From Amphirosellinia nigrospora (Eukaryota > Ascomycota > Sordariomycetes > Xylariales > Xylariaceae), in contig SCHM01000001.1 of NCBI GenBank assembly GCA_004123355.1, positions 13,092,193 through 13,156,192 on the forward strand: a stretch of 64,000 nucleotides of DNA. The letters are read 5' to 3'. Below the pieces are notes generated by a model that did not search any database, was not told where the DNA came from, and was given only the letters and a program-made list of their open reading frames with translations. A program made the translations under genes and the position numbers. Below are positions 1 through 64,000 of the stretch, one piece after another (position 1 is the first letter of the stretch; each line of letters begins with the position of its first letter).

Positions 1-551
1 CGCGCCGTGCGGCTGCGTCTGCAGACGGATGCGCACGTGCTCGATCGGGCCCGAGATGACCGAGTTGGCGAGGCCCGCGAAGGCCCCCGCCGCGTAGTAC
101 TGGCCGTAGCCGAGGTCCTTTGTCGCCGCGAGGGAGGAGGAGGAGGCGGAGGACCGCGCCGCGTTCGCCGTCTCGAAGTATCGCTTGGCGTAGCCGAAGG
201 CGCCGAATTGGATCGACACGCACGCGCCGATGCCGAGGAGGGGCGTCAGCGTGCCCTTATAGAAGGCCATCGGGCCCTCTTTCGCGTAGATTGTCGTCGC
301 GGCGTTGAGGGCGGAGCTGTATTGCGTCGTCGTCTGCAGCCGCACTTTGACGATGTCGAAGGTTGGCCTGCGGGTTCGTAGGTCAGCCTCGTTCCATTCC
401 GGGTGGTACGGTCGTTCGGAAATATTCATGGAGATTGGTTGTACTGACCGATCAAAACCTGCGCAATGCCTCCCACGGCGCCCGCGAACAGGTCCTTCGC
501 CGTGTCGAGCGAACTGCCCTTCACCTCGACATCTTGCACTGCATCCGCCAT
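1..551 (-). CDS. Mitochondrial carrier, YMC1/YMC2-like (3' part outside window)
   Basis: Inner-membrane solute carrier of the mitochondrial carrier family. The start ATG is the complement of 549-551 and opens MADAVQDVEVKG; exon 1 is 551..445, a 77-nt GT-AG intron follows (444..368), and exon 2 runs from 367 off the left edge. The joined frame gives GGIAQVLIGQ-PTFDIVKVRLQ, a first-repeat PX[DE]XX[KR]-type signature (here PTFDIVK, with one extra residue after the proline), and then GPIEHVRIRLQTQ, the variant signature of the second repeat seen in YMC/CRC-type carriers. Family assignment to YMC1/YMC2 (amino-acid or related transport) comes from remembered similarity; the substrate cannot be read from the sequence. 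The third repeat lies outside the window. The plus-strand open frames here are antisense shadows of this GC-rich gene. Confidence 0.8.
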
Positions 552-699
552 TGTCCTGCCCCGCGCTCGCTCAATCGCTCAACTCACTCGCTCACTCCTT
601 GCGGGCCCGAGTAATGAAGAAGCTTCTGTCACGAGCAGGCAGAGATTTCCTTTACCAGAGACACTGAAAGTGTGGGTGAGTTGGGGCCTAAGCAATTAG

Positions 700-2910
700 C
701 TAATCGTCAAGGACCTGTACCTGGGTAGCTAGAGAGTGATATATCCCGCCGATATAGGACTGTATCGGGTTCCGGGTGGTGGGAAAGATAAGAAACATAC
801 ATGGGTGCAGTGAAGGTGGGTAACAAGCAAAAAGCAATCTTATCGCCGGTTGTCGTTGATTGGGGACAGTCTGGGTTCCCCAAAAATAAAAATAAAGTCG
901 TGGAGGATTTGTAAGCAGCACGAAGCATTGGATGACAAAAATATCATAACCTTTGACTTTGCGCGTATTTTCAGATTCTACTAATGGCGTCGTAGGGCCC
1001 AGAGGTACTCGATCTATGAACCATTCCAGCTGGTCTATAGTCAACCAATCCGGATAATAACCCTTCCTTCTTTCGTGGCTGGGCTCCTGTCTTGCTTTGC
1101 TGGGCTCCTGGTTATGAATTGTACCTTTAGAGTGCATGAAAACAGGCTTTGTTGTCCTTCGGCTTACGGTAATCTCGTAGATATCTATTGAGACGAATAT
1201 AGCTTCGTCCACCAGATTAGTTCGTTCAATGTCCAAATCGACAGAGATCTCCAGATTCCGTTGTGTGGCTGAGCCTCTGTCCCAGGGCTCCAAAGCCCAA
1301 ACGGACAGGAGCTCGTCAAAACGGCGAGCAATATGGAAGACCACTTCCATTTGGTTGTTCTGAACCCTCTCCCTCAGTTGGCTTTTTGTCATGCAGCATG
1401 CAGCCAATTCTGCATTCGCTCTAAGCATTTCATGGAAGTCCGCATCAGGTTCAGCGTCGCGGACAATTGGGACAAATATAGTCGACGGACCCAATGAAGA
1501 GTAACCCAGCACCACTGCAAAGCTATGTACTGGAAATATCCCAACCAAAAATTGCCTCTTTTGATCCAAAAATGGGCTCGAGGTAAAAACCAATGCAGCT
1601 TGCAACCCCGTGTGCGTCGACGAGAAAGCAATAGAGTGCCCGGTGGAGGAATATCCAGCATGAGGTGAACAGTACACCTGATCCAGAACAAAATGATCTT
1701 GTTTTGCTATCCGAGTCGCATTTGGTACCCGAACGATCCGAAAAACCTTTGGTGGAGAAGATACACGCCCGAGAGGGGCTCTTTGACAACCAATACCTTG
1801 GCATGGGCCGCCGTCCAATGTTCTGGGAAGATGAGGACCAGTTGTCCACATCGTGCATATAACGAGTTGCCCCAGCGCTTTACCGGCACGCCGATGTAAG
1901 CTCTTGCTCTAGCTCGAGTCGTGCAGGCCAGGACTATAAACTCATAGTCACGCCGCGTGCAGACTGGGAACTGGACCCGCACGCCGTTGCCATGTACAAC
2001 TGGTGGAGGATTGTCCTTCTGGTTATCGACTTGGAGTATATCATGGGGGGTGCCAAAGGCCGCGGCAGAGTCGGCAAATAGGCCATGCATCATGGGTATC
2101 CTAGATGTGAGGAAGACATGCATGTCAGGAAACACTAGTGGCGCGCCCCAGGCAAAGAGTGACTGGTCGTCAGAGACCCTCATGATCTCTTGCTGCAATC
2201 TCAGAAACGCCTTTCTACCCTCTCCATAAATCAGTGGCATGTTGACCCCGAAAATCCCCATGAGGAGTATGCCTGATCTTCGACTCGAGTCGTATCACGT
2301 TTGGCGGCCCAAGACATCCGCTTCGCTACGCATACCTGGCTGAAGTTTCCAGTTGCAAGTACAACAGAGTCGATACCGGTGATTATTTGGAGCACCATCT
2401 CCAGCTCCAACTTCGAGCCCAGAAGCTTCCAGTCAGCTGAATAGAATTGGACAATTTTGGGCGCTATCAACTCTTGCAACGTCCAGCCCCTGGTGAACCA
2501 TCTACTAGAAGCAACACCATCTTGGCTTGTGACGTCAGTTAAATACGCGTAGCAGATTTTGGCATTGGAATACCATCTGAACATAGAGTTTATAGCTTCC
2601 GATAGCTCGGCCGTGCTTGTTTGATCTATGCAGCATCTTCACGGACACTTAGTTAACTTGGAAATTGTTTACACAGACGGCGATGTCGCACTCACGTGTC
2701 CACCCAGGCCCAATCTAACCCATCTTTCACGGCTTGCTCACAACAGTATTTAATCTTTCTATAACCTTTCCGTAGCTCAACACCGGGTGTTGACATGTCT
2801 CGGAGGCTACACTCCTCCTCGCCCCAAGTATGAGACAGAATGGCATACTCCGTAGTGCTGTCGCCAGGGAACTGGGAGATTTCCAACGTGGTTGTATTGA
2901 TTAAACGCAT
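700..2910 (-). pseudogene. HET-domain (heterokaryon incompatibility) protein, two frameshifts
   Basis: HET proteins trigger incompatibility or cell death when unlike fungal individuals fuse. Exon 1 (2910..2696) starts MRLINTTTLEI and carries the classic YAILSHTWG block. A 59-nt intron (2695..2637, GTGAGT..AAG) joins in phase to WVDTCCIDQTSTAELSEAIN and then RWFTRGWTLQELIAPK, all diagnostic HET motifs. Near 2266 the conserved AYCLMGIFGVNMPL block is reached only by changing frame (one base missing), and near 1750 a second change is needed to continue into VFRIVRVPNAT and a C-terminal region ending at 700. The C-terminal part after the HET domain (about 350 aa) has no domain I recognise. Either HET genes really decay here, as they often do, or these are the single-base consensus errors seen across the window. 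HET identity is secure; functional status is not. Confidence 0.85.
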
Positions 2911-3741
2911 AGCAACCTAACGAAGGTCGTCTGGCGGGCTCCGTTCCACCATGTAGGTACCAGGGTAGATACCTAGTGGGATAGTCGCTCGGTTTCTAGC
3001 CCCTACGAATTATCAAAATTCCTGGTTTAGGATTGGAACGGAAAACCAAATAGCATACCTCTAGGAGGTAGGTACCCCACCAGGCATAGCCTTCGAAATA
3101 GGCCCTCCCCCAACCATCTGGGCACTTAACCTCACGTCCTAGGTGTGCTGACAATCCCCAGTAAATCAGAATCTCGGCTAGTTGCATACAGTTGGCTTCA
3201 CTTATGCATATAACCGATGCCTATCTAATACAGATTAGTCATAGTGTCTGCTCTAACTCACTGAGGTTTACAACATGAAGCCGGACATGGGCTGAAATAC
3301 TGGGGCAAAATTTACGGGGAGTCGTGGACTTATTATGTCCGTGACGGAAGGTTTTCAAGGCGATCTAGATCCCACGGAACTCCCAAGGCTCCCGAACGAG
3401 CGCCAACTTAGAACTAATCAAAAGTTCAACACCGAGTAGATTACATCATCCATAGTGCCGTATAACAATGGAGGAAGGACGGGGGGAAAAGTAAGAAAAA
3501 GGGCAAGAATCGTATACGTTGCCCCGACCGGCGCTAGTAGTCCGTCCGACTGCCGTCCACGGTTGATCCAGGGATGTTGCGGGCTCTGAGCTAATAGTTG
3601 CTAGAACCATGTTGAAGCAGACACATTGTCCGTGCCCAGTCCCGTACCTTTTATGGGTAGTCGGTATACCAAGAGGAAAGTGATTCAAGTGGATAGAAGT
3701 TATTTCCGGGTGCCGATTGTGTAAATATTTCTACAAAATGG
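2911..3741. other. Intergenic, no gene seen
   Basis: Divergent upstream region between the HET gene (-) and the P450 gene (+). Short open frames at 2996-3187 and 3446-3688 have no recognisable motif or splice context. Nothing else seen. Confidence 0.5.
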
Positions 3742-3749
3742 TATAAAAG
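3742..3749 (+). promoter_or_regulatory. TATA box upstream of the P450 gene
   Basis: TATAAAAG lies 98 nt before the P450 start codon at 3847, a usual distance for a fungal core promoter. No transcript data, so function is inferred. Confidence 0.45.
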
Positions 3750-3846
3750 CTAAAGATCCCGCGAACTATGTAGAAGATATCATGATAGTACAGCTTAATA
3801 GCAATTGCCTGAGTAGTGGAAAACCGAAGAACCTCCGATTATCGCC

Positions 3847-6237
3847 ATGGATATCTTAGATCCTCAAGCCGTCCGCAGCATTGGCTCCGTCCAAATAGCT
3901 GGGGTGGCCCTTATTGCGATTGTCGTTTCAGTAACACTATCCCGGCACCTACAACGGAGTTGTGTCCAATGTCTAACGATTGATAGTTTATCATCCGCCG
4001 TCTATTCTTCAACCCAATAGCCAAGATTCCCGGCCCATGGTATACCAATTGGACGAATCTTGTTCTGATATTCAAGATTCTGAAGGGGGTCGGCCCTATT
4101 TACGTTGATGAGCTACATAAGCAGTATGGTAAGTACAACAACTCGAACTTCATCAAGGTTACGATCATCAGTGTTAACGTTTCCATAGGGCCAGTAGTCC
4201 GAGTAGGCCCACATGAAGTGGACGTAACCGATCTCGCAACTGTCAAGAAAATCCATCGAGTCAAAGCCGACTTCGTGAAAACCGATTTCTATAACGGAAT
4301 TGGATATCGAAAGGAGAATATAGTTGCTACCCAGGTTAGTGGTTGCTCTAAAGTCTATTGTGTCGCTCATCGATGCCTATCAAGAGCATAAGTAATCCGA
4401 ACTGAGAAGCTATTGCCGCTCCTCCCCTCCCCAAAAACAACTCCCCCCAAAAAAGCTCACTAGGTTTTTAACCTTGTTTATTTTAAACGGTAATAATTGA
4501 CTCGTGGCTTCATTAATAGGACGTAGACTTCCATCGCCGACATCGAAAATTATTATCAGCACCATTGTCCGAGGCCAGCGTAAAAACAATGCTACCCCAG
4601 ATTGAAGAGAAGGTGCGCTTGGCAATCGAAAAGATGGAGAAGAAATGAAAAGTAGAAAAGTTGTAGATGTCTATAAGTGGTGGATGTTTATGACCTCGGA
4701 CATGTGAGTGATTTCTTGGCCTAAACAGTGCCTCAATCATCACTTTCAGAATAGCAATAACTAACTCGATGTGTTCTAGCATTGGCCAACTAACCTTCGG
4801 AGAATCTTTCCATGGGCTTGAGAATGGCACGGTAGGAAGAAGTCGAGATCCATTAACATATTATACTGACGAAAGAAATTAGACCAACACTTACATCCAG
4901 GATATCCAGAAATCTGGGCTCGTTTCAAGCATCAGCTCCCACTTTACAGCTCTTCTACCAATTCTATTTCATATTCCGTTCCCTGGGTTAGGAGGCTCAT
5001 TAAAGGGTATATCAGAACGGATGACCCTATACGCCACTAATGAGTTGAAACAGCTCAGAGATGGTATGGAAAAAGCAGATGGAGATAAGCCGTGTAAGTG
5101 TTACCTGCTTCCATTCACACATATGCCGAAAAAGTATCGAAATCGCTAATTTTCCGAACATAGTACTGTTTAGTAAGCTAGTTCGCGGGGCACGACCGGT
5201 GGCGAATCCTTGTCAGACTGGGAACTACGAAATGGTGAGCCATATCCCAAAAATGATCACGGATTAAGCAGCATTCCACTCTTAAAACCACCTAAATAAT
5301 CACCATCTTTCGGATCCCCACCAATACACATAGCCATTACTAACTCTACTTTAATCAGACGCCGAAGCCTATATTGTTGCAGGTAGCGAGTATGTTCCGA
5401 CCGTCGTCCTAGCGCTTTCATACTTGCATACTTTGATACATCTTAGGGCATTCACTGATGATCACTCTAGTACGACATCCAACACGCTCACATACCTGAC
5501 ATGGATTCTTTGTGGGCAACCGGCACTCAAAGCCCAGTTGGTGAAAGAGCTCGAAACACTCCCTGCCGACTTCACGGAGGACGACCTGAGAATCCTCCCT
5601 TTCCTGAACCAATGCATTACAGAGGCCTTGCGCCGCTTCCCCGTCGTTCCCGGTGGCCTTCCGCGACATGTGCCGAAAGAAGGCGCTGAAATCGGAGGAT
5701 ATTGGATGCCTGGCAACTCAACCGTTATGACTCAGACATGGAGTCTTCACAGGCAAGTCGCTGAACTCTTTTCTCTCCCCTTTCAATACATATCAGGGAC
5801 GTGGATTACCTTGACATGCATATTCTGCTCCCGAAACTCTGAGTGATCCTTAATTATTGACTCCAGTATTACACATATAGAGATCCGGAGATCTTCCCTG
5901 ACCCAGACCGATTCGACCCCTCCAGATGGAGAGTCCCACGAAAGCGATGAAAGATTCAATGATGCCGTTCGGCGGCGGCTCGCGAAGTTTGTCTCCCCTA
6001 TTCAACCGTCTCGTCATCATTTTGTGTAACTACTAAAAAAAAATTTGATTGTCTTTAGTCTGTATTGGCATGCATCTTGCGTACATGGAACTTCGCATGG
6101 GAATAGCATACTTTTTCCGCGCGTTCCCCAATGCCCGAGTCTCCACGCTCGAGGGCATGAGCGATGAGGACATGGTGCAAGCTCTGTATTTCATCGCAAG
6201 CCCTCAAAACCATCGTTGCCTTATCGAAGTTTCTTAA
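3847..6237 (+). CDS. Cytochrome P450 monooxygenase, multi-exon, with frame breaks
   Basis: ER-anchored haem monooxygenase; substrate unknown. Reconstructed exons: 3847-3930, 3987-4128, 4189-4334, 4520-4703, 4780-4831, 4883-5093, 5164-5234, 5359-5389, 5471-5752 (GC-AG intron after it), 5881-5986, 6059-6237. The chain starts with a membrane anchor (MDILDPQ..IAGVALIAIVV), then the Pro-rich hinge KIPGPW, a C-helix region HRRHRKLLS, an I-helix AGSDTTSNTL assembled exactly across an intron, the K-helix ExxR in ITEALRR, PERF-like FDPSRW, and the haem loop FGGGSRICIG with its cysteine. The frame breaks near 4647 and 5191 (each one base missing) and near 5927 (one extra or two missing). All catalytic motifs survive, so a real but mis-sequenced gene is more likely than a dead one. 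It stands alone, with no PKS, NRPS or terpene synthase beside it. The CYP family was not determined. Confidence 0.85.
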
Positions 6238-6873
6238 GCTAATGGGTGCGAGTTCGTCAAAGCACGGGAGGACTCTCCTTAAAACCACCGTTTATTTTTC
6301 GGGATGGCTACGAATCTTAAATTGCCAGACCTTTAGCCATCCCGTGTTCTTTTGTATACCTTAACATGTTAGTGTTAGGTTAAGTTCATAATGATAGGAT
6401 AATCATATACTCTTCACTCTATAATAAATCGATTATGAAATCACCCCCAGAATAATTCAATAGCAAAGAGCAAAAAAGGCGAGGGGTATCTTACAGCGCC
6501 GTGAAAGTATTATCCTCGCTTTCCTAAAGGGCTTGCGAGCCTTATCTACTCTACTACATTCCCGTGGGTAAAGTTGATGTCTAATCGCTCAGTATATCTA
6601 TCCTGATCGCACCTATATCAACGGGTTTGATAGAGCCGATGTTCTTAATTAAGCTTTGATGGTCCATAGAAAGTTGAAGGTGAACAAAACTAGCGAAGAC
6701 TAGTTTAATGTTTAGAGCTACTGGGGATGGCGAATCGGAGAGAGCCTAGGGCCGCTTGCAGGTTGTCATTTTTTGTATAATGCTCGGCATGTACTAATTA
6801 TATGGATCTACGGAAATCGACGATATCTTGAACGAAAGGTATAATCTAGCCATTTCTAACCGCGAACCATCGT
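6238..6873. other. Intergenic between convergent genes
   Basis: Shared 3' region of the P450 (+) and the sugar porter (-). AT-rich, with no open frame or motif of note. Confidence 0.5.
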
Positions 6874-8992
6874 TCAGTCATCTAGGACGTCTTCATCGTC
6901 CGACGTTGTCCGCAGGAGAGCTAAATTTCATTTGTCAGTAACATATCTTTGCCGATCACCCAGCAGTAAATTATCAACCTTACCTTGTCTGACTGTACTC
7001 CGCGCCTCTTCCTCTCCCTTCGTGCCAGCTTTATCAATGCCAAACAACTCTGCCATTTCTTCGAGGGATCGGCCCTTCGTCTCGACTAAATTTGAATATT
7101 AGCTAAATGTGCTTCTTGACGGGCTCCAAGGTCAAAACGTGATAAACTTACCGAGTGCATATCGAACAAAGAAGAATGCAATAAAACAAATGATAATAAA
7201 CAGTATGTATAGGCCGTAACCCGTCGCGCTTTCAATTGGAGGCGAAACTTGAGCTACGATAAAGTTGGAGATCCACAGAGAAGCGGTACACAGAGCGTTT
7301 CCTTTTGCCTAGAGCAGGATAGAAAGAGCCGTCGTTAGCGCGTATACTCTAATTGCAAGACAACGTGAAGAGATCCCATAGAAGACAAATTTAGTGGGAA
7401 GAAGCACAGGTGATGGAGTGAACTTACACGAAGTGGAATAGGAAAAATCTCCGCGGCGTAGGCCCATGAACCAGCGCTCCAGCTCATGTTGAAGAAGGTG
7501 AAAAAGAGGTACGGGAATATCACAATGGCATAATTGGCTTTACTATGCGGATAGTCGGCAGCATGTTGCTGTAAGACGCAGATGCCAGTCAGGGCAACGA
7601 TCATGCCCACAAGTCCAACCTGAAACCAGGTTTTGCGGCCAAATTTATCGAAGTAAAAGACTGGGATCCAAGCGCTGAGGAAAAGGGTTACACCAATGCC
7701 CCCAGTCGCCAGGTTGGCGTACTTCGGGTCCGTGATGCCACCTTTCTTGAAAAGCTGAGGCGCGTAGTAAAATATCCCGTTTGTTCCTGTAGTCTGCTGG
7801 AACATCTGTATCCCGGTTCCAAGAAGAGTAACGCGAAGAACAGGCCCGCGAAACATATCAGCCCATGAAGCATCAGCATGCTCTCTAATATTGGCCTGCC
7901 TTCGACCGACTCGCGAATAGCGCGGATCTCGGCATCTGCAATCACGGACCCGTGCAAGCGAGTCAGGACTTCAAGGGCACAATCGTAGCGCTCCTGGGAG
8001 ACCAACCAACGCGGAGATGGCGGCACCCAACTCCAGCAGCCTATTGCGAGAACGAGCGCGGGAATCACTTGAATTGCGAGCGGCAAGCGCCACCAGTCAT
8101 CGGAATCGAGAAAGAAGAAGGCGTAGTCGACGAAAAAGACGACCATTTCTGCAAAACACAGTATCATCATCAATATGCCGACAATTCGACCACGTAGCCG
8201 AGCTGGCGCGATCTCAGATATATATAATGGAACGCCAGCAGAATAGGCGCCGACGCCAAGGCCAAGGACGAAGCGGCCGAAGCTCTATAGAATCAACATT
8301 AGCCTTCCGTAATACACAACAAGACCGCCCTCCTGAAGGTACTATGTCTTACTCGTAAGGAGAACGGCAAGGAGACATACGATTTGAGCGATGGTGTTTG
8401 ATGCAGCTTGCAATAGCGCGCCGATGATAAAGACTGTACTAGCAAGGGAGATGGTACGCTCTCTGCCACATGCATCGGCGAAGAAACCTATAGTTAGTGC
8501 ACCGAGAACACATCCAATGTTGTAGATACTAATAACGAAGCCAACACTCCCTATAGAGAAGCACGCACCGACGTGCTATGATTAGTGATTTACTCCTAGT
8601 CACCTTGGAAATGTGGTACATTATCTCAGATCCCTTCATCGTTGAAAGCATCCTTGAATGAGGTAACATGGCAAAATGAACGGGTCACAACGACAGATCG
8701 ACATGCAAGGCAACTACTCACAATCGTTAGCTGGCTGCATCAAATTGAGCCAGCGCTCATCGGCGATAATCATGGCCATAACGCCCTGATCCCAGCCAAA
8801 CAAGAAGCCACCCAGTGAGACGAAACTTGTGAGCCCGTACACATAGGCCATATTCGGTGGACGAGACTGATGCGGCAGATCGGCCGGACCGGAAGCGTCC
8901 CCATAATCTTCTCCCGTTGGCACCACGCTATATTCGGATCGGACCGACGGCGGCGGCCGGATTGGTGCCGTCTGCTTGATGAAGTTCTTCAT
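6874..8992 (-). CDS. MFS sugar porter (sugar transporter 1)
   Basis: Plasma-membrane H+-coupled sugar transporter of the sugar porter family. Six exons: 8992..8722, 8550..8381, 8284..7428, 7308..7152, 7085..6984, 6920..6874. The N-terminal cytoplasmic stretch leads to YGLTSFVSLGGFLFGWDQGV in TM1. DACGRER gives the GRR/GRER loop, FGRFVLGLGVG and PLYISEIAPARLRGR follow, then SPRWL at the end of TM6, QQTTGTNGIFYYAP in TM7, and the C-terminal ETKGRSLEEMAELF. Summed exons are 1604 nt; adding the one base evidently missing near 7896 (between ESVEG and EHADASWADMF) gives 1605 nt, or 534 aa, a normal length. The start at 8992 fits the family better than upstream in-frame codons. The substrate (hexose, pentose or inositol) cannot be read. 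Confidence 0.88.
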
Positions 8993-9881
8993 CCTCTTTC
9001 GCAGCTGATGTGAATATGAGTAAGGGTAAGGCGATGATGTCATCGTAAGATAGAAGGACACTAAGGACGCATAAACAAAGCGGCAACAAATCATGCACAA
9101 GCAAAGCCCCAGCAACTTCAGCACAGGGTAGCGTACCTAGATTTGATGGCACCCTATCTCTACGAAGTACTGACCGTTAGGTAGTTCTTCAATAATCTAC
9201 ATATATCCCTTGCAGCAGAAGGTGACAATTTCCCGAATAGGGTGAAACCTCACGTGACGTATATTTGGCGTCGTGACAGACGCGTACAGTACCTAATAAT
9301 CCACTTATACGATGTACATAGTACCTCTATGATCCTTTCTATCGCGCAACTTCAATGAAGACAATTCTTAGGCAGCTTCAGTCAACACACTACGGTTGAA
9401 TACTACACAATATACACAAATACGTATTTTCCTCTTGAGTCGGGTAATTTTCAGCGTGGCATAGAGTCCTGAATACGGTGAAGCTGTCATTCAATTTGCT
9501 TCATTTAACTATGTCGTATAGGTCCCTGCTACGTCTGATATATTATTACTAATTTTCTTATTTCAATGCTAGTAAATAGTAAGTACTGTGCACCATCGGC
9601 ATTCCTCCATTCATATAATTATTCGCTCCGATCTTTTGAAGCATCACAGCTGATTGTCTCCTAGTTCTTTGTCGCTTTGTCTCATATTATTCGACGAATG
9701 CGGTCGCACTAATCCTTACACCAGCACAGCGGATCATTTCGCTACAAACTCGATTTAATCTATACGACCATATAAACGTTAGCTATTTTCACCGTGTCTA
9801 TAGTTTTCCATTGTTAGCATACCATTTCACGCTGGCTATGTTTCATGTCACTTAAGATCAAATACTGTCCAGTTTTACATC
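8993..9881. other. Intergenic, divergent promoters
   Basis: Upstream of both sugar porter 1 (-) and the unknown gene at 9882 (+). AT-rich; no open frame or repeat that I can support. Confidence 0.5.
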
Positions 9882-12800
9882 ATGGCTACTTCCACAGCAT
9901 CAGACCCCCCATTATCACCATGGGCAAAGCGTTTTAAGGCGGCAATGCAGGACGAGGAGTTCCCAGATAGTATATGGGACAATTTAACACATTCGGGGCT
10001 TGCCCCCGAGTTCCCTCGGTTCAATGATCCAATACACTATGCCGATATGGCCGGCAAACTTCCAATCCGAACTGCGCCGACGGATGGCGAGGAAATAGAC
10101 CGACTGTTTAGTTCTGAGACCAGCCAGATGGTAGCAAATAGAGGGTACGGACGTGGCAAGCGGCAATACTGAATCGTTGGGTCCGGTTTTCTCCGCGATT
10201 TGGATATGTCTCTGGAGGACATATGCTGGCCGACGCTGGGGAGGGCGCAAAGAAACTACAGAATATTTTCGATCTGGAAACAATACAAGTTGACGAACAG
10301 CGTTGGCAATTTTGGTTGCGGAAAGCCTTTTGGCTCGACTGGGTTGATGATAGCTCGCCGGTGGTATGGGCCTAGGAGAACGTGGTCCGTGGACGACCCA
10401 AAAATCTGGTCGGTAGTACGCATCTCAGCGTTATGTAATTTCCATTCCAGAATCAGTAAAGTCCCCTAAGCCGCAGTTTCTTACACTCTAAACCCCCGCA
10501 GTTGCGTATCAGCTTGGAACTTCTCGATCGTATGTTCAAAGCACTCATCAATGAACAACATCCTGCTGGTAAGTGAGAGTTGCTCATAAAATTTACCTCA
10601 AGATTACTCGCATGTTCATTCACTCAGTGGAACTTATCTAATCTTCTTATAGTGAGTTGAACATCTGTTATAACCTGCCCATACATACGCCCTTGCCGCC
10701 TCTGCTTCATACTGATGAAGGCATGGCATCTTGTAGCTCGAGACACTCTTGTGGGGCCGGGTAGAACTTTGGCGAGACGTAGCGCCCTCTAATCTCGGCC
10801 CAGAACCTTGGAAGGACGCCCTAGTCCTTCTCAGCTATAACCAGGAGCTGAGGCTGGCGGAACTTAAGGGAGAACCTTGCCAGTACGGTTACATGACTAC
10901 ACATACCCCGGATGAATGGACCGAAAGGCTAGAAGTATTTCTACGATCGCATCTACTTGTACGTATTCCTACACGCCGTTTTTTCCCTAGTTAGAAAAGA
11001 TTATATGCTTTCTCGATACGATTATATCGTCGCTTTTCCTATGAGAAGTCGTTGTTTCTTAGTAGCAAGCCTATCGACTACGGTATAGTGTGAGCTAACT
11101 TAGAGAAGAGCTTCAGTAACCAAAAAGTTAATGATGCCGCATGTTATGCCTTAGCAGGAACGAAGTGTTAGTAATTATTAAAGTCATCGCTTGTTTTATC
11201 GAGTTTCGTGCCGCAGGGGGTTCGCGCTAAATTCGTTCCATGAGCTTCCACAGCTAGCAAGACGTTTATGTATCACCCAAAATATGGCAGGGATTGACTT
11301 TGAAGTGTCACAGGTACTGGAGTAACCTTAGTGGGGGTTCGGAAACTAGAACGTCTATGTTTCGGGACTCAATTAACGATGGGAGAACGATGCATAATGC
11401 ATGTCTACTTGGCAATTACTGTGAATCACCCTAATAGCCAGTCCTCTATATTCGTTGCCTACTTACTACAGCTTAGATCCTCCACGAATTTACGCATGCA
11501 ATTATCCGGGCTCGACTAATGAGACCAGCTGCCGGCGTGGTAAACATCTACCCAGACGAAGGTATAGAAGAGCCGGTAAGTTTTCGTACGATTGTTCTCA
11601 TTTATCTAGATATTGACGAGGGTTTAGGTAGTAGATTTCGAAGGCGGTTGTGAAATTGGTGAATGGTTCGAACAGACTGTTTTTAACGGTCTCTGCGAGG
11701 GCCACGGTGAGTTTCGCAACGGCATAGGCTCTATTCTAAACTTTAAAAAGCATTCACGAACTACCCTAAATACCGCTTAAAAGACGCTTAATTTACCCTT
11801 ATACCCTATGCTAATCGCGTATGTAGAGATTCCAATCAGCTCTTCTATGATAGAATTACCTAGCTCAGTACGCCGTCCGAATCTTTACGTGCCAGGGCCA
11901 TGGGAAAATGAAGATGCGACAACGAGGGTTCACCATCTCCCAACATCGTGGCATTCAAGGATGTTGGCGGAGGACTTCTGGGAGCAAACAAATGCGCCGA
12001 GAAGTGCAAACTTTTTCCATAGGCCTTCGGTGTTTTTAAATGAAACCATCAGTAGGAACATTGGTATTGGTAGAGTATGTTGATATCTACTTTGATTATC
12101 TACATGACCATTTGCGGAGACACTATCTCATTGATTACTCAAACCTGTTAATACTATTCTCGGCAGACAGAAACACAAGCCTTGCGTCCTGATCCATACC
12201 TCGATACTTACGAAGACGACTCGAGATTCGTCCAGCATTGGCATAACAGACTTGACATTTGGAAAGACCTCCGAGGAGGATGGTATGATGATGAGTATTT
12301 TCAAGTAAGTCACAGTGCCTGCAGTACTCTCCTCCTAGGTTCCGCGATAGGCGCGAAACTGCGGCTGGGAGCTCTTTCTGCCAAAGTTGGTGTCGTTTTA
12401 GTATAAGACATATTTTTGCCCTATGCCCACCTGAAACAGACAATGCTAAGAAGCGCTATAGTGGAAATGCTCTCCGGTAAGTCATAATAGTAATGAGGCT
12501 AGCTAGTTTTTAGTAGCCTATCGATGCTTTACGGTGGCTGACACTAGCGTGCATAGTGGTATGATTTATTTGGCCGTTGTGCAATTGAGGAATTCGCAGA
12601 GGCCTTCACAAACAGGAAAGAGATAGACTGTGCTTTGATAGCAGACCAACTAGCTGACTATGCATGTTGGCAAGAGGACCAAGCCGAGTACGAAAATTAC
12701 ATGCCTGACACCAAAAAAATCAGTCAAAATTGGGTATATCACTGCATTGGTAGGTAAACTCCTCAAATATAATGATGGATAGTCCCCGCCTCGTCTTCTC

Positions 12801-13381
12801 CTTTAAGCCCTCGAGTTCACCTTCATGACGACTAAGAACAGATGCCAGGGCTCCTCATGATGGCTTCAATTCCCATTAGAGACAAACGAATGGAGCGACC
12901 CCCAGAACCAATTATAGCCAATATCTTAACACCCAGCAAAGAAATGCCATTAAGGAGCACAGATAGAATAGTTTTGAAAAGACCGCCATTTCCACATCAA
13001 CTGGGAGACAGCGTTGACAAGAGCGTCATGTATGATCAAATCAAGGGCCTCGGCAAAATGCCAGACGGGTTTTTTTCTCAAATAGACTATCTCACCCTCG
13101 TGGCTGGTGTATTAGATCGGGCCACAAACGGTGCTCTTATGTATATTGCGTGGACAAAGGCGATCAAGGCGGCCATGGTAAAACTCATGCATGATCGACA
13201 AAACCTCCGGGCCAAGCATCCATCCACACACCGTGCACAGTGGGCAACCGAATGGGTTTTGCTTCCCCGAAATACGACAGGGCAATGGGTCGTCTCAATT
13301 CCAACGGTGATGCCCAGGTATTGCAGTTCAGTGGAACAAGAAAGCAATGGGCAGCAGATTGGCCAGCACAGTAATTATTAG
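9882..13381 (+). pseudogene. Unknown multi-exon gene, probably decayed
   Basis: I do not recognise this family. Coding-like pieces on one strand, in order: 9882-10160 (MATSTASDPPLSPWAKRF..); 10161-10391 after a one-base frame change (AAILNRWVRFSPRFGYVSGG.., interrupted by an in-frame TAG at 10373-10375); about 10501-10568 (LRISLELLDRMFKALINEQ); about 10738-10962 (LETLLWGRVELWRDVAPSNL..); about 11250-11316 (LPQLARRLCITQNMAGIDFE); about 12166-12303 (RPDPYLDTYEDDSRFVQHWH..); 12600-12735; and 12842-13381 (MMASIPIRDKRMERPPEPII..). Several pieces end at good GT donors. Acidic and tryptophan-rich stretches suggest a soluble protein of perhaps 800-1000 aa, with no transmembrane segment or nucleotide-binding motif visible. 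The nonsense codon plus poorly joined middle exons (11.0-12.1 kb) suggest genuine decay, but base errors may contribute. The exon model is approximate. Confidence 0.4.
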
Positions 13382-13927
13382 CTAGTTGAAAATAAGAACA
13401 AGAGCTCCCGAAGAATAGGACACAAAATGGATCGATTCGGACAAGCTGGTAATTCCTTGCCTCAGCTATTTATCTGCTACGAGATGCACGTTAAACATCT
13501 TCTCTGGTACACGAAATGCAGGTGTCAATTTTTGCGAATATAAGTCATTTTGCAAGTATGAATCTGTCTAAATTCGTTTGATTGGTTGAGTAGGAATTGA
13601 GATTAACGCTTCTCAATTCATTCTTCTTCGCTTGTGTCATAAACCAAGGGGTATTCCCCTTAGCATTGTTGGAATTTGCCTTGGACAGACCGCGAACGGT
13701 CCAAATATCAACTTCACGACGGCTTAGTATCGACACGTTCTCTTGGCAGATCCGCTTCTAGGGCGGTAGCGTGCGCGTAAGCTGAGAGCTAGTGTGAGAT
13801 TCTATGTATCCTTGCTTCCAGAATCTTGGCTTATCGTCCCTGAGACCCCTGAAAAGCATATTTCTGGGCTGCCATGGAATTTACCAGGTTCAACAATGCA
13901 AGCCTCGAGCTCTTGCCCTGATACATC
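13382..13927. other. Intergenic, no gene seen
   Basis: Between the unknown gene and the SGNH hydrolase. Small open frames here overlap the hydrolase start or have no motif. Confidence 0.45.
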
Positions 13928-15647
13928 ATGCTGATACAAACACGGTCAGGCGGCCTCGGTGCGCAATGGAGGCAATTGTCGAAAATAGGAAGAATCGTCG
14001 TTATATCTGTCGGATTCTTCTTCCTGCTCGGTAGGCGACGCAGCCCCGCGCCCCCGTTCTCCCGACACGCAGATTACACTCTTACTGACGCGCGTAGCCA
14101 TCTTGTGGGGAACAGGCACGGTAGACGTCGACTATGTGCGCAACCAATTTAAGAGCGCGCCCGAAAATCACGGCGATGAGCCCATACCAGAGGAGAAAAA
14201 CGATATGCCCATCATCGACGGCGTACCGAACGATCAAAATGACCGGCCCATTCCCGACGGTGTCATTGAGGGAGAGGAAGTGAAGCAGGCGACCGAGAAC
14301 AAGAGCGAGGAGAAACCTACGTCCGGAGAGAAGATCGACGTTCCCTCAATCAGCACGGAGCCGGTGAAACTTGCTTCATCAGAAAAGTCGCCCACTCAGG
14401 ATGCTGTATCATCAGCAACCCCTAAACCAACTACGACCAGACCGGCAGCGTCCTACCAACAGACTCCCACGTCATTCGACATCAAGCCCGTGAAAACCCA
14501 ACCCGCGAAACCCCTCATCAACCCTATTGCCGGCGGCGTCCCCATACGGGTGATGTTTATAGGCGCATCGGTGACACTCGGCGAAACGCCACAGTCGGCC
14601 TACCGCAGTGCGTAATCTCGATGATCTTTTCTTCCTGTCTTGGTACTTTCCAGAGCACCAAGTTTTCTTTTTTGAGACGAGAGAATATCCAAATACTCTA
14701 AACCTCCTAAAAATCAGCTCTAAATAGCGATAACTGACTCTGAGCGTGTAGTGCGACTCCGCGAATGGATGGTATCGCTAGGGAACGCGGTAAATTGTGT
14801 CGGAGCGGTATGTCAACTACGGCTCGTCCTTAACATCCTGGACTAACCCCTGACTCATGTGGCAGAACCGCTTCGGCGATTTCAAAGACAACGACGTCCA
14901 AGCATGGCCCGCGAAGCCGGTCCAAGTTCTGCTCGAAAAGTCGCAGAAGGCGGTCCCGGAGATGCAGCCGAACCTGATCATCGTCAACGCTGGGTCGAGC
15001 GACTGCTTCCAGGAGAAACAATGGGGTTCGGCGCACGCGTACGATTACACGCGTGACCTGGTCGATTTCCTGTTCGAGGCGTCGCCGCGCGCCGCCGTGA
15101 TTTTGTCGACGCTGGTGACGAGCACCAACCCGCAGTACGAGCGCTGCATCAAGAGCTTCAACGCGCAGATCCGGCAGGTCGCCGCCGACGTGAGGCGCGA
15201 GGGGAAGCATATACTGCTGTCCGAACAGCACTACGACCAGGGCCTCCCGGTCGCGTCACCCCGGACTTCATCAAGCCTGACGACATGCATCCGACGCGAG
15301 AAGGCTGGGAGATGATGGCGAAGGTCTACAAGCAGGACATTCTCGAGACTGACGCTCAGGGCTGGATTGTAGCACCTGTCCAGAATGGTATTATGGATGA
15401 CGGCGATGCGGAGCGGGATCTCGAGGAAGCAGCCAAAGCAGCCAAAGCGAAGGAGCAGGAGGAGAAGAAGAAGAAACCCCAAGGCCAGGGGAAACCTCAG
15501 GGACAAACGGAGCCCCAGGGGCAGAAGAGCCCGGAGGAGAAAAAGCCTCAGAAGAAACCTGAAGTGAAGAAGCCTGAGGGGCAGACGGCAGGTGGTGACA
15601 CTAGCACGATAACTCATGCTCGACGAATTCGGCGAAATCACAACTAG
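13928..15647 (+). CDS. Membrane-anchored SGNH/GDSL-type hydrolase
   Basis: Predicted esterase/lipase-type serine hydrolase. Exons: 13928-14030, 14098-14607, 14752-14807, 14866-15647. Joining exons 1 and 2 in phase creates one membrane helix, IVVISVGFFFLLAILWG (about residues 23-39), so this is a type II membrane protein. A long Pro/Glu/Thr/Lys-rich, probably disordered stalk (about 45-190) precedes the hydrolase fold: VMFIGASVTLGE (block I with the nucleophile Ser in GAS), IIVNAGSSDC (block III) and DDMHPTREGW (block V with Asp and His). A Lys/Pro/Gln-rich tail closes it (PQGQGKPQGQ repeats). Near 15249 one base is missing in a G run: GLP must join to GRVTPDFIKPDD. Exon sum 1451 nt plus one base gives 1452 nt, or 483 aa, supporting a single lost base. 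Substrate unknown; extracellular or luminal glycan/ester hydrolysis is the inference. Confidence 0.8.
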
Positions 15648-16207
15648 TAAACGGACGGTCGTAGCGATTGATATGTACAAATTTCCTCATGTCTGTACAA
15701 TATTGTTCCAACACTCAGTTACTTTCGATAATAGATTGAGAACTGCGACTCGCCATAATATCTATCAGGGACAGCCCCTAGTATACCCAGGCCAGTGTAT
15801 TAGTGAGGTTGGAAGGCCAGACGTACCATCTTCCAAGGTAGATTCCGTGTAGGAGTTTATTTCCCTAGCTCTTAATCTACTATGAAGTGCTCTTTTGCCA
15901 ACTCACTCTCAAGTCTGTGGTATGAAATCACTTTCCAACTAACAGTCACACGCCATAGAGCCAGGCTAGAATTCCTAATACACAATCGATCATCAAGATT
16001 AAGTAGCTATTGCTGAAGGCCATGCTTTGGGGAAATTCTCCCCGACGCTATACAGTCGCCCGGAGATCAACCAGGGACTTTATTAAACCAAAAAAAACCA
16101 TCCACATCCGAATCCATCTACCATCAAATCTTATACACGCTCGGTAACTCAGCAGGCAAAACGAGCAATTCAGCAGGCGGCGGGTGCCCTGCATCTCACG
16201 AGGGGAG
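15648..16207. other. Intergenic between convergent genes
   Basis: Shared 3' region of the SGNH hydrolase and the Cys-rich surface protein. Nothing recognised. Confidence 0.5.
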
Positions 16208-17290
16208 TCAGCAGACAGGGAACTCGAAAGTAACCGGAAGAGACGAAGTATCATCAAGCTGGGCACATAACGTAACAGAGTCTTCAAGCTCGACACGACG
16301 GGCCGCCGTGGTTGGATGCGGGAGCTCGACGGGCGGTTTCCAAGCGTCGGGCTTTGTATCGAGTATGCATCCCTGCGAGAGCGTCAGCGCCGGAAGCCAT
16401 GCGCGGCGACGTGCCTTGTGTCGTTTAAGACAACAATAGCCTGCGGCGCCGATCAGCAGCAGCGCGGCGAGCGCTGACCCGACCGCTATGGCCGCTACGA
16501 GACCGGCGCTGAGTCCATCAGGTCCGTCTCCTGGTGTACTGGAACTGTTAAGCCGGGCGGCGAGGTTGTTTTTGGAGGTCTTGTTCCTAATGATCCCGTT
16601 GGTTTTGCAGATGTTGTTTCTGGAAATATTATAGACGGTAATGATGATGCAGGTATTGATGACTGCCCGAGTGGAGTTGCGAGCGGTTGTGGAAATAAAG
16701 AGTCTGAAGGTGATGATGGGGACTGAGACGTGGTGACGGATTTCCCTTCGTCAACGGCCTGACTGTCGGCGGAAGAATCCTTCGGCTGAGTATGTTAGCT
16801 GGTAATTGCTGAGGTCAAATTTAGAGGGACTTACATAATCTGGTGATATACTATCCGTCACGGACGGCTCCGCGACCATTACCTCGCTCACTGGTCGCGT
16901 ACTAGACTTTTTATCGGATCTGCTAGTGCCATCATTTAGAGTCTGAACTGGCACCGCACCGCCGCCTATAGCAGTAGAAGAAATTTGATGTGATGCGATT
17001 ATTGGAGTCGGATCATTTTCTGAGGCACCTTTATCTTCGACCGTTGTCGTGATCACCAGTGGTTCTGTCTCTAGGGTGTAGTCGTTTGTGACGTTGTCCC
17101 TACCGGGCAATTCGTAGCTGGACAAGAACACGCGGAAATGTATCTTTCTTTCCCTGTGCCACACGCAGCTATTGCTTTGTTTGGGTAGTTGGTCGCAGAC
17201 CCAGCTGAGACTGTAGCGCAATAACGAACCGCCTCTGTCACAACCCAGGGCGATGGACAAGGGAATAGAGCCCGATAGCAGCTATCGACT
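16208..17290 (-). CDS. Cys-rich, Ser/Thr-rich single-pass surface protein
   Basis: Unnamed fungal surface protein with a Cys-rich head, Ser/Thr/Pro stalk, one C-terminal membrane helix and a basic cytoplasmic tail. The head reads PCPSPWVVTEAVRYC (about 17259-17215 complement) and ISACSCPATNC, a spacing seen in many fungal extracellular heads. Near 17070 one base is missing (a C run), shifting into LVITTTVEDKGASEN. An intron (GTAAGT..CAG, about 16832..16783) joins SPDY to PKDSSADSQAVDEG. Another one-base loss near 16530-16560 leads into LNSSSTPGDGPDGLSAG, then the helix LVAAIAVGSALAALLLIGAA, then CCLKRHKARRR. The stop TGA is the complement of 16208-16210. The 5' exon with the signal peptide was not found with confidence; it may lie at 17310-17430. 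Function is unknown; a sensor or wall-associated role is only a guess from architecture. Confidence 0.6.
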
Positions 17291-17449
17291 ATCAGTATGA
17301 ATACATAAGTCTAGGTCTTACTGAAGTTAGTGACTGAACTCACTTGTCAGCAGAGCAGTGCGCCGCTCTCAGAACAATCTGCTTCTGCTCTTTCTGGGAT
17401 GAAGCGAGGTCGCCCAAAAGATCGTCGTAGTAGGAAGCTCCATATTGAT

Positions 17450-18611
17450 TGCTTAATCGCCTCGGCTATAAAGTCCAGACTCGAAACTACAATACCGTTC
17501 GAGGATAAGAGACGACATCAATGATTTATAGTAAAGCGAAATTGGAGGTAGAAAACGTAGACACTCAACTAGGATAATCATTTGCCAACGTCGATGCTCA
17601 TTTTCTCCGATGACAGTGGTAATATGAGAGCAGAGGTATACATACTCTCCCATGTGTGAATACTTTGGTCAAGCCGACCTGCTTTTAACATCATGCAGAT
17701 CTCCTTTAAAGATATAAAGCTCCGTCTATAGTGAGCCTAGGTAAAGGCAAAGATCCCTTTTCGAATAATCGGTGGAATCGTCTTCCGCGAACGGCGTATG
17801 AATAGGATTCAACAGTCCTACATTTGGCGGCATGCAATATTCATTCAGCTCATCTCTCATGCCACCTCCAGAGGGACCCTTGCTGGAATCTAGCCTACCT
17901 ACTTATATAAACAGGTTGGCGAGCGTTCCGCTTACGCTCGTTCGTACTCGTTGTTTATGTAGGACGTAAATGCAGCACGGGAATTGCGCATGCTATTTTG
18001 ACGCCCATATTCAGCACGCTGTGCGGTGGCGTATGGTGTAGTCGGGGTTTCTCGGCCAATAAATGTAGCATAGGCGAGGTAAGCTGCGACGCAGATTCCA
18101 TTGACACGATACGGTTAGCAACAGTTATGCAGTGGAACGTAAGCCAAGGCGCATTTTATCTAGGCTCTCCTGCTTCTAAAGTAGCCTCAGGGCGATCAGC
18201 ACGATCTACTCATCTGCCGCATGCAGGAGAGAGGGAGAGGGGTTTATTATATTGACGAACACCACGCCATGGGATAGTTGTCATAGAGGCTAAAGCTACT
18301 ATGTTAACGGGGTTTCTCTCCTGGCTTGCTTAATTTTTTCTGGTGTGCCTACGGATTCAGACATAGAAGTAAACCGTGCCTAGCATACAATTTTCCTTCA
18401 TCCCACACGGTTGATATTAGAACACGGTCTTGAATTGGGCAGTATAGTAGACAATTTTAAGATGAGAATGTTCGACTGTGAAATGAGATCGTCATCATTT
18501 ATAGAAATGGGTATCATAGACTCCACATCTCTCTCACTTCCACTATCTACATAAGAGTAACAATACGTCGCAGCTCTTATGAGGATGTTCTAAATTCTCC
18601 TCTAAGACCGC
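17450..18611. other. Intergenic, no gene seen
   Basis: About 1.2 kb between two minus-strand genes. Small open frames at 17453-17653 (-) and 17998-18255 (+) carry no recognisable motif. Confidence 0.4.
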
Positions 18612-19761
18612 TTACTCGTCGATCTCAACAAACTCCGCACACATATCTAAGAACCTCTGACGATATTCGTTGCTTTCGGCGGTGATACTCATTGGGCCTG
18701 TTCGTCAATGAGATTATACCCCCGGACGAGCCCTGTCATTACTTTGGCATGGAACGTATGCTTTGCCCAAAAGAAATCTAGTATAGCAGCCCTGTATATT
18801 TCCTTGCCGTCGCTTGACAGCATCCCAATTCGCCATGTAGGGGAACCTGGAGCGAGAACGGTGGCTGTGCAGGTGTATCGGCTCGGTACCCTCGTTGCCC
18901 GGTTCCAATTGCGGCTGAGACTCAGGGCCCGTCGCGTCAGACGCCGAAATTCTGACAAGAAATAGGGAGTAATCGACGGCATTATTGGCAAGGAATTTTG
19001 TGTCCTTCTCCAATTGTTCTCGGAACTGGGCAGCGTCAGCCTTCGTGAGCTTAACCTTGCCATCAAACTCATCAGCGAGCTTCGACTTGGTGGCCTCGGT
19101 CGCTAATGCACCGCAGCAACGTCTCTCTCGGGTAGAAGAAAGACATAGGTTTGAGATCCCAAGACTCCCATTTTTGCTTCTGACCCTCCTCTGGCGCCTT
19201 ATCCTCGCCGTACAGAATATTCTCCATGACGATATGATGACTAGGCGCGAGGCCCAGCAGCTCGCCAATGCTCTTATGGGTTCGCTCAAGCAGTTCAGTG
19301 ATGCGGACTAGCAAGCTTGCGGGGTTTTGTTGCATGTGCTCGGCATAGGGAAGCAATAGCTCGTTCTTGAAGAAATCATGCTCGAAGCGTCGTGGGACGG
19401 ATTTGACAAGGTAGGCATTATCGCTCGTACAGAAAAAGGTCGATCCACTGTAACCCATATCTCCCATAGTTAACAAGACATCTTTCTTCTTATTCTTCTT
19501 CCTCTTCTTCCTGTTACTATCACCGTCGTCAATGCTCCCAGCACCAAAGCTCGCTCTGTAATCCGCCTCCTTAATGTCCCAAATGCCGCGCAAGGCCCGA
19601 AACAAGTCGGGTCGGAGGAGACGAAATGTCAGCCAGAATAGACGAAAGAACCTCAAGGCTCTGACGAGGGTCGACGGTTTGCGAGCGGGTTTGCCATTGG
19701 GCAGTGAGGTTAAGATGGCGTAGACAACCGAGCGCGCGATGAGGACATCACGGCGCGTCAT
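18612..19761 (-). CDS. Small PIP-kinase-fold protein (PIPK domain only)
   Basis: Lipid/inositol-phosphate kinase-like fold. The chain starts MTRRDVLIARSVVYAIL, has a Lys/Arg-rich insert (RKKRKKNKKK), then GYSGSTFFCTSDNAYLVKSV (glycine-rich loop and ATP-binding Lys), ELLLPYAEHM, HHIVMENILY, the FFYPERDVAA region, VDYSLFLVRI (DYSLL-type catalytic motif), GMLSSDGKEIYRAAILDFFWAKHTFHAK (activation-region block, quoted in part) and an end in EFVEIDE. Reading through needs frame changes near 19131, 19112, 18842 and 18691; three are single lost bases in C or G runs, that near 18842 is one extra or two lost. With these the protein is about 380 aa, much shorter than PI4P 5-kinases such as Mss4 and lacking FYVE or chaperonin domains. 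Kinase activity is therefore uncertain. It is divergent from the gene at 20173, sharing 411 bp of upstream DNA. Confidence 0.75.
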
Positions 19762-20172
19762 AACGAAGACTGAAGCATATTCATACGAATTGTTGAATTT
19801 ATTTGGTTTGCGATGTCTGCACCAGAAGGAACAGACGCGTAGAACGTTGCATAGTTGTTGTTTTGTTGATGGAATGAATCATTTAGAGTTCACTAGAAAA
19901 GGTACTTGACTTAGGTGACATGTGACGTCATGAAGACATGCATTGAGCTGGTATCTCACCTATACGTACCTGGCCCTGGCTAACAGCCCCTGTGCAGACC
20001 CTGTGCTATGTAGACACCCTTTTGGTTTAACTACCCATTTAGGCACCAGGAAATCGTGATATAAATGAATTGCTTGATTTATTGTGTTAAGAGACTTACT
20101 CCTTAGCACCTTACTCGAGACTCGATTGACTCTTAGAAAGAGACATCTGTATCTCTAATCTTGGCTCTTAAG
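19762..20172. promoter_or_regulatory. Shared divergent upstream region
   Basis: 411 bp between the start codons of the PIP-kinase-fold gene (-) and the TPR-like gene (+). No clear TATA box. The arrangement would allow co-regulation, but no specific site is identified. Confidence 0.4.
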
Positions 20173-20897
20173 ATGGATAATCACACAACAAGAAACCACC
20201 CAAATGACACAGTCCGTTATTCACAACAAGACAAAGACATAGGCGAAGCCAAGAAATTCCCCTGGGAACACCCCATCCCTCGAAATGCCTTCTGGGATGG
20301 TATACCGTACACCATAGCCAGCAACTTCCTGAACGCCTACACGGCCGAGGAGATGCGCGATATCCCCATCGATCCAAATAGCACGCAGTCCAAGGAGGAG
20401 AAGCTTCGATTTCTCGGTACATGGATCAGTAAGAAGTTAGCAAAGAATGAGACACTGCGTACTGTAGACAGTAAGCTCTGGGAATCCATCATGCTGGCGT
20501 CCACTGCGATACGGCGTGAGTCAGGCGATCTAGAGGGCGCCGAGGAAATAGCTCGTCTCCTGGTCCAGCACCGGGAGGATGGGGAAAACCCGCAGTATTA
20601 TCACCTCCTGGCTGGTATACTACTTAGCCGTGGACAGTACGTCGAGGCAGAGTCTACGGAGCGCAAGGTCGAGCCGTGGCTGGTAGAAAGGCTAGGCAAA
20701 AACTCTCCACAAGCGCTGAGCGCCAAGAGGATTATCATCTTGTCAGTGTGGAAACAGGGTACTTCAAGACATGCTGAAGCACAGAAGTTGTTTGATGAGA
20801 CACAGGATATTGTCGATGACATGACAACTGGGGTTATGCTGTGTATCAGGACGGGGAAAAGGAGCTCTTGAAAGAATTAAGGAGCAAGATGGACTAA
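20173..20897 (+). CDS. Small helical TPR-like protein
   Basis: Unnamed conserved-type fungal protein of about 241 aa. The first true ATG is at 20173 (MDNHTTRNHPNDTVRYSQQD); the in-frame TTG at 20161 is not used. The middle is helical with TPR-like A/G/Y/A spacing: DLEGAEEIARLLVQHREDGE, YYHLLAGILLSRGQYVEAES, then LSAKRIIILSVWKQG and EAQKLFDETQDIVDDM. These look like two to three tetratricopeptide-type hairpins, a scaffold for protein contacts. At 20830-20833 a G run has lost one base; restoring the frame replaces the premature end with GYAVYQDGEKELLKELRSKMD and a stop at 20895-20897. No introns. Role unknown; the divergent neighbour is the PIP-kinase-fold gene. Confidence 0.65.
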
Positions 20898-21172
20898 AAT
20901 AGGCGCGCTACCTCTCATCTTTGACCAGACACAGTGAAATAGCACAGGTGAAATGTGAAGAATACTCCGACATTAGTTTCTGGAATACCTATACAGCTCG
21001 CCCTGTTCGATACAATGCAAGTTGGACAATAGGAATGATAACAAGGAGCACAAATGCGTCAACAATTCACAATGCCCTTTCCGTGCTCATTCTTTAGTTA
21101 ATCTATTATCCTCAATACTTCCACTCCTTTCATCACCAATACCCTTTACCATTTTTCTACGATGTCCGTACC
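20898..21172. other. Short intergenic stretch
   Basis: Nothing recognised. It probably contains the 3' end of the TPR-like gene. Confidence 0.4.
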
Positions 21173-21180
21173 TATATAAA
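21173..21180 (+). promoter_or_regulatory. Possible TATA box of the 118-aa frame
   Basis: TATATAAA about 230 nt upstream of the ATG at 21404. If used, the transcript would have a long, AC-rich leader, and a cryptic 5' intron may lie in it (GTAAGC at 21368 to CAG at about 21387). Confidence 0.25.
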
Positions 21181-21403
21181 CGCCTCTTAATCCAGTAGTA
21201 ACCATTATGCTTATCAACACCGTGAAGTTTCAACAAGCTCGCATCAAATACAAGAGTCGAGATAGTCTCGACGCACTACGTTAAGTATCTATCTACGCAC
21301 ACAATCTACACATCAACCCCTCATCACAATAAAATCTCAAAGAACCTAAGTCACATAATAAAACTTGGTAAGCACCAGCAGCTCTCAGCCCACCTCATAA
21401 AAA

Positions 21404-21760
21404 ATGAGCTACAATGCACTATTTCTGCTTCCCCCCTTCATGCCGCTCATCACAGCCCTCCTCGTTTCCATCCTACCAACTCCCGAACCCCTCTATCCAA
21501 TACCACTCCCGTCCTCAGCTTCCCTCCTTTCGGTGCCAAAAGCTATTATCTCCATCTCAAAGCCCATCCGTTCCCTTCAAATATATATCCCGCCCATCTT
21601 CTCCCTTAGCAATCTTCTCCAGCTCACCGCCTCGGCACTAACCTATACCTGGATGATCTTCTTCTCCTACCCAGCGTACCTCTCGCTCGTGGGGTTTGGA
21701 TGGGCAATGTCGCCATTTAACCCTGACGCCGTGGACCTATATCTAAGTCTTGGTCTCTAG
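21404..21760 (+). CDS. Possible small hydrophobic protein, 118 aa
   Basis: An uninterrupted frame with a strongly hydrophobic start (MSYNALFLLPPFMPLITALL) that could be a signal peptide or anchor, a Pro/Ser/Leu-rich middle, and a second hydrophobic segment near the C-terminus (MIFFSYPAYLSLVGFGWAM). I do not recognise it. The TATA box and leader upstream are mild support; pyrimidine-rich composition could also create such a frame by chance. Confidence 0.3.
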   Translation: MSYNALFLLPPFMPLITALLVSILPTPEPLYPIPLPSSASLLSVPKAIISISKPIRSLQIYIPPIFSLSNLLQLTASALTYTWMIFFSYPAYLSLVGFGWAMSPFNPDAVDLYLSLGL

Positions 21761-22241
21761 GTAAGTCGCCAGAGTCTTTTACTCCCCCTGTTGAGCCGCG
21801 AGTTGTCTTAAAAGGCATACTCTATCCCTATCGCTTACATAACCTCCCAAACCCCTGAGTATCATTACCACGGATGGAAAAATCTTGACTCCAGCATCAT
21901 ATCTATCCTGATCCCGAATCTGGTCGTTGTGTCTATACATACAAGGAACGATTCCTGTTTCTATGGGCTAGCTATGCATGCTCAAGCGAGCATTTTAGGC
22001 GTCATTCAGGCGAAATCGATAAAGATAACAATAACTTAGACTAGACGATCTACACAAGATCCCTAGAACTTACGTACTGATCTACATTACCTATCAACGC
22101 CTCTGGCCAACATACATGCCTGGTGACTGGAGCAAATATAATGCCCAGCAGTAGAGTATTCTATCACGTACGACCATAGCCTCTAGAGAACTCGGGATCC
22201 CGTCCGCTCTCCCATAGATAAGCCAGTGAGGGCCGAATTAG
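21761..22241. other. Intergenic / eroded 5' side of the GH43 relic
   Basis: The catalytic part of a GH43 enzyme would be expected here, but no frame in this stretch shows GH43 motifs. Confidence 0.45.
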
Positions 22242-22919
22242 TACTGGCGCGTCCCTCGCGAGGCTGCCTTCTCGACTACGGAGAACGGACTACAGATCGT
22301 CCCGAGCCGGAATAACCTCACGGGCACGCCGTTCTCGCAGACGACGCCCGAATTAACGGGCCAGGCCGGGCTTTCGTTTATCGGGCGGCGACAGACGCAT
22401 ATCCTCTTTACCTTTAGTGTTGATCTATCTTTCGCCCCCATGTCCGTGGGCCAGGAAGCTGGCGTGACGATCTTCTTGACACAGTCGAACCACATCGACC
22501 TAGTCGTAGCCCTCCTTGCGCCAGCTAATATACCGAATGAGGAACTTCAGCTGGCTTTTCGCTTCCGCGCTGAAGGGACGGGGATCCCGCCTGCGCCGAG
22601 GATCTTGCCCGTCCCATCAGACTAGGCAGCCGGGAAGATAAGACTCCAGATTCATACCGTGAATACGACGACGCATTGTAGTCTGGCGGCCATGCCTGCG
22701 AGTAATCCCGAGGCTGGGTTGGTTATCGGCACAGCTTACGCCGGGCTTGTGAGTGGTGGGAACGGCTCTTTTGTCGGTAGTCTTGTGGGCGCTTATGCTA
22801 CTTGCAATGGAGCTGTGTCGGGGTTTGCTTGTCCCGAGGGCGGGAGTGCTTACTTTAGTCGCTGGAGATATACGGGTGAGGCGCAGTATATATCAGCTAC
22901 GGAGAGTATTCAGGTGTAG
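22242..22919 (+). pseudogene. Relic of a GH43-type C-terminal domain
   Basis: Fragment of a glycoside hydrolase family 43 enzyme (beta-xylosidase/alpha-arabinofuranosidase type). The frame reads YWRVPREAAFSTTENGLQIV, PSRNNLTGTPFSQTTPELTG, then LSFIGRRQTHILFTFSVDLS and EAGVTIFLTQSNHIDLVV, which is the concanavalin-like C-terminal beta-sandwich of GH43 enzymes. At 22623-22625 an in-frame TAG sits where a Trp codon is expected (SD-W-AAGKIRLQIHTVN), a single G-to-A change; the same frame then continues for about 97 codons to the TAG at 22917-22919. No five-bladed propeller domain precedes it, and no start codon or splice acceptor is convincing. Loss of the catalytic domain cannot be explained by base errors, so this is a real relic. 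It converges on sugar porter 2, a possible remnant of a pentose-use gene pair. Confidence 0.78.
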
Positions 22920-23116
22920 CGCTGCTACTCTTGAAGTCTTGACTTAACGTAACGCGTTGGGAGAGCTTGAGATCCATACAGCGAATAATAACAATCAGCT
23001 GGCACTGTTTCTTATCATTATTCTAAGTGCCGTTCTATGCTCTATGAAATTCGGCCCCAATTCCATGTCTATTTAAGGCCTCTATAAGTCGTGATCCGTA
23101 GCAACTCCCAAGGCGA

Positions 23117-25174
23117 TTACTTCTTCTCGAGTTTATCAGGCGTCACCTCAACAATCGTGACCAGGCTATCCGAGATTCTCGCCAGCTCCGCATCGATAAA
23201 AGCCTGGGGTCGGGTAGGTTGCGTCATTTCCTTCTTACCAAAGACGAACCAGGAGGGATTTCGAAGGAACATCTCATCCATATCTTCTAGTTTGCGGCCT
23301 GCAGTTTCCGGGTAGAAGCAATACACCACGGGGAAGAATGACAGACAAAGTATCGCAAATACTATAAGACGGTTGTTAGGCTTGACTTCGAGTGTTTGTG
23401 CGTGTAAGAAGTTAGTTTGGGGCAGGGGAGAAATTACTTAAGAAGAACTTCCACTGCAGGTTGTCAATTCCCACCTTGGTGAACTGCACAACTGCAAATC
23501 CTGTCACCCAGTTCGTGGCGGTTGCTGCGCCGGCGCCGCGGGTGCGCCAACCTATAGAATTGACTTCGGCTGCATAAACTTTGGCATCAAATGTTAGTAT
23601 TATTTTTATCCTAGGCAAAATATTAAAGGACTCTTTTTAAAATGCTTACCCAAGGAATACCTGACCAAGTCGGCGCAAATACGGCGTGATAGATGATGAA
23701 AAACGCCACTGCCACGCTACCGAACTATGATACTGTTAGATCTAAGAATCTAATATTGAAATTTGAGTTACTCACCGTTTTCGCTCTAGAAGGGTCCTCT
23801 TGCGCAGCCTTTAACGATAGAGATGATATGAGGTGAGTGCCTGTCATGAGCAGTGTACCGTATAACATAAGTCTTCGATCGTCAGTTACACAGGTTAATG
23901 ACATTCAGGGGTATACTTACTTCCGCCGCCCTACGCGATCAACGACGAGTAGAGCGAAGAACGCGGCGATAAAATAAATTGTGCCGTTTACTGCAGAGAG
24001 CAACCTGCTCGTCTGTAGGTCATATCCAACGCTTTCGTGGAGCAAGGTTGGTAGATAAAACCCCTGCACAGAAGTCAGCTACAAGTATCTCCCAAGACTG
24101 GATCAAGATTATCATACGAAACTATTAACTCCAGTAAATTGTTGCATAAATTGTGTTCCACATGACAAGATCAGGCGCCGGAGATTCTGGGTCTTGTCTC
24201 GGTTCCGAAGGGCGTCCGTTAAAGGTACCCGATGCCTCCGTTCGAGGCGGATAGACGCCCCAATCGAGTTATAGTCGGCCATCACAGAATCGTCGTTAAT
24301 CAATTCATCATTCAATCTCGAGATCACCTGTTTTGCCTCGTCATCGCGACTAACCAGCAAGAGCCACGCGGACTCTCTGGCACGAAAGGTGCGATCGGGA
24401 AGATGAAGAATGGGAAAATGAGCTGGATCGCTAATGGAAGCCGCCATTGTATCGCACCGCCGCGGAATGCGAGCGCATAGCCGATCCAGTTCGCCAGTGC
24501 GAAGGAAGACACGTTAGAAGATGCCCCAATGACGAGTAGGCGGCCCCTGAGATGAGGCTTCACGCATTCTCCTAGATAAACTGGTGACATCGTCGACGTT
24601 ATCCCTATCCCAATGCCGTTTAACGTCCGTCCTACGATGAGTTGTGGCAGACTATATGCAGAGGCCTGCAATGCTGCCCCTACCGTGTTTAAAATGTGTC
24701 CTGCTATGATGGTCTTCTTGCGGCCGAGTTTATCACCCAAGACGAAGGCAATTATGGCACCGACGAATGCCCCAAGCTGATATTGGTTAATTAGCGTCTG
24801 TAGAGCCGCTTGGAAACCCGATATCAAGAGAAAGATATAAGTGAAACACGGGACTTACGAAAGAAACTGCTCGTCACAGCGCCAGAGATATTTCCATTGT
24901 TGATATCCGGGAAACGCTTCGAGAAATCCGGCGACACGAGTACGCCGGCGAATACACCCTAATGATTTGATAAATTTGAGCTATGGCACTTACGACTGTC
25001 ATCTCAGACTAACCTGGCAATACCCGAACCAGCACGCGGACACTGGAATCTCAACATCAGCAACCCGTCATTTGATACTGCCCAGAGGACTCTGATATAC
25101 TAACTCGCATCGATAAATGTGATTAAAGCAACCAATTGGCCGCCACGGACCCGATCTGTGAAAGGAATAGCCAT
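23117..25174 (-). CDS. MFS sugar porter (sugar transporter 2)
   Basis: Plasma-membrane sugar transporter. Start ATG is the complement of 25172-25174 (MAIPFTDRVRGGQLVALITF). Early exons 25174..25105, 25042..25014, 24958..24859 join in phase to give FAGVLVSPDFSKRFPDINNG. Next come TLINQYQLGAFVGAIIAF, GDKLGRKKTI (GRK loop), VGRTLNGIGIGITSTMSPVY with LGECVKPHLRGR, VPESP at TM6, CGTQFMQQFTGVNSF in TM7, VVDRVGRRK, PTWSGIPWVYAAEVNSIGWR and the C-terminal VYCFYPETAGRKLEDMDEMF. Several introns of about 50-100 nt lie between. One base is missing near 24370 (ESP to AWLLLVSRDDEA). The PETAGRKLEDMD end resembles the lactose permease/cellodextrin transporter branch, so oligosaccharide or pentose uptake is possible but unproven. 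It converges on the GH43 relic. Confidence 0.85.
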
Positions 25175-25282
25175 GGTTAACTAGCAATAAGGCTTCTGCC
25201 CCCTAGCGTTACAGTATCACGACACGAATGCTCGGGGTTGCAATTAGAACACAAGACAGAGGCACAGAGAGACGAGGGAAAT

Positions 25283-25293
25283 ATTTTTATATA
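25283..25293 (-). promoter_or_regulatory. TATA box of sugar porter 2
   Basis: The complement reads TATATAAAAAT, about 110 nt upstream of the start codon at 25174. Position and sequence fit a core promoter; inferred only. Confidence 0.4.
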
Positions 25294-28200
25294 CTCACCC
25301 ATGCCTTAATCTTCTCCTCATTCCATTATCGCTGCCAGCGCACACAATTGGATCGCGAACTCGCGCAAACCTTGGGTCATTCGCGACCCTATCACGACCC
25401 ATTACCCACAAAACCCGCCGACCGCGGATGTCTATTCCCGTAGACGCTTGTTGGTTTGCCAACATTGTCCAGACCGGTTATATTTTTCCCGGGGGTCCTC
25501 GGGCGCGCGATAGCACCAACAAAGTTTTTGTTACACGATCTATCACCTGCTTATCTGGTTTTGGGTAGGCTTGATGCATCGTGATGGGACCGGTGCATAT
25601 AACACCTTATCTGACCCATCTGATAATGCAAGAAGGAAAAGCTTTTCACGGTCCGGTGGGTTAACATACCATATATTAAATAGCGGTGATCGTGTATAAA
25701 TGGATCTTTGGGGATATCGGGGCTGCTAGGCTGGCCTTGTGTTGGTAGACTTACTGTTATCCAATTTAAACATCTATCATCATCTAATTTCTATGTTTAG
25801 TGTGTGATACGACTGATCTCATCACGAAATGCAGTTTGACATGTACGGCTGTTGAACATCCGGAACATGAACATCGAGACGCCTATTTTTGGCTTGATAC
25901 TGTATGAAAGGTGGACGGAGAATGAGTGGATGAGAGAGTGGTTACTATCATCAACTATGAGCAAGGCCGACGACCTGTCCTTGCCATGACTCAAGATAAT
26001 CTGCCTCATAGTGCATACACTTCGTTTTGCAGTTGCGAAGACCATATTGGTTACCATCGTCGAAGAGCTATGAAGTCATTCTATTCTTGCTAGAAAGGAA
26101 AAACGCCTTGGTCTGGAAAGACTCGACCGTTCTTGTCTGAACAAGGCATACTCGTGCTAGGTGTCACTCTTGAGCCACCTAGGACTAATTCCTTGACGAT
26201 CTCTGAGGCGCTGCTAGTTCTTGTGTCCAAAATGGCGTTACAAGACGGTCACGGAACCTGGGGCCCAGGTTATTCAGCTACTCGGCCAGGCCGTCTAAGG
26301 CATACTCAGCCCTACAAGCTGTCTTCGTCGCGGAGACATCCGGTTGACAGAGCCAAGTATCGAGATCGGTGGAAGATAAATTCGCCTAACCCGCTTCACC
26401 TTCGCCGACGTTGCCGCTGCCACCAATGTGGTATGGATGGAGCTGGTCTCAGGGTCTCGCCTGTTTCGGATCATGCAGGGGATTCCTGGTTGTGGGGGAA
26501 GAATGCCGGTCAATCGCTGTGTAGCAGCACATGGTTTGCAGCTTTCCCGGAAGAGATCGTGGTCGATTGTATAGATAAGTACCTTGCATGTTGTCTAGGG
26601 TGGCAAAATGTCCTAGTGGCGTCTTGAGAGTCTCAGATGACACCTAGGCTGACTACATGTTGCCAGATAGACAATGGCGGTAGCGAAATCTCGAATCGTA
26701 TTGCCCCATGTTCTCATCCATGGCTCTCTACCAAGTAGATGTTTGAGCTTTCGATAGTCTCATGCACAGACTGAGCGGCCGCCTATTGGCACTTCTAGAC
26801 AGCAAACGGACACGTTGACGTGCCCAAGCATTCGTATGTCGGTAGTGTGCCCATGGGGGCTGCATCCATCGATGGCACGTCGATACTAGCGTGGTATCTA
26901 TCCATATTGGGAAGATCATCAGCTACAAAGATTCTCTGTTCACCTATCAAGTCTTTTGTGTCGGAAACGCAACAGCGTCTGCTGTAGGCCTGGGGGGAAG
27001 ACGACGCGGGTCTTTGCCCGCATTCTGGCCACGGTGGTGATGGTGGATTGGGCCTCACGGCACCGGTTCAAACCAACATGTACACTCATCCAGGAGCACC
27101 CCGGTGTGGATTGAGTATCAACACGATGATGTCTCTCATCCTGGCTATTGACACCAAATGCGAAGTTGTATCAACGCAGATCAATGCCTGCTTCGCCCCG
27201 GCCGCTGGGAAAAGACAAGGCAAATAGGAATAATATTTCAGTTAAGATCTCGGAATAGCAATTAGGTGTATAGGGTTTTACCAAGACAGGACAGTATGCT
27301 GTCGGCTTCCGCTTGATCTACAAGCAGTGCGGCATCGGCCACCTTACCATAGCCGCAATAGATAGGATGGCACAATTGAGAGACGTAGTCTAGTCTATCG
27401 GACCGAAGAGAATTATTGATAACGTCCGCAGTCTGCCTGATTTAGTTCAGACGAGCAACATCTGATGCAAGGTACGGATTTGACATACATCGAGCACGTC
27501 GGAGCCGAATGTCATACATGCCGGGGACACAGTTCCCGCAACGAGCCGAGCGGAGAATTCATCAAGGGTTGAGAACTGGTTGGAAAGTATAGTTTGACGA
27601 CGGATGATGATGATGGGGGCGTGTAGGGGCGCAATGAGTCTGGGACCTTGACCTAAAAAGAATCTCGATGCCGGCCGATAGCATATACCATGCAGTGTGA
27701 CAATGGATGGTAGTAAGCACGTCTTCGTGAGACAGCCACGCGGTCAAGTGGCATCCGCGCGGGTGTGAGCGGCGCAAGAGAGCGGATAATCGGCCTCGAG
27801 CGAGCGATTGGCACAAAAATCCCAGGACGCATTTATTGTCGCGATACCGGCTGCTATATCTGGTGGTAATTTGCTCCGCATGACCTCATGTTACAATCAA
27901 GTTCCGTTGACTGGGGTTATAGATCTAGTCCTATATCATACACATGGCGCGACTTTCCTTCTTGGTAGGGGACAAGAGGGGTCAGGCCAAAAGATGTAGA
28001 CAAAATAGGTAAAAGGATCCCGAATTAGGACAGCCTATAATTAAAGATTAAGCGCCGGGTGTGAAGGCTTGATCATAGCATTGGCTTACTTACATGAACG
28101 GTTGTCAGGTGCGGGACTAAACCTCGGTAGGGAAGAAGGGAGAATGGAGGACAAGAATAACTACTATTGGTCAGGCACTGTCATGAAGACTTGGATTGCG

Positions 28201-31200
28201 AGAGAGCATTTCTAATGCTACGTCGGGTTATCAGTCTCTCAACTCGAAATATGAAGTATTAAGACCCCCAAGTTTTACCAAGCCTGTGAAACCAAACTCG
28301 TAGTATGTTACCTTGAAACGGGGATCTAAGGACATCATGTAGAGCGTATAATGGCAGCATATACTCTACCTAGGTAGTCGTATGATAATAGATCGTGATG
28401 TCTGCTTTTCGCTTTATTAAGGAACGTATTGCTTACACTAGGTAATGTAGGGTTCTAAAAGGAGATAGATAGTCAATAGCCAAGGTAGCACCTATATGCA
28501 TGTCATAGCCAACAGGAAATACCGAAGCCAATAGGTTGAGCAGGTACTGATCGATGCTCATATATATGCATCATTGGCTCGAGTGCCAAGAGCTGTCCAC
28601 CCCGAATTGGCGCCTTGGATAGGTCGCAAAGGATTACCATTGTCGCCCCTAACGATGACTTCACCAACAACCCCTTATGCAACCTTGGGTTGCCATCGAC
28701 CTGCCCGATTCACTAACGGTAAGTGGTGCTGATTAATGATGTCAATCAATCAATTCTCGCCCACCCCAGCAAATAGGTACTTAGCTTGTCACCTGCCGTA
28801 CTATGTGTGTGTTAGATGCCAACAGCCCCCATCTTTCACCATCCCCTCGGGACGCTGCCGAGCGCTTTAGACGCGCCCGCACGCCTTTGCACGTTGAATA
28901 GACGCGATGTGGAAACGATCACTTTGAAACAGATAGTGAGATTGATGGTTTCCCTGCAGCTAGTTGGCCCTATCCCGCTCTTCCTTCACTACGACCAAAT
29001 GTGTTCTTGATCACAAGTTGATGTACGATGATCAATCCTCAGATGGCACCTATAACGGCCTACACTACTTCCCTAGGTAGTGTACAGAACCGCTCTAGGG
29101 ACTTTCAGATACCTATTTCCATGTTACGCCCATGCTGCATCTGTTATATAAATAGGACTTTGCTGTTATTAATTCGAGTGGGCGCTCCCGCAGTCGGCAG
29201 CCAGGCCAATAGGCGTTAAGAGAATGCCATCTAAGCCTCTTGAGGACCGAGCGATGTGAAGACCCCTTCTGGGACACCCCACTTGGTGAAAGACGTGCCA
29301 CCTTGGCACAGGGATACCCGGGCAGTACCCTGGTCATAACCCAGTCAACTGTCCTGCAGGTAAGATGATTGTCAGCCAGGAGGATTTAGACCAATGCTCC
29401 TGTCTCCAAACGGGTGTGAAAGCCGGAGCTTCAGTGTCTTCAACCTTTCGAAGTCTAACGGCTTCATGGCCAGTTGTTATCACCTACAAGCCGTCGATTT
29501 CATCAGGTCTGAAACACGGAGCGAGTGGCCCGAGAAAGCCCAACGGATCCAGGTTGACGGCATCGTCTTGAGAAGAGACGAGGGGACGATAGGAAATGTA
29601 CTCAGACTTTACTATGTACAAGGTAGGTTTTGAATAGCTTTACATAGTAGGGTCTCTCCGGGGAGGAATGCCACCAGGTACTACTACTCGCGGTGTATCA
29701 GACTGGTTAAGCTTCGACTGCTTCCATATAGTCGCTTCATTTAACCACTATAGACACACGAAACCCCAGCATTTGGAGGATCATCTTGCTCACACCCAGT
29801 CGGCCTCTCTCCTGGCTCGATTGGGGATCATCTAGGCTAGACTTACATTTCGTCAACCTAAGGCACATGCGCACGCATCCTTAACCCCGCGACTCGCGTT
29901 ACCAAACAGGAGCCGACCCATCAGGTACCGGTAGCCGACAGTAGAGTAGAAGCCAAGTCCAACGGGCGACTTTCCGGTCTTGCATCAATTAGTACACGAT
30001 GATACCTCGACTGCTGTTCAAGATCGGGTTCGAAAAACCTCGAGTCTATTCTCATTGCTCAGCCGGCAGTGCAAGACATATTTACACACTTGCATAATCT
30101 TTTTTTACGTGCCATGATACGACTGCAAGCAAGTAATGCTGCAAAGAAGATATACTTATCCTATGGCTCTTCGGCATAAAGGCGCTGCTTTGGGTTGGCG
30201 ATATGCAGCCCACAAACTGCGCCTTGCTTGCTAGCGACCAGAATTGAGTTAGCATCTATCTAGCCGAGCCGCTCGACGAGCTGCCAACTCGACAGCACGC
30301 GATGCGGTAGACTACACTAGATGGGTGGGCCAATCTGAGACTATCCCCTCCATAATTGCTACGTACTTAGACTAGGTAATTGTTGATGGCGACGGGATCG
30401 CGTTGTCTCCAGCCTAGCCCGGCCCAACACGATATGCCGAGATGGGGGCTCACTTGCTACAGTATAGTAGTGTACGGTAGCATGTTGCGATGGACGCCGT
30501 GGAGAGGTTCTGCCACCGTCGACACCTCGGTATTCAGGCTCACAACTATGAACTATGATGAGAGCTGGCTGCGTTGATGTCGACCCCTGGCTGTGAAACA
30601 CACCAAGATTTGTCTCAGCCATCATGTAGGTGGTGTTCCTCGCTCGTCCAGTCCCCTTCACCACCCACACTACACTACTGTACAGATGTGCCCACACCAA
30701 TAACACCCACAACTACGTGTAGCGCACATGGCGCGGCGTCTGTTGTACAACTGCAGTACCTACATATTCACTATACCCAGATGGTCGTGGTGGTCCAAGG
30801 GAGGCCCGCATCTTCTAATTATGGCAGTCCCGGCACGACCCAGTCTCCCGGATGCGGGTCTTGCCTTGTAGTGTATGTGTGCACGGGCTCGTGATTTGCG
30901 AAGGTCACGCTCGAGGTTCCCTTCACTTAGGTAGGTTGGGAAATGTTGGTGGAGTTCCTCCTCCTCCTCAGTCGTTGTTGTGATCCGTACCATTTCCGCT
31001 AGCCATGATGGGGTCGTGGGTGAGTCCCTATCTTTTCCTGGCGGGATCTCGGATGATCGCTCAGTAACACGCGGTAATGTTACAGGCAAGAATGGCCTTG
31101 TTTGAGGTTGGCGAGGCGAATATGCAACGGTGAGTAGTACAGTACAGTACTTTCACAATACCTCCTTTCGAATGAGCCCCTGGTCTGGTAGTAGTAGGGC

Positions 31201-31784
31201 CTGTCAACTCGGTCTGGCGCGCGACCTCTTCTCTACCCTACCTACCCATGCAAGCAAGCATCTATTCCAGCTGGCAGGGGTGCCTCATATGCATGTACCT
31301 TCAGGGCAAGGCAACGCCCAGCCTGCTTTGCCCCAAGTCGGCGCACATGAGTGGCAATCTTGAATTCGGTTCTGTCTTTATTCTAAATTTTATCTTCTCA
31401 TTTCTGTATGTCAGCGAGTTTATTGTCTCGTTACCCGCATTCGATCGACCCTAGATCTGAATATAGCAATGTCACCCAGCCTACCGCTGCTTGTCTGTTG
31501 GTATTTCCGTTTCATTGCAGACGGAGACTGGTTACATACCCTCCAAACATCCGCACACTGCTGCTACTCAGGCACGCTCGTGAGAAGGCTGAATAGCTCG
31601 GTAGCCTTCTTTAGCCACACCCCCGTCGATCTACTCTCTCTCACTACCTATTCTGAATTCTATACTTTATTTATCGAGGACAGGGCTGTGCCGATTACTA
31701 TTTTGTGCGGTTTGTTTTCCATTTTGAGCCAAAGCCTGATATCTAGCTCTTTGTAACTGTAACCATGTCCGACTTGAATATATT
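25294..31784. other. Gene-poor stretch of 6.5 kb
   Basis: Read on both strands, I find no protein family, tRNA or transposon ORF here. Frames such as 26133-26627 (+), 27562-27816 (-), 29394-29633 (+) and 30760-31089 (-) lack hydrophobic patterning, motifs and plausible splice partners. The right part (30.4-31.8 kb) is pyrimidine-rich and likely contains the promoter and leader of the C2H2 regulator. A decayed mobile element or a long non-coding transcript cannot be excluded. Confidence 0.45.
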
Positions 31785-34700
31785 ATGGACACGGACACGG
31801 ACGACGAAGATCTTGGAAATGATAAGTACTCCAGACAACCTAGTCTTTCCGGCTCGGCTCGTAGTCCCAATCCTTCTTCAACGCACAAGAAAAGCGACGA
31901 CAACCCTTCATCATCGAACATTGAATCAGACAAACATCAACCAAGGCGGCGTGGTTTATTGAGCCGATCAACTAAATCTACAACAACAACGGCGCCGCCC
32001 GCAACGGCACCCGCGAGCGTAGATAAAGCATCGCCATCCCGCTCTCCCTTAGTTGAGAAAAGGAGTGTCGACAAAACTGAGTCAATGGATCCTGTTGGTT
32101 TAGGAGGTTACGCTCATAGCTCAACGTCGTCAAACATGCCGCCATCCAGTCGTTCGAATGTTCCCTCAAGGCCGATGTCTAGTGCCCTAGGAGAGAGCAG
32201 TATCCCTGTCAAGCTGACTCCTATTACTGGACGGGTAAGCCGAGCAAAGAAAGGCGTACCAGTTCACATCTGTGATGTATGCAAACCACCTAAGGTAAGT
32301 CGTCTTAATCCTTGTTAGGTAAGAGACTTATTAATCATGCATAGACATTCACACGAGCAGAGCACTTGAGGTGAGAGTTCTACTGGTTCAGGACTCATAT
32401 ACTGAACACTTACTTAACATTGTGCGCAGACGACACCAGTTAAGTCATAAGCCAGCTGCGTTCCCTTGCTCTTATCCAGGATGCGGGAAGACTTTCCATA
32501 GGCAAGATCTACTCGCGCGTCACACACAGAGACAGTGAGTCCTGCAATGTTCGTACATTGAGTAGATGTTAACAATGAGCGGTAGTGAGCAAGATGACAG
32601 GTCGGGAACAGACGTTGCGAGTAATACAAGTCGTCGAACGTCTCATACTCCGGCTGAGAGAAACATGCCTATGGGTATTTTACAAGCCCCTATGCTACCT
32701 GGTGGCGGCTTGGATATAGCGGATGAGATACCTACGCACACATCATATCCTGGCAGCACATCCCCTTACTCGACGAGTCAACGTGGCAGTTTTTCAGGCA
32801 GGGCCAGATGTCACCTTCTGGACACTCTTCTCGGTCCCACTCACAAGGCCCGCAAGATGAGTACATTCTCTCATCGTCTATGCCACACGTGTCTCCCTTC
32901 GGGATTCACCCTTCAAGTATGGATGGCTCTCATTTTCACAGTCCTCCCTATGGGCTGGAATCTCAACCGCGAAGGCCCCCTGCGTATCCTTACATGGGTT
33001 TAGAGGGGTTGCATACTTTGACAATACCTGACAGTAATTTCCCAGGTCATCTCTCTCAGGAGTCGAACTGGGCTTCCTCGGCATCTGGCAGTCCATACTC
33101 AACCCCGACGGAGCTATGATTCGCGGTTATGATTCGCCGACGCCAGATGTCGCCAACCACGATATGATTTACGCTTCGTATCATTCCCCTCACCCTCCTG
33201 TCTACTACTCATTCGCATTATTATACCTTCGCGGATGATGCTGGTGGTGCTGGTTATTACCTGACCTCCATTCCCAGCCCTTTGCTGTTCGTAGTCCGAC
33301 CCCACCGACCGTTACGCTTTCCGCTCAACCGGCTGAAAATCTAGTCACCCTTGGCCTCTCAGTACCAAACGCCTCGGCGGTACTAGGCCGCCAGAAAGGG
33401 CCTGCAGCGTTACTGAGCCCTTATTCCAACGCTGTATTTCTGACGGCCCTGGGCCCGTCGTCGGCGGCGGTGAATGCCATCCCCCACTACCTCGACTTAT
33501 ACTGGAAGCGCTTCGATACCCTCTTTCCACTTGTTCACCGCCGTAGCTTGGAGACTGCCGACGACCCTATACTGCGGTGTGCCATGGCAGCTATAGGCTC
33601 ACAGTTTCTCCAGACCAAGGAGGATCGTATCAATAGTCACATTCTGCATGATTTTGCTTGGCAAGAAGCCCGACGTGTAAGTATAACCTCACCCTCTCTG
33701 CCTTGTCAGACTCGCAAGCTGAACGCCGACAGCGTCCCGAATGGAACGTCCATATCATGCAGACGATCCTCCTGTGCGAATTCTACGGCCGGTTCCGAGG
33801 ATCGAGGGTAGCGGCCCGCGCGTCGGAGCCCTTCCAGTCGCTATACTCAAGGGTGAGCAATCTTTCCTCTCCTTTTCCCATTTTCTCATCTGTTGGTTCC
33901 CTCACATGCTCTGCTTTTCAGGATCATCTCTTTCGTCTTGTTCTATCGCCTTCCAACAAAACTTGGCACCAATACTCAACGTCTTCCTTACAGGTGGTCA
34001 ACTCACAAACATCGGTTCGTGGCGGAACCTCCACTAACACCAGCCACCGACATTGGGAGGAATGGATTGTTACTGAGTCTCGCCGGAGACTCCTTGCTGC
34101 TTGTTTCGCTCTTGATGCTCACACATCCATGTACCATGAACATTTCACTTTGCCTCATTTCATTACACCAACACCCCCTATACCCTTAGTAAAGCCTACT
34201 CAACGTCTTTGGGCAGCCCAAGACCCCGAGGCATGGGAGGCGCTCGTGAGCTCTGACCCAACCCAACTCAACCCCGCCTCCCTTGCCGATGAGGAGATCA
34301 CCACCAGCCATTGGAACTCGGCCCCACCATTGGATAGAGTGGTATATATCGCCTCGGAAGTTCTCCGCTTGCCGCGCAGATCATCCGCTTATCCATGGAC
34401 ATCTCGGCAGAACTGGATCTCGACTCAACGAGGCGGATGTGTAACTTATTCCCTGGATCTCCGGTTGTTAATACCTATCTCGCCCTACACCATACACCTC
34501 TTCGAGACTTGCTTGCCGTCAGCGGCGACAGCTGGCTATTCTCAAAGAAAATCCTGGAGCTAGAGGATTTCCAACGGCGCAAATTCAGCGTCAGGGCGTG
34601 GAGCAGCAGTGTTCATGCGGGAGCGGCCTCTACCTTTGCTGCTAAGGCTCTTTTGACTTTTCTTACTAATGATAATACACCTAATACTCGAAATTCGACG

Positions 34701-35107
34701 GCGGAAAACCACGACGGAGGAGAATGGAGCACTTTGGATATCTCTGATTACTGGCCCTGTATGTTTGCGCCCTCATCTGCTGGTCGATTGGCCACTGTAA
34801 GATGAGGGGTACCACGGGGCGAGGTGGGAACGACAACGCTGGCTTCTCGTCTGCGTCTTCTCATAATACTAATTCATCCTCCGGCCAAGCGGAGAACGAG
34901 GCTAAAGGATGGTTGAATATGGTGGCGAGCTTGAACCCTGAATCTGCAATACAGAACGTGCGGGGGCGGCGGGAGGCCCTTGGCGTTATCGCCATGGTAC
35001 GGAGGAGATTGGAGACCGACACGATCGGTGGCAAGAGCAAACTCCTTATCGACGCCGTTCGTGTATTGAAGACCTTGGAGGAGGAGCCCAACAAGAGTCG
35101 CTTCTGA
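31785..35107 (+). CDS. C2H2 zinc-finger transcription factor with fungal-specific TF domain
   Basis: Nuclear regulator of about 1000 aa. Start ATG 31785 (MDTDTDDEDLGNDKYSRQP). Exon 1 (31785-32294) is Ser/Thr/Pro-rich and ends in HICDVCKPPK. Exons 32345-32370 and 32430-32534 join in phase to complete two fingers: CDVCKPPKTFTRAEHLRRH with QLSH, and CSYPGCGKTFHRQDLLARH with a following QRQH. A long disordered Ser/Gly/Pro region follows (about 32560-33440). The fungal transcription-factor middle homology region starts at HYLDLYWKRFDTLFPLVHRR, with RCAMAAIGSQFLQ, QRPEWNVHIMQTILLCEFYG, and WIVTESRRRLLAACFALDAH, all typical of this class. The end is VLKTLEEEPNKSRF, stop at 35105-35107. At least six frame changes are needed (near 32798, 33112, 33225, 33288, 34375 and 34755), mostly single lost bases. 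Target genes unknown; its own long pyrimidine-rich leader may carry upstream frames. Confidence 0.8.
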
Positions 35108-36106
35108 GGAACGTGTGAAGGAAAACGCGGGAGGATATGATTTCTGTTGGATCCTGATTTCTTTTCCTTTCCTTTCCTTCCGTCCCTCTTTCTACTTTCC
35201 TCTTCCTCTTTTCATTCGTCGTTCTATATTAGTTTCATTTCTTTGGTCTCATATTTCTATATCTTTCTCTTCTTCTATAGCCTTCTCTTCTATTTCTTAC
35301 ATTTTTATCTACTCGCTTACGCATATAGACGCATGAGAGCGCATACACCATTGTAACAATACTATACGGTACGCATCGGGGGAGGCCAAGGTCATGATCA
35401 AAGAGTTACGCATTTGGGCTTTCTAAGTAAGGGCGTTCGCTGAGAGGAATATGTCCTTTTCTTCATACCCCTTTCTGTTTTTCATTCCTTTTTCCTTGCT
35501 TTCTCTTCCTTCATAGCGACATGAGACGACGACGGGAACGATGTATGATAGTGTTTCGATTCTTTTTTTTATTTTATAATGATACGGGCACATGAAGGAC
35601 ACACAAGGTCGCCACGGGAAAATACCACCATCCTTTACCTCTTCCCTGATCCCGACCAGATTCTCTACATGCCCTTCGGACTTAAGCCTTGTTCTACCTA
35701 CGTTTATTTATAGCTCTTACGCCCACACCCGGGGGAGAGCTCTCACGAAATACCACTTACCTACACTGGGAAGGACAAATATGAAGAGACAAAAAAGAAT
35801 TTTATCATCAGCTCGCCAATGTACAGTGTCATCCTCGTACCATGGAATGTCCGGAGCCTTATCTGAGCAGACTCTGGGCTGAGGACTGAATGGCACAGTG
35901 TAGAGTTTCTGGCGGTCTGCAAATACTGAGAATGCCAAGCCAGCCTGCTGTTAAATGACGTAACATCGTGCCTCTCTAGTACGGTAGATAAGAAAAACCC
36001 CAGCTGCGGCAACGAGGAAAAAAATTTAAACGGGACCCATTTGGAGATGCATACCTTACTTACAGTAGTGTACCGTACTACAAACAAAACAATGAATGGA
36101 TGAATA
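35108..36106. other. 3' flank of the C2H2 regulator, CT-rich
   Basis: 35150-35340 is a strongly CT-rich tract (TTTCCTTTCC-like), likely the 3' UTR and downstream region. The open frames in it are low-complexity artefacts. Confidence 0.45.
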
Positions 36107-36130
36107 ATGGATGGATGGATGGATGGATGA
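36107..36130. repeat. ATGG tetranucleotide microsatellite
   Basis: About six perfect copies of ATGG in tandem, with two degenerate copies on the left side (from about 36092). Confidence 0.8.
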
Positions 36131-37271
36131 ACACACCGAGCCTCGGGTCATCTTTACTTTTCATTATGCAAACGGAAAATTGCTATATATCTAGTGCGTG
36201 TAAGCCTAAGACATGACGTTAAGGTAGGCTACCTACGTTTATATAAGACGTATCAAGAAAATAAGCATGGATACCCAGGGATGTCTTGACGTAGGTTAAA
36301 AACCATGCATGCTGCAATGCTGGCAATTCGCCATTTCCACTCTAAATCGTCTAAACGGGCATTTGGCCTCTTTTTTCCAAATGTAGCCTTACTGCAACTC
36401 TCGTCTCTGTCCACTACCGTAGTATATCTCGTAAGTAGTGTGATTAGTATAGAAACCCGATGCAGGTTACCTATGAGACAAAACTAGAGAGGCCAAAAAA
36501 GGGAGCGGCTCACAAATTTACTTACAGATCGTGATGCATCCATGCGAGTCATAGTGGGGCGTTCGGAAAGGGTAAGGCATCTCGTCCAGCGCTTGCGAGT
36601 ACGCTAATTCGGTCGCTAATACATATTGAGAATCATCCATGATAGGAGGTCTGGCCCGTACTTAAGTAGAGATGCTAATACCTGCCCAGAGGGAATTTGT
36701 AGAGCTGCAAAGACAGGTATTACAGGTATACTGACATTGTTAGCCTACCTATCCGAGTATGTACTTGAGTATCTAGTTGAGTAGGTACGTACCTAACACA
36801 TGGAATACACTGCAGCATTATCAGTGGGGTCAACTCATCTGTCATGGTGATTGATTGCGAACTGGTGGGCGTGCCGCGCTGTCAAGTCCGCCCCCGGCCC
36901 CTGGGAGCTTTTGGACCTCCCCTGTCCTCATACCCTGCCCAGGTACCTACCCTACCTAACCTTTCCTAGCAGATAACCTTTCACGTTCTCCGCGCTTCCA
37001 GCCACGCACAAAGAGCACTAGTTGAGCCGAGCTCTCCCCAAGTTAGAAGCTCTGCTAACCCGAAGACTCCTTCTCAATCCCTCCATTTGCCTAACAATTT
37101 AGATACCTACCTACTGACTTAGCTATCCTACGCATCCGTCCACTGCAAGCTTGCATCCCCGAGGCAGAGACAAGGCGAAAGAATCCAAAACCTTCGCTCC
37201 ATACCCTATATTCGTTTCTACTATACCTCATCTGCCATATCTACCTACCTCCCTATCTACACTTACCTACT
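36131..37271. other. Intergenic / promoter of the CRP1-like gene, rich in ACCTA words
   Basis: No gene seen. From about 36720 to 37270 there are many copies of TACCTA or TAGGTA, dense just before the start codon (for example CTACCTACC near 37240). They may be promoter elements or drifted microsatellite. Confidence 0.4.
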
Positions 37272-40200
37272 ATGGGAAGCTTCGTGTTCAAGTGGTAAGT
37301 CGCAACATGTCAAATTTCGACGGCGGGCGACAGCATAACGAGACCTGAGCGGAAGAGCGCATCCATCACGGCGGCCCCGTACGGCCGGTTTGATCTCTCT
37401 TTGTCTCTCTCGCGCTCTGTGCCTACGTCCCACAATCTGGGCCGCTGATTGCAAGGACGCCTCGCGTCCTCGGAATGTCCCTTTGCTGGGTTCTTGTGAT
37501 ACTCGAGCTGCCACCTTGTCGCCGTCGCCACAATTGGACATTTCGCTAACGGGGCGCTCTTTGCTGCCGTCGATAGGGATCATCCTGCCACCGAAGTCTA
37601 CGTGACCGGTACTTTCGACGACTGGAAGAAAACCGAGAAGCTAGACAAGGTCGGCGATAGCTTTGAGAAGAAGGTCGCCCTGTCCGACATCTCGAGCAAA
37701 ATTCTGTACAAGGTTCGTCGCTTTACTACAGTACATATATTTCTACGTCGCCGTTGTCGGGCTCTGCCTTGTCGCCCGCCAGTGCATCTATCTCCTTTGA
37801 TGTGGATCGCATTTATCACGACTTGGATCTGTGTGTTAGAGGGCAAGGCGTTGCTGGTGGTGGTCCATTTGAGACTTAGGTGCGACCCAAAACCGCCCAA
37901 GTGCCCACCGCTATTTGAAGCCTACCTACCTATACTATTGCCCAACCAAGCACATTGATTGCACCGTCGTCATCGCCGCCCCGATTTCTCCTAGCAGCCT
38001 AATTGTCAATCAATGCGTATGTGCACTGAGAGGCAAGTCGCCCAATTTACACATCCTGGGGCGCAAATGGTACCGAGGGCTTATGACGCAATTGGGGTCA
38101 TGGAGTTCCCTGGCTAGCATTTTTCTGGGCAGCAGCTGAGTAGCTTAAGCGGTGATTTGATAGGTCAATTGGGGTGAGATGCATTAACCCACATTGAGAT
38201 CTCTATCGTCGAACGACGGGGCACGTCCACATCTACGCAAATGCTGGACGTATAGTCACGCTTCTGGGATACATGATGGCCGTGCAGGCACGTGGCAAGC
38301 TCTAGACTCACAACAGCGAGACACTCTCAGACACGCTTTCAGACAGCGCGCGCAAGCAGGCGAGCACGTTAGAGCGGGACTAGCATTCCTCGAGCCCTAC
38401 ATGCATGCATTCCAGCCCCCAGCCCAGAGCAGTAGCGTGGGTGTGGGGACCTAGCTGTCTCTCCCGAGGTCTATCTACTTGTTTTGCCCATTAGTGTGTC
38501 ATGGATACCGGTTTTACGCGTGTCTTACTTGTCGGGTGCTTGCTCGACTGCAGTATGATGTATACAAAGCTGTGTACATTGTATCCTCATTTTAAGCTCT
38601 AGCTTGAAGTTTGATTAGGTCCCCTCTTAAACACTTCTTAGCCCCAATCCTGACACCGTCTCCTCAACCTTACAACCTTCCTCCTTACCACCTTACTTGT
38701 CCATACTGACTGAGATCACCTGTATAGTTTGTTGTCGACGGCGAATGGGTAACTGACCATACCGCGCCGAAAGAAACTGACATGAGCGGAAACGACAACA
38801 ACGTGCTAACACCCGAACACATCGTCTCGGAAGCTCCTGCTACCACAGCTATGATTAGTTCAGCTGCGCCGGTTTCTACTACGGCGGCCTTGGCCGCCGA
38901 TGTTCCTTTAGAAAAGAAGGAGGAGAGACCAGCGGCCGTTGAGAACGGCGCAAAGGACAGCTTGCCTGGAACGTTCCCGAAACTCCTGCTGCTGAACTTA
39001 ATAACGAAGCGAGCTTCGGTGTCAATCCACTTCCCGCCACCGCTGGCGCTGTTAACCCTATTAAGCTTGCCCCTGGAGAGAAAATCCCTGAGGATATCAA
39101 TGCGCAGAGCATTACAAGCAACGTAAAATTGGACCCCGAATCGTACGAGAAAAGCGACACGCTTCCAGGTACGTTTCTGATGCATTCACTATCAGCTCAC
39201 TATCATGGAAGTTGGGTGTATTGACTTGATATAGGGGGTGTTCCTATTACCATCTCCTCGGTTGCTCCTGTATCCACCACTGCCGCCCTGGCAGCCGATG
39301 CGCCCATTGAGCACAAGGTGCCCGATGTTGTTAAGGAAAGTCAAGAGAAGGCGAATGTCAGCCCCGAGGCGAGTGCGGTGCCCGAAGAGGTAGAGGAGAA
39401 AGCAGCTGTCGAGAAGGAGCTACTAGACAAGGTGACGGAGGCTCCATCCACCTCCGAGGGTACTGCCGGCAAGGGGACCGAAAAGACTGAGAACGTCGTT
39501 ACACCCAGTGAAGCCGCCGCGTCTATTGTCGCTGCTGCGTCCGCCGCTGCCAGTGCTGCCGTTGCTGGAGCTTTCGTTGCGAAAGATGTCGCCGTAGAGA
39601 AGGCACAGGAAGCTTTCTCAGCTGCCCAGACTACCGCCACCTCGGCTGCCGCTCAGCTCCCTGATTCAGTTAAGAGCAGCTGCCCGAATCTGTCCAGAGC
39701 ACAATTGGTATTACCCAAAAAGAAGAAAGTGCGGGAAGAAGTATCGCCTGAAGCACCTACTCAAGTCAAGGAATCCTTCGCTATCGCTGGCGAGTCCCCA
39801 GAAGCAGCCGCCAATACAGAGGCAGTTGAGGAGAAGAAGGCTGTAGAATCCGAATTGTTGAAAGAGGTTAAGCTTGTTGATGCGACAGCTAACGGGGCCC
39901 CGTGAAGAGATCTCCTCAGAAGTTCCCTCTACAGTTCAGGAATCGCTTGCGATCTCAGGAAGATCTCCAGAGGCCGCCACCAACGCGGAGGCTGTCGAGG
40001 AAAGAAGGCTGTTGAAGCCGAGCTATTGCATGAGGTCAAGCCCGCAGAGGCAACTGGCGAGGCTCTCAAAAGGAGGCGCCGGCGGCAACCGAAGCTCCTG
40101 AGATAAAGGAAACTCCTGTCCTGGCTGTACCGGCCACAACAGATGCACCCACCACATCCGTGGCTGCTGCCACTACAGAGACCCCGGCTGTTGCAACATC

Positions 40201-40410
40201 TGGGACGGAGACTCCCGCCACGGAGCCGGCGAAGGCAACAAACGGCGCTCACGCGGCCATTGACCCCACAACACCGACCAAACCGACAGGGGCTGACACT
40301 CCGGCCAGCAGCAAGGCAAGCGACGGAACGGGCAACGGGACAGGAAGAAGAAGAACCGGCTCAGCGCTATGTTCGGTAAGGTGAAGGCGAAGCTCTCGCA
40401 CAAAAACTAG
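37272..40410 (+). CDS. CRP1-like protein with AMPK/CBM48 glycogen-binding fold
   Basis: Fungal protein of the cruciform-DNA-recognising protein 1 type: an N-terminal AMPK-beta/CBM48-like domain, then a long low-complexity tail. Exons: 37272-37294 (MGSFVFKW split across the intron), 37577-37712 (DHPATEVYVTGTFDDWKKTE, GDSFEKKVALSDIS), 38728-39168 (FVVDGEWVTDHTAPKE, NNVLTPEHIVSEAP), 39235-40410. The second intron is about 1.0 kb, very long for this genome. The tail is Ala/Glu/Thr-rich with repeated EEKxAVExELLxxV units and ends in NRLSAMFGKVKAKLSHKN, a basic terminus. Frame changes are needed near 38980, 39685, 39735, 39900, 40005, 40070 and 40350, mostly one lost base. The domain is expected to bind alpha-glucan or, as reported for yeast Crp1, branched DNA; which applies here is unknown. 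Confidence 0.8.
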
Positions 40411-40987
40411 GCGGCCCAGCCGAAGGCCAGGCTCGATTGCTTTTCCGTCCGTATTCCCGGTTGTTTTTGATCAAGTTGATTTCCTTTGAAGCTTATGATT
40501 CCCCAAATGCGTCTCCCACCCTTAGTAGATGACGACGGCGGATCGGCATCGCACGCTTTAGGCATCTAGCGTACATATATAAATTATGTATCGATACAAG
40601 TTTGCTTGGACGTATCTTACTCTCAAAAATTACGTGGGTGTGCCCGCTCTCAACAGGTTCATATTTCTGTGATTGCAGTGTTATTGTTGGCCTCCTGTTT
40701 AAATCATGTGTAGTCCGGTGTATTTAGTATTATTAGCCTCGCGTCGACAAGCATAAACCAAGCTATATGAATGGGTTTATGGTAATATATGAATTTTAAG
40801 ATAAGCGGTATAAGTCAAGATTAGGATGAATATTCTGGCACTGAACATTGAAAGCAGAAAAGAAAAGAAAATGCAGATATTGATATGTCAAGGATACTTA
40901 CACTTGAGAAACAGGTCAGAACAATCGTCCGTCGTTCATGCAGCCAAACAGAAAACAGAACAAAACAAAAAGAGAAGAATAATGTTC
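40411..40987. other. Intergenic before the tRNA gene
   Basis: 3' flank of the CRP1-like gene. A run of five A at 40967-40971 is a T5 on the minus strand, 17 nt past the tRNA end: a likely RNA polymerase III terminator. Confidence 0.5.
40967..40971 (-). terminator. RNA polymerase III T5 terminator
   Basis: TTTTT on the minus strand, 17 nt downstream of the tRNA-Ser 3' end. Confidence 0.6.
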
Positions 40988-41078
40988 CGACAACGACAGG
41001 ACTCGAACCTGTGACCCCGAAGGGATATGATCGCTAGAAATTTCTAGTCATACGCTTTAACCACTCAGCCACGTTGCC
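40988..41078 (-). tRNA. tRNA-Ser (anticodon AGA) with about 10-nt intron
   Basis: The complement folds as a class II tRNA: acceptor GGCAACG with CGTTGTC and discriminator G; D arm GCT/AGC around GAGTGGTTAA; anticodon stem TATGA/TCATA; a variable arm CCC-TTC-GGG; and T arm ACAGG-TTCGAGT-CCTGT. The loop between the anticodon stems is 17 nt, not 7, so it contains an intron of about 10 nt after position 37; removing it leaves CTAGAAA, giving anticodon AGA (reads UCU/UCC serine codons). The intron's TTTCTAG pairs with CTAGAAA of the anticodon loop, as expected of pre-tRNA introns recognised by the splicing endonuclease. Mature length about 81 nt. Confidence 0.92.
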
Positions 41079-41872
41079 ATTAGATAAATATTGATCGAAT
41101 ACTGACTTATACGTAGGTAAGATGAGCGCGGATAGGTTCTCTCTGGTGCACCAGAGAGATTGCACGTATTGCAAGATGTGCGTGGATAAGTTCTTCTGGT
41201 ACACCAAAGAGATTGCACCTACCCCTCTGAGAGCTTAGCTCTACTAACCTGAAACGTCTACCTACTACATAGCAAGGTATAGGTAGCTGTGCTTAGGCTA
41301 CTTGTCAAGCTTTTCTTAAGGTTCTGATAAGAGGCCGTGATATTACGTGGCTAAGGCAAATACTCCTAATTCTAGCTAATGGCATACTATTACATGTAGA
41401 TATTTCTATAAATTAAAGTATGGGATGCTTACTTGTTACTCAAGAATAGGTTGCAAAGTATCAGACTCCTTGGCATGATGACTAAAGAATGTGGATGGTG
41501 GATGGCGGATGGATTGGTTAGGCGGCCCCACCTAGATTGTGGCGTTCTAATGGAGACCCTCAGCAGCTAAGTAGCCTCCACCTCCATCATCCATCATCGT
41601 ATCACCACCCCTCCCCGTCCTACGGTAACCTTGCAACCCTTGGCCCCGCGAGTCGTGACTCCTCGGGTCCGCATCGCCTCTGGAGTCCGTTACATTACTG
41701 AGGCCCCTTCTCTTCCGCATCTACCTCGAACCATTTGCCTATCCGCTCATCGACGTCGCTCAATAGTGTGTTCATGTTCATCCGAGCTCATCCATCAACG
41801 GTTTGTCACAGTGTGTCGTGACGTTGTTTTAGCTACCTACCGGTCGTCGATCGTGCTTAGCACGTCACCACT
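41079..41872. other. Intergenic between tRNA and RING gene
   Basis: No gene seen. Contains two imperfect copies of a roughly 50-nt segment (41124-41170 and 41181-41220: GATAGGTTCTCTCTGGTGCA and GATAAGTTCTTCTGGTACAC, each followed by CCA(G/A)AGAGATTGCAC). Confidence 0.5.
41124..41220. repeat. Imperfect tandem duplication, about 55-nt period
   Basis: The words GCG(T)GGATA(G/A)GTTCT..GG(T)(G/A)CACCA(G/A)AGAGATTGCAC occur twice in a row with several differences. A short local duplication upstream of the RING gene and the tRNA. Confidence 0.55.
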
Positions 41873-43946
41873 ATGAGCTCGAGTGGTTCGAGCAACCTGG
41901 GAGCCAAATCCCTCTCGACTCCGGCCCCGTACAGCCCTTCCACGCAGCAGATATCCGCTCCACAGTCGAGCTTCGAGTCCAGCTCACGGCGCTCCGGTCT
42001 GTCGAATCCGTCCCTCCCAATCTCAGCTGCTCCGAGGAAAGGACAACTGTCGAGGAAACAGCACCGGAATCAGCGGAGGCCAGACGTGACCCCAGATGAT
42101 GACTACAGCATGGCAGAGCTCGTAAGCCAACACTCGACTGCTGCTGTTGCTTTTGCTGCTTCGTTATGTTATGCCCGTTCACGAGATGACTAATCGCAGC
42201 GAGACAGAGAGCCCTCCGGAATGCCTCGAGTCGCCGTGGACAAACGTCCATTACCCACCTCCTCAACTACTCTGTCCCCTCTCGCCACCACCAGGACCAC
42301 CACAGAGCTGCCCGCCGTCACCCTACATGGAGCAGTGGTTCCGGCTATCATGCTGTGGACAAGGCCAGGTTTGTAACAGCCACGGCCCCTTGAATCTCTC
42401 CATGTATGCTAAGGCGGCATGATCAGGTTTGTCCATGCCAATTATCGATTCGTAGTCTCCCCAACCGGCAATTACAGCTCTCAGGCCGTCGATGCCGACA
42501 AGCACCTCGATTGGTCCGATGTTCTCCAGATTATCGCCTCTTCCAAATCCCAGGCGACCTCCTGCCCCATATGCTTCTGCGATCCTGTAGCCCCCCGCAT
42601 GGCTCGCTGTGGGCACATTTTCTGCCTTCCTTGCCTGATGAGGTTCATGAACTCTACGAACGACGAAGAACCTACTCCTAGGAAAGAGACACGTTGGAAG
42701 AAATGCCCATCTGCGATGACACTTTCCGACTTTCTGAAGTTCGGCCAGTTCGTTTCTATGAGGGCCAAGAGAACCCCCTGCCCAGTGTTGGGGGTGATGT
42801 TGTACTACGATTGATGGTACGCGAGGCCGGATCTATATTAGCACTACCGGACGAAGGGGGAAGTGATGTGCGAACTTAGGCGAGGATATCCGTGGCATTT
42901 CGCCGCTAGTGTTATGGATTATGCTCGGATCATGAAGGGGACAAACGAGTACGTCATCGAACAGTTCGAACGCGAGATAGAAGATCTACGGAGGCAAGCC
43001 CTGGAAGATGAGATACAGTATGGTGTCGAGGAGGGTGACTGGCCCAACCGGGCCATACGGGCAATTAACACGGCCAAGGAGAAAATGAAAGATCAGAAGC
43101 AAGAGATGGAATTAATACATGCTTCGGCGACATTGAAATCGAAACAACCTGCCAAGCAACAATTCCATTTCTACGAAGCCCCGCCACACCTATACCTGTC
43201 GCCCCTGGATATCCGCATCCTCAAAACAAAGTTTGGCGATTTCTCAAATTTCCCGTCAACGCTCCTCCCCCAAGTGGAGCATATATCAACGGGTCACGTA
43301 GTGGACGATGCCCTGCGGAAACGGGCCAAGTATTTAGCACATCTTCCTCAGGGGTGTGTCATAAGCCTTCTAGAGTGTGACTGGACAGACATAGTGCCTT
43401 CCGAGATACTTGAGACCTTCGCTAATGATTTAGAACGACGAAGGAAATCACATCGAGACAAAGCAGCACAAGAGGAGCGAGAGAGAATCCAAGCAGAACG
43501 GCTGGAAGCCGCGGCCATCGGCCGTCCCACTCGACGCCATTTCGACAACCTCAACGGAGACAACTCCGAATCTACTCCGGTGATGAACGCGGAAGATTTT
43601 CAACCCTTAGGCCCACCAGCCGGAACATCCCCACCGAACCCACGGCCGGGTTTTGAGCAGCTTGCTGACATGTCTACAAGCCCAACGACGTCAAACGGTT
43701 TGGGGCACACGGGCCATCCCGGCCTCGCCTGACCTTAAACCGGTTTCAGAGCGTCCTGCGAACGATGGGTGGCTCAAGGACGACGATTTCCTTGGGCAGC
43801 GGAGATTGCAATGCAGATGGAAGCCTTTGGCCTAGATGGCGCTGGATCAGCCTCGGTTCAGGTACTCCAATAGTGGCTACGAGCGGTAAGAAGAAAAAGA
43901 AGCAAAAATTACACTAATGAGCACCGGCGGCCGCCGAGGCACATGA
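41873..43946 (+). CDS. RING-finger protein of the RNF10/Mag2 type
   Basis: Probable E3 ubiquitin ligase, ortholog-type of yeast Mag2 and animal RNF10 (linked to ribosome-associated quality control in those systems). Exons: 41873-42121, 42208-42368, 42427 to the end. Conserved N-terminal block RRGQTSITHLLNYSVPSR, then ARFVHANYRFVVSP, then a C3HC4 RING: CPICFCDP, CGHIFCLPCLMRF, and KKCPICDDTF after restoring one lost base near 42708. Next come RPVRFYEGQE, PWHFAASVMDYARIMKG (two lost bases near 42878 and 42891), FHFYEAPPHLYLSPLDIRIL, and the conserved C-terminus ITLMSTGGRRGT reached by one lost A near 43908; stop TGA 43944-43946. A coiled, Arg/Glu-rich helix lies at about 43430-43510. This conserved family is expected to be functional, so its frame breaks argue for sequence error. 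Confidence 0.85.
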
Positions 43947-44556
43947 TCAGGACAATAATGGGCCAATCCTCAACCGATCTCTCATCTAAGAGCCTTAAAC
44001 GCAACAGCGTGCTTGTAATAGCAAATGTCATACCTTTTGGGGTGTTCGGCGCATACAGGGCTAAACTGGGCAATGACGCTTATAGTAGCAGCCCAAGAAT
44101 CAGAATCCAATACAATTATACTTAAAAGATATTCGCATTAAATATCAACAGCCCTCAAACCCGCTCAAATCGTTCCAAACATTGCGTATTCTAGACGAGA
44201 ACAGGGACACTCGATTCGAAAGACCGAGTATGACACTTCTAACATCGGTAACGAACCAGTCCGCTAACATTGTTGACTATCCGCTTCAAGGTTCTTATCT
44301 TATCTCCAGCTACCCGCTTGTCATTCAACGGTAACATCAAATGCCAAGAATGCATGTGCAGTAGATCAATTTACAGGCATCACTGAAATATATAACCGGC
44401 AAGCATGTTTCCTATACCCTCTCTAGGAATTTTAATCTAGGTAGTATACTCGCAACAAACAACGATATATTTTAAGTCGCCACTTATTCACCTACATGTT
44501 ACATATTATATAATACCTCTGAGGCGGTTGACAGACAAAGAGTTCATCAATTTGAT
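43947..44556. other. Intergenic, no gene seen
   Basis: AT-rich spacer between two plus-strand genes. The open frame 43943-44125 has no motif. Confidence 0.45.
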
Positions 44557-45675
44557 ATGGAGGAGGATAATCACCTGCCGCCAAGCTTGCAGATAGAACC
44601 CCCGCTTCTTCAACTCAGCTAATCCCTGGGCTACGACGCTAGAGCAGCTTCGGGCCTCTACCACTGCCCCGCCACAGGCGCTGTGACGACACGCACGTCA
44701 CTCTTGGAGGGGTTCCCGCATGATGAGAATGTGCATCGCTATGCGATTTTCGAGACGGGTACGCATCGGGTTTCAGGGTTGGCGAGGGCAAGAATGATGT
44801 GAGTAAGGGAGATGCGAGCCTGAATACCCTGGGGTATAGCCCGATACCACTGGATGGATATCTGGATTTCATACGGCAGATTGATGAGGAGGTGAAGGCG
44901 GAGAAGGGGCAGGGAATTTTTGAGAAGAGAAAGAAACCCTTCATCGTCTCGGTCACTGGAACGCCCGACGAAGTGGCCGATTGCTACCGCCGCGTCGCAC
45001 GATGCGCGAGGGACGTCGGGATGCCGCTGGCCGTGGAGATTAATCTCTCCTGCCCGAATATACCGAATAAACCACCGCCTGCGTATGACGGCGGGGCGTT
45101 GAGGGTTTATATAAGGCGCGTCACGGAAGAGAGTCAAAAGGTTAAGGGTGATGGGAAGGGAAAGGGACGAGGAAAGGGGAAAGGAGAAAGGGGGTGCGTG
45201 ATCCCTTGGGGTGTGAAGACGCCTCCTATACGTGTCACGGACAATTTGACATGTTCTACGCCGCGCTGCGGGATTGCGCGGTCGAGGTGGAGGGAGCGGG
45301 AAGATGTGTCCCTCAGCTTCGTCACGGCGACGAATACGCTCGGCTCGTGTCTCTTGCTTGGCGAGAGCGAAGGCGAGGACAAGGACAAGAGCGAGAGTGA
45401 GAGTGGGAGTGGGAGTGCTTATCCCCGGTCCTACCGGGCCTCGGAATAGGCGGGCTCGCCGGGGCCCCGCTGCATCCGCTTGCGCTAGGGAACGTCGCCA
45501 CGCTCCGCCGCATGCTAGATGCGAATGTCGAGACGAGACATGTCGCGCTGCTTGGGATTGGAGGGGTCGCGGATGTGGAGGGTATAGGCGGATGAGGGCC
45601 GTTGGCGCGGCTGCGGTTGGGGTCGGTACCGCGCGGGGTTAGGGGGTTGAGGTTTTTGAGGAGATTTGGGGTTAG
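44557..45675 (+). CDS. Dihydroorotate dehydrogenase, class 1A-like
   Basis: Flavin enzyme of pyrimidine biosynthesis (dihydroorotate to orotate). Class 1A enzymes are soluble and may use fumarate, unlike the mitochondrial class 2 enzyme. Start ATG 44557 (MEEDNHLPPSLQIEPPL). Blocks in order: NSANPWATTLEQLR, CPATGAVTTRTSLLEGFP (FMN/substrate region), HDENVHRYAIFETGTHRVS, LGYSPIPLDGYLDFI, FIVSVTGTPDEVA, AVEINLSCPNIPNKPP (catalytic-loop region), VIPWGVKTPP, FVTATNTLGSCLLLGE, LGIGGLAGAPLHPLALGNV, VALLGIGGVADVEG (phosphate-binding) and GAAAVGVGTA. Frame changes near 44612, 44653, 44781, 45225, 45311, 45415-45460, 45590 and 45640 are needed. Two low-complexity inserts are unusual: a Gly/Lys-rich one at about 45143-45196 and a Glu/Ser/Gly-rich one at about 45362-45417. 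No N-terminal mitochondrial or membrane segment. Confidence 0.82.
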
Positions 45676-47105
45676 GACGATTTGCTTGAATTTGAATTTT
45701 ATGTCTTTGCGCTCGTGAGGTGTGAGGATGGGGTTTTGGGTAGTTGGTGGTGGTGGTGGGATTTCATGTGGAGGGCTGGATCTAAATGTTACGGAGATTG
45801 TGTATAGGAGGATATTGGCTTATGGTGTTCTTATCTCAGGTTTTATCTTATGCCATATGAGAAATGTAGTTTGGTAAATTAATATCTAACGTGCACAACT
45901 TCGAGCTCCTAGTTTATGTAAGAGACTACAAGGGGCAAGCGACTATATAATGACCCCTCACAGTGGATTCCAAGTTCAATTTACCTACCTCTCCATCTCA
46001 TCAACAACATGATTAAGATACCAACTCCAAACTGAAACAAACTCGGGAATTTTCTCATTTCCACCGACATTATTAACGTAACGAGTAATAATTCGGTAGA
46101 GGGCCTTGCCGTCTAGACGGCGACAACATTCCACTCAATCTACTTGGGTAAACAACAAGTCCGTTCTTACGATGATCTGATAGGCACGCTCCGAGTCGGA
46201 CTCCGTCCTCGTTTCAGGTCATCAAGGTGCCCTCGCCTTTGCCATGTTTCCGTGATCCCGTGCTGGCGCTCCATCTCGTGGCGAGCACTCTCATTGGCGC
46301 GTGTCGAGGTCGCACGCCCGCCTGAGCAAGAAAACGAAAAAGTATATTCTGGCGTCGGCGCAAGGAAATAAGTTGGGCGGGCGATATTTTGTTCCGCTTC
46401 CCGTTGTCACCCCGACAGCTGCATACGTAGTAAGTAGGTAGTAAGTATTGGTATTGGTATGAATTGTCTTTCATTACGTGAGAATGAGGGTCGATCTTAT
46501 TTCCTACAGTTCAACGCAGCAATGTTCACGAGAATGTCTGGCAAGATGAGATGAGCCCTCTACGTCGAGATGTATGGATTCAACGTTGTCCCGATTATAG
46601 TATCAGGCGTCTCAGATCAAACTACTATTGGCCGATATTATTACTATGCAGTTGAGGTATGTTACTACATCAACAGGAGCAAATTGGAACCGTTGCTCGG
46701 TTCATATATCGCGCCACGCGAGATTCCGCTTTGAATACGACGGACGCATCATGTTGCTTGGTTTTATGTATCACCAAACCTAGGTACACACTTCTCTCTC
46801 CGACGTCTTCACATGGCTTCGTCAAGTCTCGGTTCGACCTTCTCGTGCCAAGTTTTGTCTTCTCGGTGCTCTTAAGTAGTCATCACATTCTCGTGATCGT
46901 ACCTGAGCACCCCGTCTCCTCGTCACCCACGCTCGCTTGCACACGTATACTGTATAGTCGTTGTTCCGCTCGTTCACCATCCCGTTCCCAACGACCTTAC
47001 CTAGTATACGATCATCATCATTCGTTTTTATCCTACTCTCGCTACTAAATACTTTTTTACAATACACTTTATCGTACTGAAAAAAACTGATAAATCCGGA
47101 TCATA
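45676..47105. other. Intergenic, no gene seen
   Basis: Includes a short T/G-rich tract after the DHODH stop and the promoter of the wall-protein gene. Open frames 46144-46371 and 46659-47048 have no motif. Confidence 0.4.
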
Positions 47106-47883
47106 ATGAAGAAATCTCTCGTGTCTATCGCCGTCGTCCTGGCTGCCGCGGGCTCGCTAATACCACCACAACCACGGCGGTGACCACCACGACGGCGTGC
47201 GCGGCGGAGGCGATCCTCGATGCGTGCCTCGACACGACCGAGGGTTATCTCAGCCTCTGCGGAAGTCAGGATTATAGCTGTCTCTGTGACAAGTACACGG
47301 CCATCATGACGTGCGTTCGCTGCTCTCGACGAAAGGTTTCTGCTGGATGGATTTGCTAAATGGAAACAATAGATGCTTCGCCAACTGCCCAACGACCGAC
47401 AGTACGGCATCGACAGTCAGAAACAGCTATATTGGTGAGTTATCATCGCCACCTGTAGTCATCATCTCAGCACATCTACGACGCAATATTTCCATTTCCA
47501 CACTCACTCACTCACCCTCTCTCTATGCGCCCGTGAAAAAAAAAAGTCTATTCTCTCTCATAAAACTCCTTTCCGCGACAAAAAGACCCAAGACCTAACC
47601 CAACAAACACCCTCCTCAGTTCCAACGCGAGCGCCTTCCCCTCGACGACGACGGGGACCAAGACGTCGAGCAAGACCGGCTCCACCCAGGGAACGGCCTC
47701 GACGACCAACGACGCGTCGTCCAAGGCCACGGACGGCGCCACGACGACGTATGGCGGCGGCGACACGGCGACCGACGACGGCGTCCCGACGCAGACTGCC
47801 GGCGCCGTGAATATCATCGCGCCGGGCCAGCGCGGGCCCGGCTTTTGGCCGCTTTTGGTATCGCTGCTGCCGCGCTGTTGTGA
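47106..47883 (+). CDS. GPI-type Cys-rich cell-wall protein
   Basis: Secreted wall or membrane protein. Signal peptide MKKSLVSIAVVLAAAGSLA from ATG 47106. After one lost base near 47159 the frame gives a Thr-rich run then CAAEAILDACLDTTEGYLSL, CGSQDYSCLCDKYTAIMTCF, and ANCPTTDSTASTV: eight cysteines in the spacing common to small fungal GPI-anchored proteins. An intron (GTGCGT at 47311 to TAG at 47371) lies inside MT-CF. A second intron (GTGAGT at 47434 to CAG near 47619) leads to a Ser/Thr/Gly-rich stalk ending, after one lost T near 47848, in ASAGPAF.LAAFGIAAAALL, a hydrophobic GPI-signal end (stop 47881-47883). The join at the second intron is out by one or two bases in this sequence. Function unknown. 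Confidence 0.72.
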
Positions 47884-49626
47884 GGGGATAGGGAGAGGAA
47901 AAGGGGGGTTAGTAGGATGAAAAGTGTGTGGATGAATGTCGTTGTTGGAAACGCGCATGGTTTTGGTTACTTACTATTGGCTCCTCCTGTGTGTCGCTGG
48001 AGAGAGCGGGATGATGGGTTCGGCCATCTTATGGTTTATGGTGGTGGTAGTGGCGGCGGCGGGTGAGATTATGAGGGCGTGGTGAGATAGAAAACACGTC
48101 AAAGCGAAAGGCAGGTGTATTTCTCAATCATAAAATAGAGGATTCACCACATGCGTTACGTTGCCATCACGTCGACCTATCCTGTCGGTTTTGTAACTCA
48201 ATCTACCACACACAGCCCATTCTACTCACCCACCTATCCTCTGCATCAAACCAATGAACTGTTTTTCGTCGAACCAGTTATTTTGAACTGAGCTCATTGG
48301 ATCTATTGATACTTTTATTTTGGTAGCAATTTGTAGATTTTTTTGTACCTGCCTGCAGATTAGTTTTGATTGCGGTCGAGCTGGACTATTTATTTCCTCG
48401 ACTTCTTTACCATTGCATTTTATGTCGCTGTTCCGATTCTAAACCAACCTTTATAGGATTGGCGGCAGCCAGCGTAATGGGTAAGGTTTTACTATGTTTG
48501 GTTCTAATTTATGCCTATATACATAGTAGAATCTCATGCTTCAAAATCAGACTCGCCTAACAAATAAGCCATGTACACGGAGGTCTGGGCCAATCCCTGG
48601 TGATGATCCGTAGTGCAACGTGCGGTGTGTAGATGGGGGTGCTGCTGACACCACACTTCAATGGGGGCTGAGTACACTTGCACTGCATTTTTAGCCCCCG
48701 AAGGAGACATTTGGCAGATTAGGTAATCTATTGGGTGGATAGCGAGTACGTACCAAGGTAGCCGGTACCTGGTGTAGGTAATTATTCACACTCCGATTTC
48801 CAACCTATCACCTTTCGACGACTAGGTCTTAGCATTGGGTGTTCACCATGGTTAGGAGATATCGGCCACCTAAGTATGATGGCAACGTTGTACGGCTCCG
48901 AAGCAATTTCGTCATGTATGAATACTGCGTATATCCAGCTTTTCTTTCCTGGCTTATCGCCACAGTATGATATCCTGACCTGCCATGCTCGCTCACGTAG
49001 GCCGGGCCTTTAAGCCGCCCTGCCAGGCTTCTTGAGCTTTATGCTCCATCGTATATGATCACCCACTCCTTGCTACCTCCTAACTTTTCTGCGGCGAGGT
49101 TCTAGTCATGTTTCCGGGCCTACTTGTCTTGAAGTAGGTTTTGTTTTTTACCTTCCGACGTCTAGGAGTCGTGGTGGAGGAAGTTCCACAATACCACTGA
49201 AGTTATGGATATGTTCCCTAATGTTTGTTGAATACTGTATACATCTATGTCTCATAGCAGTCCATTTATCAGGGTTAATAACTCAAATGCTAGGCATCTG
49301 ATTTTAGCTATATGATAGAGAGAAGGGACCCGGCTACCCAAGTTAGGAACCGGATGTCAAGACACAAAATGGTCATGTTTAGTTATTCGTTCGAGGAAAG
49401 TGAGATTGTTCCTGTAGCGCATGGATTAGACTATAAAGGACAATGGTGGATGCCTCCTCGAATATCCCGTCATGAGAAAGGCGGCGAGGTTGAAGTTAAA
49501 CAATGCAATTTCGTGCTTCTTTCTAGTCCCGGTGCGTGCACGCGAACACCGTATATATGTACAATGGCCCTCGACAAATGAAACGGTCCTATTGTGTGCC
49601 GGCTCGTACCTTGCCTCGGTCTTGCT
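47884..49626. other. Intergenic, no gene seen
   Basis: About 1.7 kb between convergent genes, AT-rich on the right. Frames at 48366-48560 and 49312-49581 have no motif or splice context. Confidence 0.45.
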
Positions 49627-50364
49627 CTACTTCCTGTACCACATTCTTGTGATCCTGGTCTCCCTCATCTTCCGCTGCAGCTGGAAGATGCCGTACATCA
49701 GAGCTTCGCTCGTGGGAGGGCAGCCGGGACGTAGACGTCGACGGGGACGATGCGGTCACAGCCTCGCACGACGCTGTAGCTGTAGTGGTAGTAGCCGCCT
49801 CCGTTGGCGCAGCTTCCCATGCTGACGACCCAGCGGGGCTCGGGCATCTGATCGTAGACCTGGCGCAGGGCGGGGGCCATCTTGTTGGTGAGGGTGCCGG
49901 CGACGATCATGACATCGGACTGACGGGGCGAGGCGCGGAAGATGATGCCCAAGCGATCCTGGTCGTATCGCGGCGTGGACAGGTGCATCATCTCGACGGC
50001 GCAGCAGGCGAGGCCGAAGGTCATGGGCCAGAGGAGGACTGGCGGGCCCAGTTGGCGACTTGTCCAGCGTGGTCAGGGCATATTGCATGACGCCTTTCTT
50101 GGCTCCTGGCTTGCGAGCGGCACCTCCTTTCGCTGGCGGGCGAGGCCGCCGTAGCCGTGGGGCGTCACCGATGTGGCGGCATCGTTCTTCGACGTCGTCG
50201 AGATAGAGGCGACGGACTGGAGGGAGCGATGCGCGATGTCGGGTTCGCTTGTATAGGTCAACACTAGCTTTCATCGAATGATATATCATGAAGGATAATG
50301 GCGGGGTTGTTGGTGACAAACCTCTCATAGCCGCCGTGGCTACCCTTCTCGAAGACGCCAGCAT
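49627..50364 (-). CDS. NADH:ubiquinone oxidoreductase 20 kDa subunit (NDUFS7/PSST)
   Basis: Core complex I subunit that carries iron-sulfur cluster N2 next to the quinone site; imported into mitochondria. Exon 1 starts at 50364 ([15 protein letters not shown], a basic presequence). An intron (GTTTGT to an acceptor near 50268) precedes [20 protein letters not shown]. Then [28 protein letters not shown] (the double-Cys ligand pair), [60 protein letters not shown] (third Cys), [20 protein letters not shown] (fourth Cys, after one lost base near 49723), and [17 protein letters not shown] with stop at 49627. Other lost bases lie near 50088, 50066 and 50030. The protein is essential for complex I, so these breaks are almost certainly sequence errors. 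Confidence 0.92.
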
Positions 50365-53300
50365 CTTTCCTCGTCTCCGGTGGATAGCGCTTTAAATTAC
50401 TAGGAGGGACAGGAAATAGACGCGGTGGCGTCGTACTCGTAGGTTAGAGTGGAGAGGGTCGTTGTGAAGGCGAAAGGGGGGATGCTCGAGGAGCTCCGAC
50501 TCTGAATGCACTCAATCAATGGATTCGCCTCGCGAGGTTTCCCTTACGCTCAATTGACGTTGACGACTGGCTGCAGGTGCTTTTCGCCGCCTCGCTAATC
50601 AGGAAATGCTGCGCTGTGAGTGGCCTGAGCAGCTACCGGTGCCAGTTTTCTGAGGCGCGCCGGGTCCATCTGTCGCCATCTGGCAGCTCGCTATCTCCTT
50701 ACATAGGTCTGCCCCTCGGGCATCATGGCAGCTATGGAACCTGATCAACTGATCAGAATTACCGTTACCAGAGCTGTCCATATGAATGAGGGGTCTTCTT
50801 TCTTACACCTGAAGGCTTCGAATGACTGAAGTTGCGTGTATGTCGCCACTGCTTACTGACGGCTCTTTCCTCTCTAGATTAGGTGTATTGTGAAATTCTG
50901 AACAACATGTATTTTTTTACTGAGTTTATATAACATGTTCAACGGATTCATTTTTTCTGTCTCTTTTTCTTTCTTCTTTTACACTTTGCTCGGTGTGCTA
51001 CCAGTTTTGCTGTTGTATGATTTCCCAAGAGATCTTGTACCTGTCTTGACTTCACAGCGCACTCTATATCATGCGAACCAGGTGATATTGCCTCATGACG
51101 CAAATAAGATAAGAGCTCGTAGCTGTTTATCTAACAAGCGTAAATCATACACTAGTATTGAAGATGTATGTGATCTGTCGCATTCATTGATATGCTGGGT
51201 TGCCATTGTGACTTTGAAGCTGACCAGGATTCTGTAAGAGGTGTTGATCAGTCTAGACTTGCTAGGTGAGTTGGCTGCTTAATTTCGCCGGCGAATTGCG
51301 AGACGTCTTGCCCGGCCAATTTATTGCTCAAGGGTGCCGACGTGGTCGTCCCCCTTGTCCAGCACTAGCCGTCGCCCAGCAGGATGGGGTATATATATAC
51401 TATCGAATATAGCAAGTATTTGCGAAGGACTACAAGAATTCTGAACCAAGATAATAACATGCAGCAATGACTTGCCGCGGTTAGATTTTCAAACACCGAT
51501 CGTATCGGTTGGGTAATATACATCTACATTGATAAAATGGTTGGCTCGCTCCCCGGAGATGCGGGATAGATGGCTGAGTCAGTTATGTGGCTTTTGGGAG
51601 TTGGAGTAGACCACTGAAGAAAACTACTCAACCCATTTTCATCACACACGTGATCGACGCGGTTAGCAATTAGCTCGCCTTTCCACATGTATGTACAACA
51701 GAATGCCCAAAGGAGCGACCTACAGCGATTTCCAGCAGGGCCGTGGCCTTCACACCGATATTTTGAGTTATTTTCCGTTGAAATGCCCGTCACCGTTGAC
51801 AGCCTTGTCAACGATCTTGTCTCCTCCATCTGCAGATAAGCTATATGCCGCTGGGTAGCGGTGTGTTGCAGAGTTCTCTTGTATATCCTAATCCTAACCT
51901 AGGTAGGATAGGACAAAACGGTCGGCTGCGGCGACGACTCCCATTCGTGGCAAAATCGAGTAGTAGGATATATTTAATACTCGCCATTTTGAAGGAAAGA
52001 ACTAAGAAAGGTTATTTTGGGATAAGATATTACCTCCTTTACCCGGGGAATGGATGACCCTCGGGAACGAGTTTGTAAGTGTAACTCTAGGGCGAACATG
52101 GCCAAATCTAGCCTCCCACAGAGGCCGACAGGGTATCGTACAGTACGTGCTTATGTTGACACACCCCAGGTCTGCCCAGGTGACTTGCACAGAGTCAATA
52201 TCCGACTGTTTGAACACAATACTGTGTACTGTCAAATAGTCCGATCATCCGTTCGAAGTATAGTCCGGATTTATGATCAACAGATGTTGGACACCCTGTG
52301 AGAATAAAATACATATACTGTACCGCGTCGAGTTTGATGAAGAGACAAGGAGCTGCGGGTAAAGTTGTACCCTCACCCCGGAAAATCCGGGGAAAAGTAA
52401 GTTTGATCCCGTTGCCCGTTACGGCTACGACGAAAAGGGCCGCGATGGTCTTTTAGCGAGCCAATAGGGATCGAATACGGCGGTCGGCGCGCTGACGAGC
52501 GGCGGGCCAATCCTAGCAAGTTGGCCGGGGGAATCTTGGCAATGTGTACAGTACACTGCCCCTCGGCCTTTAGCGCTGGACGATCAATGTTGCATTGTAA
52601 CAACGTCATGCCTGGCCGTCCATTTTCCCAGATCGAGCACGCCGAAATGCGAAATGGCCAGCAACAACAGGCCTGAACCCGGCGCAGCAGGAGTATGAAT
52701 TATGCTTATTATGCCAGTGGTACGGACAATCGATGCATGCATGCGTCTACACCATGTCATTGCATTGCAATTCATTACCGCGGCCGTTTCTATTCAATCA
52801 CAAACGCCGTCGTCAGCATGCGAAGCATCGCTGGCTCACTTAGCCTCTTGGCAGCAAATTTTGTCAGGTCCCCTGAACAGCCCTGGGGAATGGATATCTT
52901 TCGAAACTCCTCAAGTCGTCCCAAGCTAGACCGGCCTACAGTACTGTGCTGGTGTAAGTAAGTACCATAGGTCGGGCCCCAGATACACTCACCGTACAGT
53001 ATATAAAACAATCAAACAGTACAAGGCTTGGTCAACATCGCATTTCCAGACAAGTCGTACGATTGGCTCTAATGAGAATGAAAATATGAGGGTAAGCTTG
53101 AACAAGAACAAAAACAAAAAGAGAGTCGGCACTCGAAATACGGCTCGACACAGATGATGAACGGTGCCCATCTTTATTTGTTGATCTACCGTAACGTAAC
53201 GGTGCGCTGACATCAGCCGCCCTTCTCATCATTGCATAGCTACATACGTAGTAGACCTGTACCTTCCCCAGCAACATCCCCTTGCCAGGTTTACGTGATT

Positions 53301-53735
53301 GTTGTCGTTGCATTGTCTGCCCTGCCTGCCGACACTGCAGAGTCTACATATAGTGTACATACGTAGGCTACCTCCCTCGTACCGGCGGCAACGACAACTC
53401 TTCCTACCTAGGCTATCAGCCCGTCGAGCGGCAAACTCAAGCGAACCGTTGTCCATCGTGTCCGTGATCCCGTGCTGTACGTCGTGGCATCCTCCAGCCT
53501 TATCAAATTTCTGCATCGGTGTACAGCATATAGCCTACATCATTCCTAAGTTGTACCTATCTATACCTACGGCCAGACCACGCCATACAGCTCCCATACC
53601 TAATTAAAGAAAAGACGCCGCTAATCCTGGTCCTGTATCCAACTGTCACGATCCGTTTCTGCATATGCGTCAGGATCATCACAAGATATTGGTACATGCC
53701 CTATTGCACCGTATAAGTGCGCCACACTACCTGCA
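50365..53735. other. Intergenic, no gene seen (part 1)
   Basis: Long spacer between divergent genes. Frames at 50935-51237 (+), 51524-51829 (-) and 53299-53607 (+) lack motifs. A few short ATGC-rich palindromes (for example near 52735) are the only structure seen. Confidence 0.45.
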
Positions 53736-53763
53736 TCCTGGCGTCCTGGCATCCTGGCATCCC
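53736..53763. repeat. Short tandem repeat, TCCTGGCA unit
   Basis: Three adjacent copies of an 8-nt unit TCCTGGC(G/A), followed by a partial fourth. It generates the odd RDARMPGRQDAG translation on the minus strand, which is not a gene. Confidence 0.6.
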
Positions 53764-54492
53764 GACAACCTGAAATCCTAGTGTAGTGTAGTGTCTTGAC
53801 CGCCCGCTCATTCTTTGCATCCTCCCCGGCTCCTTCGACAATATTCAGCATTACCTCGATATTGTATCCTCGACAGAAATCGCGCAGCTCGTCTCTGCTG
53901 CGCACCTGTCGCTTGTGCCGTCATTCTTCTCGTTTCACCGGTCCTGTCAGTGTCAGTACGGCGCTAACGAGTCTATCATCGGTACAATTTGGTCCGTTTC
54001 AACTCCTCAAAGATCGCCCTCTAGGTCAAGGTCACGAAGACCGGTACTGGTTATTGTTGGTGGGCCGTAATCCCCCACTCAGGTTGATCCAACTCATACC
54101 CAAGAGCCGAGCGTTCCACCCTTGTCGCCGCACTAAAGCTAGCAATCTCGCTAGCCGGATCCCGTCTTCAAATACTGACGAAAGTCCTCCTGTGCCTGGG
54201 TCTGTGCTGTGCCCTGCGCATCGCCATCCTGTGCCTCTAGTATAGTTCCCGGTTCCTAGTCCCGTGGACGGCGTATTCACAGTCAGTTCGACTCATACTC
54301 GAACATGTCATCGCTTTTTATATACCATCTTTCTCACTTGTAGCGTAACGATCGATTTTGATTTTGCTTTTGCTCCTTGCGAGCCGGCCGTTCTCGATAA
54401 TACGATACGCATCTGGCCGCTTAGCATATACGACGCCACGCTTTTAGGCATGAACTGATGGCATTTCCCGACCGCGAGGGTCGTTTTCGAGT
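53764..54492. other. Promoter region of the fusion gene
   Basis: No gene recognised. Pyrimidine-rich leader sequence near 54240-54480 precedes the start codon at 54493. Confidence 0.4.
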
Positions 54493-57400
54493 ATGAATCC
54501 GAGCATGAATCCGCCAGTGTTGAATAGTTTGTCGGCTAGTGACCATCCGGATCGTGGCCCCGTCGTTTTCGCTGTAACAACGGCAACTCTGGTTTTGGCT
54601 ACCGTATTTGTTGGTGCGAGACTGACCTGCCGAACATTTATTGTTCGTCAGGTTTCCTGGGACGATTATTTCATCATAATCGCCTGGGTCCTCGCTTTTG
54701 GGCTCAGCTTCGCTATCGATTATGGTACTACGAAAGGACTGGGTCGCCATGACGCCGATATCAGCGACGACAACTGGGACGCTCTTAGGCGTTCCGAATA
54801 TACCTTTACCGTTCTTTACGTGCGTCCCGCTCTTATGCCCATACTGTAAACATTTCATCTGATGCCTCACAGAACCCAGCCCTCATGGCTTTCAAAACCT
54901 CAGTACTTATCTTCTACCTTCGATTATCGAAAAATACGCAAAAGGTACTTAGGCTAGGCTCTTGGGCCGTGCTTGTGATTGTGAATCTGGCTGGAACCGT
55001 ATTGACTCTGCTCAACATTTTCCAATGTAATCCCGTGGAATCTGCTTTCAACAACAACCCAGGACGGTGCATTCCGCTCCTGACAGAGTTCATTTGCTCA
55101 GCTCCCGTTAACATAGTCACCGATCTCGCAATACTTGCCCTGCCTCTACCCGTCTTGACGGGCATGAGGCTGCCCCCACGGCAGAAGGTTATCTTGGTCA
55201 TTACCTTTGCTCTAGGTATCTTCGTTACTGTTGTAGATGTGGTTCGCATCTATTATCTTCAGAAAGCCATCAACGATGCTCCTTCAACCTCACCTTCGAC
55301 CGATGTATACGCAGCGTTTGGTGGTTCACCGGAGTTTTCTTGGAATGCGTCGCTGGCGCTTTTGTGGTCGGCTATTGAAGTGAACGTTGGGATCGCCTGC
55401 GCCTGCATTCCGACCCTGAAGCCGTTGATCATTCGCATTCTCCCTGCTATGCTCGTTGATCCGGACGGTAGCGGCCGTCGGGCATCTGATACAACCGATA
55501 AAACACCGACAGTACAATCCTCTTATGGATACGAACCCGCGATAACCAGACCAGACGCTGCTGAGCCGTCCACCACAACCCAAACTCACCAACCCGAAAC
55601 CGATATCGATGCACAAATCTCGGCCATGGAGTTTCTCACTACACCAGATATGCTAAGAGAGGGAGTGACAGATCGGAACTATGTCCCTATGACGAATAAT
55701 ACAGCAACTACAGGTAGTTTAGAGACGTCAGGGGTATATTTTGGCTTTGTCAACATGCGGAAACCGAAAAGCATGATCCGAACATCAGTCAAGGATTCGC
55801 TCAAATACTGCACGATAGTCTCGATCCTCTTCCTATTATGGGGATTTTCATACGGACTGCTCAATACACTGTCAACCGTCGTGGCTCAAATCTCTAACAT
55901 GACCGTTCCAGAGACGTTAGGCCTTACCAGCATTTATTTTGGTGCTGGGTATTTCTTTGGGCCTCTTCTAGTTGGCGAGTGGATTTTGCGACACGACGAG
56001 CATAGAAGGCTCGAGAAAAGACGAAGGAATAGCGGCTATGATGATAGCATAGGCGGCTTCAAAGCGACTTTCAGTAAGTAAACTTCCTCTATATAGCCCT
56101 TTTCCGAACTAGGAAAGCCTTACTTGCGGAAAATGCTGACTCGTTTACAGTGCTTGGATTATGTATCTACGGCGTCGGGACTATCATATTTTGGCCGAGC
56201 GCCGTGCTGACTTCGTTCCCTGGGTTCCTCATTTCTAACTTCGTTGTTGGTTTCGGGCTGGCTGTTCTTGAAAGTAAGTGTTCTAGGGTTGCCCTTTTTT
56301 TCTTCCCTCCTAAGTCCCACCCTTCTTCCCTCCGTATATGTACAATCGACATGCGCTCCGTACGATCTCTATTATATACGATAGTTACTAATTTTTCTTT
56401 TAATAGCTGCGGCGAACCCATTTATTGTGCTTTGTGGTCCCATGGATTATGCGGAAATGAGACTTCTACTGTCACAAGGTGTTCAGGCTGTAGCTACTGT
56501 CTTGAGCAACCTCCTTGCTCAGAAGGTATTTTTCGCCGAACTCAGCACCCACGACTCCATAGGCGCAACGACTCTCATCGATGTACAGTGGACATTCCTG
56601 GCCATCACGCTTCTTTGTGTTGCGCTAGCCCTATTCTTTTATTACATGCCATTACCGGAAGTTACCGATGCAGAGATGGAAAACTCGACACGATATTTGC
56701 CTGTTGATCCAAAGAAACGTAGCTTTTTTGGTTTCCAACTAAGAACCTGGAGCCTAGCGCTGGCAGTCATGGCTCAGTGGTTTTATGTTGCTAGCCAGGA
56801 GACCATGAGCATCTTCTTTCAAAATATTATAACGCCTAGTTTGGACGCACCAGTGACATCGCCGACGAACATGGTACGGGACACTTCGGAGAAGAACGAA
56901 GGCTTAACTTTAAACACCAACGACTACCTTCTCATTGCTCACACTGCCTTCGCTGTATCCCGCTTCCTCGCAGCATACCTTGCGTACTTATCACCAACTC
57001 ATCCCAAAGTACCACAACCTCGAACTATATTGAATCTTTGCACAGGATTTAGTATTATCTCCGGTGTAGTAGTAGCCGCTCTCCGTCCGAAGAATCCAAA
57101 CCTACTAGTGATACCGGTAATCCTGTTTTTCTTTTTTGAAGGGCCCATGTGGCCCTTAATATATACGCTCGGCCTCCGAGGACAGGGCAAACGTACCAAA
57201 CGGGCCGCATTTATTACCATGGGGGCATCAGGACCGGCCTTTTGGCCATTCGTTGGTAAGTTTACAATATCCCTTTTGCTACGCCCATTCCGCACTTTTT
57301 CTCCTTCTTTTGCCAAATGTAGTAATCTATTGTTCTCTTTACGATACATAATGCTAATGGGACATCTCGTAGTGTATGGAATCCATCAGAGTGGTGCCAG

Positions 57401-57755
57401 TTATCAAACCGCCTTTATACTAGTTCCTGCTCTCCTGGTCATATCGGGTATCTTCTCTCTGTTCCTCGACCTTAAGTGCGACGCCAGAGCGCTAGTCGAT
57501 GCTCGCATCGGCCCCGAACAACAGCAAAAGATTCAAGATCGTGCGAACCGTGAGATGGATCTAGACGCGATCATTGCGGCGAGGAGGCGAGCTTCGGTCA
57601 TCGGACTGGACGGGTTCGGTGGCCCCTCGTTCGATTACGAGAAGTTCAACTTGGTTAAGAGACTGTCTGTCGCTTTGACGAAAAAACGTAGAAGCTCTGA
57701 ACAACCTTCGACTGAACATAGGGAATCTAAGAGTAGTAATTCGGAGGGAGGTTGA
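54493..57755 (+). CDS. Fusion: fungal rhodopsin/Pth11-like 7TM domain + FHS-type MFS sugar porter
   Basis: Single predicted protein of 960 aa. Exons 54493-54819, 54873-56073, 56151-56273, 56407-57255, 57373-57755; all introns are GT-AG (53, 77, 133 and 117 nt), phases match and the sum, 2883 nt, is divisible by three with no stop. Residues about 24-303 are a seven-helix fungal rhodopsin/Pth11-type domain: VVFAVTTATLVLATVFVGAR, VSWDDYFIIIAWVLAFGLS, the Cys of NIFQCNP, DLAILALPLPVL, the long helix LVITFALGIFVTVVDVVRIY, WSAIEVNVGIACACIPTLKP. A polar linker (about 304-415) has no start/stop boundary. Residues about 418-870 are a FucP-like porter: YCTIVSILFLLWGFSYGLLN, TAANPFIVLCGPMDYAEMRL, LLSQGVQAVATVLSNLLAQK, GPMWPLIYTLGLRGQGKRTK, FWPFVVYGIHQSGASYQTAF, then a cytoplasmic acidic/Ser tail. 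About 19 membrane helices in all. The role, a sensor fused to a sugar/H+ symporter, is inferred. Alternative: two genes read as one, but the linker lies inside a continuous 1201-nt exon. Confidence 0.85.
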
Positions 57756-58970
57756 GGAGATTGTTCAAGATATAAGAGGATTGAAATTGAAAACCAGGTC
57801 CTGTTATGGATGAGAGAGGTTCGAATCAATCTTGGACCCTGTCCGTGCTCTGAGACTCCGCTCTCACCAGACACTCCGCAATGCACGAAGAGGCCCCCTA
57901 CTTGAATATTCAAAGCGGCAAGCCCAAATATCAACATTTCTGCGGTTAAATGAGCGGGCTCAATAGCAGGCGAATAGCTACCATCGATGATGGAATTCGC
58001 AATCTGGCCGTTTCGGCGACCATATAGACGTTGACCGTCTATTCTATCACGGTTTTTGGAAATCCGTTGCTAGGACATCGCGAGCCATCAAAGAGACAGG
58101 GTTTTGGTGGAAGGGAGGCATATTGTCGAGGTTTCCAGGCGCAATGGTTTAGGGTTCCAGCGGTCCTACTATGCTATTTCCGCTGCCCGGTGGAAATTTT
58201 GGTCTCCGCTTTCTGTGAGAGCGTGTGCCTCTTCTAATGAGGATTTTAATTGGGACGGTTGCATAGCGTATAAGTTTTGATACCCAAGTAGTCGCGACTA
58301 CTCGATTGATGATTCGCCTGCTTTTCTGCGGAATACATATGGGGATTGGAGGAAAATACACGAGGCATTACCTACTTCTCTTCACATACATGAATCCTGG
58401 ATGTGCTTGCATTTTTTATTGACAGTAAATCGATATAAAACTTACACGGGTGCATGTCTTGTAGCATTATGCCATTGTACGGCAAGCAGTAGCAACAATA
58501 CTGATGGCGTACAAATAGGGTTACCTAGATAGTTTCCACATCAGTAAGTACCTAAACCTTGTAATAATGTCTACATTGTAACTTGAACTTCCAATGGCTT
58601 ATCAGATGAGAATGCGGGCGCGGAACGATCGGAAAGTATCCATTCAATTGGATATTAGTGTGGCCAATGACAAAGACCGGAGACTTTCCGGGTGGGCGCC
58701 CTGATATTTAGCGTAACCGTCCCTTCGGCTTACCAATCTACCAGCTCTCATCCCTGCTTAGCCGTGATGATGATGATGTCGGTTACTTCCTCTATTTCTG
58801 TTAATAAACAAACCTATGGAGATCTCACACCAATTCAGTCTTGTATCTTTATTTTAAAATTTAAAGTTTGTCGTTATACTGCGACGGGCGACCTTGAGAT
58901 ATCAAGTTATTATACCTCTTATTATACATAACGGTTAATGGATGTTGCATTTCGATAAGACGAGGCTGCG
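57756..58970. other. Intergenic, no gene seen
   Basis: Spacer between two plus-strand transporter genes. Frames at 58031-58237 and 58692-58931 have no motif. Confidence 0.45.
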
Positions 58971-61290
58971 ATGGCGAGGGAACAGGAACACCACGAGGAC
59001 GCGTCGATGATAAGGGTTAATGTGACGTCTACCACGGCCACGGAAAACTCGCCGCTGCTGCGCTCCGAGCGGAGTAGCCCGGGTCCCCGAGCTCGAGGTC
59101 GTCGGCTACACCCGATGACGAGGCGGATTTGGATGTCGCGAATCAGACGGTTACGAAGAGACGGGGCTGGCGATTATGTTGAGCGTCTATATCCTGATCT
59201 TCTTACAAGGTAATATTCAATTTTTTTTTAATTTTCTTTTTACATGTTGAACAAAACCCTCCGGTCATCTTTATAAGGCTGTGATTTCCTGCTCTGTCCG
59301 GATTATGTCTCGTTCTGGGACGATGATATCAAAGATTACTTGCTAATGTAAAGAAAACGCCAGCCATGAACATGAGCGGCATAACGATGGCGCAATCCAC
59401 CATCGCCGCGGACCTGGACGCGTACGAGAACGCCATGTGGTTCACGACGTCGTTCCTCGTCGCCCTGTCGTCCATGTCGCCGCTGACGGGGAAGCTGGCC
59501 ACCATCTTCTCCCCGCGGAGCATGGTGCTCGTGTCCTCGGCGCTGTTCGCCACCGGGTGTCTCGTCACGTCCCAGGCGCGCTCGTTCGCCGTCTTCATCC
59601 TCGGCCGCGTCATCACGGGCCTGGGCGGCGGCGGGACCATGGTGCTCGCCTTCATCCTCGTGCTCGAGCTCACGACGAAGAGGAACCGGGGGTTGTTTAT
59701 TGGGATTACGTGAGTTGTTGTGGATTTTTTCCTTCTTCTTCTATTAGAAAAGCCGGAGCGAATTGCTTGGTGTTGTGAAATTTTGTAAGCGCTAACCTGA
59801 ACTGCAACCACAGAAACGCCGGTTTCACTACGGGTGTTTCCCTCGGTGCGGTGGTTTTCGGCGGTTTGATTGAAACAGTTGGTTGGGTAAGCAGTTACTC
59901 CTAAACCTGATTCTCCGGCCAGGTCACTCACCCTTCAAACAGAGACCCCTTTTCTGGGCCAGGCGCCGCGAGTCTGCTCGCTGGCTTCGCCATCTTCCTC
60001 AGCATACCCAGCACTCTGAGTTCGCCGAATCAGATGAAAGACAAGGACGTGGCCTTGGGAACTAAGCTTCGACGAATCGATTACCTCGGCGCATTTTCTT
60101 GGTATGTGGATCCTTTCCAGATAGTTACCTCCTTATGCTGTTTCAATCCGGACTTACATGACCGCAGTCTGTACCGTCGTCCTCTTCCTCTTCGGCCTAT
60201 CGGGGACGATCCAGCCCGTCCCCCTCGGATCGTCGCTCGGGTCTCTAGTCATCTTCGTCGTCATCGAGAAATACGTCGCGGCCGACCCTATCGTTCCGCT
60301 TACGGTCCTCCAGAACCGCGGCGCGTTGTTGTCGTGCGTTTCCCAGCTTGGTTTTAGTGAGTCTACTCCGTTTTTAATAATCCAATGGGCGATGGGATAG
60401 AAGTTCATCCCGACTAGATTATAAGTCTCAAAAGCTCTGCATGACACAAGAATCGGATAAAGTTACTAATTCTCGACGTTAAAGTGGCCGCTCGGTGGAC
60501 AGTCTTGTTCTATTCGCCCATGACGGCGCTCGCCGTATTCGGCTTTAACCCAGCTGCCAGCGGGAGTATTCTCATTCCACCAACCTCGGATTTGGTTTGG
60601 GTGGCCTGCTCGTCGGTGTAAGTGTTACCTTATTTTAACCACCGTCGTCCCTCACAACTCATCTACTATACCACGAATACTAAGCAAGCTCAGGCCTTCC
60701 ACATCCGCCGCTCAGGCAGCTTCTGGGGTTCCAGCATAACCTGCTTCATTCTCTTCGGCCTTAGTCTCATGACCCTATCCCTAACATCTACACGTGACAC
60801 CCCTTTCCCACTATACGTCGTCATCGTCTTCCTCAACGGCCTCTTCACGGGAGGTGCCATGAACTACACCCTCGCCCACCTGCTGCACCTCACGCTCCCG
60901 GAGACGCACTACGTCGCCACGAGCCTGCTAGGCACGTTCCGCGGGTTCGCGGGTAGTTTCGGCAGCGCCATCGGCGGCGGCATCTTCGCGCGCACGCTGC
61001 GGGACTCTCTCGAGAAGGGCCTCAAGGCCCTCGACGGCAGCGACCACCTCTCCGAGGACCGCGTGCAGCTGATCCGGAAGCTGATCGGCAGCCCCCTGCT
61101 CGTGTACCACGGCGACCTGACCGAGGCCGAGACGACGGTCGCCGTGCTGGGGTATTCCGCCGCGCTGCGCGTGCTGTTCCAGGCCGCCGTCGTGTTGACT
61201 GCCGTCGTGCTGCTCCTGCAGGCTGCTACCGGGTGGAAGGGGCCCGGGGACAAAGTCGAGGATCGCGAGGAGGGTGGGCGTGATGAGTGA
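58971..61290 (+). CDS. MFS transporter, DHA2 type (drug or vacuolar basic amino acid)
   Basis: Fourteen-helix-type drug:H+ antiporter family, closest in feel to fungal VBA-like proteins. ATG 58971 opens a polar N-terminus (ATENSPLLRSERS), then LDVANQTVTKRRGLAIMLSV with YILIFLQ after two lost bases. Exons: 58971-59209, 59364-59709, 59814-59886, about 59942-60100, 60160-60360, 60485-60620, 60694-61290. Motifs: MNMSGITMAQSTIAADLDAY, AMWFTTSFLVALSSMSPLTG, GKLATIFSPRSMVL (motif A), FILGRVITGLGGGGTMVLAF, NAGFTTGVSLGAVVFGGLIE (motif C-like), FWAQAP, LGTKLRRIDYLGAFS, SPMTALAVFGFNPA, LIPTNLGFGLGGLLVG and a final TM region FQAAVVLTAVVLLLQAATGW. Frame changes near 59115, 59165, 59965, 59977, 60150 and 60578 are one lost base each. 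The 5' half of exon 59364-59709 and the last exon are very GC-rich. Substrate unknown. Confidence 0.83.
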
Positions 61291-61937
61291 TTGGGGGAGT
61301 TGGACTGTATGATGAGGATTTTAAATAAGATTGGTTGTGTGAGTGTATATACACCGAGGAACGGGCGACCGCATACGTATATTAAGGAGTGTTAGACATA
61401 TATATATTTTTTTCGGTTTAATATGAGAATAGTATTTACATATCATATATCTCATCGTCTTGGTTTGTTGTTTGAAGCGCTCTGAATATGATTATTAAGG
61501 AGATGATATCAATTATATGACAACAGCTTGGGATCAAATGCGAGTTGTGTTCAGCTAATAACCTCTTTGGGGTCCGTATTTGGGATCTGCAGGGTCACCT
61601 CAAGCTTCATTCCTTTGCATGAACCTGATTGTAGGTTTGCCAAATAGTCTTCTCGGTAACTTAAATCTGTCAACAAACGGTGCACATTATCTTCGAGTCT
61701 GGTAAGCGCTAGCTGAAATCGCGATGAATTATATAACATGGGAAACACTGTTTTCAAGGCGACTTTCCCATTGCCTGGTCATATGTACTAAGTAGCTCTA
61801 AATCATAAGCTTTGTCAAAAGAGAGACCACCGCCCGAACGGCTTCTCGATTGATCTACAAATTGGCGTATGGATGCTGACAAGCTTCAAAGAAATCCCCA
61901 TTTTCAGAATATGAGACATCATCGCTGCCCCCATTTG
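61291..61937. other. Intergenic, one possible small frame
   Basis: The minus-strand frame 61757-61551 (68 aa, FQLALTRLEDNVHRLLTDLS then EDYLANLQSGSC) is helical-looking and might be the end of a gene, but no start or upstream exon is evident. Otherwise AT-rich. Confidence 0.35.
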
Positions 61938-62558
61938 CTATTTACAACAAGACATTCGCACCAAAGGGGCGAGGTCGACACCAGGCATCGAGTCTAAAAA
62001 CGAATCTCCGTCAAAAGAATGTCGGCGGCGTATGATGTCAGGATCGGTCGGTTCCGTAGTCTGTGACGTAGAACTGGCCAAGGGGGTATGATCTGGCCAG
62101 AAGTCAGCTGTATATTCAATATGAAATACCGGTTTGCAATGCTCACGGAGTATATAATTGTTGCACCTTTTCAAGTGCCTGTTTCGGTTACTTGGACGAT
62201 TGAAAGACTTCCCACAGCGTCCACATATGTGCTGTCTCTCGGGTTCGGAGTGCCCACGGAGTATATTATTTTTGCAACTTTTCAAGTGCCTGTTTCGGTT
62301 ACTTGGACGATTGAAAGACTTCTCACAGCGTCCACATATGTGCTGTCTCTCGGGTTCGGAGTGCCCCTTTCTGTGAAAATTCAGGTCAGACTGCCGGGAA
62401 TATTTCTTGCCGCAGCCTACGTAGCTGCAGACGAAGAGCCCTCTGCAAGAATGAGCTGTTATGTGGTTTTTCAGGTTGTGGTTTCTTGTGAAGCTCGCCC
62501 CGCACAAGCATTCGAATCCCTCTCCAGTTCTCTTCGCGTAATGGTGTATAGTAGACAT
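61938..62558 (-). CDS. C2H2 zinc-finger protein with duplicated fingers, 206 aa
   Basis: Small nucleic-acid-binding-type protein, intronless and uninterrupted. Start is the complement of 62556-62558 (MSTIHHYAKRTGEGFECLC). Finger 1 is FECLCGASFTRNHNLKNHIT with AH, having only one residue between its cysteines; finger 2 is VCSYVGCGKKYSRQSDLNFH with RKGH. Fingers 3 and 4 are nearly identical, HICGRCEKSFNRPSNRNRHL and HICGRCGKSFNRPSNRNRHL, each ending in Cys (C2HC form) and preceded by GHSEPERQ; they arise from a recent 111-bp (37-codon) tandem duplication. The C-terminal 60 residues are polar and unstructured (SSTSQTTEPTDPDIIRRRHS). It may be a regulator. The adjacent minisatellite lies directly upstream, in its promoter region. 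It reads clean, without base errors. Confidence 0.75.
   Translation of the reverse strand: MSTIHHYAKRTGEGFECLCGASFTRNHNLKNHITAHSCRGLFVCSYVGCGKKYSRQSDLNFHRKGHSEPERQHICGRCEKSFNRPSNRNRHLKSCKNNILRGHSEPERQHICGRCGKSFNRPSNRNRHLKRCNNYILREHCKPVFHIEYTADFWPDHTPLASSTSQTTEPTDPDIIRRRHSFDGDSFLDSMPGVDLAPLVRMSCCK
62144..62365. repeat. Tandem 111-bp duplication inside the zinc-finger gene
   Basis: Two copies starting at CACGGAGTATAT (62144 and 62255), with only a handful of mismatches over 111 bp. In-frame, each encodes one finger plus linker. Confidence 0.85.
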
Positions 62559-62750
62559 AGTTACTTGAGGTTGGATGTAATTGCAACTTCGATGATGTCT
62601 AAAAATGAGGCTCAGTAATTGATGGTTCAGATTGGAGTTATAGTCGCAGCTTATCTCAATACCTACTTAAAAGAAGTAGGCAGCGCATCTTACTCTTATA
62701 CTGGCTCCCTGATTTACCAGGTACCTAGGTAACTAGCTCGGCTGCACTGG
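62559..62750. other. Short upstream region of the zinc-finger gene
   Basis: 192 bp between the start codon and the minisatellite. No motif identified. Confidence 0.35.
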
Positions 62751-63095
62751 CTCTCTCCCGCGATTTTGCACTGGCTCTCTTTTGCGATCTTGCACTGGCT
62801 CTCTTTTGCGATCTTGCACTGGCTCTCTTTTGCGATCTTGCACTGGCTCTCTCTCACGATCTTGCGCGATCTTGCACTGGCTCTCTTTTGCGATCTTGCA
62901 CTGGCTCTCTCTCGCGATCTTGCACTGGCTCTCTCTCACGATCTTGCGCGATCTTGCACTGGCTCTCTTTTGCGATCTTGCACTGGCTCTCTTTTGCGAT
63001 CTTGCACTGGCTCTCTCTCACGATCTTGCGCGATCTTGCACTGGCTCTCTTTTGCGATCTTGCACTGGCTCTCTTTCGCGATCTTGCACTAGCTC
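62751..63095. repeat. Minisatellite, 24-nt unit GATCTTGCACTGGCTCTCTTTTGC and variants
   Basis: About 13 head-to-tail copies of a 24-nt unit (consensus GATCTTGCACTGGCTCTCTT followed by TTGC). Unit variants end TTTTGC, TCACGATCTTGCGC or TCTCGC; the variant carrying an extra 10 nt (GATCTTGCGC) recurs at about 62854, 62941 and 63022, so a higher-order unit of about 80-90 nt is also present. Frames through it give repetitive SLLRSCTG or KREPVQDR peptides that are not genes. Confidence 0.9.
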
Positions 63096-63540
63096 TGCAC
63101 GACACAGTGGCAGTGCAAATGCCATGTACCTGCACTGGCTCCCGAATTTGTACCGCCTCATCTGCACTGCTACACCGGCTCATATACTTGCACTGGCTCT
63201 AGAAAAATTATTATCAATTTTCGTGCCAACGCTTCAGGTACGAACCATGATGCGTTCTTACCTCGAAACAGCATGTTTAGGTGCTGGACTTTGTAGCACC
63301 GGCTCAGCTGCGCTGGTTCACTCATCTACCTACTTGATAGGTAGCTGTACTGGCTTCACTGGCTCATCGGCTCATCTAACTGCACTGGCTCAAGAAAAAT
63401 CATCAGTAGGTTTCCTGCCATATTTCATGCCAACGCTCCAGGAATCTGATCTAGGCACCGCTTTAGCTGCAATATTAGAGGTTCTTATCTCGTAGCGTCT
63501 CTGTATGCTAGATTTCATAGCACTGGCTCATCGTTCAACT
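63096..63540. repeat. Diverged long repeats sharing the GCACTGGCTC core
   Basis: Two related segments, about 63185-63315 and 63375-63535, share in order GCACTGGCTC(T/A)AGAAAAAT, TGCCAACGCT(T)CAGG, TTCTTA(C/T)CTCG, and TAGCACCGGCTC / TAGCACTGGCTC. An older, larger duplication into or from which the minisatellite core grew. Confidence 0.6.
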
Positions 63541-63644
63541 CTGCTATAAATCTTTCCCTCTTGGAAAATATGTGCTCAGAGATCTCTACTTGAACAATGC
63601 CAAATACATATCAAGTTCTATTTTATTAGCTATTTTGCTCCAGA

Positions 63645-64000
63645 ATGACTCCTCAAATCACATACACTATCATTTTTGGCTCCCTTGCCTCAGTCATTGC
63701 CATCGCGACTATGGTCCAGAACTACCTTCAACGACAGCGACGCCATCGAGGTAATTCAGAATATTCGGTTCTTTCTAGAGGCCAATGACTAACACGTACT
63801 TAAAGCACATGATGTTGAAGCCCAATCGCCGTGGCGCGGTTGTAGAGCACACGGAACTCTTGCTGTCATAACGCCACTCGCCGTGCAGTGCTCCGACCTC
63901 AGAAGCCGCGCCTCCTTGAGGCACCCCGTGCTCCGCATGGACGGTTCGGCAGCGCCCAGCCCGTCGGTGGTACCTAAGACTAGACCTATGGCATTGCTTG
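63645..64000 (+). CDS. Small N-terminally anchored protein (3' part outside window)
   Basis: ATG 63645 begins MTPQITYTIIFGSLASVIAI, a single hydrophobic helix followed by a basic cluster (LQRQRRHRG), typical of a membrane-anchored protein with its C-terminal side in the cytosol. An intron GTAATT (63752) to AAG (63808) joins in phase to AHDVEAQSPWRG, and the frame stays open to the window edge. I do not recognise the family. Confidence 0.45.

Follow-up and report, generated by a model that had tools for sequence, protein, structure and literature searches.

Gene structure at the locus

The analysed window, a 64,000-nt stretch of the Amphirosellinia nigrospora genome, carries on its forward strand a gene whose five exons join into 2883 nt and translate into 960 aa with a single terminal stop. 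An earlier sequence-only reading had proposed one five-exon gene of this length, and the splice model bears it out; the motifs quoted in that reading are present in the translation. All four introns have GT-AG ends, with GTGCGT or GTAAGT donors, and a CTRAY branch-like site was found in each of them. The gene and its main parts are as follows.

54493-57755 (+): whole gene, five exons, 960 aa (splice model, translation)
54493-54819, 54873-56073, 56151-56273, 56407-57255, 57373-57755 (+): exons 1-5 (splice model)
54820-54872 (+): intron 1, 53 nt, inside the 7TM domain (splice model)
56074-56150 (+): intron 2, 77 nt, its initial bases giving the first in-frame stop if exon 2 is left unspliced
56274-56406 (+): intron 3, 133 nt (splice model)
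57256-57372 (+): intron 4, 117 nt (splice model)
54616-55433 (+): 7TM Fung_rhodopsin (Pth11-like) domain, aa 42-296 (Pfam PF20684)
55461-55754 (+): linker, aa 306-403, 98 open codons, rich in T/S/P/D, predicted cytosolic
55755-57752 (+): MFS porter of the FucP (FHS) type, aa 404-960, introns inside (NCBIfam fucP, PDB FucP)

Exon 2 spans 1201 nt and contains the border between the 7TM domain and the porter. As the sequence-only reading had claimed, this border lies within a single exon. The exon is open and free of in-frame stops; the surrounding stop-to-stop frame (54789-56081) runs from upstream of 7TM helix 3 to porter helix 2. The count of about 19 helices given in the same reading is supported by hydropathy with manual splitting, in which the helix borders were set by hand and not by a topology predictor. 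The sequence thereby supports the proposal that two complete domains are fused in frame. No tandem repeats were found in 54400-57800. A structure model of exon 2, built from the single sequence without an alignment, reached a pLDDT of 41.7 and a pTM of 0.27 and was too poor to use.

The N-terminal 7TM domain

The 7TM domain is complete, as Pfam PF20684 (Fung_rhodopsin) matches aa 42-296 with an E value of 1.5e-59 and covers profile positions 1-236 of 237. Receptor surveys ask for seven helices in all, whereas the present chain has about 19 and its 7TM part alone has seven. No Pfam match to CFEM (PF05730) was obtained at E up to 1 in the 960-aa protein. The absence of CFEM is no bar to membership of the Pth11-like class, since the domain is not required for it and, according to excerpts of a fungal survey, occurs in only 4.1% of the class (PMC12842992). 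A search of solved structures (PDB) with the 7TM half returned no relatives at E up to 1. Within the genome, the 7TM half and its paralogues have in common an FQC-x-P ... C pattern, with the two cysteines and their flanking pattern, and also the segment ahead of helix 6; the best local stretches mostly show 23-40% identity.

A Fung_rhodopsin search across the 48.1 Mb of the genome (11 contigs) gave 161 candidates, of which 150 were scored and at least 120 stretches matched; the Pth11-like repertoire would be large even if one gene often contributes several exons to this count. Gene structure and family size together are what would be expected of a filamentous ascomycete. Pth11-like receptors are encoded by dozens of genes per genome and their ligands are mostly unknown, while their coupling to G proteins is not settled in general.

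The porter domain and its relation to FucP

The C-terminal part has twelve helices with cytosolic ends, as judged from hydropathy and charge. Its best family matches are to FHS models of the MFS, and all matches fall below curated cut-offs: NCBIfam fucP matches at 1.2e-28 (100.4 bits, cut-off 280.4), followed by NagP (8.6e-17), gluP (2.2e-15), and PRK10133 (7.5e-15), and Pfam MFS_1 matches aa 427-820 at 7.2e-8 (32.2 bits, 1.2 bits short of the cut-off of 33.4). The PDB search with the porter returned FucP only, in two entries (E. coli FucP, 3o7q, 2e-12). The features in which the porter was compared with FucP are listed below.

55863-55865 (+): codon of Asn440, aligned with FucP Asp46 (alignments)
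56270-56272 (+): codon of Glu550, aligned with FucP Glu135, in the LETAANP motif (alignments)
55986-56063 (+): basic loop between porter helices 2 and 3, aa 481-506 (alignment)
57486-57752 (+): porter C-terminal tail, about 89 aa past the last helix
Contig C4, 1826300-1828070: stand-alone FHS gene with a normal porter start and no 7TM domain ahead

The proton cycle of FucP is attributed to Asp46 and Glu135, of which Asp46 is believed to be essential for active transport, as excerpts of PMC3824880 put it; according to passages of PMC4882079, Asp46 is probably the only H+ site. The fusion retains a Glu at the position of Glu135 (Glu550), where Glu or Gln is found in this family, but has lost the acidic residue at the position of Asp46, which is occupied by Asn440. 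We compared these positions in two sets of prokaryotic proteins. The close set consisted of the 80 best of 390 confirmed FucP relatives, and in these 80 each of D46, E135, N43, Q159, and N162 was present in every protein. The wider set was drawn with the gluP model from 13 genomes and comprised 30 loci, of which 8 were left out for want of a suitable frame or BLAST match; some of the 22 used are identical to FucP or closely resemble it, so that this set is not independent of the close 80. Position 46 in the wider set held Asp in 17, Asn in three, and Gly in two, and position 135 was divided evenly between Glu and Gln (11 each). All 11 proteins with Glu at position 135 have Asp46, and the five without this Asp all belong to the Q135 type. 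The combination of an E135-type site with Asn at position 46, as found in the fusion, was seen neither in the close 80 nor in the wider 22.

Among the other FucP positions, Gln159 is kept in the fusion, Tyr365 is replaced by Trp (also found in one of the 22 wider proteins), and Asn43 is replaced by Gly, a residue shared with the stand-alone fungal copy and with one bacterial protein (L124). Asn162, which is retained in all 80 close and all 22 wider relatives, is replaced by Gln. Unlike the fusion, the one further FHS gene detected in the genome has Asp at the Asp46 position. In the fusion, loop 2-3 has a basic insert found in neither FucP nor the stand-alone copy and exceeds both in length; loop 7-8 is also extended relative to FucP. 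The porter is thus not a standard FHS copy as judged from its sequence: the pairing of Asn440 with Glu550, the Gln at N162, and the basic loop 2-3 are new here. The sequence-only reading was probably right in placing the porter in the FHS branch; the copy is divergent, however, so that the general property of carrying sugars with protons is not to be assumed for it. The long C-terminal tail was considered as a further mark of a sensor and dropped, as the stand-alone copy also has roughly 55 residues there by eye.

A receptor-like chain or an active porter

Our preferred reading, to which we give a probability of roughly 0.4, is that the chain works like a receptor: a small solute would be bound by the FHS fold, and the 7TM part together with the cytosolic linker would transmit the signal. 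A single gene would encode a single 19-helix membrane protein. It would begin with a Pth11-like 7TM domain whose N terminus lies outside, continue through a T/S/P-rich linker of about 100 residues in the cytosol, and end in a 12-helix FucP-type MFS domain that would enter the membrane from the cytosolic side. The porter half would then serve mainly as a ligand-binding module, as a sensor or slow facilitator and not as an ordinary H+ symporter. The 7TM half, with the cytosolic linker or tails, might pass the binding event on to a G-protein or another signaling path, which would make the protein a "transceptor." The sequence-only reading had likewise suggested that a single chain could couple sensing to uptake, which stays an inference. 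We prefer such a sensor-like protein to an ordinary symporter with modest confidence. Support comes from the retention of Asp46 in the E135-type relatives and in the genome's other FHS gene where the fusion has Asn, and the Gln at the otherwise invariant N162 is counted on the same side. Against it stand the three Asn and two Gly at position 46 in the wider set, which indicate that a porter may be active even when it lacks this Asp.

These five proteins also weaken the simpler idea that loss of Asp46 alone makes a dead transporter, and the three Q135-type members with Asn leave room for transport by the fusion porter. An alternative is one fused chain that is an active sugar or small-molecule porter, with the 7TM part as a trafficking, stability, or regulatory module; its transport would not depend on the Asp46 carboxyl, the protein being a facilitator or using another proton site. 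We regard this alternative as unlikely. The evidence for a single chain (the open exon 2, the splice model, and the lack of donor or polyadenylation-like signals) serves it equally well, the porter retains Glu550 as well as the Gln at FucP Q159, some Q135-type FHS proteins manage without Asp at position 46, and Aspergillus niger RhtA is described, in excerpts of PMC5161314, as a characterized fungal FHS protein able to transport sugar. However, every sampled E135-type relative keeps Asp46, the sampled relatives have an invariant Asn where the fusion has Gln at N162, and a basic insert interrupts loop 2-3.

The linker and the question of one chain

The receptor-like reading and the active-porter alternative both presuppose that the two halves are made as one product. 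In random Markov sequence, 98 open codons arose in 1.3% of trials with the composition of the linker itself and in 1.2% with the flanking composition, and across the window, on both strands and with coding DNA included, 1021 of 18,202 stretches of this length were open (5.6%). Codon bias in the linker is weak and does not decide between frames: among the three forward frames the fusion frame ranks first under either training, yet one reverse frame outscores it under one of them. Neither donor-like sites (GTRNGT or the looser GTRNG) nor polyadenylation-like signals (AATAAA, AAATAA, or ATTAAA) occur in 55400-55810. A scan of the linker for promoters and terminators found none, and it is uninformative because its models are bacterial and the host is a fungus. 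Lys and Arg make up 52 of 317 residues in the predicted inside stretches and 10 of 158 in the outside stretches, with helix borders set by hand; this distribution is consistent with a cytosolic location of both the C terminus of the 7TM domain and the N terminus of the MFS domain.

The same stretch also bears on the possibility of two units, in which a separate transcript beginning within exon 2 is an additional or the main source of the porter, or a stop is hidden by an assembly error, and the protein that functions is not the fusion. Three possible internal starts, Met361, Met382, and Met404, lie 17-60 residues ahead of the first porter helix, with a purine at -3 for Met361 and Met404. The stand-alone FHS gene likewise begins about 30-35 residues ahead of its first helix (by eye), and both the divergence of the porter and the weak codon bias of the linker fit such an arrangement. 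On the other hand, exon 2 offers no stop codon for a 7TM-only protein, so that a transcript end with a new start between the halves is unlikely for the 7TM half. With neither an in-frame stop nor a donor or polyadenylation-like signal, the 7TM half could be made alone only if an intron had gone undetected, the message lacked a stop, or the sequence were in error. The rarity of a 98-codon open stretch argues in the same direction, as does the stand-alone FHS gene: on its contig, about 94 kb separate it from the nearest listed Fung_rhodopsin match, indicating that FHS and Fung_rhodopsin genes are not neighbors by default. We consider two units unlikely as well.

The 960-aa protein gave 7 pattern matches in viral contigs and 18 in a collection of genome contigs, none of which was confirmed; both collections hold no fungi, so these results are silent on the conservation of the fusion, which may be private to Amphirosellinia nigrospora.

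The other FHS gene of the genome

The porter query gave at least seven genome matches, which belong only to the fusion itself and to the one stand-alone gene on contig C4, and the fucP model search of the genome gave at least three, with the same two genes alone among those listed. No paralogous fusion was present among the listed matches in this genome. Between the porter and its genome paralogue, identity is 31-47%. The stand-alone gene appears to change frame just before its LETAANP motif, at about 3900-4110 of C4:1823000-1831500 by eye, and may be broken or wrongly sequenced.

A recent lineage-specific fusion of little function, with a decaying porter on a working receptor, is improbable in our view: although the porter scores under the curated cut-offs (MFS_1 and fucP), carries changes at sites invariant in the sampled relatives, and has a genomic sister copy that looks frameshifted by eye, which may mean that FHS function is weakly constrained in this fungus, the five exons are intact through 960 codons, neither the 12 helices nor the LETAANP motif has been lost, and both halves are distant from their genome paralogues, which speaks against recent assembly out of duplicated local genes.

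Comparison with known systems

The sequence-only reading did not know this architecture as a described system. Our searches of an open-licence library likewise listed no fusion of a Pth11-like protein with an MFS domain, which is no proof of its absence from print, and public domain databases may already contain such an architecture; but a hybrid of a GPCR and a transporter, LYCHOS (GPR155), has been described in animals, as excerpts of PMC12716839 report. The Pth11 surveys PMC1088943 and PMC3664084 make no mention of transporter, permease, MFS, or fusion, and the sole mention of "transporter" in PMC4683645 concerns vacuolar amino-acid transport.

LYCHOS is the closest known design. According to the same excerpts (PMC12716839), it combines multi-pass transporter-like and 7TM GPCR-like domains in one chain, as the fusion does, and senses a nutrient, cholesterol, whereas sensing by the fusion is our proposal. 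LYCHOS places the transporter first, as a 10-helix PIN-like domain followed by the 7TM domain, for 17 helices in total; the fusion places the 7TM domain first and uses an MFS fold. In addition, LYCHOS ends in a DEP domain and is described from animals and close relatives, not from fungi (PMC12716839). The set of PIN-like, 7TM, and DEP domains is not what Pfam finds in the 960-aa protein, where the matches are Fung_rhodopsin, MFS_1, and a sub-threshold DUF6693. The resemblance is one of design, not of descent.

With the Pth11-like receptors (fungal GPCR class XIV), the fusion shares the full PF20684 domain, to which it adds a whole porter after the 7TM part, without a CFEM match. According to excerpts of the 1357-species fungal survey, a protein had to have 6-7 helices (7-9 in one class) to be retained, and the BLAST step required more than 75% coverage both ways (PMC12842992); under filters of this description, fusions like the present one would be dropped. 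Among FHS porters (TC 2.A.1.7), E. coli FucP is the nearest solved structure and has the LETAANP motif with E135 in common with the fusion, which differs in the change of Asp46 to Asn and N162 to Gln, the loop 2-3 insert, and the added N-terminal 7TM domain.

The yeast transporter-like sensors and transceptors offer a possible analogy, as in them a transporter fold takes part in sensing in the way proposed for the fusion. To our knowledge, Snf3/Rgt2, Gap1, Pho84, and Sul1 have no fused GPCR-like 7TM domain. Yeast offers established cases in which a transporter fold, MFS or other, serves as a sensor (PMC3824880). The oomycete GPCR-bigrams, like the fusion, join a 7TM domain and an accessory domain in one chain, but their accessory domains are catalytic (PIPK, INPP, TKL, AC, PDE, and AP), unlike the porter; passages of the bigram survey indicate that transporters were discarded and proteins with 5-9 helices kept (PMC5784254).

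A further-reaching version of the receptor-like reading, which we put forward as speculation and consider unlikely, is that a Pth11-like 7TM protein has been fused to an FHS ligand sensor that has given up proton coupling, that it would be an MFS-based counterpart of LYCHOS, the first of its kind, and that it belongs to a hidden set of fusions lost to helix-count filters. If it were true that a Pth11-like receptor carries its own sugar-binding fold, the ligand class would become directly testable. A receptor-transporter fusion would then have arisen in fungi independently of LYCHOS, and inventories that keep only proteins with 6-9 helices would be blind to such fusions.

Other genes in the window

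A second MFS gene lies downstream at 59327-61287 (+), with MFS_1 matches at 59327-59710 (1.7e-14) and, below the cut-off, at 60622-61287 (1.6e-4). Part of a Sugar_tr family transporter is found at 7338-7970 (-, 1.2e-31), and part of a phosphatidylinositol-4-phosphate 5-kinase gene at 19075-19878 (-, PIP5K, 4e-22). The 252-codon open frame at 62737-63492 (+), which has a short repeated unit (CTGSL...) and no Pfam match, is probably a tandem-repeat stretch and not a gene.
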